From the NCBI GenBank assembly GCA_035235625.1, contig CP141147.1, positions 12,079,001 to 12,143,000 of the forward strand: a stretch of DNA of 64,000 nt. The letters are read 5' to 3'. The translations under genes were made by a program, and so were the position numbers. Within the stretch, counting starts at the first letter, position 1, and every line of letters begins with the position of its first letter. This document shows positions 1 through 64,000 of this stretch, piece after piece. Origin of the DNA: Saururus chinensis. Lineage: Eukaryota > Streptophyta > Magnoliopsida > Piperales > Saururaceae. Under the pieces are notes generated by a model. The model saw only the letters and a program-made list of their open reading frames with translations, was not told where the DNA came from and made no database searches.

Positions 1-1498
1 TTGATAAATCTTTAAAAATTACTAGAGGTGTAATTGAAGATGTTCATATTAAGGTTCACACATTTTACTTTCCAATAGACTTTGTAGTCCTTGATACTTA
101 GCATGTTCATAATATCTATGGGCAAAGTCTTATAATCTTGGGTCGTCCTTTCCTTGTTACATCTAATGCTCTGATTTATTGTAGTAAAGGAATGATGAAG
201 CTCTCTTTTGAGAACTTGACATGTGAGTTGAATGCATTTGATACAAGTAAACAACCATAAGACATAGATGATACTCTTGGGCTTAACATGATTGAGAGTT
301 TGGTGGAGGATCCTAGATGATTTTAGATAGGGGTGTGTCTAGCTAAAGATAGTAAACTTAGAACTCTTTGGAGGCAACCCAATTTTCTATTTTTGTGGTT
401 ATTTTTGTTTGATTTAGTAGGTTGTGTTTTAATTTTATTTAGTTAGTTATCTTTGTTGTATCTTTAGTTAGTTTTGTGCTTGACTATTCTTGGTTTTTAG
501 ATCATTCTAGGACTTTCTATCATCACAACTAAGGTTGATTGTATAATCTGCTCAAGAAAAAAAGGTTTAAAAAAAGAGAAAAAAATTCAAGTTGAAAAAA
601 AACGAAAGCAAAATTTGTAAAAAGTTAGAAAAATTAAAGTCACTTTATTAAGTAGATCACGCCTTGGTGTGCTACACTAAGCATAGGGTAGTTAAGTCCA
701 AAGGTAGAGTTGACTAATATATGACATATATACTCTTGTAGCTTAAGCGGTATTTCAACACAAGTGCCCTAAGCCAACTGGATTGTGAGTCACTAGTCTT
801 ATACATGTTACATTGATCTTATAGAAAGCTTAAGTAGGCTAAGCCTTACACATGTCATATGAGATTAGCATAAAAGCCTAGTAGCATGTTATGCAGTTAT
901 ATCTTGTATGGGTTGTTAGGTGATCTGGGTATTTTCACTTTTCAAATATGGTTTTGCATGATTCTTTATTATGATCTCTTGAGGATGAATATATGTCAAT
1001 GTCTATTTTTTAGTGTTAAATTTAAATTACTTAGTGGACATGTGACTCATTGAGTTGTTGGATTCTTGAGAATGAAATTGTATAATTAGTTGGCAATGTC
1101 TGTTTTTTAAAGATAGTATGGATGTATGTGCACTTGTTACCAATTTAAAGTTGTTAGAATGAATTATTGATTTGGAAAACAAGTTTTATTATGCATTAAA
1201 CTCACTTATGAATAAATTTATTAAATGAAGCCACATGTTTAAGAAGAGTTGATTTGTAAATTTTTATTTGTTTTGATTTTATTTTTTTATTTTTAAATTT
1301 CAATTTTGTGGGTATATTCACTACAATCTCTCATGAGACTATAACTCATCTACTAATTTAAACTAGGGGTTTAAAGTCTTCTTGCATATGCTAAATGCAA
1401 TTGCGATTTCCTGTGGAAGTGGAGAATTTAGTTTTGTTTTCTAATATTTTTATTTTGGTTTTACTTGAGGACTAACAAACTATATTTTTTGGGGTATT

Positions 1499-3560
1499 TG
1501 ATATGTGTGGTTTTTATCTTTTTTAACATTGTTTTACCTTAATTGCTAGCATAAGATTAGGCTAATTTAGGGTTAATTATAGTTTATTTATGTTAAGATA
1601 GATATTAGTAGTTTGATTTAATTATTAATTAATTCATTTGATGTTAATAGATTAAGCATGTATTGAAATAAAGGCAGAATTCTACACGTCTAAATGTGGC
1701 TTTTTATGTTTTGTCAGTAAGGTGCACCTCTTGAGACACTTTGACAACATGCAGAACAATCAATGGAGTTGAGGCAGCTAGGTAGAGTCAGTAAAGGGTC
1801 AAAAGTTCAGGGAATTTGTGCCAATGCATAAAAAGGAAAGGAGCAGCAATATGGAAGAACAACCAATGAGAACAAAGAAAAAACATTTGGCGGCCAAGAA
1901 TTGTTTTTTACAAGGAAAGGACAGTTCGGCAAGAAACGACCAGAAATAAAGAAGAAGCAAAAACATAGCATAGACAAGAGCTTATATATGGAAAGAAGGA
2001 GCAAACACTATCCAGCTAAAAGCAAGAACAACAGACCAGGAATAGTAGCAGAGAAAAGAAAAAAAAACAGAGATTGGCAAGTTTGAATTGGTGGAAAGAA
2101 AGGAAAGGAAAATTCAGAATAGAAGAGAGGAAGACTTGGCTATCAAAGAAGTGTCAGTAAAAGGAAGTGGGTAGTCAATTCAGCAACATCCATATTTAAG
2201 TTTGCACCAATAGCAAAAGGAAGTGGGTAGTCAATTCAGCAACATCCATATTTAAGTTTGCACCAATAGCAAAAATTGTAGAGATACGAGGCATGATGAA
2301 TTATGGAAGAGAAAGAAAAAGGAAAGAATTAAAGAGGAAAAGGATTGATCAGCAAGGAATAGAAGGAAAAAGAATGAGTCAGTACATAGAAATCACCTAT
2401 TCAGGGGAAAAATTAAGGGCTTAAAGAAGGAAATTAAGGTGTTGTCTAGAACTATATGAATAGAGCAACAGAAATTTCAGCATTTGAGAGGGGAAGAGAG
2501 GAGGAACCAGAGGAGAATTTACTCAATCCCACCCACCAAAATCGATGAGAAAAGAGTTTGATAGAAAAAGAATTGAAGTCCAATCTAGAGGGATGAAGCA
2601 AGAAGCCAAAAGAATTTTTGCAACCTGCGGTTCTTGTAGCAGAACTGGAGGTTGAAGACGATAAACAGTAGCCATGGTTACTGTTTATTGATACTGTAGC
2701 AAACCAAAAATTTTGAATTGTTTTTTTTTTTATTCCAATGTTGTAATTCTTTTTCATTTAATTTAATGAAGATTATAGTCTTAGTTTTTAGTGTTACAAG
2801 TAGCTAGTTTTTCTCGGCTATGGTTAAGATGAACCTCTTATTAATTTTGTAGATCTCTAATTTATAAAGGTTGTTAATGTTAATTGTTCTTTTCTCATTT
2901 TAATTAGTGACAGTGATTTGCATATGAGTCTTGTCACTCTCTTCTCTTGATTTGAATTAATTTTTATTAACTGAATGCTTGGTTTAGGGTTGTTAATTAT
3001 TCAAATTGTGTATGAGTTATGATTTATTCATGTGGATACAACATATGACTTGATTTTATTCTGTTAAAGCATGGAGGAACGTACTTTTGTATTTTGATTT
3101 GAGCTTTAAAAGATAATTTTTCATGATAAAGAGAATCGAATTCTAGTTTATTGTAAATTATATTTGGAAAATATATTGATGAGCATGGATGTGATGTTCT
3201 ACATGTTAAGAAGACGGGATTCGGAAACCTTTGTCAATTTTTATTTAATATTTTCAACACTTTTAATTGCTTTCTTTGTTGAAATAAATTTCAGCCTTCA
3301 TGAATTACTTGAGTTTCTTTTCATTTGATAATTTAGTTCATTTTTTAAATTTAAGTATGTTTTCATTTTTTCTTTGTCTTAATTCCACTTATTTAAATTA
3401 GTTATTATCTTTATAAGTTGTTGACTAAATTAGGCTTTACTTGATTTAGATTAAATTTAGTTTTCAATTTCAAGTCTCTAAGGGATCAACCTTGCTTTGC
3501 CAATTATCCTTTTGTATGATTAGTGCACTCTTGCGAGTAAACAATTGAAATTTTACAACA
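1499..3560 (+). repeat. 3' LTR of the Tat/Athila-like element
   Basis: The block starts with TGATATGTGTGG just after a polypurine run and ends in TTTTACAACA, giving TG...CA ends and a length of ~2.06 kb. Near its end it carries the phrases AAGGGATCAACC and TGCACTCTTGCGAGTAA, which resemble the conserved 3' part of Tat/Athila LTRs. The 5' LTR is outside the window, so age cannot be estimated. The right end is set by the CA dinucleotide and by the change in sequence character, not by a partner LTR. Confidence 0.6.
2161..2272. repeat. Exact 56-bp tandem duplication inside the LTR
   Basis: Positions 2161-2216 and 2217-2272 are identical, base for base. The unit starts AAGGAAGTGGGTAGTCAATT. Perfect identity suggests a duplication much younger than the surrounding LTR, by replication slippage or unequal exchange. 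Confidence 0.95.
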
Positions 3561-3599
3561 CCAACCAATCCTAAGGCAATTTAAGGTGGACTTACTTAT

Positions 3600-5433
3600 C
3601 GTACCTAATTACCCATTAACGCTTGAAGGTTAATCTTCCTCACCCACACCCTCTTTCTCTTATGCTGATTCACTTGGTGGGGTTGTCTAGCAATTGTATA
3701 TGTAGGGGTCTTCTTCTCCATCTTTCTTGAGCTAAGTTTGTAAGGATGGTTATTTAGGCCCTTTTTTTCTAGTGTATGTATCTCTATGCCACGAATCACA
3801 ACTCCCACAATCCTATAATTCAATTTTAGTTCATTCCCTCTTGACCTTGGTGTGTTGGGCACTAGGTTAGGGTTTTTAGTAATCTCTTTTGCCTCACAAA
3901 TATAGTAAGTTTTGTTATGGGTGTAGACAAACATGTTCTAAAACATAAGCCCATTTTATTGCTTTTGACCAATGCTCATCATGCCCTCCAAAGTTTTTCT
4001 CCCACTCTTGAACTCATCTAATTTCTCTTTTAAAGCACAAAAGTTATTTATTTAGAGTAGTAGATTTTTCTCTCTCTCGTTCAAGGTCATTTTTAAGGTC
4101 ACTAACCTCTCTTACAAAACTCCTATTCAACTCGATCAACCTATTGGACTCTTGAGAAGTTGATTTTATTTCCTCATATTTCTTTATCAAGTCTCTCTCA
4201 AAGTGTTTTGACTTTTAAGATAAAACAAGTTGTTCAAGGAACCCCTTATACGCATCAGAATTTATGTCAAACACAGAATCTGATTTCACCACATTAGAAG
4301 TAGATGCATGAATCTTCACATGAACCATCTTCCTTCACACTTACATCGAAAGTAGTATAGTTGCATAATTTTTCATCTTCAAAAGAGCTCCCATGAGAAA
4401 AAAAAACTTGAAGCACTTTTACTTTTCTCTTTTCCACATACCCCTTCACATTTTTAAATTAGTCATCAGAAGAACTAGCGTACATGTTGATAGGACAATC
4501 TAAAGCAAAGTGACCTAACTTATCACATTCAAAATATTTCAGGTTCTTCATATCTTTTTGTTATACCTTTCCTCTCTTCTTTTTCTATGTCTCTTCTTTG
4601 AAGTTTGTCCATATTTCTCAAACATTAAGATTTCTTGAATTTTTTTCATTAATAAGACCATTTGTTCATCATCACTCTCACTTTCTTCATATTCTTCTAG
4701 AGTGTTTAGTGCTTTGGACATCTTGGATGGCTTCTTTGTTGTTCTAATGGTAGTTTGTTTTTCTTTTGATTTTTCAAACAACTCCTTTTTATTTTAATAA
4801 AACTCTTATTGCATTTCAAATGTTCTTAAGTTTTTTATAAGTTCCGCAATGTCTAAGATGTCAATTTTCTTTGATTCATTAATGCAACCATAATTTTAAA
4901 TGTTGAGAGTATAGATTCTTTATAACAACAAGGTAATCTGGTATTAGCTCTCCTAATTGATCATAAGTGTTAACTATGTTTGAAATCATAGCATAGTATT
5001 CAGAAATTGTGTCCTCTGTATTCATTATGATGTTTTTAAACTCTAGGGACTACATTTGTAACCAAGACACCTTCACAACTTCGGTTCCATATTGTACTTG
5101 ACAAGTTTTTCCATACTACTTTAGCAAATGTACAATTAGATATTAACATATGCTGAGATTTTTCTATGGCATTGAAAAATGCACTTCATGTTTTACTATT
5201 CTAGTTAGCAAATCTAGTCTCATTCTCATCCCATACACTTTCATATTTTAGAATTGACTAACCATTCTCGTCTTTAGACATGGTTGGATTCTAGACTTTA
5301 ATCACAGCTGTCCAGCATTGCCATCAAGAGCTTGAATGAAGGCTTACATTTGGTTTGTCTAATAGGTGAAAATTTGACCATCAAACAAGGGTGATCTATT
5401 TATGGGATTTCTCAAATACCCATGCTCAGCCAT
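3600..5433 (-). mobile_element. Ty1/copia gag fossil, reverse strand
   Basis: Read on the reverse strand from an ATG at 5433, the sequence resembles a plant copia Gag of the UBN2 type. Seen in order are MAEHGYLRNP with FDGQIFTY close behind, AFIQALDGNA, EFKNIIMNTEDTISEYYAM, and further on a zinc-knuckle-like segment (CDKLGHFALDCP, near 4500-4535). A charged, Lys/Glu-rich part follows down to ~3605. Gag packages element RNA into particles. No protease, integrase or reverse transcriptase follows, so only the gag part is here. It is broken in many places. A TATA-like CTATATAAATA on the same strand near 5870 may belong to its LTR. The tail (3605-3934) resembles the segment at 11712-12008. Confidence 0.65.
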
Positions 5434-6406
5434 GATGTTGTTTGGAGAAGTTATGAAGATTAAAACTAAGAAAAACAACTAAACAACTAACTTTAATCAA
5501 GGCAAAACAAAGAGAATTATCTAAGGGCAAGAAAAGATAAACTGAGAGCAAAAATCAGCAAACTTCACAAGTAATTCGAATAAAAAAAAAGGCAATTGAA
5601 GCAAAGATTATAAAGTAATCCCTAACACAAGTAAATTTATCTCTAGTAAGAAAAAACAAGAAAGATCAAGCAAAGTAACACAACTATCTTGTAATAAGCA
5701 TGCAAAATGTGATAGATAGCAAGACAAATTGATAATCAAAATCCTCAGCTACTACTTAAGAGTTTAATATTTGTCTAATCAACCTAGCAGATTACAAAAT
5801 TGCTCCTAAAACTAGTACTTCGATAAAGTAAGAATTAAGAGTTTTAGCCTCTATGGGCACTAATTTATTTATATAGTGGAAACAATAAAAACCTAATCTC
5901 TATGTTCATTTATGATCATTCTATCAGCAAATCTAATCACAAGCATGGAAGATCACATAGGATATTTACTTGGAAAACCCTAACTAAGGTAAAAAAATAA
6001 CGATAGTCACCCTTGGCCAAAAATTATTGCACTAGTAAGTAAGACTTTTACATGACACAAGCAAACCACCAATCTTTCATGAAGACTCTAATAAATCTCC
6101 CTCTTGTTTAGATCTTATTTCTATTTTGTTGTTGGCCTTCAAGTTTTCTCCGACTTAAAGCTTTCTCCCTCCTTACTTTTACTTTGTCTTATTCTAGTTT
6201 CCTCAATCAAGCACCTCTTGATTGTTGATTTAGCTTGAAGACTTGGCTTACAATTCCTCAAGATTGTTTGTGAATAATTCTTATTGTTGTGTCTCTCTTA
6301 TAAATTAGACACCATTAAAATAATTCACTCAAGAACAATGATGTTTTTTATGCAAACTAAAGAAAAAGGACTCTCCCCTTTTTTTCTCTTACCTAGTTTG
6401 CAGCTA
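5434..6406. other. AT-rich stretch, possible leader/LTR of the gag fossil
   Basis: No coding segment can be supported. On the reverse strand there is a TATA-like motif near 5870, so part of this may be the promoter/LTR of the gag fossil at 3600-5433. I could not find clear LTR ends or a primer-binding site. Confidence 0.35.
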
Positions 6407-7085
6407 ACTCCTTTGAGCAAGAGTCTATTTACTTCAAGCTGCGGAATTAGTTTCCGAGCGGTGGAGGCAATTCTCTCCAAAAGTTAAGTCATTTTACTCT
6501 TACCATTAGAACAAGTTTCTTCTTGATGTTAGAGTACCTTACTCCTAGCCATGAAATTAGTTTCCTAGTGGTAAAGTTTAGTTATTCCTTGTGTGAGAGT
6601 TGGTTTTGCTCCTACACTTTGAGTCTGTTTTCTTCAACTGAACATGACATTCAGGCTTATGATATCCTACTAATGTTAAAATCAGTGTGGTCATGTTATC
6701 TTGAGAAATTTGTCCTTTTATAGTATTAGTCTTTCGTTCCTTTCTAATTTATAATATTGCAAAAATATAAGTGGTTTTTACCTACTAATTATTATAGTAG
6801 TCGTACATCTTTGTGATGTAGGGATAGCTTAAAAAGGGAGAAGCTTCATAGATTTACTGCTTTATTAGGTTTGTTATTTTAAAGTGTTGTTGCTGAGGGG
6901 TTCTGACAATGCTTACATTTTGTAAATGTTGTTATAACAATGATATGATGGGAACATTCAAGATGTTTATGAAATAAAATTAAATCCTGGCTGGGTAATT
7001 TTTCAAAAATTGATTTTGACGTGTTAAAAAAATTTGTTGCCGTTAAAATATTGTTGTTCCAAAAACCAACGATGTTTTTCTTTTC
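6407..7085 (-). repeat. LTR-like repeat, copy A
   Basis: This block aligns by eye, in the same orientation, with 8787-9457. Shared phrases include TTTGAGCAAGAGT, TTACTTCAAGCTG, GGAATTAGTTTCC, GTTCCTTTCT, ATCTTTGTGATG, GCTGAGGGGT and GATGTTTATGAAATAAAATT. Identity looks to be roughly 75-80%. Copy B ends in a reverse-strand TGTAACATCCCGGG, which is a typical plant Ty3/gypsy LTR start, so both are probably old LTR pieces on the reverse strand. Confidence 0.65.
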
Positions 7086-7351
7086 TTAGCATCCTGCTTG
7101 CTTTCTTTCACAACCAGTTGTTTTATAAATGGTTGTATGCACATTTTTGATAGAAACACCTATTTTTGTAACTAGTTAATTTATTTCAATTGCTCTGATT
7201 GATAAGTACCTTGACTGTTGTTTATACTGCTCGTGGCTTTTGGTTCTGTGGATATTCTGCTGAAGGTTGCAGCCTTTGTTTCATTCCCTTTTCATACTAC
7301 TATAGTTTATTGTATTCAAGTTTATAGGATAAGAATCTACCATGTAATTTA

Positions 7352-7800
7352 GTTGCAACCGGACTCATGGCATTTTGGAGGTGTGTAGCCTTCTACCTGC
7401 TGTAGTTTGTAAACTAGCAGAAACAAAGATATGCTCTTACATGGTACAGGGAAAAAAGTGGGTCATTTCTCAGTTGCCAGAAAACCTCTCCCTTGTTATT
7501 GAGGTTGGTCTGAGATCATCTCTGGCTCTTGCCCATAGCGGGAGTCCGACTGGAGCAAGTGGAGACTGCTCTGTTATCAAGGCAAATGAATACCAGGCAA
7601 TGGGTTACTCTTAGGCATCAGACCGTGATTCTCTGGCCAAAAAACATTTGTACAGCCTCCCTTTGTTGTCGGGTGCTGTTCCCTGGCTGCAAGCCTCAAA
7701 GAAGGTCCGACCAGCTGCTACCCTCGTCCCTCCTCGGATGCAGAGCACCCATGAGAGCTGCATTGGGCGTCTTCTCTGAATGGACAAGATGACTATTGGA
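7352..7800 (+). pseudogene. Coding-like segment of unknown identity
   Basis: The segment is clearly richer in GC than its surroundings and has a long, nearly open forward frame. From an acceptor-like TGTAATTTAG at 7342-7351 the frame reads through about 87 codons (including LEVCSLLPAVVCKLAETKI and GKKWVISQLPENLSLVIEV) to a TAG at 7612-7614. It then stays open for about 57 more codons (including KKHLYSLPLLSGAVPWLQA) to a TGA. There is no ATG near the start. The composition and frame suggest a host exon or a captured gene piece rather than LTR sequence. I do not recognise the protein. A TAG within the frame and the lack of partner exons make a dead fragment likely, but a real terminal exon ending at the TAG is not excluded. 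Confidence 0.4.
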
Positions 7801-8786
7801 CCGGACTCATTAAATCATGTCTGGTTCATAATTAATCAAATTAAGACACAAATTTCTATTGAGACCGGGTTCACCTATTTCTATACATGGAAAAATTTTG
7901 GAAAAAAATCCCAAAACAATTAACATTATATGAAAGGCCCGACCTACTTTCAACTCCAATGGAACTCTTGGCTTGTAAATAAAATTATAATTGTACCATT
8001 GAGCAAAATTGACCCTTTTTCTGTCATTTAGTGTCCCGACTTTTTTTACCCAGTAAAATCATGAAAAATTAAGACTAACTTTAGAAGGTGATTTTAATTA
8101 ATCTTGTGTAGATCTTGGACAAAAAATAATGTTTGGTCAAGCTGTAAAATGAAAAGTTTATCCATAGAATTGGACTAGGCTTGCCTCTTAATAAATATCT
8201 TAGAAGATAGTTTTAATTATAACTTCTTAATAAGATTAAAAATATTATATTAGTCCTATATGGTGTAGATTTTCTTATAGATACAAGAAATGCTGGATCT
8301 TGTCATGTTGGTTTAATGTTTTAAGCTGCATCTAGCTAGAGGATGTTGATTTCACAGATTCTATTTAGCATCAACCATATTGTAGCAGTATGGTTATACT
8401 TAGTTATTGTTACTTGACATTTAGACTTATTAGCATTGGTTCCTCGTATGGAAAGTGGTCATAGTTGATCTCTTAGCATAGAGTTTCATGAGTCTAAATA
8501 GACTCCCTCCCCTTTGAGTTGGGATAGTATTAAAAGAATTATTGTATCCTCATAATAACCAAGGTGGCGCTGATGTGGTCATAGGCCTTTGTGGTCACCA
8601 CATTTTTTAGGCTTTTTCCCCAACTTTTGAGGCACTATGTGTGCAACCATGTTTATGGGCATCATGGAGGCCCATCTACCTTTGGCCGTTGTTATTGATG
8701 AGCACGATGGTACCCATGTTTGTAGGCCCATGAATGATCCTAGTGGATATCTAGAGGATTTGGAATACGTTGCTTAGTTTGGAGCT
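7801..8786. other. Stretch without recognisable genes
   Basis: Nothing codes here that I can support. The text has repeat character; 8560-8760 has a moderate GC rise with phrases such as GGAGGCCCATCTACC and GTAGGCCCATGAATG, which look LTR-like but have no partner in the window. Confidence 0.4.
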
Positions 8787-9457
8787 TACACATTTGAGCA
8801 AGAGTGCAATTACTTCAAGCTGTGGAATTAGTTTCCTAACATTGGAATCAGTTCTCTACTAAAGTTAGAGTTATTTTACTATTACTGTTGGAATTAGTTT
8901 CCTCTTGATGTTGGACTACGTTTATTCCTAGACATGGAATTAGTTTCTTAGCAGTTAAGTTTAGTTACTCACGTCAAAGTCAGTTTTGGTCTTAGAGTCG
9001 GAGTCAGTTTCCTTCAACTAAACATAATATTCAGTCTTGTGACATTTTACGGATGTGATAATTGTTGTGGTTATGTTGTCTTGTGGCATTTACCATTTTG
9101 TAGTATCAATTTTTGGTTCCTTTCTCATTTGTAATATTGCATGAATATATATAGTTTTTACATCTTACTGAGTATTATAGTATTCAAGCATCTTTGTGAT
9201 GAGGGACAACTTGGAAAGGCAGAAGCTTGAGAGGTTTACTGCTTTATCTACTTTTTTATTTTAAATGATTGTTACATTTGTACATAGCTGAGGGGTCCCG
9301 ATAATAATTACATTTCATAAATGTTGTGATATTAATGATATGATGAGAAAATCTAGGATGTTTATGAAATAAAATTAAATCCAGTTTCTCATAATAGATT
9401 TTGAATTTTAAAAAAATTATTACATTGAAAATTATTGAAAAAACCCGGGATGTTACA
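8787..9457 (-). repeat. LTR-like repeat, copy B
   Basis: Second copy of the repeat at 6407-7085, in the same orientation and about 2.4 kb away. On the reverse strand its edge at 9457 reads TGTAACATCCCGGG, matching the start that many plant Ty3/gypsy LTRs share. The other end is not defined. The two copies plus the material between them could be the worn remains of one short element, but no gag-pol lies between them. Confidence 0.65.
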
Positions 9458-10227
9458 AGGAAATGATCACTAAAATTCAATTATTAACAACACTTAATCG
9501 AAAACATTGTTCATAACAGCTAATTATGATTCATTGTATTAATGATGTTTCCTTAATTAAATGCCACTACATATTAAATAATCTAATTAATTACCCTCAA
9601 ACACTTGATGCATAGTGGCACTGCATATAGAAATTGTAACCGACCCAAGCCTTCTAGAGCATAATCAAAAATTTGTTGGTTTAGTTTCTATCTCAGTTCA
9701 TTTTGATTCTAAAAACTTGGATTAATGTTGGCTCAATTCTAGAAGATAAAAACATGAAAACCAAAACCAACCGAACCGAAATTTGAAAACTAAAATACTT
9801 ACCTAAATATTTTAAGGAAAGTAATATATCTCACATCGAAACTGACACAGGAATTTTGATTGGTCTGGATAAGTGAGCCCATGTCAACTTTTTTTAAGAC
9901 CCACTTGTGAAGTCCTATCCAAACTATTGTGTGAGTTTTTGAAGGTATTTTTTTCATGGGAATATTACTATCAAAGTTTTAATCCGGTTGCCTTAAAATC
10001 AGTGGCATAAATCATGTTCAGGTTGCCTTAAAATCAGTGGCATAAATCATGTTCAGGCAGCTCATTAACTATTCCGTATAAATTAATGTTCAACCATAAG
10101 GCTTACCATTTCCATCACTGAGTGCAGCAGATGCAAATCCCAAGTTTTCACCTTTGATCTATATTTTTGTTCGCTCTCTTTTGACCAGATCACAATCCCC
10201 TCAAATTCACCATTGCTCCCATCGAAA
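9458..10227. other. AT-rich stretch with one young duplication
   Basis: No gene is supported. It contains an ATCTCACATCG phrase (about 9829-9839), a motif often seen near the ends of plant LTR or TRIM elements, and the exact tandem duplication listed separately at 9986-10055. 10100-10227 could be the 5' flank of the coding-like segment that follows. Confidence 0.35.
9986..10055. repeat. Exact 35-bp tandem duplication
   Basis: Positions 9986-10020 and 10021-10055 are identical. The unit begins GGTTGCCTTAAAATCAGTGG. It is a local two-copy repeat in non-coding sequence. Confidence 0.95.
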
Positions 10228-10615
10228 ATGGAGGAAGCCTTGAAAATGATACATACCAAGGTATTTAGTGTTGTCTAGATCCCCTCGACTAAAACAATTT
10301 CAGGGTCTTGGAGGGCACCCTCCTGTCCCGTGCCTCTACCCAGTCCCCGCAGCCAACTCTCTCAAACTACATTTATAACTCCATCAATGATGTTGTCAAG
10401 CAGCTCGGTGACTGTCCAAGCTGTGTGTCCTGATGCAGCACATAGGCTGGTCATAAAATAAACTCTTTTGAGCAGATCTTTGATGGAATTATTAGTGCCA
10501 ATCCCTTTGCACTCTTCTCGTCATCCCCATCTAGTCAAGAACAAAAAATTTCTCCCTTCATATCCATTTGTCAGAATTGTGGTTTTCTTTTCAATGACAT
10601 TTATGATACTTGACT
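10228..10615 (+). pseudogene. Coding-like remnant of unknown identity
   Basis: An ATG at 10228 opens MEEALKMIHTK and is followed at once by a GT donor-like site (10261) and, 43 bases on, an AG acceptor-like site (10303). From 10305 a protein-like frame reads VLEGTLLSRASTQSPQPTL, then SNYIYNSINDVVKQLGDCPS, and after two stop codons INSFEQIFDGIISANPFALF and ISICQNCGFLFNDIYDT before a TGA at 10613-10615. A 43-base intron would be short for a plant, and joining at those sites gives a different frame from the VLEGTLL frame. The stops and frame conflict point to a dead gene copy. The C-x2-C at CQNC could be half of a zinc site. I do not recognise the family. A phrase just downstream recurs near 58390. 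Confidence 0.4.
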
Positions 10616-11711
10616 GGGGGCCTCAAAATAAGCTATAGCTCATTTTTTACTTTATTTTATTTACCTTATGTATTGTTGGCTTTCTGAACTTTCTGTATCT
10701 CAATTGTTGATTTCTGTAGGCATGTAATGAAAAAGAAAATAGAAATTGGACTTTTGTTGATCCTTTTTTTCATTGAAAAGAGTGATTTAGGGACCTAGTG
10801 TTTTTTCTTTTCTTTCTTTTTTTATTAAAAGGAGGTTCTTTTGGCTAGAGATTGTTATAGTATGGAGGAATTTATAAAATTTTGTTCTTCATTGGCTCTT
10901 GGTTTGATTAGGATTTTGATGTTGATTTGGTTCAGTTGACATATGAGTTCTTATTTGGGATCGATTCAATTCCTATAAAACCCGGCCCAAACTGAATCAA
11001 GATGCAGCTGGACAAACACACCAAACCCACGTATAGCCTCTTGCGCACATCAATTTCTCCATTTCCTATTGCCTAGAGATTTCTCCCCTTCCAGTTGTCG
11101 ATACTAATCCTTCACACAAACTTGAACCCCGCCGTCATTCAATAGCACGTCATCCCCTGCAACCCCACCTTCTCTAACCTCTACCGTCTCACAACTAGAA
11201 TCTAAACTCCTAAATAATCTAATGTCAAAGAATTGTCTTTAAATTTTTACTCATGAAATTGACTCGAGTTTAACATATTGTGTGCGAACCTTTTTGAAAA
11301 TATCTTCATATTCCTTGGTGCATTTCTCTCTTAGTTAAGGTATGTTATTCACACATTCATGGTGTTTTAGCTCAAAAGTTAATTAATGATCTTTAATTCA
11401 ACAGCTGAACAATTTTAAAAATTAACATAAAAACATTCAAATAAAAAACTAAACTAGTTCATTATGTTGTTTTTGAAATTTTTCCATTTTTTATTCACAA
11501 CCTATGAAAGAAACAATCATGAAAAATAAAGCAAAATGAAAATAAAACCTAAAAACATGTGAATGTCCAAAAAGTAGAAAGCATTAACTCATGGACATGG
11601 AAAAGAGAATCATTAAGTATAAATTTGTGACTCCTTAGTCTTGCATAGATATCCTATCCTAAGGTAATCTAAAGGCAACTTGCATAAGCTCCCAATCTCA
11701 TATTGCAATGC
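10616..11711. other. Gene-free stretch with a small dispersed repeat
   Basis: No coding frame is supported. Around 10687-10745 the text (CTTTCTGTATCTCA, then TGTAGGCATGTAATGAAAAAG) recurs at about 58388-58440 with small changes, so it belongs to a dispersed repeat. 11040-11180 is C-rich and resembles an untranslated or LTR leader, without a partner here. Confidence 0.4.
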
Positions 11712-12008
11712 TTAAAGACCAATCAGTTTTACCCACACCCTCTTCAAATTATGAGTATACACTTGTCGGGGTAACCTAGGGCTTGAATATGTTGGGATTC
11801 TCTTAAAATTTCTCTTACAACTTGGCTTGTGAGGGTAATTACTAGGGCACTCGAGCCTAGTGTGAGTTTCTCTACGGTAAATGCTAGAAATTCCCACAAG
11901 GTTGGCATTCAATAACAGCATTTTCCCACCTCTTTGCTTCGGAATGCCTAAAACATTGGCAATGCAAGCATCGAACCAAGTCCTAGTGTAGAGTAGACAT
12001 CGAACCAT
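11712..12008 (-). mobile_element. Diverged relative of the copia gag tail
   Basis: The reverse-strand reading shares scattered residues and order with the tail of the gag fossil at 3605-3934: NYPHKPSCKRNFKRIPTY here against NHPYKLSSRKMEKKTPTY there, followed by RQV and KRVWVK in this copy and HQVNQHKRKRVWVRK in the other. DNA phrases such as TTACCCACACCCTCTT and GTGGGGTTGTC/GTCGGGGTAACC also align. It is most simply another worn copy of the same repeat. It is short and broken. Confidence 0.5.
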
Positions 12009-12039
12009 CTCTTTCTAGTAAGTGGATTGTGGAATTCAC

Positions 12040-12366
12040 CTAGAGATAATTCTTGGAAATTTTAAATTTAGAGGCAAGAAACGAAAGACTTGGATCAGCT
12101 TTTGCATACATGTGCCCACTGCTAGTCTTGGGGATACCATTACATGGTGTACCACACATACCACCATCGGCCATAAGGAAAGTGATCGCCATGAAAAGTA
12201 AAGAAAATTCCATGGTGAAATTGTCCAATAGAAAGAGAAACCCAAGTTGAAGGAAGCTAGATCGATCAAGATGGGAAATGAGTGTGACAACATAAGGAAG
12301 AGAAGAGGACGACAAGATCAATGGCCCATAAACGAGAATGATGTCAAATATGTTGGCCATAGCCAT
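12040..12366 (-). other. Open frame of unknown nature, 108 codons
   Basis: A reverse-strand frame from an ATG at 12366 runs 108 codons and is rich in hydrophobic residues (for example LILSSSSLPYVVTLISHL and LLDNFTMEFSLLFMAITFLM, roughly residues 16-33 and 46-65). These could be two membrane segments. It abuts the gag-tail relative at 11712-12008. Overlapping frames on both strands are also open, so chance openness is a real possibility. I do not recognise a family and assign no function. Confidence 0.2.
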
Positions 12367-12720
12367 GGTTCGATCGATTGGACCATTGATCTATTGTCAA
12401 TCAATATGTCGTCCAATAAAGTAGACAATTACTAATCTTCTATTCAAAAATCTCATTTAATACAAATTCTAGTAAAAATTAACATCCAAGTCAACATTAA
12501 AATATAAAATCCAATGAGTTCTAAGGTTGAAAAAGAAATTGAAGGGGTTTTGAAACAACTATGAATTTCATGATCCGACTTCTCAAATGTTCATGAGGAA
12601 CAAATTTCCCAAGTAAAGAAAAAAAAATTTTAAGAAATACATCAATAATTTCTAGTTATCATTAAAATAAAAAAAGTTGTCTAAATTTAATCACCAATGA
12701 TCAAGTTCCCGAAGGCTTAG
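12367..12720. other. AT-rich gap
   Basis: I see no gene, clear repeat end or regulatory site in this stretch. It ends directly at the TGTAATACCC that opens the LTR-like block at 12721. Confidence 0.5.
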
Positions 12721-14275
12721 TGTAATACCCTTGCAACGACCCTAAATTTTTGGTATATTTTCCCACCTCTAATAGTGCTGATTTTGGATTTTTTAGCAAT
12801 TTTTTAAAGAGTTAAAGATAATAATTTAGTGAGTTTTTATAAGGATCTAATTGAGCTATTCTAGATGACATAACAGGTCTTGAATCGCTTGAATCAAACA
12901 TCGGGGCCATAAGTTATGAACTCAAGAAAATTGCCACATGGGTAGAACCCACTTGAAAAGTACAATATAACCTACCCATGTGGGGTCGAGTTTTGTTGGG
13001 CTTGTCAATATGATCCCAACAGTACCAATAATGTTCGATTCCGACTTTGGGTTAAAAGTTAAAATGATTTGAAATTATAATTGAAAAAGAATAAAACATT
13101 CAAATAATAATAGGAGTGGTTGATGAAGGCTAAAATACGGCTGGTGTCAGTTGCTTCAGCCAGCACGAGTTTCTCACACAACGCACGAAGGGCTTACGTG
13201 AATTTAGTCTAGTCCAATGATGGGCAGTGTGTGTACTGCATGTATGATGCCTATTCGGGGCTGGCGGACCCTTCGAATGGCCTGTCAGGCCGATCGATCG
13301 GCCACACACAACAATTTTTACCTATTTTGATTTTTATGTTTATTTCGGTATTTCCTCCCAATTGATGCTTCCAATGTTTTTGGGGAGTGTTTTATACTGG
13401 AATTAATCTACTAGAAGGGTGTAGAATTTGTGATGGAGATTTATGAAGTATGCTTAAGTACTTGTTATGTGGAATTATATGTTGATGGTTATACATGTTA
13501 ACATTGAATAATCTTGAATCTATGGACGATGGAATTCTTATGATTGGAGCATGTTTTTTGTAGGAATATTACATGGTAAATGATAAGATATGTCAACATA
13601 TAATGAGAATGGATTGTGGGTGAATGATGTTATTATGTTATAGCCTCATGTGTAGAATAATCATGCTTGTAGGAGAGAAGCATTTGATTTCATATGAATA
13701 GATTTATGTTTTATGGTAGAGTTCACCCTAGATTTCAGTTGGTAATCATGATTTGAATATGTTGAAGCATGTGTGTGTTGTAATATGAGCTTATATCAAA
13801 TCATTGGTCATGTGCTTAGGAAATACATGAACGCACACATGTGGGGAATTTACTATGAAATCATGATTATTTATGATTCGATTATGATGCATGTGGGGAC
13901 TGATGGGAGCACGTTCAATGTGTTGGAACTCATGTACATCTTGCTCACGGATGTATCATGATTTCATGCATCATGGAACAGACTTCATGAATGAGATTTT
14001 ACTGATGTTAAGTCGTGATTGATCAATTGTATGCAACGATGTGAGATTACGTGCCAAATTAATTGATCGATGACTTAATTAGAAATTGGTTGGTCCGAAA
14101 GGACATGATTTCGATTTGAGTTCCTGTGTAGAACATGTATACTCCCCCCGTTGAGTCAATTTTAATTGTTAATGCGGTTGAGATTTATTTATTGAGATAA
14201 TCAAACCTGGACACTGAGAATCTAGTGTGGTAAGCCTTTGTGCACCGACTACCATGTGTTCTAGGTTTCCCTTGA

Positions 14276-14535
14276 GGAAATCAGACTCTCCCTACCTCTG
14301 AGATGTCCAGAGTGAACACAGTGCTCTAGTTAATCAGACGTTCGTAGCCCGAACTGTCTAGAGTGAGCGGACTTGCTCTAGTTAATTTGGACTTCCCATG
14401 TGGATTGTCCAGAGTGAGCAGAGGGGCTGACCACCCCTACACCCTAGTTTTCCATATGGAATTCTGACTTTGTCTAGAGTGGACAATGCCCTAATTTTTC
14501 GGATAGGAAATCAGACTATGTCCAGAGTGGGTGAT
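14276..14535. repeat. Degenerate ~50-65 bp tandem repeat
   Basis: GTCCAGAGTG or GTCTAGAGTG occurs five times (near 14308, 14358, 14407, 14475 and 14520), each followed by a GAGCA/GGACA-like word and a CTCTAGTT or CCCTAGTT word, with GAAATCAGACT-type text between. Units vary in length. It lies inside the LTR-like block. Confidence 0.75.
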
Positions 14536-14810
14536 ATAATTGTATTCTTGATATGATTGTATTCCTCTCCATGATGGAGACAATCACCATTTGATGAGAA
14601 TGTATGTGTATGAGATAATGTTATGCCTAGATTTACACAGGTCGTGTAGGGACATTTGAGATTATGTAACATATGTGAATGAGATTTTATTATGCATGAT
14701 CTTGATATAGTGTGGTTTAGACATTTGTCGTGCAGGTGAATGAGCTATGGAATGTATGGGATTTATATGAATGCATGATCTGAATTATGTGTTAGATACA
14801 CTCTATCATG

Positions 14811-14990
14811 CAGGTTGATGTGATATGAATATACGATTTGAATCGTATAATTGAGGCTATTATGCAGGTTTATGTGATATGAATGCATGATCTGAATGAT
14901 GTGAATGAGACACTATTATACAGGTTTATGTGATATGGTTGCATGATCAGAAAGTGTGTGAAAGACACTTCTCATGTGCTTTATTCTGAT
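14811..14990. repeat. Degenerate ~55-bp tandem repeat
   Basis: Three clear units begin CAGGTTGATGTGATATG or CAGGTTTATGTGATATG (near 14811, 14864 and 14920). Each continues with a GCATGATCTGAAT-like word and a GAGACACT/GAGGCTAT-like word. A weaker unit lies just upstream. It is inside the LTR-like block. Confidence 0.75.
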
Positions 14991-15729
14991 ATTATGTTTA
15001 ATTTGAATGGATGAGGATCCTTACTTATGCAGGATAGATGCTAAGTTATGGTATGATTATCTATTTCCTGATTTTGATAGGTGTGTCATATGCGTGCTAG
15101 CTCTTATGTTTATGGATAGATAGGGGTTTAACAAAGGAATGATAAGAAAAGGGTATACCATGTCAAATATGAATGTGAATTGCTATATTACCATGCTCTA
15201 ATGGTTTTCTGATTATTGTCGACATAATCCAAACCTTACTGAGTTTTACTCACTCCACTTTAGGTGTTTTTGTTTTGGGGTTGCATGGTTCGACATGCAG
15301 TCGAGCAGGAACCTCTATTCGAGGAAAGGTCGGGGAGAGCGTTAGATTAGGCGTGGATGCCTCTAGACTTTATTATGTCTTTCTGATTTACTCTATTGTG
15401 ATAATAGAACATCATGTATGATGGTTTTGATTTTCAAACTTGTGTTGATGTTATGTTTTGGATATGTTGAGATCTTGTTTTGAGCCTTGTGTGTTGGCTC
15501 AGGATTATAAGTATGTGGGTTTAAGACTTGTAGATTAGTGCAGAGTTAAAGTTCCCTTTTACTCCTACTCAAAGGTTATGTGATGCGTGACTCTACTAGT
15601 TAAACTGCTCGTAGAAGGGCAAGTCTTCCTCTATCCATTAATCTCTTTCAATTCCATCACCCACGCACGCTTGGTCGACACTTGGACCGGTTTGGCTTGG
15701 GTTGGGTGGTGCTGGGGCGTGACATGATG

Positions 15730-18700
15730 TGATTGTGTTATGCGTGTGGCTGGCAGAACCGCTTGCACCACAATAAATAGTGCTCGAAGCCATTTTTTCT
15801 ACTGTTTACTAATTTCCCACTCCTCCAAATTCATTTCTCCCGTTCTAAGCTATTTTCAGTCTGAATTGTGTCATTCAAGAGGCGTTCTCAACCAAAACAA
15901 GCATGTCAGACACTATTCTAGGGTTTCTTTTCTCTATTCGAGACCTCTAAAGTCAAAGTTAATACCCAAGTTTAAGGTAGGGGGTTTTAAATTCTTGACC
16001 CATGCTCTACTCATAGAAGTTAATTCTTCTGCAATATTTTGCTCAAGTATGCTTATTTGCTTTGTTTTAATGGAAAGATATAATATCTTTGAAATGATTT
16101 GCATGCACTATGTTTTGTTTTGGATGAATGCAATCTTTGAGTAGTTCCTTGGAAAATGAAAAAGAAATTCTTGTATGTTTTGATACCTACCAAGAAAAAT
16201 AATCAGTTCAGGCATGCACGAGTGTTGAGCATCATGAAAAAGTTCCAATCTTTTAGACTCCAGTTTCCCCATGAGAGCGGAAGTAGGCCATTAGGCATCA
16301 CGGTTTATGGATTTGGTTCTAGATTAATTTGTTTTCTAAATGATTTAGTTTCTAATAAAACATTATGTGAAAAGATTATGATGGTTTTACAAGGATTTAT
16401 GCCTAGCATTCTCTTAGACTTTAGTTCAACTTATTGAGTATAAATATTCTCGCCTACCCCTAGATTCTACAAGTGATGCAGCAAGGATGGAGGTGAAAGA
16501 GGAAAAGATTTCCGAATGAATGATCTACTTGTTGCAATAGAAAACTATGCAATTATTTGTGTGACCGATATTTAAAGGCATAATATGCCTGGAGATTAAA
16601 AACTTTATATAACTACCAGATCTATGCATAGTGATCCTTGGCACATGTAGTTATAATATGTACTAAAGAATTTGTTAATTCCAACGTATTTATGATGTAT
16701 GTTTTTGTTGTACGATGACTCTGTTAGTTCCATGAGAAGATGTTATGATGAATAGGATGTTTTTGGTGTGTGTCGATGGCCAACACATTCGGTCATGTGC
16801 ATGATAATTCTATGTGTCGAACAATAATATATTATTGTATATATTATTTTGTGGTGGCCATCACAATCCCATTTTCCGATTATGTTTAACATAAGGGGTT
16901 GGTTATAATTTTCAAATTTTAGAGGGATATTAGTTGGAATAGAGGGGTGAAACTTCATTTTTGGATAGAGCTTGGAGACACAAGTATAATGAGTCAAAGC
17001 GTGAGAAATGGAGGTCAAGAATGAGAGTTCTGACCTCGAGAAGCATTCTTTTGGGTGGGCCCACTTGAAAAGTGTGAGATAACCTAACTATAATATCTCT
17101 TAAATTCTCTCTTTTAATTGTGTGAATTGTGTGATATTTTGTTGGTTTATCCGTTATTTATTTATTTTTGGGGTTATGAAATAATTAATTATGACTTTAT
17201 TAAGCTTTATTTACATTTTTAAAAGTTTTAGTGTGAAGATTCATTTATCCAATTTTTACCATTTTAATGGCATTTTCTCATAATTTTCCTTGTTCAGGGG
17301 AGTAGGCCCCACCGCGGGACCCACATTCATGTAAGTCGATGTTCCACTCATTTGACCCTCTAGTCTTCTATTATTTTATTTAAGTGGGTTTGAGTATGAT
17401 TAATTTTATTTTTAAGCCAAAAATACCCTTAATTAGGCACTTAGGACGTTTTACCCTATTTTCCAGCCCAACTTAAAACCCTTACTATATAAGGGAAGCA
17501 CAGAGTTATTTACCAAATGGGTAAGGGCCATGTTAGAATGGAGGAATTACTCTACCCCCATTTTCCAAATGAGAAACTTGGATTAAGGTGAGTTTTCTTC
17601 CCTCAACCACCCCTAATCTTTCAATTTGGATCTTAATCACCCCTATCTTCATTTCTCCTATCTTGATTCTTGATTTTATTCCATCAAAACCTTATTTTTA
17701 TTTTTGATTTGAAACCCTAATTAGGTAATTTTTATTTATCACCTAAGGTTGACCTAGAATTACCTACTTTCAAGTTTATTTGAGTCTAATTTTAATTGGG
17801 TTTAACTAAAAACCTAATTTTTGGGAAGGATTTCTTGAGGTTGAAGATCGTTCAAAGGCTTGTCGAAGGTAAGAGATTTTTACCTAAAGTGGTTTTTATA
17901 CATTGGAATGCATGAATATAGGTTTATTTGAGTTTTTGCTTCATTTTGATATTTAATGATGAATTGTTTAAAACATATAATTTATAGTTATTTTGGTATA
18001 ATTAAGCATGAAAATGATTAGATCCACTATGTTCTAGGCTTAGATTTTGTTTATATAGTGTTCTGTTATGATTTTTGAATTTATATGGAATTTAAAAAAT
18101 ATTTTTGGTTTGAATTTAGAGAGGATGAAGAGGAACAAAAAAATGAATTGTTCCGACTGATCGAACTGGCTAACAGTCATTCGAACGACAAGATGTTTTA
18201 ACGGACAGCATGGCCACTATTCAAAAGGCCAAATGGTAGAATGGTGAAAATGGTTATTTTGTGGATATTTCGGCCATTTCTTGTTCCTTTTTCATAATTG
18301 TAATTTTCTACAACTATGATGATGATTATACTTGTATTGGTTTAGCATGATGTTCTACTTGTTTTAAATCTGTATTTCAATTATTTAATCGCATTTACAC
18401 GATGATTCCAATAGGTTATAACCATGATAATATATGGAAATTTGCACATGCCACATTGATTATAGATGAATCATGCTCCACATTCTTGGATATGTTTATA
18501 TAATTCTATTTCTCACAAATGGACCATTTTTCATGCACATACGGACTAATTAGAATATGCTTACCTATGCTTGCACTCATTTAATATTTGTTCACGTATA
18601 TATCATGTTGCATTAATCATATGAATGATCTATAAATGAAGATTAATCATGATTATTTGCGGTCAATCGATTGGATGTGATTGGATGCTATTATTTTCTT

Positions 18701-20060
18701 GATTAGCCGCTCGAAAGTTTATCGAATTGGTTTTATGTCACTTGTGGATGAGGTTTTCATCCCTTGTGAATGGTTCCTCCCAAGGTGAGAAGAGCGGAAT
18801 GCTATAATGAGTTAATTTGTTGTGTATTCTGGACTTCAGAATCTATGTTGGTTTTTCGTGTGCACCGGCTCACTAGGAGGTATTTTCCCATTAGGGAACT
18901 TACCCAAATTGCTCTAGTTTTTCTTTTATAGGAATTCAGACTTTCCCCATTAGGGATTACCATGGGTAAGCAAGTCTCTTTATGCTTTGGCTGATTAAGC
19001 AGGGTTATTTTCTCAATTGTGAGACATTCATAAGTTAATTTATGCATGTGTATGGTATATAATGCTCATTGACATAGGTTGTGTACGAACAATGATGCTT
19101 ATGTTACACATGGTGCTTATGGAATGATGTTGTTTGAATATGCAGGATGGGATGTGTTTGATACACTTGATTATGTAGGGTAAATGTGGATATTGAGACC
19201 TGCTTATGCAGGATGAGAATATTAATACTTGATTCATTCGGATCTGAATGCTATAATGAGATTTATAAGATTATGCATGATGAGTGTATGTATTATGAAC
19301 TATGAATGAACTCATGATGCACAGGTAGTATTAACATGTATATAGAATGTGATTTATCTCATGATGCGTAGGTTTAAAAAATGGATATGTGATGCATGTT
19401 TAAATTGAGAATGCATGTTGTGTTTTCATGAGTTTATATTCCATTTTAAAACCATCGCTGAGCTAAGATCACCCCTCTTTGTTTGTGGTTTTTGTTTTGG
19501 GTTTGCATGTTGTAACATGTAGGTGTTTCGGATGGGCTCTACCTTGAGCATGAGGATGGATACGCATCACGTGAGGGGCTATAGTCTTTTGGGTTACGTT
19601 ATATTTATCCGATGTTATTTTGAACTTATATTTGACTTTACTTCACATTATGTTTAGTCATTGTTGGCCTAGTCTTGTTTAGCCCTTGAGGCTTGCTATT
19701 ATGTGTTAACTAGATGATGTGGGTATGTGTGGACTAAGATTGATAATTAATCTCCTTTTATTCCTCTATTTGCTTTTCATAAAAGACACGTGCACTCACT
19801 TCGATGTGTGTTTCACCCAAGCATGGGTTAAGTCTTCTGAATTTCCACTTCACTTAGTCATGCCACATACCACCTCCTCCTTCGTCCGAATTATGTGTTA
19901 ACTAGATGATGTGGGTATGTGTCAGATCTAGTTTCGTAGGGCTCGTTGACACGAGTCTAACAATACTTAGAATGTGCAAATCTGAGTTCAGGCTAGAGAG
20001 TAATGACAATATGAAATTAGAAAAATGATTCAAAATTTAAAAGAGTAAAAAAAGGAAAAA
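15730..20060 (+). mobile_element. Large LTR-bearing repeat, copy 1
   Basis: This stretch aligns by eye with 58600-63020 along almost its whole length and in the same orientation. Shared landmarks are TGTGTCATTCAAGAGGC (15868), GAATGCA(A/C)TCTTTG(A/G)GTAG, GGTGTGTGTCGATGGC (16769), CCCACTTGAAAAGTGTGAGATAA, AGGTGAGTTTTCTTCCCTCAA (17587), AGGCTTG-then-GTAAG (17857), and GGATGGGCTCTACCTTGAGCATGA (about 19530). The part from ~16850 to ~19925 looks like a ~3.1 kb Ty3/gypsy LTR related to the block at 12721; the part before it could be internal sequence or another LTR. After it, GTCAGATCTAG is followed by text like the leader that follows a primer-binding site. No protein domain is visible. The fossil is worn. 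Confidence 0.6.
19698..19922. repeat. 33-bp exact repeat in direct orientation, 192 bp apart
   Basis: The 33 bases at 19698-19730 (starting ATTATGTGTTAACTAGATGA) recur exactly at 19890-19922. In the other copy of the large repeat the second place instead carries the usual LTR ending (GGCGTGTGTCGGGGCATGACAC, about 62859-62880). So in copy 1 a piece of nearby LTR text replaces the LTR end. This is what template switching during reverse transcription or repair would leave. Confidence 0.85.
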
Positions 20061-20840
20061 TTGTGCCAGGCTTATGCAAGCAAGATGCACGGTGAATGAT
20101 GCTGGGGTGACGTGCATAGGCGTGTTGCATGGATTTCTAGTGCTTGCGTTGTTCATATATGAGGGGGTGGGGTTCTGGATAGATTGCTTCTTTTCCCCAC
20201 TTCTGACTTGTTTAAACCTTATTTAGTTCATTTAAATGGTATTTCTTGCTAATTTGACTATGTTCTATGGAATGAAACGGTAAATTTTCATGAATTTAGC
20301 ATCCTAGAGAGGTAAAAATCTTAGGGGGACAGAGAGAACTCCATAGGGAAGAGAGAGAGAGAGAGTGAGAAATTCTAAGAAAACGATCAAGAACATGGAG
20401 ACACTCTTCCCACCAAGACCATGACCACAAGAGAAGAGGGTAAGTAGTTAATTTTTAAATTAAAGTCAAGATTAACATATTTTAAAGGATTATTCCATGG
20501 CTATGCCCAAACTTTATTTCATGTCATTAGGGGGGGTCATAATGATGACTTTTATTTCTTTGTAAGGAGATATTATATGTTATTTTGAAAAGAATTTTTT
20601 TCCATTGAATGAATTTTTTTTATTTTTTGGGTCTTCGAACACACTTAGTAGTTATTTCGTATAAATCCCAAATGATATCAATTTTGTGCATAAAGCCCGA
20701 AAGCTATCAATTTTGGAGACCTGCCATACTTAGGTCTAGTGCATACAGGATTTAAGATATCATGAAAATTGTTTTTCCTTCTAGCTTTTCTTGCCCTGTG
20801 AGCATGGGGCTAAGCCATTAGTTATCACATCTATGTAAAA
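20061..20840. other. LTR-like text with a short GA run
   Basis: Begins where copy 1 of the large repeat stops matching copy 2. It has a GAGAGAGAGAGAG run near 20351 and a donor-like GAGGGTAAGTAG at 20438. The style (leader, then GTAAG, then AT-rich text) is like the LTR at 16850-19925, but I cannot define ends. No coding frame is supported. Confidence 0.35.
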
Positions 20841-21000
20841 GAATGATTTATCTGATTCTAAATAATTTATCAGACTTTATGAATGAACAATTTATTGGAT
20901 TCTGTGAATGAACAATTTATCTGATTCAGTGAATGAATTATTTATCAAATTATGTCATAAGATATTCATCTAATTTTGAGAATGATTTATCTTATTATAT
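20841..21000. repeat. Degenerate 25-bp tandem repeat
   Basis: The unit GAATGAACAATTTATCTGAT plus TCAGT/TCTGT repeats with changes; the clearest three units run from about 20881 to 20955, with weaker ones on both sides. It is AT-rich and non-coding. Confidence 0.8.
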
Positions 21001-22639
21001 TAGCTGCTAGGCAGAACTATGTTGGGATCTTATTTTATTACAACAACATTCAAGTTGTTATCCATTACGTACATAGGTAACCAACATTATGACAAAATTG
21101 GCCCATTCTAAGTAGTAAATACATTATTATTTTAATCTTTAAGAGCATGTAGTGAAAGAGCCAAGGTACGAGAAGATTTATATAGCTCTCATCCATAGAT
21201 GAGGATCTTGTTAGAAGAAAAGAAATTTTTTATTACATTATTTTGAACTTGGGTCATGTTGCGGCCTTGAATTTCAAGTGCTGAGAACCCGAGGCCTTGC
21301 ATTTAGTATGGAGAAAGTCCTCAAAAGAATTGGCACTCGCATTGTCATTAAGTGAAAGGAAGTATACACTTGTCATGTCATGTCCCTTTTCCAATTTCTT
21401 TGTATTTTTTCGTCTATGCCTTTTTCCTATTTTGGTTTTTTCAATTACTTTTACTCAGCGTGCCTTTTTGGTAGCTTTCACTCTACATTGGTTTGGCCCA
21501 ACTAGGTAGCCTTCTCCACTATCTATAGGATGATATACTTGCAGCAAGATATCGTCAAGAAAATCATCCATAGAAGAAAAAGATTTATGAGTAAAGGAAA
21601 ATTAAATTGACAAGTGAGTTGGAATATATGAGAACATTGTCTATACTAAATCCCAAAGTCAAAGAGCAGCTTGAATCTTGGCTTGTCACTCAAAATATAT
21701 CTTCCTTAAGGAGATTAGGATCTTCATGATGTGTTCACATTTTGAGAAGAGCAATCTTGATAAACTAAAATGAATCAATATGTTCATACTTTATCAAAAG
21801 ACAGCATCAAGTAGGAAGTAGGTAAACATGCTTTGTGGGAACAACTACAACTATTCCAAATGAAAATAGATATAGGTAAATTTGTTTCATTCATGGAGTG
21901 AAAATTTCAAGGATAAACAACATTTAAAACAAAACCAAACAACCTATCAAAAATAAACCTAAAATGAAAGTCAAAAATATAATTGTAAAATCTATATGGA
22001 GTTTGTGGGTTTTAATTTGTTAATATTATTATTAGAGAAGAAAATTGTGAAGAATTCACACAAAAAACTATAGTGATGGAAAGAAAATATATGTAAAGGT
22101 CTCTCCCCTTTTCTTCTCTCAAATATTGATTTTTCTCTATTCAATTTCGTCTATACCTAGCCCTTTTGTAGAGTATTAAGTCTTAAGTCGACTATTGACT
22201 GTTTCTGCCTAAAAAAAATCCCCAATAGATCTATCTTTTGACCAAGACATCAATCAGTATTTGCTTCAGCGTAAAATAGAAAAATTGTCATTTAATAGAT
22301 CGATATCTACAAGTCATGTGTTCAAATATGTCGATATGTTATCAACAATTTTCTAGATTTAGACCTTAATTGTCCCAAACTTCTAAAAACACTAACTAAT
22401 TGTTTATACTTAATTCTAAGTGATTTGTGTATGAGAGTTATCATACCTTCAATCCTTTGACACTCAATATAATTTGCAACCTTGAACTTTTAGAATGCAT
22501 CTGCTATTATTTTTCAAGTCCTTTAATTCCAAATTTAACTTGACTTTCATACTAATTTAATTAGACTTTAAGCCTAGCTTCATACATGAAGTTGAAACAT
22601 AGTTTTGATCATCGAAATTAGCCAAATACTATACATTTT
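21001..22639. other. Gene-free stretch
   Basis: Short open frames exist (for example 21297-21509, forward) but have no recognisable domain or support. 21240-21300 is a little richer in GC. The right part may belong to the copia gag remnant that follows on the reverse strand. No RNA gene is seen. Confidence 0.4.
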
Positions 22640-22933
22640 CCTTCATATGTTCTAACACCCATGCCTTCTTTGATGTATCACAATAAGAAATGTCCAAATT
22701 ATTTTAAGGTGACAACATTAAAAATGACATTTAATCCTTTGATATTATAATTAGCCAGGTCTTAGGTCTTTCCATTCTCACCCATGGTAATAGAAGAAAC
22801 ATTTCCTATTTGGGTTAATTCTCATACTTTGTCATCAATTTTTCTCTCATCCTAGCCTTTCAATATGAGAAATTTGTTCCATCAAATAAATGAGGGCAGG
22901 CAATGAAATTCCATTTGGCCTGATACCAATTTA
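22640..22933 (-). mobile_element. Ty1/copia gag N-terminal remnant with PBS-like site
   Basis: On the reverse strand, TTGGTATCAGGCC at 22929-22917 resembles the methionine-initiator primer-binding site of copia elements (usual form TGGTATCAGAGC). Just after it come HLFDGTNFSY and KARMREKLMTKYEN, matching the FDGxNFxxWKxRM start of copia Gag, and further on VTLK and GHFLL. This order (PBS followed at once by gag) is normal for the family. The plus-strand TG at 22934 may be the end of its LTR, which would lie to the right. Only a short, broken piece remains. Confidence 0.6.
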
Positions 22934-23988
22934 TGCCCAGCACACAAAAGCCCAAAAATAAAATATTCAAATCTTAATTGAAAGAGAAACTAAACCAAAA
23001 ATATTAAAATAACCAAATCAAACTAATATTGGAATAAAAGCATTACAAGAAACTTAAAGACAATTCCAACTACCAAAATATCAAATCCAAATTGAAGGTT
23101 TGTGTGAGGGCTATATATCACAAAAAGAATGTATAACTCTTGTCAACTACAACTCAATTTAATTAAAAACATCTATAGATATTCTAATTATGCAATACAA
23201 TTCCATCGGGGCAGTTTTGTCACATGCAATGCATCTCAGGTTTGTTGGGTGCTCAAAAAGCTCTAAATTGAATCGAAATAAAAGTCATTATTTTATTAAG
23301 TACTCGAATATGTTTTTGAGTTCAATTTTAAAGTTTGAAACTTGTAATGAAATAAAATCTAAAATTTAGATACATCCCATGTTCAAAAGCATCATTAATA
23401 AAGCTATAAGAGTGCCAGAATTAATGGAGGTCATGGTCAAGAGAAATATGGCTCCCCTGAGCAACAATGACCAAGAGAGTTGCGACTTTTGCTATGGCCC
23501 TAGCTAGATTGTGTTTGGTCCCACCACATCCAAAGATAAGGAAGAAGAGAAGGAGGAGGAGGAGGAATAGAGGAAGAAGAAGGCAGTGGCAGAGGTTGAT
23601 GAGGTAGTGACAGAGGTTGGCGAGGCGCAGCGGTAAAGCAAAAGCTAAAGTGGGAGGAAGTGGAAGAGGTAGGCATTAACCGGTTAAGTGGGCTGTTGGC
23701 ACTGGAGAGGAAGGGAAGGATAGTTAGGTCATTTTACTCCATGTGTCACCTCTTACTTGTGTGTAGGTCTACTTGTGCCATTATGCACATTACGCACACA
23801 TTTTGGGCATTTTGCATATTGTGGAATCTAGTTATGTAAAATGACCTAAGGTGTAATATATGTACAAGTATTACAAGCAAGCGACATATAGCATGTATGA
23901 AATAACTTTTTTTGTAACTGTTTCATTTAGAAAATGGTCAGCTAGAATTATCCATTAATTTCCTGGTCAAATAAATTTAACCACTACT
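22934..23988. other. Probable copia LTR remnant and low-complexity GA patch
   Basis: The left part likely holds the reverse-strand LTR that belongs with the gag remnant; its outer end is not clear. A purine-rich patch (GAAGAGAAGGAGGAGGAGGA region, 23536-23590) follows. No gene is supported. Confidence 0.4.
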
Positions 23989-24506
23989 TTATCGATTCGA
24001 CAATATAACAGGTAGCATTGGCAGCCCTCCAGCCATTGTATCAACCAGGAACATGCACGAACTCATAGTGATGCGAAGAGCTTCCATAACCTGGTCATTT
24101 AACCTACGCGCCAGGAAGTATAGAGATGAGGAGTGGACAAGGTCGCATCTTGTAAAACAAGATGAGGTGCCCCATACATGAATCCTGTCCAGCAAGAGCA
24201 GCATGAGGAACTTCATTGTATTCTTCTTACAAGGCACTGAGCGAGTTCACAAGCAGTATGATAAGTGGGCTGGTCCTTCATTTTTCGAGCATTTTTCCTT
24301 TCCATCCAATATTGGGAACTTTAGCTTCCCCCAATCCTTTTATTGAGCATAATGGTGCAAATAGAGTTTATTGATTTTAGTATGCTGTGTAAAGCAGTTC
24401 CGGCTTCCCCTACTAATGATGTGCTGAGAAGTGCATTATTGGATCTGGGTTAGAGCTTAAAAGACATTAAGTTCTAGATTAGGGAGTTTCCTCTATAGCT
24501 GAAATA
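23989..24506. other. Coding-like segment, strand and identity uncertain
   Basis: GC rises, and several frames read as plausible protein. On the reverse strand an 82-codon frame is open (24237 to 23989, with LLLLDRIHVWGTSSCFTR). On the forward strand one frame gives GSIGSPPAIVSTRNMHELIV and, after a stop, KQYDKWAGPSFFEHFSFPSN; near 24352 another frame gives MVQIEFIDFSMLCKAVPASP and NDVLRSALLDLG. The copia element at 24507 interrupts directly afterwards, so a host gene copy or older repeat may have been split by it. I recognise no family. Confidence 0.25.
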
Positions 24507-25384
24507 TGTTAGAAGTGGGCATTATATTTAATGGGTTAAGCCCATACCATTAAGGTGGGTATAATATTAACATGGGCTAAGCCCATAATATTTATGTGGG
24601 TCAAGTCCATATGGTAAAGAGTGGAAGCCCACTTTGTATTGAATTAGAATCACACATATGAATTGGTTGAAGAAGTGAATAGTCTCACATCGCATAGAAG
24701 AAGGTGATGGTGTTGGTATAGAAGGCACAAGTTTGGCCTTTCAAGTTTAGCCCTTGGGCCAACCCACTTTTGTAGAGGAGAGACATTTTAGACCCATGTA
24801 CCTAGGTAGGCTAACCCGTGCGCGCGCCGCCGGCGCCATCCAGCCAGTTAGTTCAGTTCTCACGCGCTGCCGGCTGGGCCGGGTTGGGTCACATCGGGTC
24901 AACAAGATAATTATTTTTGGGACAAATTCATTTAGTTTCGTTTTCTCTTAACCCAACTTCATTTGGTTTAGTTTTCTATTTATTTGGCTTGGTATCTATT
25001 AGCTATAATGAGTCTGGTTTGATTTCACTAAAGAATGTGTACATTAACGTATGAACGCAGCCATTTGGATGGGACAGGGTGTCCTCCACGGGATTTCCTA
25101 CAAAATCATGAAACATGATTTCTACAACAATCTTTTTCTGGAATTCATCTCCATACTTTATGTGAGATCATTCCATATTGTGGTTCGTTGCATGTACTGT
25201 GTTGAAGGTGCTTCAACAATACGTAGTTGATTGTCTTATCCTGTGAGGCAAACACTCAAGTGAATCTTAAGCACCGTTAAGGAGGGCGAATTCTGTCTTA
25301 AGGACAGTGCAATTTGCTTGATTTGATCATAATCATTTCAGTAAGATTTCTCATCACAATACTTGCAAAGGTACGAAAATAACA
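24507..25384 (+). repeat. 5' LTR of the copia element
   Basis: Matches 34781-35637 along its full length at roughly 85-88% by eye. Repeated GGGTTAAGCCCAT and GGGTCAAGCCCAT words near its start form a set of short direct and inverted repeats. A CpG-dense patch lies at 24820-24840; the matching part of the 3' LTR is TG/CA-rich, as expected from loss of methylated CpG. Confidence 0.9.
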
Positions 25385-25439
25385 ATATTAGGACAAAATT
25401 CCTTACATATTTTCATACTTTACTATTGTGAATGTACAA

Positions 25440-25935
25440 TAGTAAATTTCCAAATTACATTAAGTAAAATTTGAAGATTTAGTGTTCATTTGAAAAAAAT
25501 TTGAATTTTTACTTTTCTGTGTGTAAATTTTTGAAATATTACTGTTCTATGCGTAAATTTTTGAAATTTGACTATTCTGTGCGCAAATTTATAAAATTTT
25601 ACTATTCTATACATAAATTTATGAAATTTTACTATTCTGGATGTAAATTTTTGAAAGATTATTGTTCCATATGTCAGTTTTCTGCACATTACTATTCTTT
25701 GTAATTTTTTGAAAATTTATTGCTCTGCATGCAATTGTTCGAATTTTACTGTCCAACATGCAATTTGGAAATTATATTATGCAATTTTTCACACTGTACT
25801 GTGCTACATGTAATTTTTGATTTTTTATGTGCTAGATGTAATTTTCAAAATTGTACTTCGTGTAATTTTTTGAACTTTACTCTGTTATACTTAATTTCTC
25901 GCACTCTATTGGATGTAATTTTCTGAACTTTGCTG
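25440..25935 (+). repeat. Degenerate ~36-bp tandem repeat in the leader
   Basis: Between the 5' LTR and gag, a word like GTAAATTTTTGAAATTTTAC followed by TATTCTGTGC repeats more than ten times with drift (25501-25935). The unit is about 33-37 bases early on and varies more to the right. Both strands stay open in some frames only because the unit lacks stops there. Leader tandem repeats are known in some plant LTR elements. Confidence 0.85.
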
Positions 25936-26053
25936 AGTTATATATAATTTTTTGAACTTTATTGGGTTGCGTATCATTTTTTATTATTATTTTTGAAAAT
26001 TTTTTTGATATAATTTTTGAAACTGATATTTTCTTCATTTCATTAGAACAGAA

Positions 26054-29000
26054 ATGGTTGCTGAGGGTACCAACTTGATTTCGGTCATTATTCTCACTCC
26101 GATGAATGCTCCTATTCAAATTAAAGGGGAAAAACCAGAAAAGTTCAATGGTGCGGATTTCAAAAGATGGCAACAAAAGATGTTTTACTATCTTACCACA
26201 CTAAATCTGGCCCAATTCCTTCAAGAGGAAGTACCCATTCTCACTGAGGAGAAACGAAATGACAAAACGGCTGTTGCGGTAGTTGATGCTTGGAAGCATG
26301 CGGATTTTCTATGCCGTAATTACATCCTTAACGGGTTGGATAACACATTATATAACGTGTAGAGTCTGATGAAGAGTGCTAAGGCACATTGAGAGTCCTT
26401 AGACAAGAAGTACAAGATTGAGGAAGGTGGAACAAAGAAATTCGTGGTCGGTAAATTTCTTGACTTCAAAACGATGGACTCTAGAACAGTGATCAATCAA
26501 GTTTAAGAACTCCAAGTTATCCTGCATGATATTCAAGCAGAAGGTATGACTTTAAGTGAGTCTTTCCAGGTGCCTACAATAATATAAAAATTACCACACT
26601 CCTGGAAGGACTTTAAGAACTACTTAAAGCATAAGTGTAAGGAGATGAACATGGAAGATTTGATCGTAAGGTTAAGGATTGAAGAGGACAATCGTGCTTC
26701 TAAAAAGAAAACCGGGTGTCATGGCATAGAAGCCAAAGTCAATGTTGTCGAACAAGGGCATAAGAGTAATAGCTTCAACAACAAGAAAATAAAGCATCCT
26801 GTTGGACAGTCAAACAATGACTCCAACAAAGTGAAGTTCAAGGGCAAGTGCAATGTGTGTGACAAGATAGGTTATAAGGCTAATGATTGTCGGAAATGGA
26901 AGAAACAAGATGATTCCAAGAAGAAAAATGCACAAGCCCACATGACTAAAGTGGAGAATCTCTCTAACAATGTGAATGACATCAGCCTTTTCACTGTGAT
27001 TTTGGAAGTGAACATGGTCACTAATGCTAGAGAGTGGTGGGTGGACACTAGGGCCACTCGTCATGTTTGCTCATATAGGAAAATGTTCTCCATCAGCTCG
27101 TAGAAAATGGAGAACAACTTTTCATGTGCAATTCTTCTACCGCTAAGGTTGAAGGTACTGGAAAGGTGGTGCTCAAGATGACTTCGGGTAAGGAACTTAT
27201 GTTCAACAATGTGCTATATATGTGCCTAAAATTTGAAAGAATTTAGTGTCAAGATCATTGCTGAGCAAGAATGGGTTGAAATTGGTATTTGAGTCAGATA
27301 AATTTGTCTTGACTAAGGGTGGGATGTATGTGGGCAAAGGGTTCCTTAATGAGGGGCTTTTCAATCTCAATCTACTAACTATTGTACCTGTTGCTAATAT
27401 TGAGAATGTGAATGCTTCGTCCTCTTATGTGATTGAGTCATATAATGTGTGGCATGGTAGATTGGGACATGTTAATCATGACGCTATGCAAAGATTAATT
27501 AATATGGAATGTCTGCTCAAATTTAATATTGACTCTCATCATAAATGTGAAACTTGTGAGGAAGCAAAATTGACACGGAAATCATTTCAAAGCATTGAGA
27601 GATGTACTGAACGTCTTGAGTTAATTCACAACGATGTCTGTGACTTAAAACTTGTTCAAACAAGAGGAGGTAAAAAGTACTTTATTACATTTATTGACGA
27701 TTGCACTATATATTGCTATATATACTTATTGAGAAGTAAAGATGAAGCTATAGACATGTTTATATTATATAATACAGAGGTTGAGAATCAATTTTGCAAG
27801 AAAATAAAAGTTCTAAGAAGTGATAGAGGTGAGGAATATGAATCACCTTTTGGTGAATTCTGTTCACAACATGGTATTGTACAAACCAAACTATAGCACC
27901 CTATTCACCTCAACAAAATGGTATTGCTGAACAAAAAAATAGAACTTTAAAAGAGATGATGAATGCCATGTTAATAACTTCTGGGTTACCCCAGAACATG
28001 CAGGGGGAAGCTTTGCTTTTAGCAAATTATATTCTCAACAAAATACCTCATAAGAAAACCATACAAACACCATATAAATTATGGAAAGGTCGAAAGCCTT
28101 CCTTCAAATTCTTAAAGATGTGGGGTATTTCGCGAAATTAGCGGTCCCTAATCCCAAGAGAATTAAAATTGGCCTAAAGACCATTGATTGTGTAATCATT
28201 GGTTATGCCAATAATAACAATGCATATCACTTTCTTGTTCATAAATTGGATATTCCTAATGTATATGTTAATATTGTGATTGAATCAAGGAATGCTTCAT
28301 TTTTTGAACATATTTTTCTGTGGAATTCTACACAAAAGGAAAGTTCTCTTAAAAGAACTTTGGATATTGCATAGGACAATAGTGAAGACCAAGAGGGAAA
28401 AGATGATGAACCTAGACGTAGTAAGCATGCTAGAACATCAAAATCCTTTGGTCTAGATTTTTTGACTTATTTGTTATAAAATGAGCCTCAAAGCTTTAAG
28501 GAAGTCATATCCTCTCCTTCAGCACAATATTGGAAAGAGGTTGTCAATAGTGAAATTAAATTCATTATGCAAAATCATACTTAGGAGCTGGTAGACCTAC
28601 CGCCAGGGAGTAAGCCTATAGGATACAAGTAGATATTCAAGAGGAAGATGAAGGTTGATGGATAAATTGAAAAATATAAAGCTAGACTTGTTATCAAATG
28701 ATGCAAGCAAAAGGAAGGTCAAAATTATTTTAATACATATTCACCGATCACAAGGATAACATCCATTAGGATGTTAATCGCTACTGCTGCTTTGTATAAT
28801 CTTTAAATACATCAAATGGATGTGAAGACCGCATTCTTGAATGGTGACTTGAATGAAGAAATATATATACAACAACTTGAAGGGTTTGTTGTGCCGGGTG
28901 AAGAAAACAAAGTATGTAAACTTGTTAAATCTCTTTATGGACTTAAACAAGCTTCTCAGCAATGGCACGAAAATTTTGACAAAATGATGATGTTGAATGG

Positions 29001-30024
29001 ATTCAAAATTAATGAATGTGACAAATGTGTTTATGTCAAAGAAAGACCCGATGGCTGTGTCATTGTATGTTTATATGTGGATGATATGCTCATTATTGGT
29101 ATCAATGATGATTTCATTAAAGCTACTAAGCAGATGTTAAACAAACAATTTGACATAAAGGATATGGGTGTTGCAGATGTTGTACTAGTGATGAAAATCA
29201 CTAGAACATATGATGGATATGCATTATCTCAATCTTATTATATTGAGAAAATTTTAGAGAAATTCAACAAAAATAATAATCGTCCAGTGAGAACACTTGT
29301 AGATGTGACATTACACTTAAGCAAAAACATTGGTGAGAGTATATCACAACCACAATATTCTCAAATTATTGGTAGTCTCAATTACATCATGAATTGTACG
29401 AGACCGAACACAACATACTTAGTATGTAAACTGAGTAGATATAATAGCAACCCAGAGGCAAACCAATAGAAAGCTGTAGTTAGGGTTTTTATATATCTAA
29501 GATATACCTTAAACTATGGACTGCACTATACAAGGTATCCAGCAGTACTAGAGGGTTACTGCGATGCAAAAAGGATATCTAATACCAAAGACTCAAAATC
29601 CACAAGTGGATATGTCTTTACTCATAGAGGTGCAGGAGTATCTTCGAAATCCTCTAAATAATCATGCATAGCAAGATCCACAATGGAATCTAAGTTCTTT
29701 GCATTTGATAAAGCAGGCGAAGAGGCTGAGTGGCTTCGTAACTTTTTAGAGGATATTCCAATGTGGGGGAAACCTATGCCACCTATTTGCATTTATTGTG
29801 ATAGTTAATCGGCTATAGGAATGACACAAAGTAACTTGTATAATGGTAAGTCTCGACATATATGTTAGAGGCATAATACCATAAAACAATTACTCTCTAT
29901 TGGAATAATTTTCATTGAGTATGTTAAGTCAAAAGAAAATATTGTGGATCCTCTTATTAAGGGTTTGATCAAAGAACAAATGAGCAGTTCATCAAGGGGA
30001 ATCGGCTTCAAGCCTATACATTAA
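26054..30024 (+). mobile_element. Gag-pol fossil of the copia element
   Basis: Order seen: Gag (KPEKFNGADFKRWQQKMFYY near the start), zinc knuckle region (CNVCDKIGYKANDC, ~26852), protease region (WWVDTRATRHVC, ~27037), pre-integrase (YNVWHGRLGHVNHDAM, ~27446), integrase core (FITFIDDCTIYCYIYLLRSK, ~27680), reverse transcriptase (MDVKTAFLNGDLNEEIYIQQ, ~28816; CLYVDDMLIIG, ~29070), RNase H ([20 protein letters not shown], ~29559), and a tail ending GIGFKPIH at 30024. Integrase before reverse transcriptase marks it as Ty1/copia. Gag would form particles; pol would copy and insert the element. It is a broken fossil with many interruptions and cannot be active. Confidence 0.9.
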
Positions 30025-30249
30025 CGAGTCACCATAATGGCAACCCAGCCTAGTTGATTGGAGATCCCAAGATCTAGGTTTAAAGGGACAACAGAATTTT
30101 GGGGAATTCAAGGAGAATCACTAATGAGATAACATCTTGTTCCTATTCCTATAATGAGATAGTCATGCATGTAGAGTGAATCAGGATAAGCTTTGCTTTT
30201 AATGGTTTTTTAGCTTTAATTAGTTCAAGTGGACACTACAACAAAATGT

Positions 30250-30670
30250 AGTAATATCGACGCTTAAACAACTATTTGCGACGAATGAAAAAGCGCCGCA
30301 AAAAAATAAACTATTAGTGGCGCATTTTCGTATGCGTCGCTAATAGTCATATATTAGCGACACTTAGTTTAAAGCGTAGCTACTACTAATCATATTAGCG
30401 ACACTTATAATAGTTCCCCTATTTGTGACGCTTTATACAACCATCGCTAAAAGGTATATATTGTAAATAAAAAAAGAAAAAAAAACATCACTATTAGTGA
30501 CCCTTTTCGTAAGCATCGCTAATAGCTTTTGCAATAGTGATGCTTATTCAAAAGCATCGCTAAGAGTGCTGCTAGTTATGAAATAAAAATTTTGAGTTAT
30601 TAGCGACGCTTTTAAGTAAGCATCGCAAATACCGTTTCGAATAATGACGCTTGTTGACAAGCATCGCTAA
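30250..30670. repeat. Left subterminal repeat zone of CACTA copy 1
   Basis: About a dozen partly matching words of the form TTAGCGACGCTT or AAGCGTCGCTAA occur, many arranged as facing pairs about 10-30 bases apart that could fold into hairpins (for example around 30293-30345 and 30600-30675). In CACTA elements such sites bind the element's own DNA-binding protein. Confidence 0.8.
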
Positions 30671-30884
30671 TAGCTATATTAATTAATTTTATTTAATAAA
30701 TAAATATTAAAAAATTATAATAAACTTCCTAAATATAATATATTTTTTCAATATTCACTATTTGTATATACAATAAATAAATATTAAATTTTCAACAAAA
30801 ACTAGTGTGAATAATAGATTAAACTTTCACTATTTATATTTAATAAATTTTATTATTAATTTCAAAATATAATTTATAATAAAA

Positions 30885-30956
30885 GAGAGAGTGAAGAGAG
30901 TGCATGGAGAGTGAGAATGAGGAGGGAGAGGGATCCGAGAGAGAGGGAGAGGGAGT

Positions 30957-30995
<39 letters not shown>

Positions 30996-31115
30996 GAAAG
31001 GGACAGAGGGAGGAGAGAAAGAGGACAGAGGGAGAGAGAGAGGAGAGAGGGAGAGAAGAGGGAGGAGAGAGAGGGTCGAGAAAGAGAGCTGAGGAGAGAA
31101 AGAGGAAATTTTTTT
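30885..31115 (+). repeat. Purine tract 1 of CACTA copy 1
   Basis: About 220 bases made almost only of G and A on the forward strand, mainly GAGAGAG and GGGAGA words with few T or C. Long mirror-like purine tracts can form triplex (H-DNA). Confidence 0.9.
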
Positions 31116-31163
31116 CTTTTATTTATTTTATATTTTTATTTAAAAATTAAAAGAATAAAAATA

Positions 31164-31197
31164 TATTAGCGATGTATAGGCCTATACATCGCTAATA
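31164..31197. repeat. Perfect 34-bp palindrome
   Basis: TATTAGCGATGTATAGG is followed at once by its exact reverse complement CCTATACATCGCTAATA. It has no loop, so it could extrude as a cruciform or make a hairpin in RNA. It is the cleanest of the palindrome islands. Confidence 0.97.
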
Positions 31198-31332
31198 CCT
31201 TTGAGTATTAGCAACGTATACACATATATGTCGTTAAGACACTTAGTATTAGTGACGTATATGTCTATGCGTTCCTAATACATTTTTATTTATTTATTAA
31301 TTTATTTTAAAATAAAAATTATAAAATAGAGA

Positions 31333-31735
31333 GGATATAGAGAGAGGGGGAGGGAGGGAGGGAGGAGAGAGAGAGAGGAGGGTGGAGAGAGAGAGAGGGA
31401 GAGAGAGAGAGATAGAGGGGGAGAGAGAGAAAGGAGTAGGGTGTAGAGAGAGGGAGGGAGGAGAGAGAGATAGAGGGGGAGGGAGAGAGGAGTAGGGTGT
31501 AGAGAGAGAGGGAGGGAGGAGAGAGAGATAGAGGGGAGAGAGAGAGAGAGGAGTAGGGTGTAGAGAGAGAGGGAGGGAGGAGAGAGAGAGAGGAGTAGGG
31601 TGTAGAGAGAGAGGGAGGGAGGAGAGAGAGAGAGGAGTAGGGTGTAGAGAGAGAGGGAGGGAGGAGAGAGAGATAGAGGGGGAGGGAGAGAGGAGTAGGG
31701 TGTAGAGAGAGAGGGAGGGAGGAGAGAGAGAGAAA
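31333..31735 (+). repeat. Purine minisatellite in CACTA copy 1
   Basis: A purine-rich unit that starts GAGTAGGGTGTAGAGAGAG and continues with GGGAGGGAGG and GAGAGAGA words repeats about six times (starts near 31433, 31490, 31550, 31593, 31635 and 31695). Unit length steps between about 41 and 59 bases as a TAGAGGGGGAGGGAGAGAG insert is present or absent. Near identity of the units shows recent expansion. Confidence 0.85.
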
Positions 31736-31777
31736 AAAAATTACTTTAAAAAATATAATTTGTTTTTAAAAAATAGG

Positions 31778-33115
31778 TAGTAGCGACGTATTGGGCTAGG
31801 CGTCGTTACTATTCTTGGTAGTAGCGACGTATAGCACCATGCATCGCTACTACCTATTTTTGAAATTAAAAAATTGAATGGAAGAGAGAGAGAGAGAGGA
31901 AGGGAGGAGAGAGAGGGGGAGAGAGGGAGAGAGATTGAGAGAGAAGGGAGGAGAGAGAGAGGGAGAGAGGAGAGAGAGAGAGATAGGGGGAGTGAGGAGT
32001 GAGAGAGATAGAGGGGGAGGGAGGAGTGAGAGGGAGAAAACAAATTTAATTAAAAATTACTTTAAAAAATTTTCAAAATTTTTTTTAAAAAATAGGCAGT
32101 AGCGATGCATAGTTCTATGCATCGCTACTACCTAAGAGTAGTAGTGACAAATAGACCTCTGCATCGTTACTACCTAATAGAAGTGTGATGCATTGGGCTA
32201 CGCGTTGCTACTACCCTTGGTAGCGACGCATAGCACCATGACCACTACTACCTATTTTCAAAAATAAGAAATTGAATGAAAGAGAGAGAGGAGGGATGAG
32301 AGAGAGAGAGGGAGAATAAATTTTAATTAAAAATTACTTTAAAAAAATATAAAAATTTAAAAAAAAAGGTAGTAGCAACCCATAATTCTTTGCGTCGCTA
32401 CTGCCTAAGAGTAGTAGCGATGCATAGACTTGTGCGTTGCTACTACCTAATAAATATTGAATGAAAGAGAGAGAGGGAGGGTGGAGAGGAAAGAGGGAGA
32501 TGGGAGGGTGAGAGGGGGGAGAGAGAAAGAGTGAGAGGAGGGATGAGAGAGAGAGGGAGGGAGGAGAGAGAGAGATAGAAGGGGAGGGAGGAGTGAGAAG
32601 GAGAAAAAGATTTTAATTAAAAATTACTTTAAAAATTATAAAATAATTTAAAAAAAGGTAGTAGTGACGCATAGTTCTATGCATCGCTACTACCTAAGAG
32701 ATGTAGTGACGCATAGACCTGTGTCGCTACTACCTAATAGTAGTAGCGACGCATTGGGCTATGCATTGCTAGTACCCTTGGTAGTTGCCACGCATAGCAC
32801 CATGCGTGGCTACTACCTATTTTTAAAAATAAAAAATTGAATGAAAGAGAAAGAGGGAGGATGGAGAGAGAGGGGGGAGAGGGGAGAGAGTGAGGGAGGG
32901 TGGGTGGAGTGGAGGGAGGGAGGGAGAGAGAGAGGAGTGTGGAGAGAGAGAGGGGGAGAGAGGGATGGACAAGAGAGAGAGGAGAGGGTGGAGAGAGAGT
33001 GAGTAGTGTAGAGAGAGAGTGAGGAGAGAAAAATATAAAATATATTTGTTTTAGCGACGCTTATCTATCAGCGACGCTTATCTATCAGCGACACTCTTGA
33101 AGAGCGTCGTTAATA
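31778..33115. repeat. Palindrome islands alternating with GA tracts
   Basis: Palindrome islands of the form GTAGTAGCGACGCAT...ATGCGTCGCTACTACC lie at about 31778-31857, 32094-32255, 32370-32450, 32655-32820 and 33045-33112. GA tracts lie between them at about 31878-32038, 32278-32317, 32462-32603 and 32845-33032. AT-rich spacers with AATTAAAAATTACTTTAAAA recur after the tracts. So the whole module (island, AAATTGAATGAAAGAGAGAG, tract, AT spacer) is itself a degenerate tandem repeat of roughly 250-400 bases. Confidence 0.85.
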
Positions 33116-33146
33116 ATATTTCTTTTTTTTAAATATTTGATGAGGG

Positions 33147-33820
33147 CGAAATTTTGTCCGCATCTTATAACATGCCCCCCTCCCTCGTATTACGCCCCGC
33201 AGCCTCCTTTGCCTCTCGCCTCCTCTGCTCTGCCGCGTCGCCCGCTTCCCCTTCACCCACGGCCTGCCGCCCTCCGGTCCCCCATCTCCCTTCCCCGCCC
33301 CCCTCTCCACCCTGCCCTACCCCCTCCCCCCTCTCCCTCAGCTCCGGTCCCCCCTCTATCCCTGCTCTTCCCCCCCAACCTCTGATTTCCAGAGGGGTAG
33401 GGGGAGGAAGGAGGGGGCGGAGCCGGGGAGAGGGAGGTCCTCCCGCTCGACCTCCCCCCCTTCCCCCCCCCCCCTCCCCTCTCCCCCCCCACCCAATGCT
33501 GCCCTCCCTCCCCCAGCTAGCCCCCCACCCCTAAGGGGGAGGAGGGATGGGGCGAAGCTTGGGAGAGGGTGGCCGCCGCCGCAGTCCTCCCCCACCCCCC
33601 ATACTTCAGTCCCCCACTCCCCCTCCCCCTCTCCGCCCACTCTCCTCCCCCCCAATCCCCCTCTTGCTCCCCCTCCCCTTGCTGGACCCCCGCCCTTCCC
33701 ATGCTCCCCCTCCTCCCTCCCCCCCGTTTGCCGCCGCCGGGGTTCCGGATTTCGATGCCCCTCCGTCCTCCGGCCCCTCGGCTCCCCCTCCCTTAGCCGG
33801 TCGGTCACTGGGCCAACCGG
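33147..33820. other. GC-rich block inside CACTA copy 1
   Basis: An abrupt block of very high GC, C-rich on the forward strand with many CCCCTCCC words, CCGCCGCCGC and several CpG sites. Two related inner segments (about 33395-33450 and 33528-33602) each pair a GGGGGAGGA-type purine run with GGGAGAGGG and a facing CCTCCC run, giving inverted repeats. Several frames are open only because the sequence is low in complexity. It may be a captured and expanded piece of a host 5' region or a structural part of the element. No protein is recognised. Confidence 0.7.
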
Positions 33821-33846
33821 GGATTGTTTTTAAAAATAAAATTAAT

Positions 33847-34385
33847 TATTAGAGACGCTTAAAAATGTCACTATTTAATTTCAATTTAATTATTATTATA
33901 ATTTTGATTTTTTTAATTGTTTTTATTTTATTAGTGACGTATAGAAAGCCTCACTAATAATGAATTATTAGCGACATTGTAATTAAACGTTGCTAATAAG
34001 TAAATTTTAAATTTTTTTATTCGCGACATATATGTAAATGTCGCTAATAATTCCTTATTAGCGATGCTTATGTATATACGTCACTAATAAAAAAAAATTA
34101 TTTTTTAAAAAAATTATTTTTCTATTAGTGATGAAACAAAAGCGTCGCTAATAGCTTATCGTTAGCGACGCTAAAGAATATACGTCGCTAATAAGTTATT
34201 ACTAGCGATGTATAGTTATACATCGCTAATACGCCTTATTAGCGACGCTTTTTGTATACGTTGCGAATTAGTAATAGCGATGGTACTTTTTTCGACACTT
34301 TTAGCGACGTTTATTATACGTCGCTAATAGTTATTAGTAACGCTTATGGGTCTATTAGCGAAGCATAAATGCGTCGCTAATAGTC
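33847..34385. repeat. Right subterminal repeat zone of CACTA copy 1
   Basis: Dense TTAGCGACG/CGTCGCTAA words, many in facing pairs (for example TTAGCGACGCTAAAG with TACGTCGCTAATAAG near 34160-34195, and TAGCGATGTATAG with TATACATCGCTAA near 34204-34230). It mirrors the left zone. Confidence 0.85.
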
Positions 34386-34780
34386 CTTTTTGTTGTAGAG
34401 GGGGTATAGCGGGATACTCCTAATAAGAATCACCTATATGAGTGTGAAGGGGCCGTTTCTATGAGGATTTTAAGGGTAAATCTTCTAGAGGACTCATGAA
34501 AACCAGGTTTATTCAGGGCCAAAATGAACACAATCATGAGAACCACATTGTGTCTAAGAAGTGACTGTGTGAATTCTATTGTCTTGATTTATACAAACGG
34601 CTCAACAGTTCAAGACATCATGTTCACTGATTATCCATTAGACCCGATAGTTTTTACATGGGAAGGTTCAAAGTCAAAAGCTATGTTTCCCCCATGCACG
34701 ATCTCTTTAATATTTGCTTTTACAGTTTATCTGCATTGTTTTGCATAGTTATTCAGTCAATTCTCATTTATGTGGGGGAT

Positions 34781-35637
34781 TGTTAGAAGTAGGCATTATA
34801 TTTAATGGGTTAAGCCCATATCATTAAGGTGGGTATAATATTTACATGGGTTAAGCCCATAATATTTATATGGGTCAAGCCCATATGGTAGAGAGCCCAA
34901 GCGTACTTTATATTGAATGAGAATCATATATGTGAATTGGTTGAAGAAGTGAATAGTTTCACATCACCAAGCAGAAGTTGTTGGTGTTGGTATATAAGGC
35001 ACAAATTTGGTCTTTCAAGTTAGGCCCTTGAGCCAACCCACTTTTGTAGGGAAGTGATATGTTGGACCCATGCACATAGGTGGGCTAACCCACATACATG
35101 TGTCGCCGCTGCCGTTCAGCTTGGTTCGATTTGGTTCGCACACGCGACAGGCCGGTCCAGGTCGGGTTGGGTCAACAAGATAATTAATTTTGGGACAAAT
35201 TCATTTGGTTTGGTGTTCTATTAACCCAAATTTATTTGGTTTGGTTTTTATTAGCCAAAACAGGTCCGGTTCGATTTTACTAAAGAATGTGGTTGTTAAC
35301 GGATGGACACATCCATTTGAACGGGATAGGGTGTCTTCAACGGGATTTCCTATAAAATCATGGAAAACGATTTCTAGAACAATCCTTTTCTTGATTTCTA
35401 TATCCTTACTTTCTGTGAGAGCATTCCATACCGTGGTTCACTGCATGTACTGTGTTGAAGGTGCTTCTACAGTACGTGGTTGATAGTCTTATCCTGGGAG
35501 GCAGACGCCCAAGTAAATCTTAAGCACCGTTTAGGCAGGCGAATTTTGTCTTAAGGATAGATCGATTTGCTTGATTCGATCATAATTATTCAAGTAAGAT
35601 TTCTCATCACAATACTTGCAATGGTACGAAAATAACA
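34781..35637 (+). repeat. 3' LTR of the copia element at 24507
   Basis: Starts TGTTAGAAGT right after the polypurine tract and ends AAATAACA. A TATA-like GGTATATAAGG lies at about 34987. It is 857 bases long against 878 for the 5' LTR. Confidence 0.9.
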
Positions 35638-36787
35638 AAAACAAGGGAAAGATCATTATTTTGACCTGATAGGATCAGTTATCCAGGCAATCAAATTCCT
35701 ATAAGCATTCCTTTGGTTTTGTATAAGCTGATTTCAGCATTAGGCCACCGTCCCTACATATATGAGCAGAGTCCAATCAAATTGGCCTAACCCTAGCTCC
35801 AATCTTTCCCCCGCGTGTAGCTTTCATGTTTTTGGAAAGATCGGAGACATTGTTGTCTGATTCCTAGGATCATATTTTTATCATCCCTCAACTACCGATG
35901 AGCTTAGACTTATTCTTATTTCCTCACTCCCCCATGAGTAAGTTCCTTTCTTCTTCATGCTCCAACGCCAAACCATAATATTTCACTTAGTTAGAAAATT
36001 AATTGAGGTTTTTTTTATGAAAAAGGAAAGCTTCACCCTTTTTCCTTCTTTTGGAAATAGCTCATGCTCATCCCTTTCTTAATGAATGCTCTATCCAACT
36101 CAAAAGAGCTGGGCTGCCCTAAGCTGCATGATTCTCGACTTTAGAAAACATGAAACAATTTCTTTGGTTCTTGTTTTTTGGATAGACTGTACTGCTTAAC
36201 AAACTTTCTAAACAAACATTTTCATAAGTTTTAGCATGATTCAGCAGCCAGTGCGCAAAACTACATAGTGCAGCACACCTCCCTCTTACGCCTAGCCATG
36301 CCTACCCCTAGCAAAATTCCCTAGTGCACTTGTGCATCGTGAAAGCATATCACAAAATTCAATCACGCAAGTACAACTCATCAGCCGCAAGAGATCCCTA
36401 AAATTCAATCACGCATTAATAGCTTGCTCCATCTTAGTTTTCTATCAATTGTGATTGAGATTTCCTCTTCCTTTTGCCAGCTTTCTTTCCCGCTGAAGTT
36501 GGGTGTGAGTAGTTGGAGTATGTCATTTAATTTATGAATCTCTAAATCCATCTGACTATTTTTATATCTTACTCCTTTCTTGCTTGACCTTTTTTTTTGT
36601 GAAGAAACATAGATAGGGATAACGACAGAATGAACAACTAAACTTAACGATAACTTTTTTATAAACGTTCACTTGCATCACATACACAAGTGCTCTCTGA
36701 ACTGTGCACTAATTTCACCCTTGCTCTCCCATTTGAATTCGCTTAGCCTTAGGCCATGCTAATCCAATAACATGGAATAAAAAAATT
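35638..36787. other. Stretch between copia and MULE-like element
   Basis: No coding frame, RNA gene or repeat end could be supported. This is the DNA that joined 24506 before the copia insertion. Confidence 0.45.
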
Positions 36788-36789
36788 GC

Positions 36790-37497
36790 AGCGTAACTTA
36801 TAGAAAGCTGGTTGCCTGAGGGAAACCATTTCAATAGGAGCCCTACTTCCCTCAGTAATAAACCCATTTATTAGTAGAATGTGGCTATTTGTACCCATGA
36901 AAACTCCTCTGTCCCCCAAAAAGAGTAAAAAGAAAACATCTACTTTTTCTTTACTCTAATACCTGATCCTTCCCCCATCATTTCTCTACTTCCCCCAAGT
37001 CCCTACCCCCTCCCCCTGCTTGCCGCTTCTTTCTCAACTCCAGTGAGGCAGAGACCCTACCCTTCTTCGCCCTCCTTTTCCTCTTCCTCTTCTCTGTGGC
37101 TATCTCTAGCTTGACTGTTGGTTGCAGATGCAACCAAAAATGAGGAAAGGGAACTGAGAAGGAGGAGGAAGAAGTGAAAAAGAGGAATAAGAGGAGGAGG
37201 AGGTGGGGTGTGACCGGGCTGATTTGGCCATATTCTGAGGTAGGATTGGAGCACGTTTTGCCACCATCGAAGGTGCCGACTGCTGGTGCTGAAGAAGAAG
37301 AAGGGAGGAAGGCATGGGGTAAAAAGATATTATTTGTAAAATATGAAAAATGAGTGATTTAAAAAAATGTTTATGAGGTAATTAAGAAATCGGGGACAGA
37401 GGAGTTTAACAGGTATAAATAGCCACATTCATATTAGTAACAGGGCTGAACGCATGTTTGTTACATCACTAGGGAGAGCAGTTTTATAGTAACTTCT
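36790..37497. mobile_element. MULE-like element with long terminal inverted repeats
   Basis: The left arm (36871-36916: TTAGTAGAATGTGGCTATTT, then GTACCCATGAAAACTCCTCT and GTCCCC) faces a right arm (37392-37440) whose reverse complement reads GAATGTGGCTATTTATACCT, then GTTAAACTCCTCTGTCCCC. The match is about 38 of 44 bases. Weaker inverted similarity continues outward to GTAACTTATAGAAAGCTG (36793) and the reverse complement of AGTTTTATAGTAAC (37480-37493), for arms of ~125 bases. Long arms and a ~0.7 kb non-coding core suit a Mutator-like non-autonomous element. I could not find a clear 9-bp target duplication. The core has a GC- and purine-rich part (37000-37320) that may be a captured host piece. 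Confidence 0.6.
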
Positions 37498-38221
37498 TTC
37501 TTGGCAATGCATATATGCACTAGCATGCTTCACTACAACAAAATGTAGTATTAGCGACACTTTAATTAGAGATGCAAAGCAAGGCGTCACTACAAATTAG
37601 TACTTGCGACACTTATAAAAGCGCCAGAAAAAAAAATTTATTCACAATGCTTTTCATAAAGCGGCGCTAATAGTACATATATTAGCAATTCATGATTAAA
37701 AAGTGTCCCTAATAACAAACTATTAGCGACACTTTAAAAAAATGTTGCTAATAGTTGTGTTATTAGCAACGCTTTACAAAAGCGTCACTAAAAGTTATAT
37801 ATTTTAAATATAAAAAATTGCACTATTAGCGATGTTTTTTTATAAAGCATCTATGATAGTTGTATTATTAGCGACACTTTATAAAAAGCATCACTAATAT
37901 CTCTACTATTAGCAATGCTTTACAAAATGCATCGCTAATAGTTCTACTATTAGTGACGCTTTTTTATGTTTTAAATAAAAAACATTATAACTATTAACAA
38001 CGCTTTTTTGAAAGCATCGCTAAACATATTAATAATAGCAACGTGTCTATAAAAGTGTTGCTAATAATTGTGCCTATTAGCGACATTTCAATAAAAACAT
38101 TACAAATAAAATAAATTTATTTTAAAAAAAAAGTAAGATTATTATCAACCCTTACAAAAAAATGTTTCTAATAGTTTTTTATTATTTTTATTTTATATTT
38201 ATTATTTAAATATATAATAGT

Positions 38222-40195
38222 GTAGATAGAGAGTAGGGTAGAGAGAAGAAGAGAAGAGAGGAGAGAGGGAAAAGAGAGAGAGGGAAAAGAGAGAGAGTGG
38301 AGAGAGAGTGGAGAGAGAGACACAGAACAAAGAGGGTCTAGAGAGTGTATGTAGAGAGAGAAGAGAGGGAGATGAATTTATTTTTAAGATTTTTTTATAA
38401 AATATTTATATTTTAAAAATAATAAAAATAAAATAAAATAAGAATTATTAGCTACGCAATGTTCTATGTGTCTCTAATACCAAGCATATTAGCAGCATTT
38501 ATCTCTATGCATTGCTAATCACATTAAATTATAAAAATAAAAAATTCTAAAAAATTTAAATTATAGGAGAGAGAAAATAGAGAGGGGAGAGAGTGGAAAA
38601 AAGAGTGAATGAAGAGAGAGAGAGAGAGAACGAGAAAGAGTGAAAAGAGAGTGAGAGAGAGACGGTTGAGAGAGGAGTTTAATTTTTTATTTTTTTATTT
38701 TTTTATAAATTATTATATTTTAAAAATAATAAAAAGAGAGAGGGTAGAGAGAGACAAGAGAGAGTGGGTAGAGAGAGGAGAGAGGAAGATAGACGATAGA
38801 GAGTGCATAGAGAGAGAGAAGAGAGAGTGTGAAGAGAGAGAGTGTAAAGAGAGAGAGGAGAGAGATGGTACAGAGTGTGGTGTAGAAAGTGAAGAGAGGG
38901 AGAGAGTAGAGAGAGGGAGAGTGAAGAGATAGAGGAGATAAGGGCTCAAAAGAGAGAAGAGAGAGGGGCTAGAGAGAGAGTTTGTGTTTAGAGATAGGAG
39001 AGGGAGATGAAATTTAATTTAAATTTTTAATTTTTTTATAAAATATTAAATTTTAAAATATAAAAATAAAAAAATTATTAATGACACTTATTTCTATGCA
39101 TCACTAATAACTTTTAATTTATTTCTTTTGTATTATTTTTAAAATATAATTATAAAAATAAAAAATTAAATTTAGAGGAGAGATTGTGTAGAAAGAGATG
39201 AGAGATGGTACAGAGAAAGGAGAGAGAGTGAGAGAAAAAGAGGACAACGACGGTAGAGACAGAAAAGAGTGAGAGAGAAGAGAGAGGACCTAGAAGGAGT
39301 GTGTAGAGAGATAGAGGAAGAGAGAGGAGAGAGAGAGAAATGATGGAAAGAGGAGAGAGGGGCTAAAGAGAGTGTGTGTGGAGAGAGAAGAATTTAATTT
39401 AATTTTTTAAATTTTTTATAAAATATTATATTTTAAAAATGATAAGAAATAAAAAAAAATTAGCCAAGCATAGGAATATGTGTCACTAATAACTTTTAAT
39501 TTAATTATTTTGTAATATTTTTAAAATATAATTATAAAAATATAAAAAAATTAAAATATGGGAGAGAGAGTGTGTAGAGAGAGAGGAGAAAGGATAAGAG
39601 AGAGAGAATGAGAGAGTGAAGAGAGAGAAAGAGAGGAGAGAGATTGTAGGGTGAGAGGAGAAAAGTGGGAGAGAGAGGTGCTCGAGAGAGTGTGTAGATA
39701 GAGGGAGAGAGAGGTGCTCGAGAGAGTGTGTAGATAGAGGAAGAGAGAGGACAGATGAGAGAGAGAAAGGGTAAAAAGAGGAGAGAGGGGCTAGATAGAG
39801 AGTGTGTGTAAAGAGAGATGAATTTAATTTTAGTTTTTTATAAAATATTATATTTTAAACATAATAATAAAGAAATAAAATAAAATTATTAGTGACACAT
39901 TGGTTCATGGGTTGCAAATACATAATATATTACCGACGCATATTACCATGCGTCACTAATTACATAGTGTATTAGCCACATTTATTTTTGTGTTGCTAAT
40001 AATTTTTAATTATTTTTAATATAATATAAAAAATTTAAATTAGAGGGGAGAGTGTGTAGAGGGAGAGCAAAGAAGAAGAGATAGGAGAGAGAAAGTATAG
40101 AGAGGATAGAGAAGGTAGAGAGAGAGAGTGAGAGCGAGGAGAGAAGTGAGAGGGATAGCGGGGAGAGAAGAGAGAGGGTAGAGAAAGAGGTAGAA
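38222..40195 (+). repeat. GA tracts and islands of CACTA copy 2
   Basis: Purine tracts lie at about 38222-38375, 38563-38672, 38735-39010, 39173-39390, 39560-39820 and 40040-40195. Between them lie AT-rich spacers of the form ATTTTTTATAAAATATTATATTTTAAAA and short islands (near 38442-38512, 39075-39115, 39463-39495 and 39885-40005) with TTAGTGACAC/GTGTCACTAA-type words. The module length is about 350-450 bases, as in copy 1. Confidence 0.8.
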
Positions 40196-40399
40196 TTACA
40201 TATTATTTTTAAAAATTTATTAAAATCAAATATGTATTTTAGGGACCCATAAGGATATATTATATCCATATGCATCGCTAATATATAGTGTAGTACCAAC
40301 GCATATCCTCATGTGTCGCTAATATATTGTTTTAAAATTTATTTTATTAATTTTAAAATATAATATATAATTTAAAATTATCAAAAAATCTAAATTATA

Positions 40400-40510
40400 T
40401 TCACCCCTCTCTCTTCTTTCCTCTCTCCCCCACTCTCCTCGCTCTCTCTCCTCTTTCCTCTCTCTTCTCTCCCCTCTTTTCTCTCTCTCTCTCTAACTCT
40501 CTCCCTTTTA
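40400..40510 (-). repeat. Pyrimidine tract: a GA tract with the strand flipped
   Basis: In an array where every other tract is GA on the forward strand, this one is CT on the forward strand (CTCTCTCCTCTTTCCTCTCT and similar). A GA tract returns at 40560-40655. So one module was inverted, or two facing tracts arose, giving a large purine/pyrimidine inverted repeat. Confidence 0.85.
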
Positions 40511-40917
40511 TCATATATTATATTTTATAATTAAATAAACAATATCATACATTTAATTCGAGAAAGAGGGGGAAGGGGAAGAGAGAGGTAGAGTGGGAGA
40601 GAAGAGAGTGTATAAAGAGAGAGTATAGAGAGAAGAGGAGAGAGAGAGAGAAACTTTTTTATTGATTTTATTTTATTTGCGACTCTTACAAGAAGCATCA
40701 TAAATAGTTTCATTTGTGACACTTACTTGTAAGTGTCGCAAGCATATTATTAGTGACGCTTAGCCAAAGGCATCGCAAATAGTTTCATTATTTGCTACAC
40801 TTATAGGTAAGCGTTACAAATAAAAAAAATTATTAGCAATGCGTAGCCATGAGCGTTGCAAATAGTTATACTATTTGTGGCTCTTATATAAGCATCACTA
40901 ATATGTTTCAGCGAGCG

Positions 40918-41205
40918 CAATATTAATACTCCCTACCTATCTCACCCCCCTCTCTCTGCCCATCTCTTCTGCCCCATTTTCCCCTTGCGACAGCCGCTTC
41001 CCACCCCCGTCAGGCCGCCTCCGACTGTCTCCGCCGCTGTGGGTCTGTCGCCCGAGCCCCCCCCCCCCCCCAATTCTGCCCTATTCGCCTCCGGCCAGAG
41101 CTGCCGCCCCCTCTTCTTCTCCCCCCTTTTCTCCACTCCGATCGCCTCTGGCTAGAGCCCCCGCCCCTCCTCTTCTCCCCCCTTCTTCTCCACTCCGTCC
41201 ACCAA
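40918..41205. other. GC-rich block at the right edge of CACTA copy 2
   Basis: An abrupt C-rich block with CCGCCGCTGTGG, a C run of 15 or more near 41058-41074, and two near-repeats of CCTCTTCTTCTCCCCCC with CTCCACTCCG (about 41111-41140 and 41168-41200). It is alike in style to the block in copy 1 but not clearly alignable with it. Confidence 0.6.
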
Positions 41206-42596
41206 TAGGTTTCCTGACATGATGGCTAACCAACTAGCTAGCTTTGTTGAATTTTCAAATAGCCAGTAGTGAGGCTAGGCATCATAGCAACAACATAACA
41301 TTTAAGCTCAACCTATCTCCCCTATATGGCATAAGGCTTGCATATTGCTGGAGTGGTAGCCAAAGTGGCTAGATGGGCATACCTAGACCGAAGTTTGCTA
41401 AACATCCCCAAAATGCTCCCCTAAGACTTTCCAAGTTTATACAATGCATGGGGACATGTTAAAATTCCAAACAACAAGCTAGGTAAATACGTGTCCCAAT
41501 GTAGCCAGCCATGTTTGCACAACATTGTGTGCATTTTGCCCAGCGTTGCTCAAACAAGTTGCACATTATTGCGGGCCTTTCCTATAACACATGCACACGT
41601 ATTGTGCATCGTTGTCGGTAGTTTTTGCAACGCATTGCATCCAATATACAACACACCAGCATGTGTGCTCCATAGCATGTGTCACTAGCACTACTCTTTA
41701 ATTTTCGATGATACTGTCCCCACTCAATCTGTCAATGTCAGTCTTACTCAATTGTGGCCTATGTCTCACTTCTTTCTACGATGCTTTACATTATTCACAC
41801 CACAACTTAGATAATTCCATGTATTGCATGTTGGCATAACTCGCTTTCACTCAGCAAGCCTTGCCTCATCTAGCCATTGGATGATGATTTTTTTTTGCTC
41901 GTTGTGCCTTTTCCACACCAACAAAGGCCAAAGTACATTGTTGTAAAGATTGCTCGGATAAGAGAATGTACCCAACTACTACATTTGAGTTGGTACTGCA
42001 TGTCAAGCAAGAAAGGATAAACAAATCATACCCTGCACTTGAGAGATTTCCAAGTTGCATACACTTCGGGTAATTTTTTACTACACTTCAGCCACACCTT
42101 GCAGCTCCCAGCGGCATGATTACACCATGACGTCAATCCTCAACACTCTTGTCGACTCCAATTGATGTCCCCCAACAATATAATGCCACCCTACTTATAC
42201 CAAAGCTCTTTTATATATTACATCACTACCCTAGGACTGGGCCTTCCCCATTTAAATGTCTAGCCAAACCATGTCCTCATCACCACCAAGAACTCCTAGG
42301 TCACAACCACTTAGAAATTTCTGGTTTTTCCAATTCACTCATGTTCCCTCTTCTGATGTGCTCTAGAGGTCTACTCTAGCTCAAGAGCAGCAAGTTTGCC
42401 CAAGCTTCTCGTAACCAACATGGTCATCAAACTATTACACCACTTTTGACACGACACTATTTTTGCATATGTTGCTCTGGTAGCGGCTGAGGACCACTTT
42501 GCCCAACTAGTCAGGTCACTACTTAGAACTAACAAAGTTTGAATGGGTGCCGCCTTGCCAACTAATTTTGGCATACATGTTTAGCAACTAAGGAGT
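41206..42596. other. Gene-free stretch, possibly degraded element interior
   Basis: Moderate GC, with many short words in common within it (GTTGCACA, TTGCACAACATTG, GCACATTATTG). No protein domain is seen on either strand. It ends where TGTCACAACCC opens the LTR-like block. Confidence 0.4.
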
Positions 42597-44100
42597 GTCA
42601 CAACCCAGCTCCTTGAATAATTTTTAGAAATTGCAGCATAATAAGTTTTACAAATTAATACAAGCAATAGAATCAACTATGAGGAACTAAAGCAATAAGT
42701 TTGAGGCACATGATCACTACTAAAAGTTGATTTTTAGACCTTTTATGATTCCCAAAAGTCAAATAGATGTATCTACTATAAGAAAAATCCCAAAAATTTA
42801 CAAACAAAACTAGACTCTTTTAGGAGTCTTATAATTTTCCTAGGGTCATTTTATGGGGTATTGATCATATAACTCAAGTCGGAAGTCGGGAATTTGAAAA
42901 TGGTAGAAAACTAGTTTCTGAAATAAGAACCGGTTGACCGAAGCAAACTTCATGAAATTTCATGTAATTTTAACCGGTGGAAGTTTAGGTTGTCGCTGAA
43001 CTCACGTCAAAATTTCAAAGAATATTGAGCAACCAAAAGAATTCAGTCTTTCTGGGCGCACAGTAAAACCCAAGAGAAAAACCTCTTTTCCGAAGAAGCA
43101 AACCTAACTGTAATGATCATCACTGTTGATAGAACTTTTGAAAAATCTAATTAAAAACATGAGAGATACTTAATAGCCCATTACAACCATTATCCATGCA
43201 TTCTATCGCATGCATAAAAGGAACAATGCATGCTAATAAAAAAGCACTAGCCTTGAACAAGATAATCATGTGATCATTCTTCAACTATCAATCATACAAC
43301 ATGGATCATTCTTAAATCATGCATTAATCACCTTATTTTATCATGAACTAAAGTAGATGTGGTAGTCCCTACATCTTCTATAAGAAAATTCCTCTCCACA
43401 TATCAAGCCTCCTTGCTTAGCCTTGGGGTGAGGGTCCTCATTCTTCTCCGTGCTTCAAGAGTGGGTGAGTTGAGTTGACAGAGGATGAGGGGCGGACCAA
43501 AGAGAGAGAGGGACAAGAGGGGACAGATTGGCATCTTTTAAGGGGGGCTTTTCTTGGACTAATTGGATGTGAATTTTGACCCCTAAAACGTCAAATTCAC
43601 AAAATATATATGAGTGGATTTTGTTGCTCTCTGAATCTGCTTTCGGAATCATCGAAGATTGTGTATATGGGAATTTTGTATATGTAGATGCGGTGATTTT
43701 ACTAATACCCTATCAGGAAGATTTTAGTGGACTTGATCATGATGCTAGGTGAATTTCATCCAGCCGTGGGTGCACTCACACTAGTGGATCAAGTTACATA
43801 GACGGGTTCACTAGTTTACAAATACTAGACTCTTAGGTCAAATTAGTGTTTTTCACCCTTCCTGGACCTCCGATGATGGATTTATGGTTTTATGCATATT
43901 AGTTAACTAGGTTGACTGTGTAAACCCACACTCTCAGCCTAAATTAGGAAAGTTCCCGCCCCTTGACCCATTGAGGCCTTTATTGCAGTCTGGTTTAGCT
44001 TGTTAGGTCCAATTTCTCTTTTGAAATTAATTTACAAAAAATTCATTCAAAGTTTTGGGGTGAAACATTCTTCCCAACTTAAAAATGAAAACAACCCATC
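42597..44100 (-). mobile_element. LTR-like block, Ty3/gypsy type, reverse strand
   Basis: The plus strand starts TGTCACAACCCAGCTCC near 42597, so the reverse strand would end ...GGGTTGTGACA, the usual close of a plant Ty3/gypsy LTR. Text near 44050 read in reverse (AGTTGGGAAGAATGTTTCAC) is also typical of the start of such LTRs. It has no partner in the window and no internal domain, so it may be a solo or partial LTR. The right edge is approximate. Confidence 0.45.
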
Positions 44101-44657
44101 TTTCGAGGGCTCTATGATGTCATTGGATAAGTGCACATGCGTTTTATACCAAGTTCACAACATTAGAAGATCAGGTTGAATTGTTCCATATGATGTACAT
44201 GTGGCTGATTCCGAAGCTTGGAGCTGCCCGGTGAACATGCATTGGCCACTATTGCACTATGGTGTATTGACTACATCTAGGAATGTTTCTCTGTGTATAC
44301 AACAAACACCTATAGAATGATTTATACTTGTGGGATCTGCCCTGTACTACTCACAGAATAGTGGAATACACTACAGTCGGTTGCTCAACCTAAGGTAAAG
44401 CCTCCTTGAATGAGAATAGTTGCCGGCAGACCAAAAAAATAGATATTATCACAGGGGGAATAAATGAGAATAGTCTATTGTGTAAAATGCACGTACTACA
44501 GTTAATTATAACAAAAGAATTGCAAGAACCCCGTACCAACAAGTAATGAAGGAAATGAGTCTAATCGTCCTGAATCTGGTCCAACAAGGAGGAAGACGAA
44601 AATTCAGCCATTACCCAGAAAATTAAAAAACATACCCTTCAGTAAAGACTTTCACAT

Positions 44658-45435
44658 TGTTGGAAACAAAAGTAGAAGTTGGAGCTGGACCATCTAGTAG
44701 AAGTTGGAGCTGGACCAACGCCTCATGCGGCCTGCTTGTCCTCGACTATCAGCAGTCTTCTCACCCTCTTAGTGCACACACGATCACAAGGAACACACAC
44801 ACACTTTCAAGAACAACGGAAGTAAAGGGAAAAAGGGCCAGCCTGAAATAAAATAACCCTTTCACACTTGATATCGTACAAGCACTTGGTTTGAATCTTA
44901 GTGCCAAAAACCCAAACCCACTTGCTCAATGCCTTTTTTTAGCGTGAGCTTACATTGTTTTCCCACCCTTTTATACCCGCTGGCCATAACCAAGCAGTTA
45001 CAACATGACCCCCATGACTTAACCTACTAGTTCGTACATAACCGTCCGTAACGGCATCTAACCGTCTTGTGGTTATGCTCAAAAGTGTGCAGCAACCACT
45101 TTTGCAACCGTCGGCCACTACTCCCATGTTCCTCGCCATGATGCACTCAGGTCTTAATTGGGATAGTACTGGTCGGTTATGTAACCGCCAGCCTTGGCAT
45201 GTCGCCCATGTGCCAATCAGCAGGCTGAGACATGGCCATGCTCCAACACGCCTGTAACTTGCTTCCTTCGCTTCGGCGTGTGCATGAGGCTGCTGCCGTC
45301 GCCCGCGCATGAGTTGCCCACCTTGCACACTCCTTGTGTTGCTGCAGCGTGCTTGTGCGCGCCTTCCCAAGGCAGCGCCTATCCTAGACTGCTCCATGGC
45401 TAAGTCAGCCTAGGCAGGCCGCGCTGGGGCTTACA
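44658..45435 (-). repeat. 3' LTR of the chromovirus
   Basis: In reverse it begins TGTAAGCCCCAGCG after the purine tract and ends GTTTCCAACA, for 778 bases with TG...CA ends. A TATA-box-like GGGTATAAAAGGG lies near 44972-44984. A 22-base word is doubled near the end (44671-44692 and 44696-44717, starting AGTAGAAGTTGGAGCTGG). The element's polyprotein reading ends just inside the LTR edge. Confidence 0.75.
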
Positions 45436-48400
45436 AACCCTCCCCAGCTGAAACCATCGATGCCCTCGTCGATGTGAGAAACCTCTGGATCTGGTCTTCG
45501 AATTGCCAGAGAGTCGTGTCCCTTTCCCAGCTGTTCTCACTGTCCAGCAGCCCCTTCCATTTGACCAAGTAAGTGGCTCACCGATTCTTCTTGGTAGCAC
45601 CTTCGACCTTCATGTCTAGGATAGCATCAACTTCTCGTTCAAACTGCTTGAACGGCGTAGGAGGTGCCCTTTGCTTTGCATTGCGGCTGGGATCTTCCAA
45701 GTCTTCCACATAAGGCTTCAAAAAGCTAACATGAAAGACTGGGTACAGTTTGAACCTTTCCGGCAAAGCAAGCTGGCAAGAAAGCTTTCCTACCTTGCGT
45801 ATGGGGGAAAAGGGTCTGTCATATCGCTGAATAAGTCCCCTATGAATCACCCGGCTTGACATCTTGTTCCAAACTTGAGGTGTGAGTTTGGGCATCACCC
45901 TCTCCCCAACCTGAAAATTCACAAGCTTGTCAGTGCCGATCCGCATTCCTTTTCATCCTCTTGAATGCTTTTTCAAGGCAGTCCTGCGCTTCCTCCATTT
46001 GTTCTGTCTGCGCCCTGGCCAGTTTGTAGGCTGCCAGGCAGCGTTCTCCCGCACACTGTAGAGCCACATCATTTGGAGTAAGTGGCTGTTGGCCCGTCGC
46101 CAACTCAAAGGGACTCTTTCCCATAGATGAGCTCTTTTGTAGGTTGTAGCAGAACTGCGCTATCTCCAAGAGAACCACCCAATTTTGATGATTGGCAGTC
46201 ACATAATGCCTTAGGTATTCATCCAAGATGGCGTTCACCCTCTCAGTTTGTCCGTTGGTTTGCGGGTGGTTGCTGGTTGAGAAGTTCAACTTGGTGCCGA
46301 GCATCTCAAAGAGATGCATCCAAAACCTGCCCATAAACCGGGTGTCATGATCACTAACGATGTCCACCGGAAGTCCCCAAAGTTTGATGATGTTCTTGAA
46401 GAAACGTTCCGCTGAAATGTCTATCGTGCAAACTTTAGGTGCTACGATGAATGTACTATACTTCGAGAATCTGTCCATGACCACCATGATGGACCCAAAG
46501 CCTTTAACCGTTGGGAGCCCGGTGATAAAGTCCATAGATAGACTTATCCAAGGCCTCTCCGGTATAGGTAAGGGTTCAAGTAAACCCGCTTTTTTCTGCC
46601 TTTCAACTTTGTCCTGCTGACACACCAAACAAGTGCGTACATACTGCTCCACGTCTTCTCTCATACGTGGCCAGTAATAGTTGTGGTTCAAAAGAGCAAA
46701 CGTGCGCTCTTGTCTCAGATGTCCAGCCCACATTGCATCATGAGCTTCTTGCAGCAGCTTCGTCTCAAGCAGTCTGCATTTGGAATAAAGAGGCGTCCTC
46801 CCTTGGTTATAGCACCCCATTCTCGGTCCAAAATCTTCGTACCACACCGTCCTTCACTGCTTGTGTCAGCCACATGCAGACTTGGTCTTTTTGCGTCGCC
46901 TGCACCACTTGGTCTAGAAAGTCTCCCGAGGCTTGCACTAAGGCAGCTAGCATTGCCTCCGGGTCCGTTCGGCGGCTGAGGGCATCAGCCACTATGTTGG
47001 CTTTGCTCGGTTTGTATTGCAGCTCATAATCAAACTCCGCAAGGAATTCTTGCCATCGGGCTTGCTTCGCTGTGAGTTTCTTCTTCATGGAAAAATAGCT
47101 TGTGGCCACATTGTCAGCCCGGACTATAAATTTACCTCCCAGCTGATAGTGTTTCTATGTGCGCAAGAAATGCACCACTGCAGTCATCTCCTTTTCGTGG
47201 ATGGAGTACCTCCGCTCCGTCTCATTCAACTTTCAGCTCTCATACACCACGGGATGAATGGCTTGAATGAGCACTCCTCCAATAGCACGATCAAAGGCAT
47301 CAGTTTGTACCTCAAATGGTACATTGAGCTCCGGCAACTTTAGAATAGGCTCCGATGCAATGGCCTCCTTTAGTCTCACGAATGCCTCTTGGCAGTCATT
47401 CATCCACCGCCAAGGTTGGTTCTTCTCCAAGAGATCAGTCAGCACCGCCACCTTCTTTGAGTAGCTCTTGATGAAGCGCCAATAATAGTTGGCTAGTCCA
47501 AGGAAGGACCTCAACTCAAGCACTTTTGTGGGAGCAGGCCACTCCATGATGGCTTCGATCTTCTTCATATCCATCCGCACCATGCCCTGTGATATACAAT
47601 GGCTGAGGAAGAAGATTTATTCTTGGTCGAAGCTACACTTTCCAACTTTAAGTACAAATGATGTTCCCTTAACCATTCCAACACAATCCTTAAATGTCCC
47701 AAGTGTTCATCTAAGGACTGGCTGTACACAACGATATCATCCAAATACACTATCACAAAGCAGTTGAGGTAGGGTCTAAACACATCATTCATCAGTGTAC
47801 AAAAAATAGCAGGGGCAGTGGTTAAGCCGAATGGCATAACTGGGAATTCATAAGAACCATACAGTGTCACCATTGCCATCTTAGGTTCATCCCCTTGAGC
47901 AACCCGCACTTGCCAATAACCCGACCGAAAATCCAACTTCGTAAAGTATGAAGCTTTGGCCAGCCTATCGAACAAATCAGCAACCAAAGGCACCGGGTAC
48001 TTGTTTTTTACGGTAATCTTGTTTAGAACCCACACACAACCGCAGTGAACTGTCTTGCTTCTTTTGGAATAGCACCGAGGCACCAAAGGGGGCTTTCGAG
48101 GGATGGATGAAACCTGCTTGCAGCAACTCATCAAGCTACATCCAAAGTTCCTTCAATTCTGGGGGAGCCATACGATAAGGGGCTCTTGTGGGGGGATAGT
48201 TTCCTGGCAAGAGTTCAATCTCATGATCCACCATACGCCTTAGTGGAAGAACTTGCGGTAATTTAGGTGAAATGGCATCCGCAAATTCAGCCAGCAGGTC
48301 GCTAACTTGGGTTGGAATGTCTATTCTTCCTACGGGCTCTTCTCCCAGCTTCATAACGGAGACCAAGTACATCTCTTGGCCTTTCCTCAAGCCTTTGGTC

Positions 48401-49800
48401 AGTTGCATTGCGGACAGAAATTGTGCCGATCTCTCCTCCTTCCTACATGGAACGAAGGAAGGGGCCTGTTCATCGCCTATGAACAGCCCTCCAAGATGTG
48501 GAATGATGGAGACCTTTGCTTTTTGTAAGAAGTCCATACCGAGCACAATCTGAAAATCATCGAGAGAAACCATGGTAAAGTTAAGCTTTCCCGACCACTT
48601 CCCTATATGCACATTGACATGGTTGACGATGCCGCTGGGAGGGGTTGCAACCGAGTTCATCGCTTTGATTTTTTCTTGTGCCTTCATCACCACGAACTTG
48701 CTTGAGTCTGCGAACTTCTTTGATAGGAAGTTGTGGGTTGCCCCACTATCGACCAACGCCTTGACCCGCTAATTGTTGAGGGTGGTCTCAACATACAACA
48801 AGTCCACCCTGTCCTCCTTTTCCTTGCGCATGGCATTCACCAATTGAAAGGGATTCATGCATGTGGTCTCACCATCGGATGAGGAATCGTCGTCCGCTAC
48901 CATCACATTCAGCTTCTCTCCCTTGGGACAGTCACGAGCATAGTGAGGACCTTAACAAATAAAGTAGCTGGTTTTTCTAACCTTTTGGTCCATCTTTTTC
49001 TTGTCTTTGTCCGGTCATCCACCATTGCTGCATTAATTCTTATCAAACTTCTTGTGACCGCCTTTGAAAGATCCATTCTTCTTGTCCTTCGGGCCGGAGG
49101 AGTTTGGCCTAAGCTCCATCAACCTTTCGGCCATTGTAATAGCCGCTATGAGGTCTTGAATGTTATGCCTCCTCAACTCAGTCTGGGCCCAAGGTTGGAG
49201 TCCCGTCATGAAATTGAAGAGTTTGTCTTGTTCCGTTATCTCCTTGACATCCAGCATCAGCGATTGGAACTGCTTGACGTAGTCCCGTGCCGATCCGGTC
49301 TGCCTCAACTTCCTTAATGTAGTCAAAGCAACATTGGTCAGAAGGAACTGATCATTCAACTCTTTCCTGAAAGTCTCCCCGTCATCAATCCTTGCACAAC
49401 CAGCACTCTCATTGTCTTCGGATCGTGCACCCCACCACAATTTAGCATCTCCCGTGAGATACATGGCCGCCACCACTACTCGCTCAGTGTCGGGGGTTTG
49501 GATCAACTTGAAGTAGTTCTCCAAATCCCATAAGAAGTTCCCATTTCTTTCGCACTCTGACCTCCAGAGTACTCTTTTGGTTCCGGCACATTGGTCTTCT
49601 TGGCTGAAGACCGCTGGGGTTCCTCCACGCTAGGGATGGTGTTCACCACCACCCTCTCCAATAGCGCAATCTTGTCCACCAGGGCTTGGACTCGAGTTGC
49701 CCCATCATGAGCAGTTTGCTGCATCCTCTCATTCACCAAAACAGCCAGACTGGTTAGCTCACGTTGAAGAACCACAACCTGGCTAAGTCATGGTTTAGGG
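45434..49800 (-). mobile_element. Gag-pol fossil of the chromovirus
   Basis: Gag near 49033-49775 (WWGARSEDNESAGCARIDDG; FRKELNDQFLLTNVALTTLR). Zinc-knuckle region ending GPHYARDCPK (~48920). Protease ALVDSGATHNFLSKKF (~48750) and IVLGMDFLQKAKVSIIPHLG. Reverse transcriptase SGYWQVRVAQGDEPKMAMVT and VIVYLDDIVVYS (~47730-47930). RNase [20 protein letters not shown] (~47300) and FDYELQYKPSKANIVADALS (~47000). Integrase zinc region YVRTCLVCQQDK (~46640) and core ISLSMDFITGLPTVKGFGSI (~46540) with NHPQTNGQTERVNAILDEYL (~46230). A chromodomain region follows near 45450-45640, which in this family steers insertion to heterochromatin. It is broken. Confidence 0.9.
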
Positions 49801-49810
49801 TTTGAATAAG

Positions 49811-51039
49811 GTCTAGTTTACCTTTTGAAAATTTTCATCCGTCAAATTATTTGGAAAAACATACTCAATTTGAAGCTTGTGCATACATATGTACAGATGC
49901 TTCATTTTCTTTGGATAACGATAGATACATAGGTTTTGGGGGATAACAAAGGTTTTTATAAATGTTTACTTGTGTTGGACAAATTTAGTTATAAATTGCA
50001 TAGTATCAAAATTTATTATAGGAAATACAATGCACAATCAATACATATAATCTCATTATCTATGATATATTCTTCAAACCTCATTCTTGTATTTTTATGT
50101 TCTACAATTTGATATTTTGGTACTTTGGTATTTTTGAAAAGAAGTATGTTGGTACTTTTGAGCAAAAGTACATTTGTAAATCGAAATTTTGAACAAAATT
50201 ACACTAGTACTTTGGTGCTTAGGAACAAAAGTACCTTCTAACATAAGTACTTTAGTATTTTGGTACTTGTGAACATAAGTACTTTGGTACTTTGGATTAG
50301 AAGAATTGAAGTACATTTGTACTTTGGAGTAGAAAAAACTTTCCTACTTTGTAAATGAGGTCAGTTACTATAAGTCTACCCATTCTCCCATATATAGTAT
50401 AAAATAATTACAATCTAAATGTAATGAAACATTGAGAAGAACTCTAGGAGAAAGTGTATTATTATACAACACAACAACTAAGATGGTCCAAACTATACTC
50501 ATTAAACAAATAAATAAAAATCTATCATCCTCTTTTATCAACTGAAAACAAATATTTTCCCTAAATATGACCATGTCTTCTTACACACTTTGCCTTGAAT
50601 ATGCTTTACAAAACAAGGAAGGAAGAGTTGGTATTCAGTAAGTTATATTCAGTAGGTTTGGTAGTTTGTGAGTTTGCCAGTTTGATAGTGTGTGAGTTTG
50701 GTTTTTCGGTACTTTGGGGGTGGGGCCATTTTGCAACGTAGAGTATTATTAGTTAAGCATGATGAAATAAAAGGAAACTAACCAAGAAATGAAAGAAAAC
50801 TTACAAAAAAGAGGACCGAGTAGAAAGCATGCAACGACTTCCTCCTCTGCGTCATGCAACGACTTTCCTCTTCCTCCATCTACTGCACACGAGGAAAGGC
50901 ATGCGGAAGTACAAATTGTTTTAAATTTAACATTGTATATATCAAACCTTGTCACCCATTGACATTGTGGTAGTTGTGACACCCTGAAAAAAGCTAGAGG
51001 TTATGAGGGATCCCATACTGCTCCCCAATGTATAACATA
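49811..51039. other. AT-rich stretch with a GTACTTTGG minisatellite
   Basis: No gene is supported. It holds the degenerate repeat listed at 50095-50340. Near 50976 TGACACCCTGAAAAAAGC looks like the start of a Ty3/gypsy LTR but I could not trace its other end. Confidence 0.4.
50095..50340. repeat. Degenerate tandem repeat of GTACTTTGGTA-type words
   Basis: The word GTACTTTGGTACTTTTGAAC and close variants recur about eight to ten times with spacings of roughly 18-40 bases. The reverse strand stays open and yields a KYQSTxVxKYQNTK-like peptide, but only because of the repeat. Confidence 0.8.
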
Positions 51040-51484
51040 ATTGTTAATACATCATAAAAAATGAAAACAATTATATTTTAGTTATATTAATGAACTTACT
51101 CCATGCATCTGATCTTTTCAAAGGCACTTAGCTTGCCCCTTTCACTCTCCCAATCATATAGGTGACTTTTAATTCACACAAGCTAAGAAATGCTGATATC
51201 CTCAGCAGTTTATCCACCTTCCTACCATCTAGCTAAACCTTAGCTCTCTTGGTGAAGCCGATCACTGCAATGGGTTGAATGTCCACTAGCTCTAGGAATC
51301 TTTTCTTGTTGGGGTCAATTTCTTCCTCTTTTTCTTAAGTGCCCCCATCAGGCTTTCGTCCTTCATTGGGTTGGTGTAGGGTGGCTTCTGAAATCTACTT
51401 TTACCTTGTGTCTGCATGGTTAATTCTATCCTAGCCTTTTCCAAGTTCCTCCACCACATGTGGCTATGAAGGCTCATCAAATCC
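51040..51484 (-). pseudogene. Coding-like remnant, reverse strand, cut by the copia element
   Basis: On the reverse strand from about 51484 a frame reads SLHSHMWWRNLEKARIELTM, QTQGKSRFQKPPYTNPMKDE and SLMGALKKKRKKLTPTRKDS before a TAG; another frame further on reads DIQPIAVIGFTKRAKV and LDGRKVDKLLRISAFLSLCE. Such runs look like former protein. The frame changes and stops show that it is dead. I do not recognise it; it may be host or old repeat. The copia at 51485 sits directly upstream on this strand, and the text resumes at 58196. Confidence 0.3.
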
Positions 51485-52467
51485 TGTAGAGTGGCCGGAC
51501 CAGCGGAAGCGCAGTAGGAGGGGGGTGGCGCACCAATCATAAACCAATCCTTAAATCAATCTACAAAGGAATCATGCATAATAGATATCTAATTAGCAAT
51601 ATAGCCAATCCCAATCATGAATCAAGCAAAGAGGATAATCAAAGAGTTACAAATACCAACTGACCTGGGCATTAACGCCCTCCAAGAACCAGCCCTTGCA
51701 CACCAATGACAAGATCAAACAAGTAATGGAGAAAGGAGATTACCTATGTGTTGATCCCTCACAAACCACCACTTGGAATGAAGGAATTCTCAGCAACGAA
51801 CCAGCCCTTGAATCAGCCTCCACGATCCAGCCAAGGAGGAGAATCTTCTCCCTCATTCAGCCCGCCAAAGAGATCAAGGAGAGGGGAGTATTGGGGCAGC
51901 CAGCAGCAAGGTTTCCCCTTGTTTGTGCGAGTTGCACCATTGAGAGAAGAGAGAGGGTCGGAAATTTGGAGAGAGGAGGAGAGGAGTAGGGCGGCCCTTC
52001 ACTTAGGGCACTCCTCCTCTCTTTCTCTCTTTATATACTCCCTTCTTTCCTTATTTGGGCGGGCCTAATTGTGGGCTTTTCAAAGTGGGCTTACTTGTCT
52101 AATTCCTACAAGTTTCTCTTGAGGTTCAAACACAATGGGAGCAGGCCATGTTTCTCAGAGCCCGCGGAGGCCTAGACCCACTGCCCACAGCCAAGCCCGC
52201 ATCAAGGTCGACCCCTCACTAACCACGGGTCCCACCATCAACACATAATTTGCGCTTCTGGGCCCCACAACGTGTTAATGCACGACCTAGTCGAATGCAT
52301 AGTGTGTTGTGTGACGTCGACGGTTCACATTTGAATTAGTGTAACGAAGGCACAAGTGGGGTCAACACGACCACCCCCACCACTCTTGGACCCCGGGCCC
52401 ATACTGGATCACCCGGATTGTGACACGTTGGACCAAACCGGGCCCGAGCCCATACCATGGTCCAACA
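51485..52467 (-). repeat. 3' LTR of the reverse-strand copia
   Basis: Lies at the left because the element runs leftward. A TATA-like TATATAAAGAGAG (in reverse) is near 52024-52034. The CTCTCTTTCTCTCTTTATAT stretch on the plus strand just before it is a pyrimidine-rich promoter patch. Confidence 0.93.
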
Positions 52468-52523
52468 TCCCCCACTATGGGTGAAGGGCTCATATGATCC
52501 AACAACGACTTGCGCTAGTCTTG

Positions 52524-55500
52524 TCAAAGACCAATGCTATGAGCATGCTTAGAAAATAGATCCGTCATTAAGGCCTTAGTGAACGGGTCAGCCAACATCT
52601 CAGTAGTAGGAAGATGACTCACAGTCACTTTTCCCCCCTATAGCATGTCGAAGATATAATAGTAATGCACCTCAATATGTTTACCTCTGACACTGATCTC
52701 CCCATTTTTGAGTATCGACATTGTTGCCAGATTATCACAATACATCTAGACAAGAGAATCAGTCCAGCCTTCTAGCCCCCATCTTGCTAGAAACTCCTTT
52801 ATCCATACTGCCTGGGAAGCTGCAATACTACATGCATAAAACTCAACTTCCATCGTAGACTTAGAAACACTCTTCTGTTTCTTTCTTTCCCACGATATAG
52901 CCCCCCCTCCAAATATGAAGACATATCCGGTAGTGGATTTCCTGTCATTTGAATCCCCCACATAGTTTGAATCACTATATCCAGCCAATGACAAACTTTC
53001 TGCCTGATAGGTGAGTTTTAAACTCTTAGACCCTAATAGGTACCAAAATACCCTCTTCACCCCTTACCAGTTCTGAAGACCAAGGTTTGCTTGGTAATGG
53101 CTTAACAAGCTTAACACATCTCAAATCAGGCCATGTACGGGTCATGGCATACATCAAGCTACCAATAGCCTGTGCATATAGCACTGACTCCATCCGGAAT
53201 CGGTCTTCCTTAGTTCAAGGAGCCATACTCTTAGATAACATTGTACCCATGTAAATAGGGTACTCAATGGTTTTCCAACCAATGACATTGAAACATTTGA
53301 GGACGCTTTCTATGTATGACTCTTGAGATATAGTAAGCTTTCTAGTTTTCTATCTTTGTCATTTTTCATCCCAAAAGTGTAGGATGCCTCACCCATGTCT
53401 TTCATCTCAAACTGGGTTTTGAGCCATTCCTTTAAACTGACTATCATAGTTAGGTCATTCCCTATCAAGAGTATGTCATCTACATACAATGACAACATCA
53501 TATACCTAGCCCCATCCCAAAAGGTATATACACAATGATTGTGTTTATTTACTGTGAACCCATACTCACTAATCACCTTGCAAAAAGTAAACTACCATTG
53601 CCTCGGAGATTGTTTAAGGCCATAAATGATTTTATGAGCTTGCACACCTTGTGTTTCTCAACTGGAACCACAAAACCCTCAGGTTGTTCCATGTAAATCT
53701 CCTCCTCTAAATCTTCATTTAGGAAGGTAGTCTTTACATCCATTTAGTTCAGCTCTAAATCATAGTACACAACACATGCTAAGAGACATATAATCGAGTC
53801 AAATCTTGACACCGGTGAGTATGTGTCTTTAAAGTCCATCTCATATACTTCGGTGAACCCCTTGGCCATTAATCTCGCATTGTACTTATCTATAGACCCA
53901 TCAGCCTTAAGCTTCTTTTTTAATATCCATTTACACCAAATAGGCTTTCACCCTTCAGGTGGATTCACTATCTCCTAGACCTTATTCCTTAGGATAGAGT
54001 CCATCTCTTTCTGAATAGCAACCTGTCATTCTTGAGCGTTCAGGTTTGGTTTGGTTTTGATCTGATCCAATTACTTCCTCTGGGGAATTGCTAGGACCAA
54101 CCTCTTTAACCACCTCGAATAAATTGACTCTTTTGTTAGGTATTCTATGGTTTGATTCTTCTTATAAGAAATATGCATCTCTAGACTCAATTACCCCCAC
54201 TGTCCCATCTGTGTGGTGAACCACGAATCGGTATACCTTAGAGTGGTCACAGTAACCAATAAAGTTGCACTTTATGGTCTTGGGGTCTATCTTTGACCTA
54301 TGCTGATCAGGCACCTTTACGTGTGCCCTAAACCCCCACACTCTAAGATTCCCTAAGTTTTGACGTCTACCCTTCCATAACTCATAAGGTGTCAGTTGGA
54401 CTACCTTTGTTGGTACACTATTTAGGATGTACACGGCGGTGCCTAAAACCTCACCCCAAAAGTTGCTTCCTAACTCAGAGTGATTTTAAATGGACCTAAC
54501 CATGCCCATAAGTATCCTATTACGCCTTTCTACCACTCCATTTTGTTGTGGAGTGTACGGTAGGATGTACTGGTGTACTCGCCACCCCTGTAAGTCGTTA
54601 GGATTTTTACTTTCATGCCTAACTGAGTCTCTACCTCAGCTTTAAATTCTTTGAATTTATCTAAGGCATCAGACTTCCTGTTTATTAAATACGTACCCAC
54701 ATCTTGAGTAGTCATCTATGAACATATTAAAATACGTCATCCCTCTGTGGGTCTGAACATTCAGGGGCCCATAGATGTCAGAATGTACCACCCCTAAGAG
54801 TTCATTTACCCTTTTTCCCATTTGGAAGGATTGTCTGCTCATCTTTCCCGATAAGCAATCCTCAGACACACGTAGGTGTTTGGATATTTTGGGTAAGAAC
54901 CCAACGCTCGACATCCTATATATCTTGTCTACATTTACATGACACAAACGCATATGCCACAATAGGGCATCATCCACAAACAAAACAATATACTCAGAAG
55001 TGCTTATTTCATTTGATTCAATTGAGTTCATTACATCTAAGTAGTACAACCCATCAACTAAAGAAGCTGTAAATAAAACAGTCCCACCCTTGCCCACAGT
55101 AGCCTTACTCCCCTTGAACCTAACTTCAAACCCCTTCTTAGTCAAAACAGGGATTGAAATTAGGTTCCTCCTGATATAGGGAGTAAAGAGTACATTAGTC
55201 AAGACAAGAGTAGACCCATCCTTCAGGGGAATCATATAGTTCCCCATAGCCTCCACCTTGAAGTACGTATTGTTCCCCATGAAGACTTTATTTTTGCCAA
55301 GCATCAGGTTGACCATCTCGCCTCTGGTTCCCCTAGAGTGGGAAACATGCACTGTAGCTCTTGAGTCCAGCAACCAAGTCTTCTCCTTGATGTCAGCGAT
55401 CATCACTTCAGAGATAACACAAACGATCTCCTTGCTCTTGCCCTTGTCATTACTTGAATGGTCATCCTTTTGGGGACAGTTAGCCTTGAAGTGGCCCACC

Positions 55501-56279
55501 TGGCCACACTCGAAACATGCACCTTTGGGTTTGCTATTCCCTTTTCCAGTGCCCTTGCTATGAGGCTTCTTCCTCTTCTTCTTGAAAGCTTTCTTAGAGG
55601 GACACAACCCCTATCCACCTTTCTTGCCCCCACTAGAGTTATGTGCCAGGTTGGCAGTAACAACACCCTCAGAAGCCTTCACATGGTTCCTCCTTTCTAG
55701 CTCAAGCCTTAGCTTGGCAGTCAGAGCCTGCATTGTGATCTTCTAGTCACTCATATTCAGATAGATCACTACACTCTCCCAAGATTTGGGAAGGCTGTTC
55801 AACACTGTAGACACTTGGATTCCCTCAGAGATGGGGTCCTCCAGTGTCTCCAAGTCATCATCAATGATGGACATGGCACTCAAGTGCTCATTTACATCAT
55901 CTCCCTCCATCATCTTGGAGTTTTGATACTTAGAGTATAACATCATCTTATGAGCTTCAGTCTGGTCCCCATACCTCACAGACACTGCTTCCATCATCTC
56001 TTTGGCAGACTTGTACTTCTCAAAGAGCCTTTCTATCTTTGGCTCCATGAAAGTCAATATAGTGGACCTTGCCTTGTTGTCATCATCCCTTAATTTCTCA
56101 CATGCTTTCTTCTGAGTAGCTGATGCACCCTCTGGTAGTGGCTCAATGATCTGCTCAAGTACATGAGCAAGATCAGAAAGAGTAAGGATATGGTGTATCC
56201 TCCACTTCTACACCAGATAATTGTCAACATTCAGCTTCTCAGTTTTCCCTAACTCAGAAGTGATCATCTTGGAAGCCAT
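52524..56279 (-). mobile_element. Gag-pol fossil of the reverse-strand copia
   Basis: Gag opens MASKMITSELGKTEKLNVDN at 56279 and includes KSAKEMMEAVSVRYGDQTEA. A zinc knuckle CFECGQVGHFKANCPQ is near 55490. Protease region WLLDSRATVHVSHSRG is near 55360; pre-integrase LLWHMRLCHVNVDKI near 54940; integrase VVHSDIYGPLNVQTHRGMTY near 54760; reverse transcriptase LSLYVDDILLIGNDL near 53480; RNase H YSDSNYVGDSNDRKSTTGYV near 52950; the tail ADPFTKALMTDLFSKHAHSI ends at 52524. The order gag-protease-integrase-reverse transcriptase-RNase H is that of Ty1/copia. The product would be one polyprotein cut by its own protease. It is broken. Confidence 0.93.
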
Positions 56280-57207
56280 TGATTAACTACAAGGGAATAG
56301 GCAGAGAACAGGAAATTAATACTATTTATGGAAGGCTGACCGCTTCTAAAAATTAGTACTTAGAAAAACATTTAATCTAAATATAAGCCTAAGAGATAAT
56401 TGAGTATATTATGCTAAGTTTCTATATATAAATTCAACTATATTAGGGTTTGCGTCACTTTCCAAAAATAACCCTAGATACCCCTTAACCCCCCTAATTA
56501 GGTTATATAGGTATTTATGATTTTAGAATCCCCAAAACACCCTAATCAGCACTTAAAAATAGCAAATAAACAATTTATAGGCTGCTGAAATTTTTAATTT
56601 CTGTCCAGAAAAATTTTGGTGCAAGTTTACCACAATGCCCCTAGGGTTGTTTTGGTCTTTTCCACCCATAAGGACACACCAAAAAATTTCAGACAGCAAC
56701 TTTACAAAGATTATACAAACTAGTGAAACACAATTCTGGACAGAGAAAATTCAGAACACACACAGCAAGGGTAAATTGACAAAAATGCCCCTAGGGCTAA
56801 ACGGTCAATTAACACCCTTATTATTCACAAAAATAATTTATTTTAATCACAAATAAATCCCTTAACCCTTGCTGATCAGAAAGATGGTGTGTGTCCAGAT
56901 CGTGATCAGAGAATTAATTATACACAAAATTGCAAGACCAAATTGACTATAATGCCCCTACAAGCATACAAACATGCAATTTCTTAATTAAAACTCCAAA
57001 TCACATCAAACCAGCATGCAAATCAGTCAATATAGTCATAAATATATCCAATTTGAACTTAGAAGCAAAAGCCCCTTGATTGGAATAAGTAGATCAATCA
57101 ATTTCACAAAATCCTCAATTCTAGCATGCATAACCTAGATCGGGTAATCAAAATCAATCTTTGATTGAACCAGTGACCAATGACCCCCAAATTGGCTCCG
57201 ATACCAC

Positions 57208-58195
57208 TGTAGAGTGGCCGGACCAGCGGAAGTGCAGGGGGAGGGGGGTGGCGCACCAATCAAAAATCAATTTTTAAATCAATCTACAAAGGAATCATGC
57301 ATAATAGATCTCCAATTAGCAATATAACCTATCCCAATCATGAATCAAGCAAAGAGGATAATCAAAGAGGAACAAATACCAACTGACCTGAGCGTTCCAG
57401 CCCTTGCACACCCTCCAAGAACCAGCCCTTGCACGCTAATCACAAGATCAAACAAGTAATGGAGAAAGGAGATTACCTATGTATTGATCCCTCACAAACC
57501 ACCACTTGGAATGAAGGAATTCTTAGAACCGAACCAGCCCTTGAATCAGCGTCCACGATCCCTTCAAGGAGGAGAGTCTTCTCCCTTGTTCAGCCTGCCA
57601 AAGAGATCAAGGAGAGGGGAGCAATGGGGCAGCCAGCAGCAAGGTTTCCCCTTGTTTGTGAAAGCCGCACCAAAGAGAGAGAGAGGGGGGCGGAAATTGG
57701 GAGAGAGGAGTGGGGCGGCCCTTCACTTAGGGCACTCCTCCTCTCTTTCTCTCTTTATATATACTCCCTTCTTTCCTTATTTGGGTGGGCCTAATTGTGG
57801 GCTTTTCAAAGTGGGCTTACTTGCTTAATTCCTACCGGAATCTCTTGAGGTTCAAACACAATGGAAGCGGGCTCTGTTTCTTAGAGCTCGTGGAGTCCTG
57901 GACCCCCTACACACAGCCAAGCCCGCGACAGGGTCCATCCCTCGCTAACCATAGGTTACACCATAGACACATGATTAGCGCGTCTCGGCCCCACAGCATG
58001 TTAATGCATGACCTTGTCAAATGCCTAGTGTGAGTGTGTGATGTCGGTGGGTCCCATTCAAATTAGTATAACGAAGGCACATGTGGGGTCGACGCGACTG
58101 CCCCCACCACTCTTGGACCCTGTGGCCTATACCGGTTCTCTTGGACCGTGACACGTTAGACCAAACCAGGCCCGAGCCCATACCATGATCCAACA
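57208..58195 (-). repeat. 5' LTR of the reverse-strand copia
   Basis: Flanked on its inner side by the primer-binding site (57206-57195) and on its outer side by AATCC (58196-58200). It has the same pyrimidine patch and TATA-like region as the 3' LTR (about 57740-57765). Confidence 0.93.
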
Positions 58196-58448
58196 AATCC
58201 AACCCAGTTAACAAAAATAATTGTTAGGAAAGTATCTCATCACTCATACATCATCGATAATCTTCACCCTTAGAAATTTTGGCCCCCACAACCTCCATTT
58301 AGCCAAAAATTATCCTAAAGAAAACTTTCTCTGCTTCTCCTTTAGCCCTAGCCTCAATTGTCCTTGATAGAAAAATAGAAATTGGACTTTCTGTATCTCA
58401 TTGTTAATATATGTAGGCATATAATGAAAAAGAAAAATAGAAGCTGCT
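58196..58448. other. Flank with a copy of the small dispersed repeat
   Basis: Joins 51484 if the copia is set aside. About 58388-58440 (CTTTCTGTATCTCATTG, then GTAGGCATATAATGAAAAAG) repeats the text at 10690-10740. Confidence 0.6.
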
Positions 58449-61400
58449 GACGTAGATTGAAATACGGCTGGTGTCAGCTGCTCCAGCCAGCATGAGCTGC
58501 ACATGCCACGCACGAAGGGGTTGTGTGAACATGGCCCAGTCCAACGATGAGCAGTGAGAATACTACACGTGTGACACGTGTCCGGGGCTAATGCGCATGC
58601 ATCATACGTGTGGCTAGAAGAACTGCCCACACCGCTATAAATACTGTTCCAAATAAATTTTCTACTACTTTCTCATTGCTCACTCCTCAAACTTCTTTTC
58701 TCTGGTTCTAAGTTGTTTTGAGTCCGAATTGTGTCATTCAAGAGGCATTCTCAACCGAAAGAAACATGTCGGGCGATGTTGTAGGGTTGTTTTCTCTATT
58801 TGAGACCTCTTAAGTCAAGAAAGTTAATACCCATGGTTAAGGTAGGGGGTTTTAAATTCTAGCTACTTGTAGAAGTTAATTCTTCTGCAATATTTTGCTC
58901 AACTATGCTTATTTGCTTTGTTTTAATGGAAATATGTTATATATGTGAAATTATTTGTATGCACTACGTTTTGTTTTGGGTGAATGCACTCTTTGGGTAG
59001 TTCCTTGGCAAATGAACAAGAAATTCTTGTATATTTTGATACCTACCATGAAAAATAATCGGTTCAAGCATACACGGGTGTAGAGTATCATGTGAAAGCT
59101 CCTATCCTTCTAATTTCCGTTTCCCCATGAGCACAGAAGTTGGTTGTTAGGCATCATGGCTTATGGATTTGCTTCTGGATTACTTTGTTTTCTAAATGAT
59201 TTAGTTTCTAATAAAACATTATGTGAAAAGATTATGATGGTTTTACAAGGATTTCTTCGTAGCATTCTTTTAGACTTTAACTCACCTACTGATTATAAAT
59301 ATTCTTGCCCACCCCTAGATTCTACAAGTGATGTAGCAAGGATGGAGGTGAGAGAGGAAAAGATTTCCGAATGAATGATCTACTTGATGCAATAGAAAAC
59401 TATGCAATTATTTATGTGACCGATATTTAAAAATATGATATGCCTGGAGATTAAAAACACTATATAACTACAAGATCAATGCATAGTGATCCTTGCCACA
59501 TGTAGTTATATTTTGTATTGTACAATCTGTTAATTCCATATGTAATTATGATGTATGTTTTTGTTGTGTGATGACTCCGTTAATTCCATGAGAAGATGTT
59601 ATGATGAATATGATGTTTTTGGTGTGTGTCGATGGCTGTCACATTCGGTCATGTGCATTATAATTCTATGTGTTGAACAAGAATATATTATTTTATATAT
59701 TATTTTGAGATGGCCGTCACAACCACATTTTTCAATTAAGTTTAACATAAGGGGTTAGTTATAATTTTCAAATTTTAGAGGGATATTAGTTTGAATGGAG
59801 GGGTGAAACTTCATTTTTGGATATAGCTCGGAGACACAAGTATAATGAGTCAAAGAACGCAAGAAACGGAGTTAAAGAATGAGAGTTATGACATCGGGAA
59901 GCATTCTTTTTGGGTGGGTCCCACTTGAAAAGTGTGAGATAACTTACCTATAATATCTCTTAAATTCTCTATTTTAATTGTGTGAATTTTTGTTGGTTTA
60001 TTAGTTATTTTTATTTTTGTCATTATGGGTTAGTTAATTATGTATTTATTAATGTTTAATTTTATTTTTAAAAGTTTTAGTGTCATGCTTGATTTATCTA
60101 ATTTTTACCTATTTAATGACATTTTTTCATAATTTCCTTGTTTAGGGGAGCAGCCCTGCCGTGGGACCAACGTTCGTGTGGGTCAATGTGTGACTCATTT
60201 GATCCTGTAGTCATTTGTTATTTTATTTAAGTGGGTTTGAGTATGATTAATTTCATTTTCAAGCCAAAAATACCTTAATTAGCCACTTAGGATGTTTTAC
60301 CTATTTTCCAGCCCAACAGTTTGTATTCCCCCTAGCTATTTGCCAAATGGGGAAGGGTTGTGTTAGTAGGGAGGAATTGCTCTACCCTCATTTCTCAAAG
60401 GAGAAACTTAGATTAAGGTGAGTTTTCTTCCCTCAATCACCCTTAATCTTTAAATTTTAGTGTTAATCACCTCTTCTTCATTTCTCCTATCTTGATTCTT
60501 GATTTTCTTTCATCAAAATATTCTTTTTAATTTCGATTTGAAACACTAATTAGGTGATTTTCATTTTTCACCTAAGGTTGACGTATATTTACCTACTTTC
60601 AAGTTTATTTAAATCTATTAGCTAATTTTAATTGGGTTTAACCAAAACCCCAATTTTTTTGTAGGATTTCTTGAGGTTGAAGATAATTCAAATGATTCAA
60701 AGGCTTGCTAGAGGTAAGGGGTTTTATCTAAAGTGGTTTTTCTATATTGGAATGCATGAATATAGGTTTATTTGAGTTGTTTTTCATTTTGATATTAAAT
60801 GGTGATTTCATAAAAGCATGTGATTTAAGGTTATATGGGTATAATTAATCATGAAAATGATTCGATCCACTATGTTCTAGGCTTAGATTGTGATTATATA
60901 ATGTTCTATTATGATTTTTGAATTTATATAGAATTTTAGAATGTTTTCGATTTGAATTTAGAGAGGTTGAAGATGAACAGGAAAGTGAATTATTCCCACC
61001 AATCGAATAGGCTAACAGCCGTATGAATGGCCAGACGTTTTAACGGGCTACAGGGCCGTTGTTTAAAAGGTCAAACGACATAATAGTGAAAATGGCTATA
61101 TTTTGGATATTTTTGCCATTTCTTGTTCTTTTTTAATAATTGTAATTCTCTATGACTATGATGACTTATGATTACTTATAAATGTCACTTAATTGCATGT
61201 GAACTTTCTTTAGAATATGATTTAGCTTAAGCATGATGATGACTATACTTGTATAGGTTTAGCATGATGTTCTACTATTTTTAAATCTGTATTTTGATGC
61301 TTTCATCACATTTACTCCATGATTCCAGTAGGTTATAACAATGATAATATATGGATATTTGCACATGTCACATTGATTATAGATGAATCATGTTCCACAT

Positions 61401-63020
61401 GTTTTAATTTAAGTATGACACTTCCATTTATACATATTCTTGCATATGCTTATATAATACTATTTGTCATAAATAAACCATGTTTCAAGCACATATGGAC
61501 TGATTAGAGTATGTTTACCTATGCTTGTACTCATTTAACATTTTCTCACGTATGTATCATGTTGCATGTATCATACAAATGATATATAAATGAAGATTAA
61601 TCATGATTAGTTGTAGTTAATCGATTGGATGTGATTAGATGCTGTTATTTTCTGGATTAGCCGCTTGGAGGTTAATCAAATCGGTTTTACGTCCCTTGTG
61701 GACAGGGTTCTCATCCCTTGTAGATAGTTACTCCCTAGGTGAGAATAGTGGAATGCTATGATGAGTTAAACTGTTGTGTATTCTGGACTTGAGAATCCAG
61801 GCTGGTATTCCGTGTGCACCGGCGTACCAAGGGGTATTTTCCCACTAAGCAACTTACCCAAACTGTTCTAGTCTTCCTTTATAGAAAATTGGACCTTCCC
61901 CAGTAGGGAAATTCCTGGGTGAGTATGTCTAGTTATGCTTTGGCTAATTAAGTAGGGTTATTTTCTCAATGTGAGACATTCATGAATTAATTTATGCATG
62001 TGCATTGTAGATAATGCTCATTGACATAGGTTGTATAGGAACAATGATGTTTATGTTACACATGGTGCTTATGGAATGATGATGCTTGAATATGTAGAAT
62101 GGGATGTGTTTAATACACTTGATTATGCAGAATGAATGTGGATATTGAGACATGTTTATGCAAGATGTGAATATCGATACTTGATTCATACAAGATGTGA
62201 ATGTTGTAATGAGATTTATAAGATTATGCATATGATGAGAATATGTGTTATGAATTATGAATGAACCCATGATGCACAGTGGTATGAATATGTATATAGA
62301 ATATGATTTATCTCATAATCCACAGGTTTAGAGAATGGATATGTAATGCATGTTTAGATTGAGAATGCATGTTGTGTGTTCATGAGTTTATATTCCGTTT
62401 TAAAACTCTTTTTGAGCTAAAATCACCTCTCTTTATTTGTGGTAATTATTTAGGGTTTGCATGTTGTGACAAGCAGGTGCTTCGGATGGGCTCTACCTTG
62501 AGCATGAAGATGGATACATATCATGAGAGGTGCTATAGTTGTTTAGGTTATGTTAGATTTGTCCTATGTTATGTTGAACTTATATTTGACTTTACTTTAC
62601 ACTATGTTTAGTCATTGTTAACTTAGACTTGTTTAGCCCTTGAGGCTTGCTATTATGTGTTAACTAGATGATGTGGTTATGTGTGGGCTAAGATTGATAA
62701 TTAGTCTCATTTTTTCCTCTATTTGCTTTTACATAAAGGGCACGTGTGCTCACTTCGATGTGTATTTCACCCAAAGATGGGTTAAGTCTTCTACATTTCT
62801 ACTTCACTTCGTCACACTACGTACCACCTCCTCCTTAGACTGGGTTTGGTTTAGGGGTGGCGTGTGTCGGGGCATGACACTACCCATGTCAGATCTAGTT
62901 TCATAGGGCTCATTGAGACGAGTCCAACAATACCAAGAATGTGTGAATATGAGTTCGGGCTCAAGAATAATCACAAAATTAAAAATATGATTTGAAATTT
63001 AAAATAATAAAAAAATGTGT
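58449..63020 (+). mobile_element. Large LTR-bearing repeat, copy 2
   Basis: The second copy of the repeat at 15730-20060, unbroken where copy 1 is split. It opens GAAATACGGCTGGTGTCAGC, with an inverted GCTGG/CCAGC pair. A promoter-like CTATAAATA is at 58635-58643. The part from about 59705 to 62879 ends GGGGCATGACA, looks like a ~3.2 kb Ty3/gypsy LTR, and is followed by ATGTCAGATCTAG, which could be a worn primer-binding site. AGGTGAG and AGGTAAG sites (about 60416 and 60711) are donor-like. No protein domain is visible, so it is a non-coding, worn fossil or the LTR and leader of an element whose body lies elsewhere. Confidence 0.6.
58635..58643 (+). promoter_or_regulatory. TATA-box-like site in the large repeat
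   Basis: CTATAAATA lies ~190 bases into the repeat, in a GC-richer context, as in LTR promoters. The other copy has ACAATAAATAG at the same place (about 15769-15779). Confidence 0.45.
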
Positions 63021-64000
63021 GAGGCTTCTGACACGCCCAAGGTTTTTCCTTATATTTAATTAAAAATTTTGCTAATATTTTATTTTGAAATACAGACGTA
63101 GAACAAAAGAACTAACAAAATTCAAATTGTGTGAAAATAATTTTCGTAAATTAATTCATCATACAACAAAACTAACATTCTGAGGCGTGACCCGAAACGA
63201 AAACATAACAGTAAACCTACCATGGCCATGGGTTTTAAAAACCAATACCTCCCAGGCATCTTTGAGTACAATTTCTTTCACAGTCTGAAAAATGAATTGT
63301 AAATACATACCCAAGTCTACTACATAATACATGTCTCTCACCTTAATCAATACATGAGATCGTAGCACTAAAATCCACATAGCCTCACTACGATTTTGCT
63401 ACAATTCAGATCGAGGAAGAATAGTTCACCATGGGGATTAGTCCAGTCCAGATAGCTATCGATCGACTTGAAAAAGCCTATGGAGAAAGGGGCTAAAAAA
63501 ATAAAGTGAGTATTTTCATACTCAGTAGGAAAATACCCAGTAGGGGAAATAAATCAATGAACTTCGCAAGTTCATATATAGATGCATTCAAGCAATCACA
63601 CATGAAGCATAAATAATGTATCTTACACACATACGATCGTACTGGCTGAACTTACACTTACTCTTGTAGTATACTCTTACACTTACACTCTGAATCAGAG
63701 TCTTACTAACTTACTCATAGAATCAGACACTTACACTTACAGCATACACATACTCATATGACCTTATTTGTACGAACTTACTCGTACAATCTTACTCTTA
63801 CGCATAAACGTACTCTTACGTCTTCCTTAGAAGCTCACACTTACACTAACTCTAAATCTTACACATACTGCTTACTCAAAATCTGATGCATAAAACTTAC
63901 TCTAATTGTCGTGTACATACTACTAACAACTGAAGCTCATTACAATTAATAAGCTCTAGTGTCGGAAAGGAAAGGAATGCCACTGAGGCATCACCTTAAC
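63021..64000 (-). mobile_element. Partial Ty3/gypsy-type LTR, reverse strand, runs off the window
   Basis: At 63029 the plus strand reads TGACACGCCCAAGG, so the reverse strand closes CCTTGGGCGTGTCA, a usual LTR end. Read in reverse, it holds CTACTGAGTATGAAAATACTCACTTTA (plus-strand 63505-63531), the conserved activity-neutral text that also appears in the LTR-like block at 15238 (ACTGAGTTTTACTCACTCC). The outer end is beyond the window. 63650-63900 is a degenerate repeat of CTTACACTTAC and ACTCTTAC words. Confidence 0.55.
63650..63900. repeat. Degenerate CTTACACTTAC-type short repeat
   Basis: Words such as CTTACACTTAC, ACTCTTAC and AATCAGA recur every ~10-30 bases. It lies inside the partial LTR. 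Confidence 0.7.

What the first reader, a model, noticed from the sequence alone, without database searches (positions are those of the whole stretch)
30885..33115. Palindrome islands alternating with GA tracts inside a CACTA transposon
Five to six islands of AGCGACGC-type palindromes are each followed by a long GA tract and an AT spacer, as a degenerate tandem module of ~250-400 bp. CACTA elements are known for subterminal repeats near their ends, but an inner array that spaces transposase-like sites with possible triplex-forming purine tracts is not something I know as described. It could act as a multi-site protein scaffold, a hairpin RNA source or a self-expanding satellite. Function is inference.
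Basis: partly seen in the sequence, partly recalled or inferred. Interest (0 to 1): 0.72.

Follow-up and report, generated by a model that had tools for sequence, protein, structure and literature searches.

The report
Plant transposon family with hairpin-purine array
A dispersed family of plant CACTA-type jumping genes, in which no gene was found, carries an ordered inner repeat of hairpin-like palindromes alternating with long GA-rich tracts; palindromes at the ends are a known kind of part, while the inner array looks like an undescribed variant that seems inherited and decaying rather than proven to do anything.

Summary
Window 30234-34400 is a 4,167-bp insertion with CACTA-type ends and a 3-bp target duplication, inside an old copia element; 40 of 40 scored matches to the joined flanks run across the empty site. 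Inside, six palindrome islands alternate with GA tracts. The array-type modules align in one order: up to four palindromes, AT spacer, purine tract, AT spacer.

The array belongs to a family: of 30 loci chosen only by a 20-bp end, 28 carry purine tracts within 1.5 kb inward, all mainly on one strand. The same palindrome core forms the 3' subterminal repeat of transposase-bearing CACTA elements: leaving out the query itself, 4 of 39 such ends have a correctly oriented transposase within 15 kb, 0.085 expected.

Most likely: a non-autonomous CACTA family whose subterminal-type palindromes were duplicated inward together with a GA microsatellite, expanded by tandem duplication and slippage, and now decaying neutrally (symmetrical CpG decay, little arm compensation in the core). 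A selected scaffold or hairpin-RNA role is unproven. The mobilising element was not identified. No description was found in the held papers; repeat libraries could not be searched.

The parts
24507..25385 (+). 5' LTR of the host copia-type retrotransposon (old)
   Evidence: blastn to 34781-35638, 81.7% identity over 884 columns
34781..35638 (+). 3' LTR of the same copia-type element
30231..30233 (.). left target-site copy GGA (GGG in the two empty-site copies read)
30234..34400 (+). non-autonomous CACTA-type element E1, 4,167 bp
   Evidence: ends by TIR scan; 40 of 40 scored matches to the joined flanks span the empty site; two read base by base
30234..30253 (+). 5' end CACTACAACAAAATGTAGTA (405 exact copies in the genome, both strands)
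30255..30669 (+). 5' subterminal block, 8 scored palindrome units
30884..31108 (+). purine tract 1 (scored part 30937-31108, 172 nt)
31167..31277 (+). island 1, 2 scored palindromes, end type
31339..31740 (+). purine tract 2, 402 nt, with inner repeats of about 42 bp
31781..31849 (+). island 2, two palindromes, array type (loops as in P3 and P4)
31880..32040 (+). purine tract 3, 161 nt
32100..32250 (+). island 3, four palindromes P1-P4 by alignment (two pass the strict cut, 32100-32210)
32279..32316 (+). short purine tract 4 (read by eye; below the 40-nt cut)
32373..32442 (+). island 4, palindromes P1-P2
32463..32610 (+). purine tract 5, 148 nt
32662..32812 (+). island 5, four palindromes P1-P4
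32843..32999 (+). purine tract 6, 157 nt
33052..33112 (+). island 6, end-type units including a 17-bp tandem repeat
33150..33830 (+). C/CT-rich block, no convincing gene; weak matches in some other copies, none to the C-rich block of E2
33850..34379 (+). 3' subterminal block, 10 scored palindrome units
34388..34400 (-). 3' terminal inverted repeat TTTTGTTGTAGAG (one mismatch to the 5' TIR)
34401..34403 (.). right target-site copy GGG
37531..41200 (+). second, more decayed copy E2 with the same 20-bp 5' end, islands, purine tracts and a C-rich block; 3' end not found, so the right limit is approximate

Best explanation
E1 is a non-autonomous CACTA-type DNA transposon, one member of a dispersed family (405 exact 5' ends and 338 exact 3' ends of 20 bp in the genome). 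Shown: the ends, the 3-bp duplication, the empty site, the shared module order, the fixed purine strand, and an array that varies in module number. Inferred: the palindromes descend from the family's own subterminal repeats, the sites to which a transposon-encoded TNPA-like protein binds. One block of up to four palindromes next to a GA microsatellite was duplicated in the interior of a founder element. Module number then changed by tandem duplication or unequal exchange, and tract length by slippage. A transposase supplied in trans by TPase-bearing CACTA relatives moved the copies. After insertion the copies decay as methylated, unselected DNA. Any benefit of the extra sites would lie with the element while it was mobile.
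For: Exact insertion and target duplication. Two further complete elements with TSDs ATT/ATT (L067, found by its array) and TAA/TAA (L068, chosen only by having both exact ends). L055 has TTA on both sides. Eight end pairs among the 100 + 100 listed exact ends lie 3.66-5.65 kb apart. Array in 28 of 30 loci picked by the 5' end alone, purine mainly on the inward-reading strand in all 28. Twenty-one array-type islands align in order. Within-element identity 0.844 against 0.766 between elements, 0 of 5000 label shuffles as high; L067 modules share private variants and its modules 2 and 4 are 94% alike. The palindrome core forms the 3' subterminal block of TPase-bearing CACTA elements: 4 of 39 similar ends besides the query, all oriented as expected, 0.085 expected. 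No listed TPase within 20 kb inward of 100 exact 5' ends, and none within 56 kb of 43 array places (38 clusters). CpG to TG and CA in nearly equal numbers, and little correlation of core arm columns.
Against: The exact mobilising element was not found. The TPase-bearing relatives read have different TIRs (CACTATAAGAAAA in L060; CACTACAAAAAAA in L062 and L063); in 3 of 5 upstream stretches read (L064-L066) no end was recognised, and no matching 5' end was found for the L060/L061 element. One of 100 exact 3' ends has a TPase 11.5 kb inward, which could not be read. Without L067 the within-element excess is small: 0.812 against 0.785, 129 of 5000 shuffles as high; nearest neighbour in the same element for 13 of 21 modules only. 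Four of the six 10-kb loci chosen by the array (L056-L059) show only one of the two end types. Partner columns of the palindromes are on average slightly more correlated than re-paired ones (44 and 47 of 5000 permutations as high). No protein binding has been shown here.
Confidence: 0.75

Rival explanations
1. Selected scaffold: the inner array adds many binding sites for the TNPA-like protein, spaced by stiff or nucleosome-poor purine and AT tracts, so that elements with arrays win in the competition for transposase or form a stronger synaptic complex.
For: Array present in 28 of 30 end-selected loci with constant strand and shared order. Array palindromes share the core with the end repeats. 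TNPA is described as recognising subterminal repeats as cis-determinants (passages of PMC2613891).
Against: Constant strand and order also follow from common descent. The number of array-type islands ranges from 2 to 7 in three complete elements and islands hold 2 to 4 scored units, so no fixed spacing is kept. Purine purity of 94-96% is compatible with slow neutral decay.
Confidence: 0.25
2. Hairpin-RNA or cruciform source: transcripts through the islands fold into hairpins that feed siRNA production and silence the family.
For: Four stretches from three islands fold far better as single-stranded DNA than their shuffles (z -5.5 to -7.3). Partner columns slightly more correlated than re-paired ones.
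Against: CpG to TG, which would keep a G-U pair in the sense RNA, is no commoner than CpG to CA (array type 96 against 104; end type 181 against 165; summed), and core columns 9-13 show phi between -0.08 and 0.16 only. No small-RNA data at hand; no Rfam match at gathering score in 30000-42000.
Confidence: 0.12
3. Captured satellite: the element swallowed a pre-existing satellite array, as described for some Chenopodium CACTA elements.
For: Precedent of a 171-bp satellite inside CACTA elements (PMC8978399 section 10).
Against: Array palindromes share their core and a period near 40 bp with the element's own end blocks. The array occurs in 28 of 30 end-selected loci. Of six 10-kb loci chosen by the array, all six carry at least one family end, two carry both; so arrays outside such elements were not seen, but few were read.
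Confidence: 0.1
4. Coincidence of an ordinary GA microsatellite and scattered subterminal repeats in one copy.
For: GA microsatellites are common in plants (recalled).
Against: Family-wide occurrence and shared order.
Confidence: 0.02

Closest known systems
Tgmt* of soybean and the En/Spm (CACTA) elements it is compared with (PMC2613891; passages seen)
   Same: 13-bp CACTA-type TIR, 3-bp target duplication, a subterminal motif reported to form 12 stem-loops at one end and 2 at the other, motifs with a GC-rich part.
   Different: In the passages seen the stem-loops are at the ends and the 20.5-kb element encodes a transposase; here the palindromes also fill the interior, alternate with purine tracts, and no coding part was found.
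Jozin-type CACTA elements and satellite arrays (Chenopodium; PMC8978399 abstract, passages and section 10, PMC7320549 passages)
   Same: A tandem array inside CACTA elements.
   Different: A 171-bp captured satellite near the 3' end of transposase-bearing elements, or a 40-bp satellite grown from a tnp2 fragment; 'palindrom' does not occur in either text.
Helentron-carried satellite-like repeats (oyster, PMC7492417; title and start of abstract seen)
   Same: Non-autonomous mobile elements that carry short tandem arrays around a genome.
   Different: Another superfamily and organism; the repeat itself was not compared.
TPase-bearing CACTA elements of the same genome (L060/L061; L062 and L063)
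   Same: CACTA-type ends; L060 has 11 scored palindromes with the same TAGCGACGC core beside its end.
   Different: Different TIR letters; no purine array beside the ends in the parts read.

Membership tests
CACTA (En/Spm) superfamily, non-autonomous member | terminal inverted repeats beginning CACTA | tested here: met
   CACTACAACAAAA and, one mismatch, TTTTGTTGTAGAG in E1; 13-bp perfect inverted pairs in L067 and L068
CACTA (En/Spm) superfamily, non-autonomous member | 3-bp target-site duplication | tested here: met
   TAA/TAA in L068, ATT/ATT in L067, TTA/TTA in L055; GGA/GGG in E1 with GGG in the two empty sites read
CACTA (En/Spm) superfamily, non-autonomous member | subterminal direct and inverted repeats of one motif | tested here: met
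   8 and 10 scored palindrome units at the two ends of E1
CACTA (En/Spm) superfamily, non-autonomous member | subterminal repeats shared with a Transposase_21 (tnp2) element that could act in trans | tested here: inconclusive
   Same palindrome core as the 3' block of TPase-bearing elements, but no TPase element with the same TIRs was read
CACTA (En/Spm) superfamily, non-autonomous member | binding of a TNPA-like protein to the repeats | not testable with these tools
   needs a binding assay
Autonomous CACTA element | Transposase_21 coding region inside | tested here: not met
   E1 has ten ORFs of 61-150 aa, of low complexity to the eye (not scanned against Pfam one by one); the genome-wide Transposase_21 search lists no place in E1, and the nearest of 150 listed TPases to any of 43 array places is 56 kb away
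Jozin-type CACTA with captured satellite | simple satellite monomer array beside a transposase gene | tested here: not met
   Composite palindrome and purine module, no transposase found

The most novel reading that the evidence does not exclude
A CACTA family has turned its interior into a modular 'landing array': repeated palindromic transposase-binding sites held apart by one-stranded purine tracts. The array works in cis to capture transposase and so lets a gene-less element outcompete its own autonomous source. Expansion of the array is then the element's route to fitness.
Probability: 0.13. Interest if true: 0.65.

Novelty: new variant of a known kind. Interest (0 to 1): 0.38.

Why it matters
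Non-autonomous transposons are usually seen as deletion leftovers. Here a CACTA family in which no gene was found carries, in nearly every copy sampled by its end, an ordered composite array built from the same kind of palindrome that marks its ends. It is a clear case of binding-site-like repeats spread through an element together with a microsatellite, and a natural series (2, 4 and 7 array-type islands in three complete elements) in which the effect of site number on transposition could be tested. It also shows one route by which complex tandem repeats are dispersed in a plant genome.

Tried and rejected
Tried without result: Rfam scan of 30000-42000, no match at gathering score. Pairing of TPases with the family's own exact ends: 0 of 100 listed 5' ends (of 405) and 1 of 100 listed 3' ends (of 338) have one of 150 listed TPases within 20 kb inward (one search had used 82 of the 3' ends and fewer TPases); the one candidate could not be read. 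C-rich block: weak matches in some other copies, none between E1 and E2. The ORFs were not scanned one by one against protein families.

Paper searches: CACTACAACAAAA 0 papers; CACTA + GA-rich + microsatellite + internal 0; CACTA + polypurine + subterminal 0; CACTA, subterminal, palindrom, tandem repeat, GA-rich at 4 of 5 gave 1 grape repeat paper without 'GA-rich' (listing only); CACTA, purine, tandem array, transposon, hairpin at 4 of 5 gave 16, 12 listed, none on this by title; CACTA and binding-site terms gave 24, 20 listed, of which I saw passages of PMC2613891; motif letters anywhere gave 999, the 15 listed unrelated by title; CACTA with tandem repeats and satellite at 4 of 5 gave 30, 12 listed, the Chenopodium papers first. 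Papers listed but not opened could hold more. Repeat libraries and other plant genomes are not held, so an existing name cannot be excluded.

Rejected: chance (shuffles); single-copy oddity; clear present selection for hairpins. In one search only 28-nt units from 53 held sequences were used: 440 distinct units (count printed), of which 140 array-type and 234 end-type were counted and 66 unclassified were dropped. Units had been picked by similarity to the consensus, which biases against covariation. Partner columns were slightly more correlated than re-paired columns (44 and 47 of 5000 permutations as high). In the end type this comes from co-switches at columns 14/25, 15/24 and 2/37; in the array type largely from columns with one or two double changes (8/31, 15/24, 16/23), with smaller values at 2/37, 13/26 and 14/25. 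I read it as perfect-palindrome subtypes, not continuing compensation. Island alignment dropped the three end-type islands (E1_0, E1_5, L058_0) of 24; groups with a single scored palindrome, and islands outside the ranges I set in L055-L059 and L067, had already been left out. In one search the place used as query, which I had chosen because it lay near a TPase, was counted (5 of 40); one search leaves it out (4 of 39).

Full report
Observation. The region 30885-33115 holds six palindrome islands alternating with purine (GA) tracts and AT spacers. Five tracts of 148-402 nt are 93.6-95.7% purine. The whole element scores 32 palindrome units against a mean of 0.18 and a maximum of 2 in 60 dinucleotide-preserving shuffles.

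The element. A scan for CACTACAACAAAA finds the 5' end at 30234 and the inverted 3' end, with one mismatch, at 34388-34400. The element lies between the coding part and the 3' LTR of a copia-type element (named from the look of its sequence and LTRs, not by a family search) whose LTRs (24507-25385 and 34781-35638) are 81.7% alike. When the flanks are joined without the element and without one 3-bp copy, the 40 scored matches of 571 candidates all run across the joint, 38 of them over all 300 bases, at 89-91% identity. Two were read and show GGG at the joint; the one-base length difference lies 20-odd bases to the left of it. So the duplication is GGG with the left copy now GGA, and E1 is 30234-34400, 4,167 bp. 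Its ten open frames of 61-150 aa look of low complexity.

A family. The 20-bp 5' end occurs 405 times exactly (202 forward, 203 reverse; reversed-letter control 0), and a 20-bp 3' end 338 times (167 and 171; control 0). Among the 100 + 100 listed places, 8 pairs have both exact ends in the right geometry, 3.66-5.65 kb apart. One of these, L068, was read: TSD TAA/TAA, 17 scored palindromes, seven purine tracts on one strand (1,244 nt) and one 68-nt pyrimidine tract near the 3' end. L067 is an 8.4-kb member with TSD ATT/ATT and an unrelated-looking stretch of about 3.2 kb inside one purine tract. L055 is a 2.45-kb member made of little but ends, palindromes and purine tracts. The perfect 22-bp form AGCGACGC-N6-GCGTCGCT occurs at 189 places (reversed-letter control 0), and a 781-bp piece of the array gives 418 match pieces, often several per array, from 40 scored of 3,074 candidates.

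Array and polarity. Thirty loci were taken only because they hold the exact 5' end (the first 30 on C1). Of these, 28 have purine tracts of 40 nt or more within 1.5 kb inward (59-744 nt), with pyrimidine tracts in 4 of 30 and always shorter; 30 of 30 have at least 4 palindrome units; 3 of 30 have any tract in the 1.5 kb outside. In L058 the tracts are pyrimidine, but the end read there is the 3'-type end, so the polarity agrees. E2 has one 91-nt pyrimidine tract among its purine tracts, an exception. Common descent is enough to explain polarity. Of the six 10-kb loci chosen by the array, two show both ends (L055, L067) and four show one (L056-L059).

Module order. Twenty-one array-type islands from seven elements align. 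A full island has four palindromes of about 40 nt in fixed order with different centres, then a conserved AT stretch ending in TTGAATGAAAGAGAG or a close variant (L067: TTAAATGAAAAATAGAG), then the purine tract, then an AT stretch. Shorter islands lack some units. Within-element identity averages 0.844 (33 pairs) and between-element 0.766 (177 pairs), and no label shuffle of 5000 was as high; without L067 the difference shrinks to 0.812 against 0.785 (129 of 5000 shuffles as high), and the nearest neighbour is in the same element for 13 of 21. In L067 the modules share private variants, and modules 2 and 4 are 94% alike, which points to duplication of a multi-module block.

Origin of the palindromes. 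The genome holds at least 152 Transposase_21 matches. The left end of L060 (CACTATAAGAAAATGGGGTATTAGCGACGC...) carries 11 scored palindromes of the same core 7.9 kb from such a transposase. That place was chosen because of this nearness. Of the other 39 scored genome places similar to that end, 4 have a listed transposase within 15 kb, all on the inner side and reading toward the end; 0.085 were expected by chance, Poisson P 2e-6, and none was found in another geometry. So the AGCGACGC palindrome is very probably the 3' subterminal repeat of transposase-bearing CACTA elements here. Upstream stretches of five further TPases were read: two (L062, L063) start with CACTACAAAAAAA and a looser AGCGAC motif, in three no end was recognised. 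In maize Spm/En the TNPA protein recognises subterminal repeats, and the soybean Tgmt* subterminal repeats form stem-loops (passages of PMC2613891). The palindromes are thus a known kind of part; their repetition through the interior with purine tracts is the unusual thing.

Is it kept by selection? In 140 array-type and 234 end-type units the four CpG sites have changed to TG or CA in nearly equal numbers (96/104 and 181/165, summed), as methylated unselected DNA would. Core partner columns 9-13 show phi between -0.08 and 0.16. Over all 15 pairs the mean partner phi (0.077 and 0.051) exceeds that of other column pairs (-0.003 and -0.012), reached by 44 and 47 of 5000 re-pairings. In the end type this comes from columns 14/25, 15/24 and 2/37, which I read as ancient subtypes, each self-complementary; in the array type largely from a few double changes. 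Single islands can fold well as DNA, but that follows from being palindromes. I find no clear sign of hairpin maintenance after insertion. A role during the mobile phase is not excluded.

Comparison with print. CACTA elements with satellite arrays are described in Chenopodium (PMC8978399 section 10; PMC7320549 passages), but with different arrays. Searches of the held library for CACTA with GA-rich, polypurine, purine or palindromic arrays found no description in what was listed. Repeat libraries and other plant genomes could not be searched. I rate it a new variant of a known kind.

Noticed in passing
window 24507-35638: E1 is nested in an old copia-type retrotransposon (LTRs 81.7% alike) with at least 40 related copies in the genome.
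   Followed up: partly
window 37531-41200: A second, more decayed member of the same family lies 3.1 kb downstream of E1, with no 3' end found and one pyrimidine tract at 40404-40494.
   Followed up: partly
L067 2198-5403: An unrelated-looking stretch of about 3.2 kb interrupts a purine tract of a complete element, probably a nested insertion.
   Followed up: no
G000 C1:50050616/50052231 and C1:50102602/50104209: Two pairs of outward-facing 3' ends about 1.6 kb apart, 52 kb from each other, look like a duplicated arrangement.
   Followed up: no
window 33150-33830: A C/CT-rich block between the array and the 3' subterminal repeats has weak matches in some other copies; its origin is unknown.
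   Followed up: partly
G000 C1:36235720-36247818: The one listed exact 3' end with a Transposase_21 match inward (11.5 kb) is a candidate autonomous partner; it could not be read.
   Followed up: no
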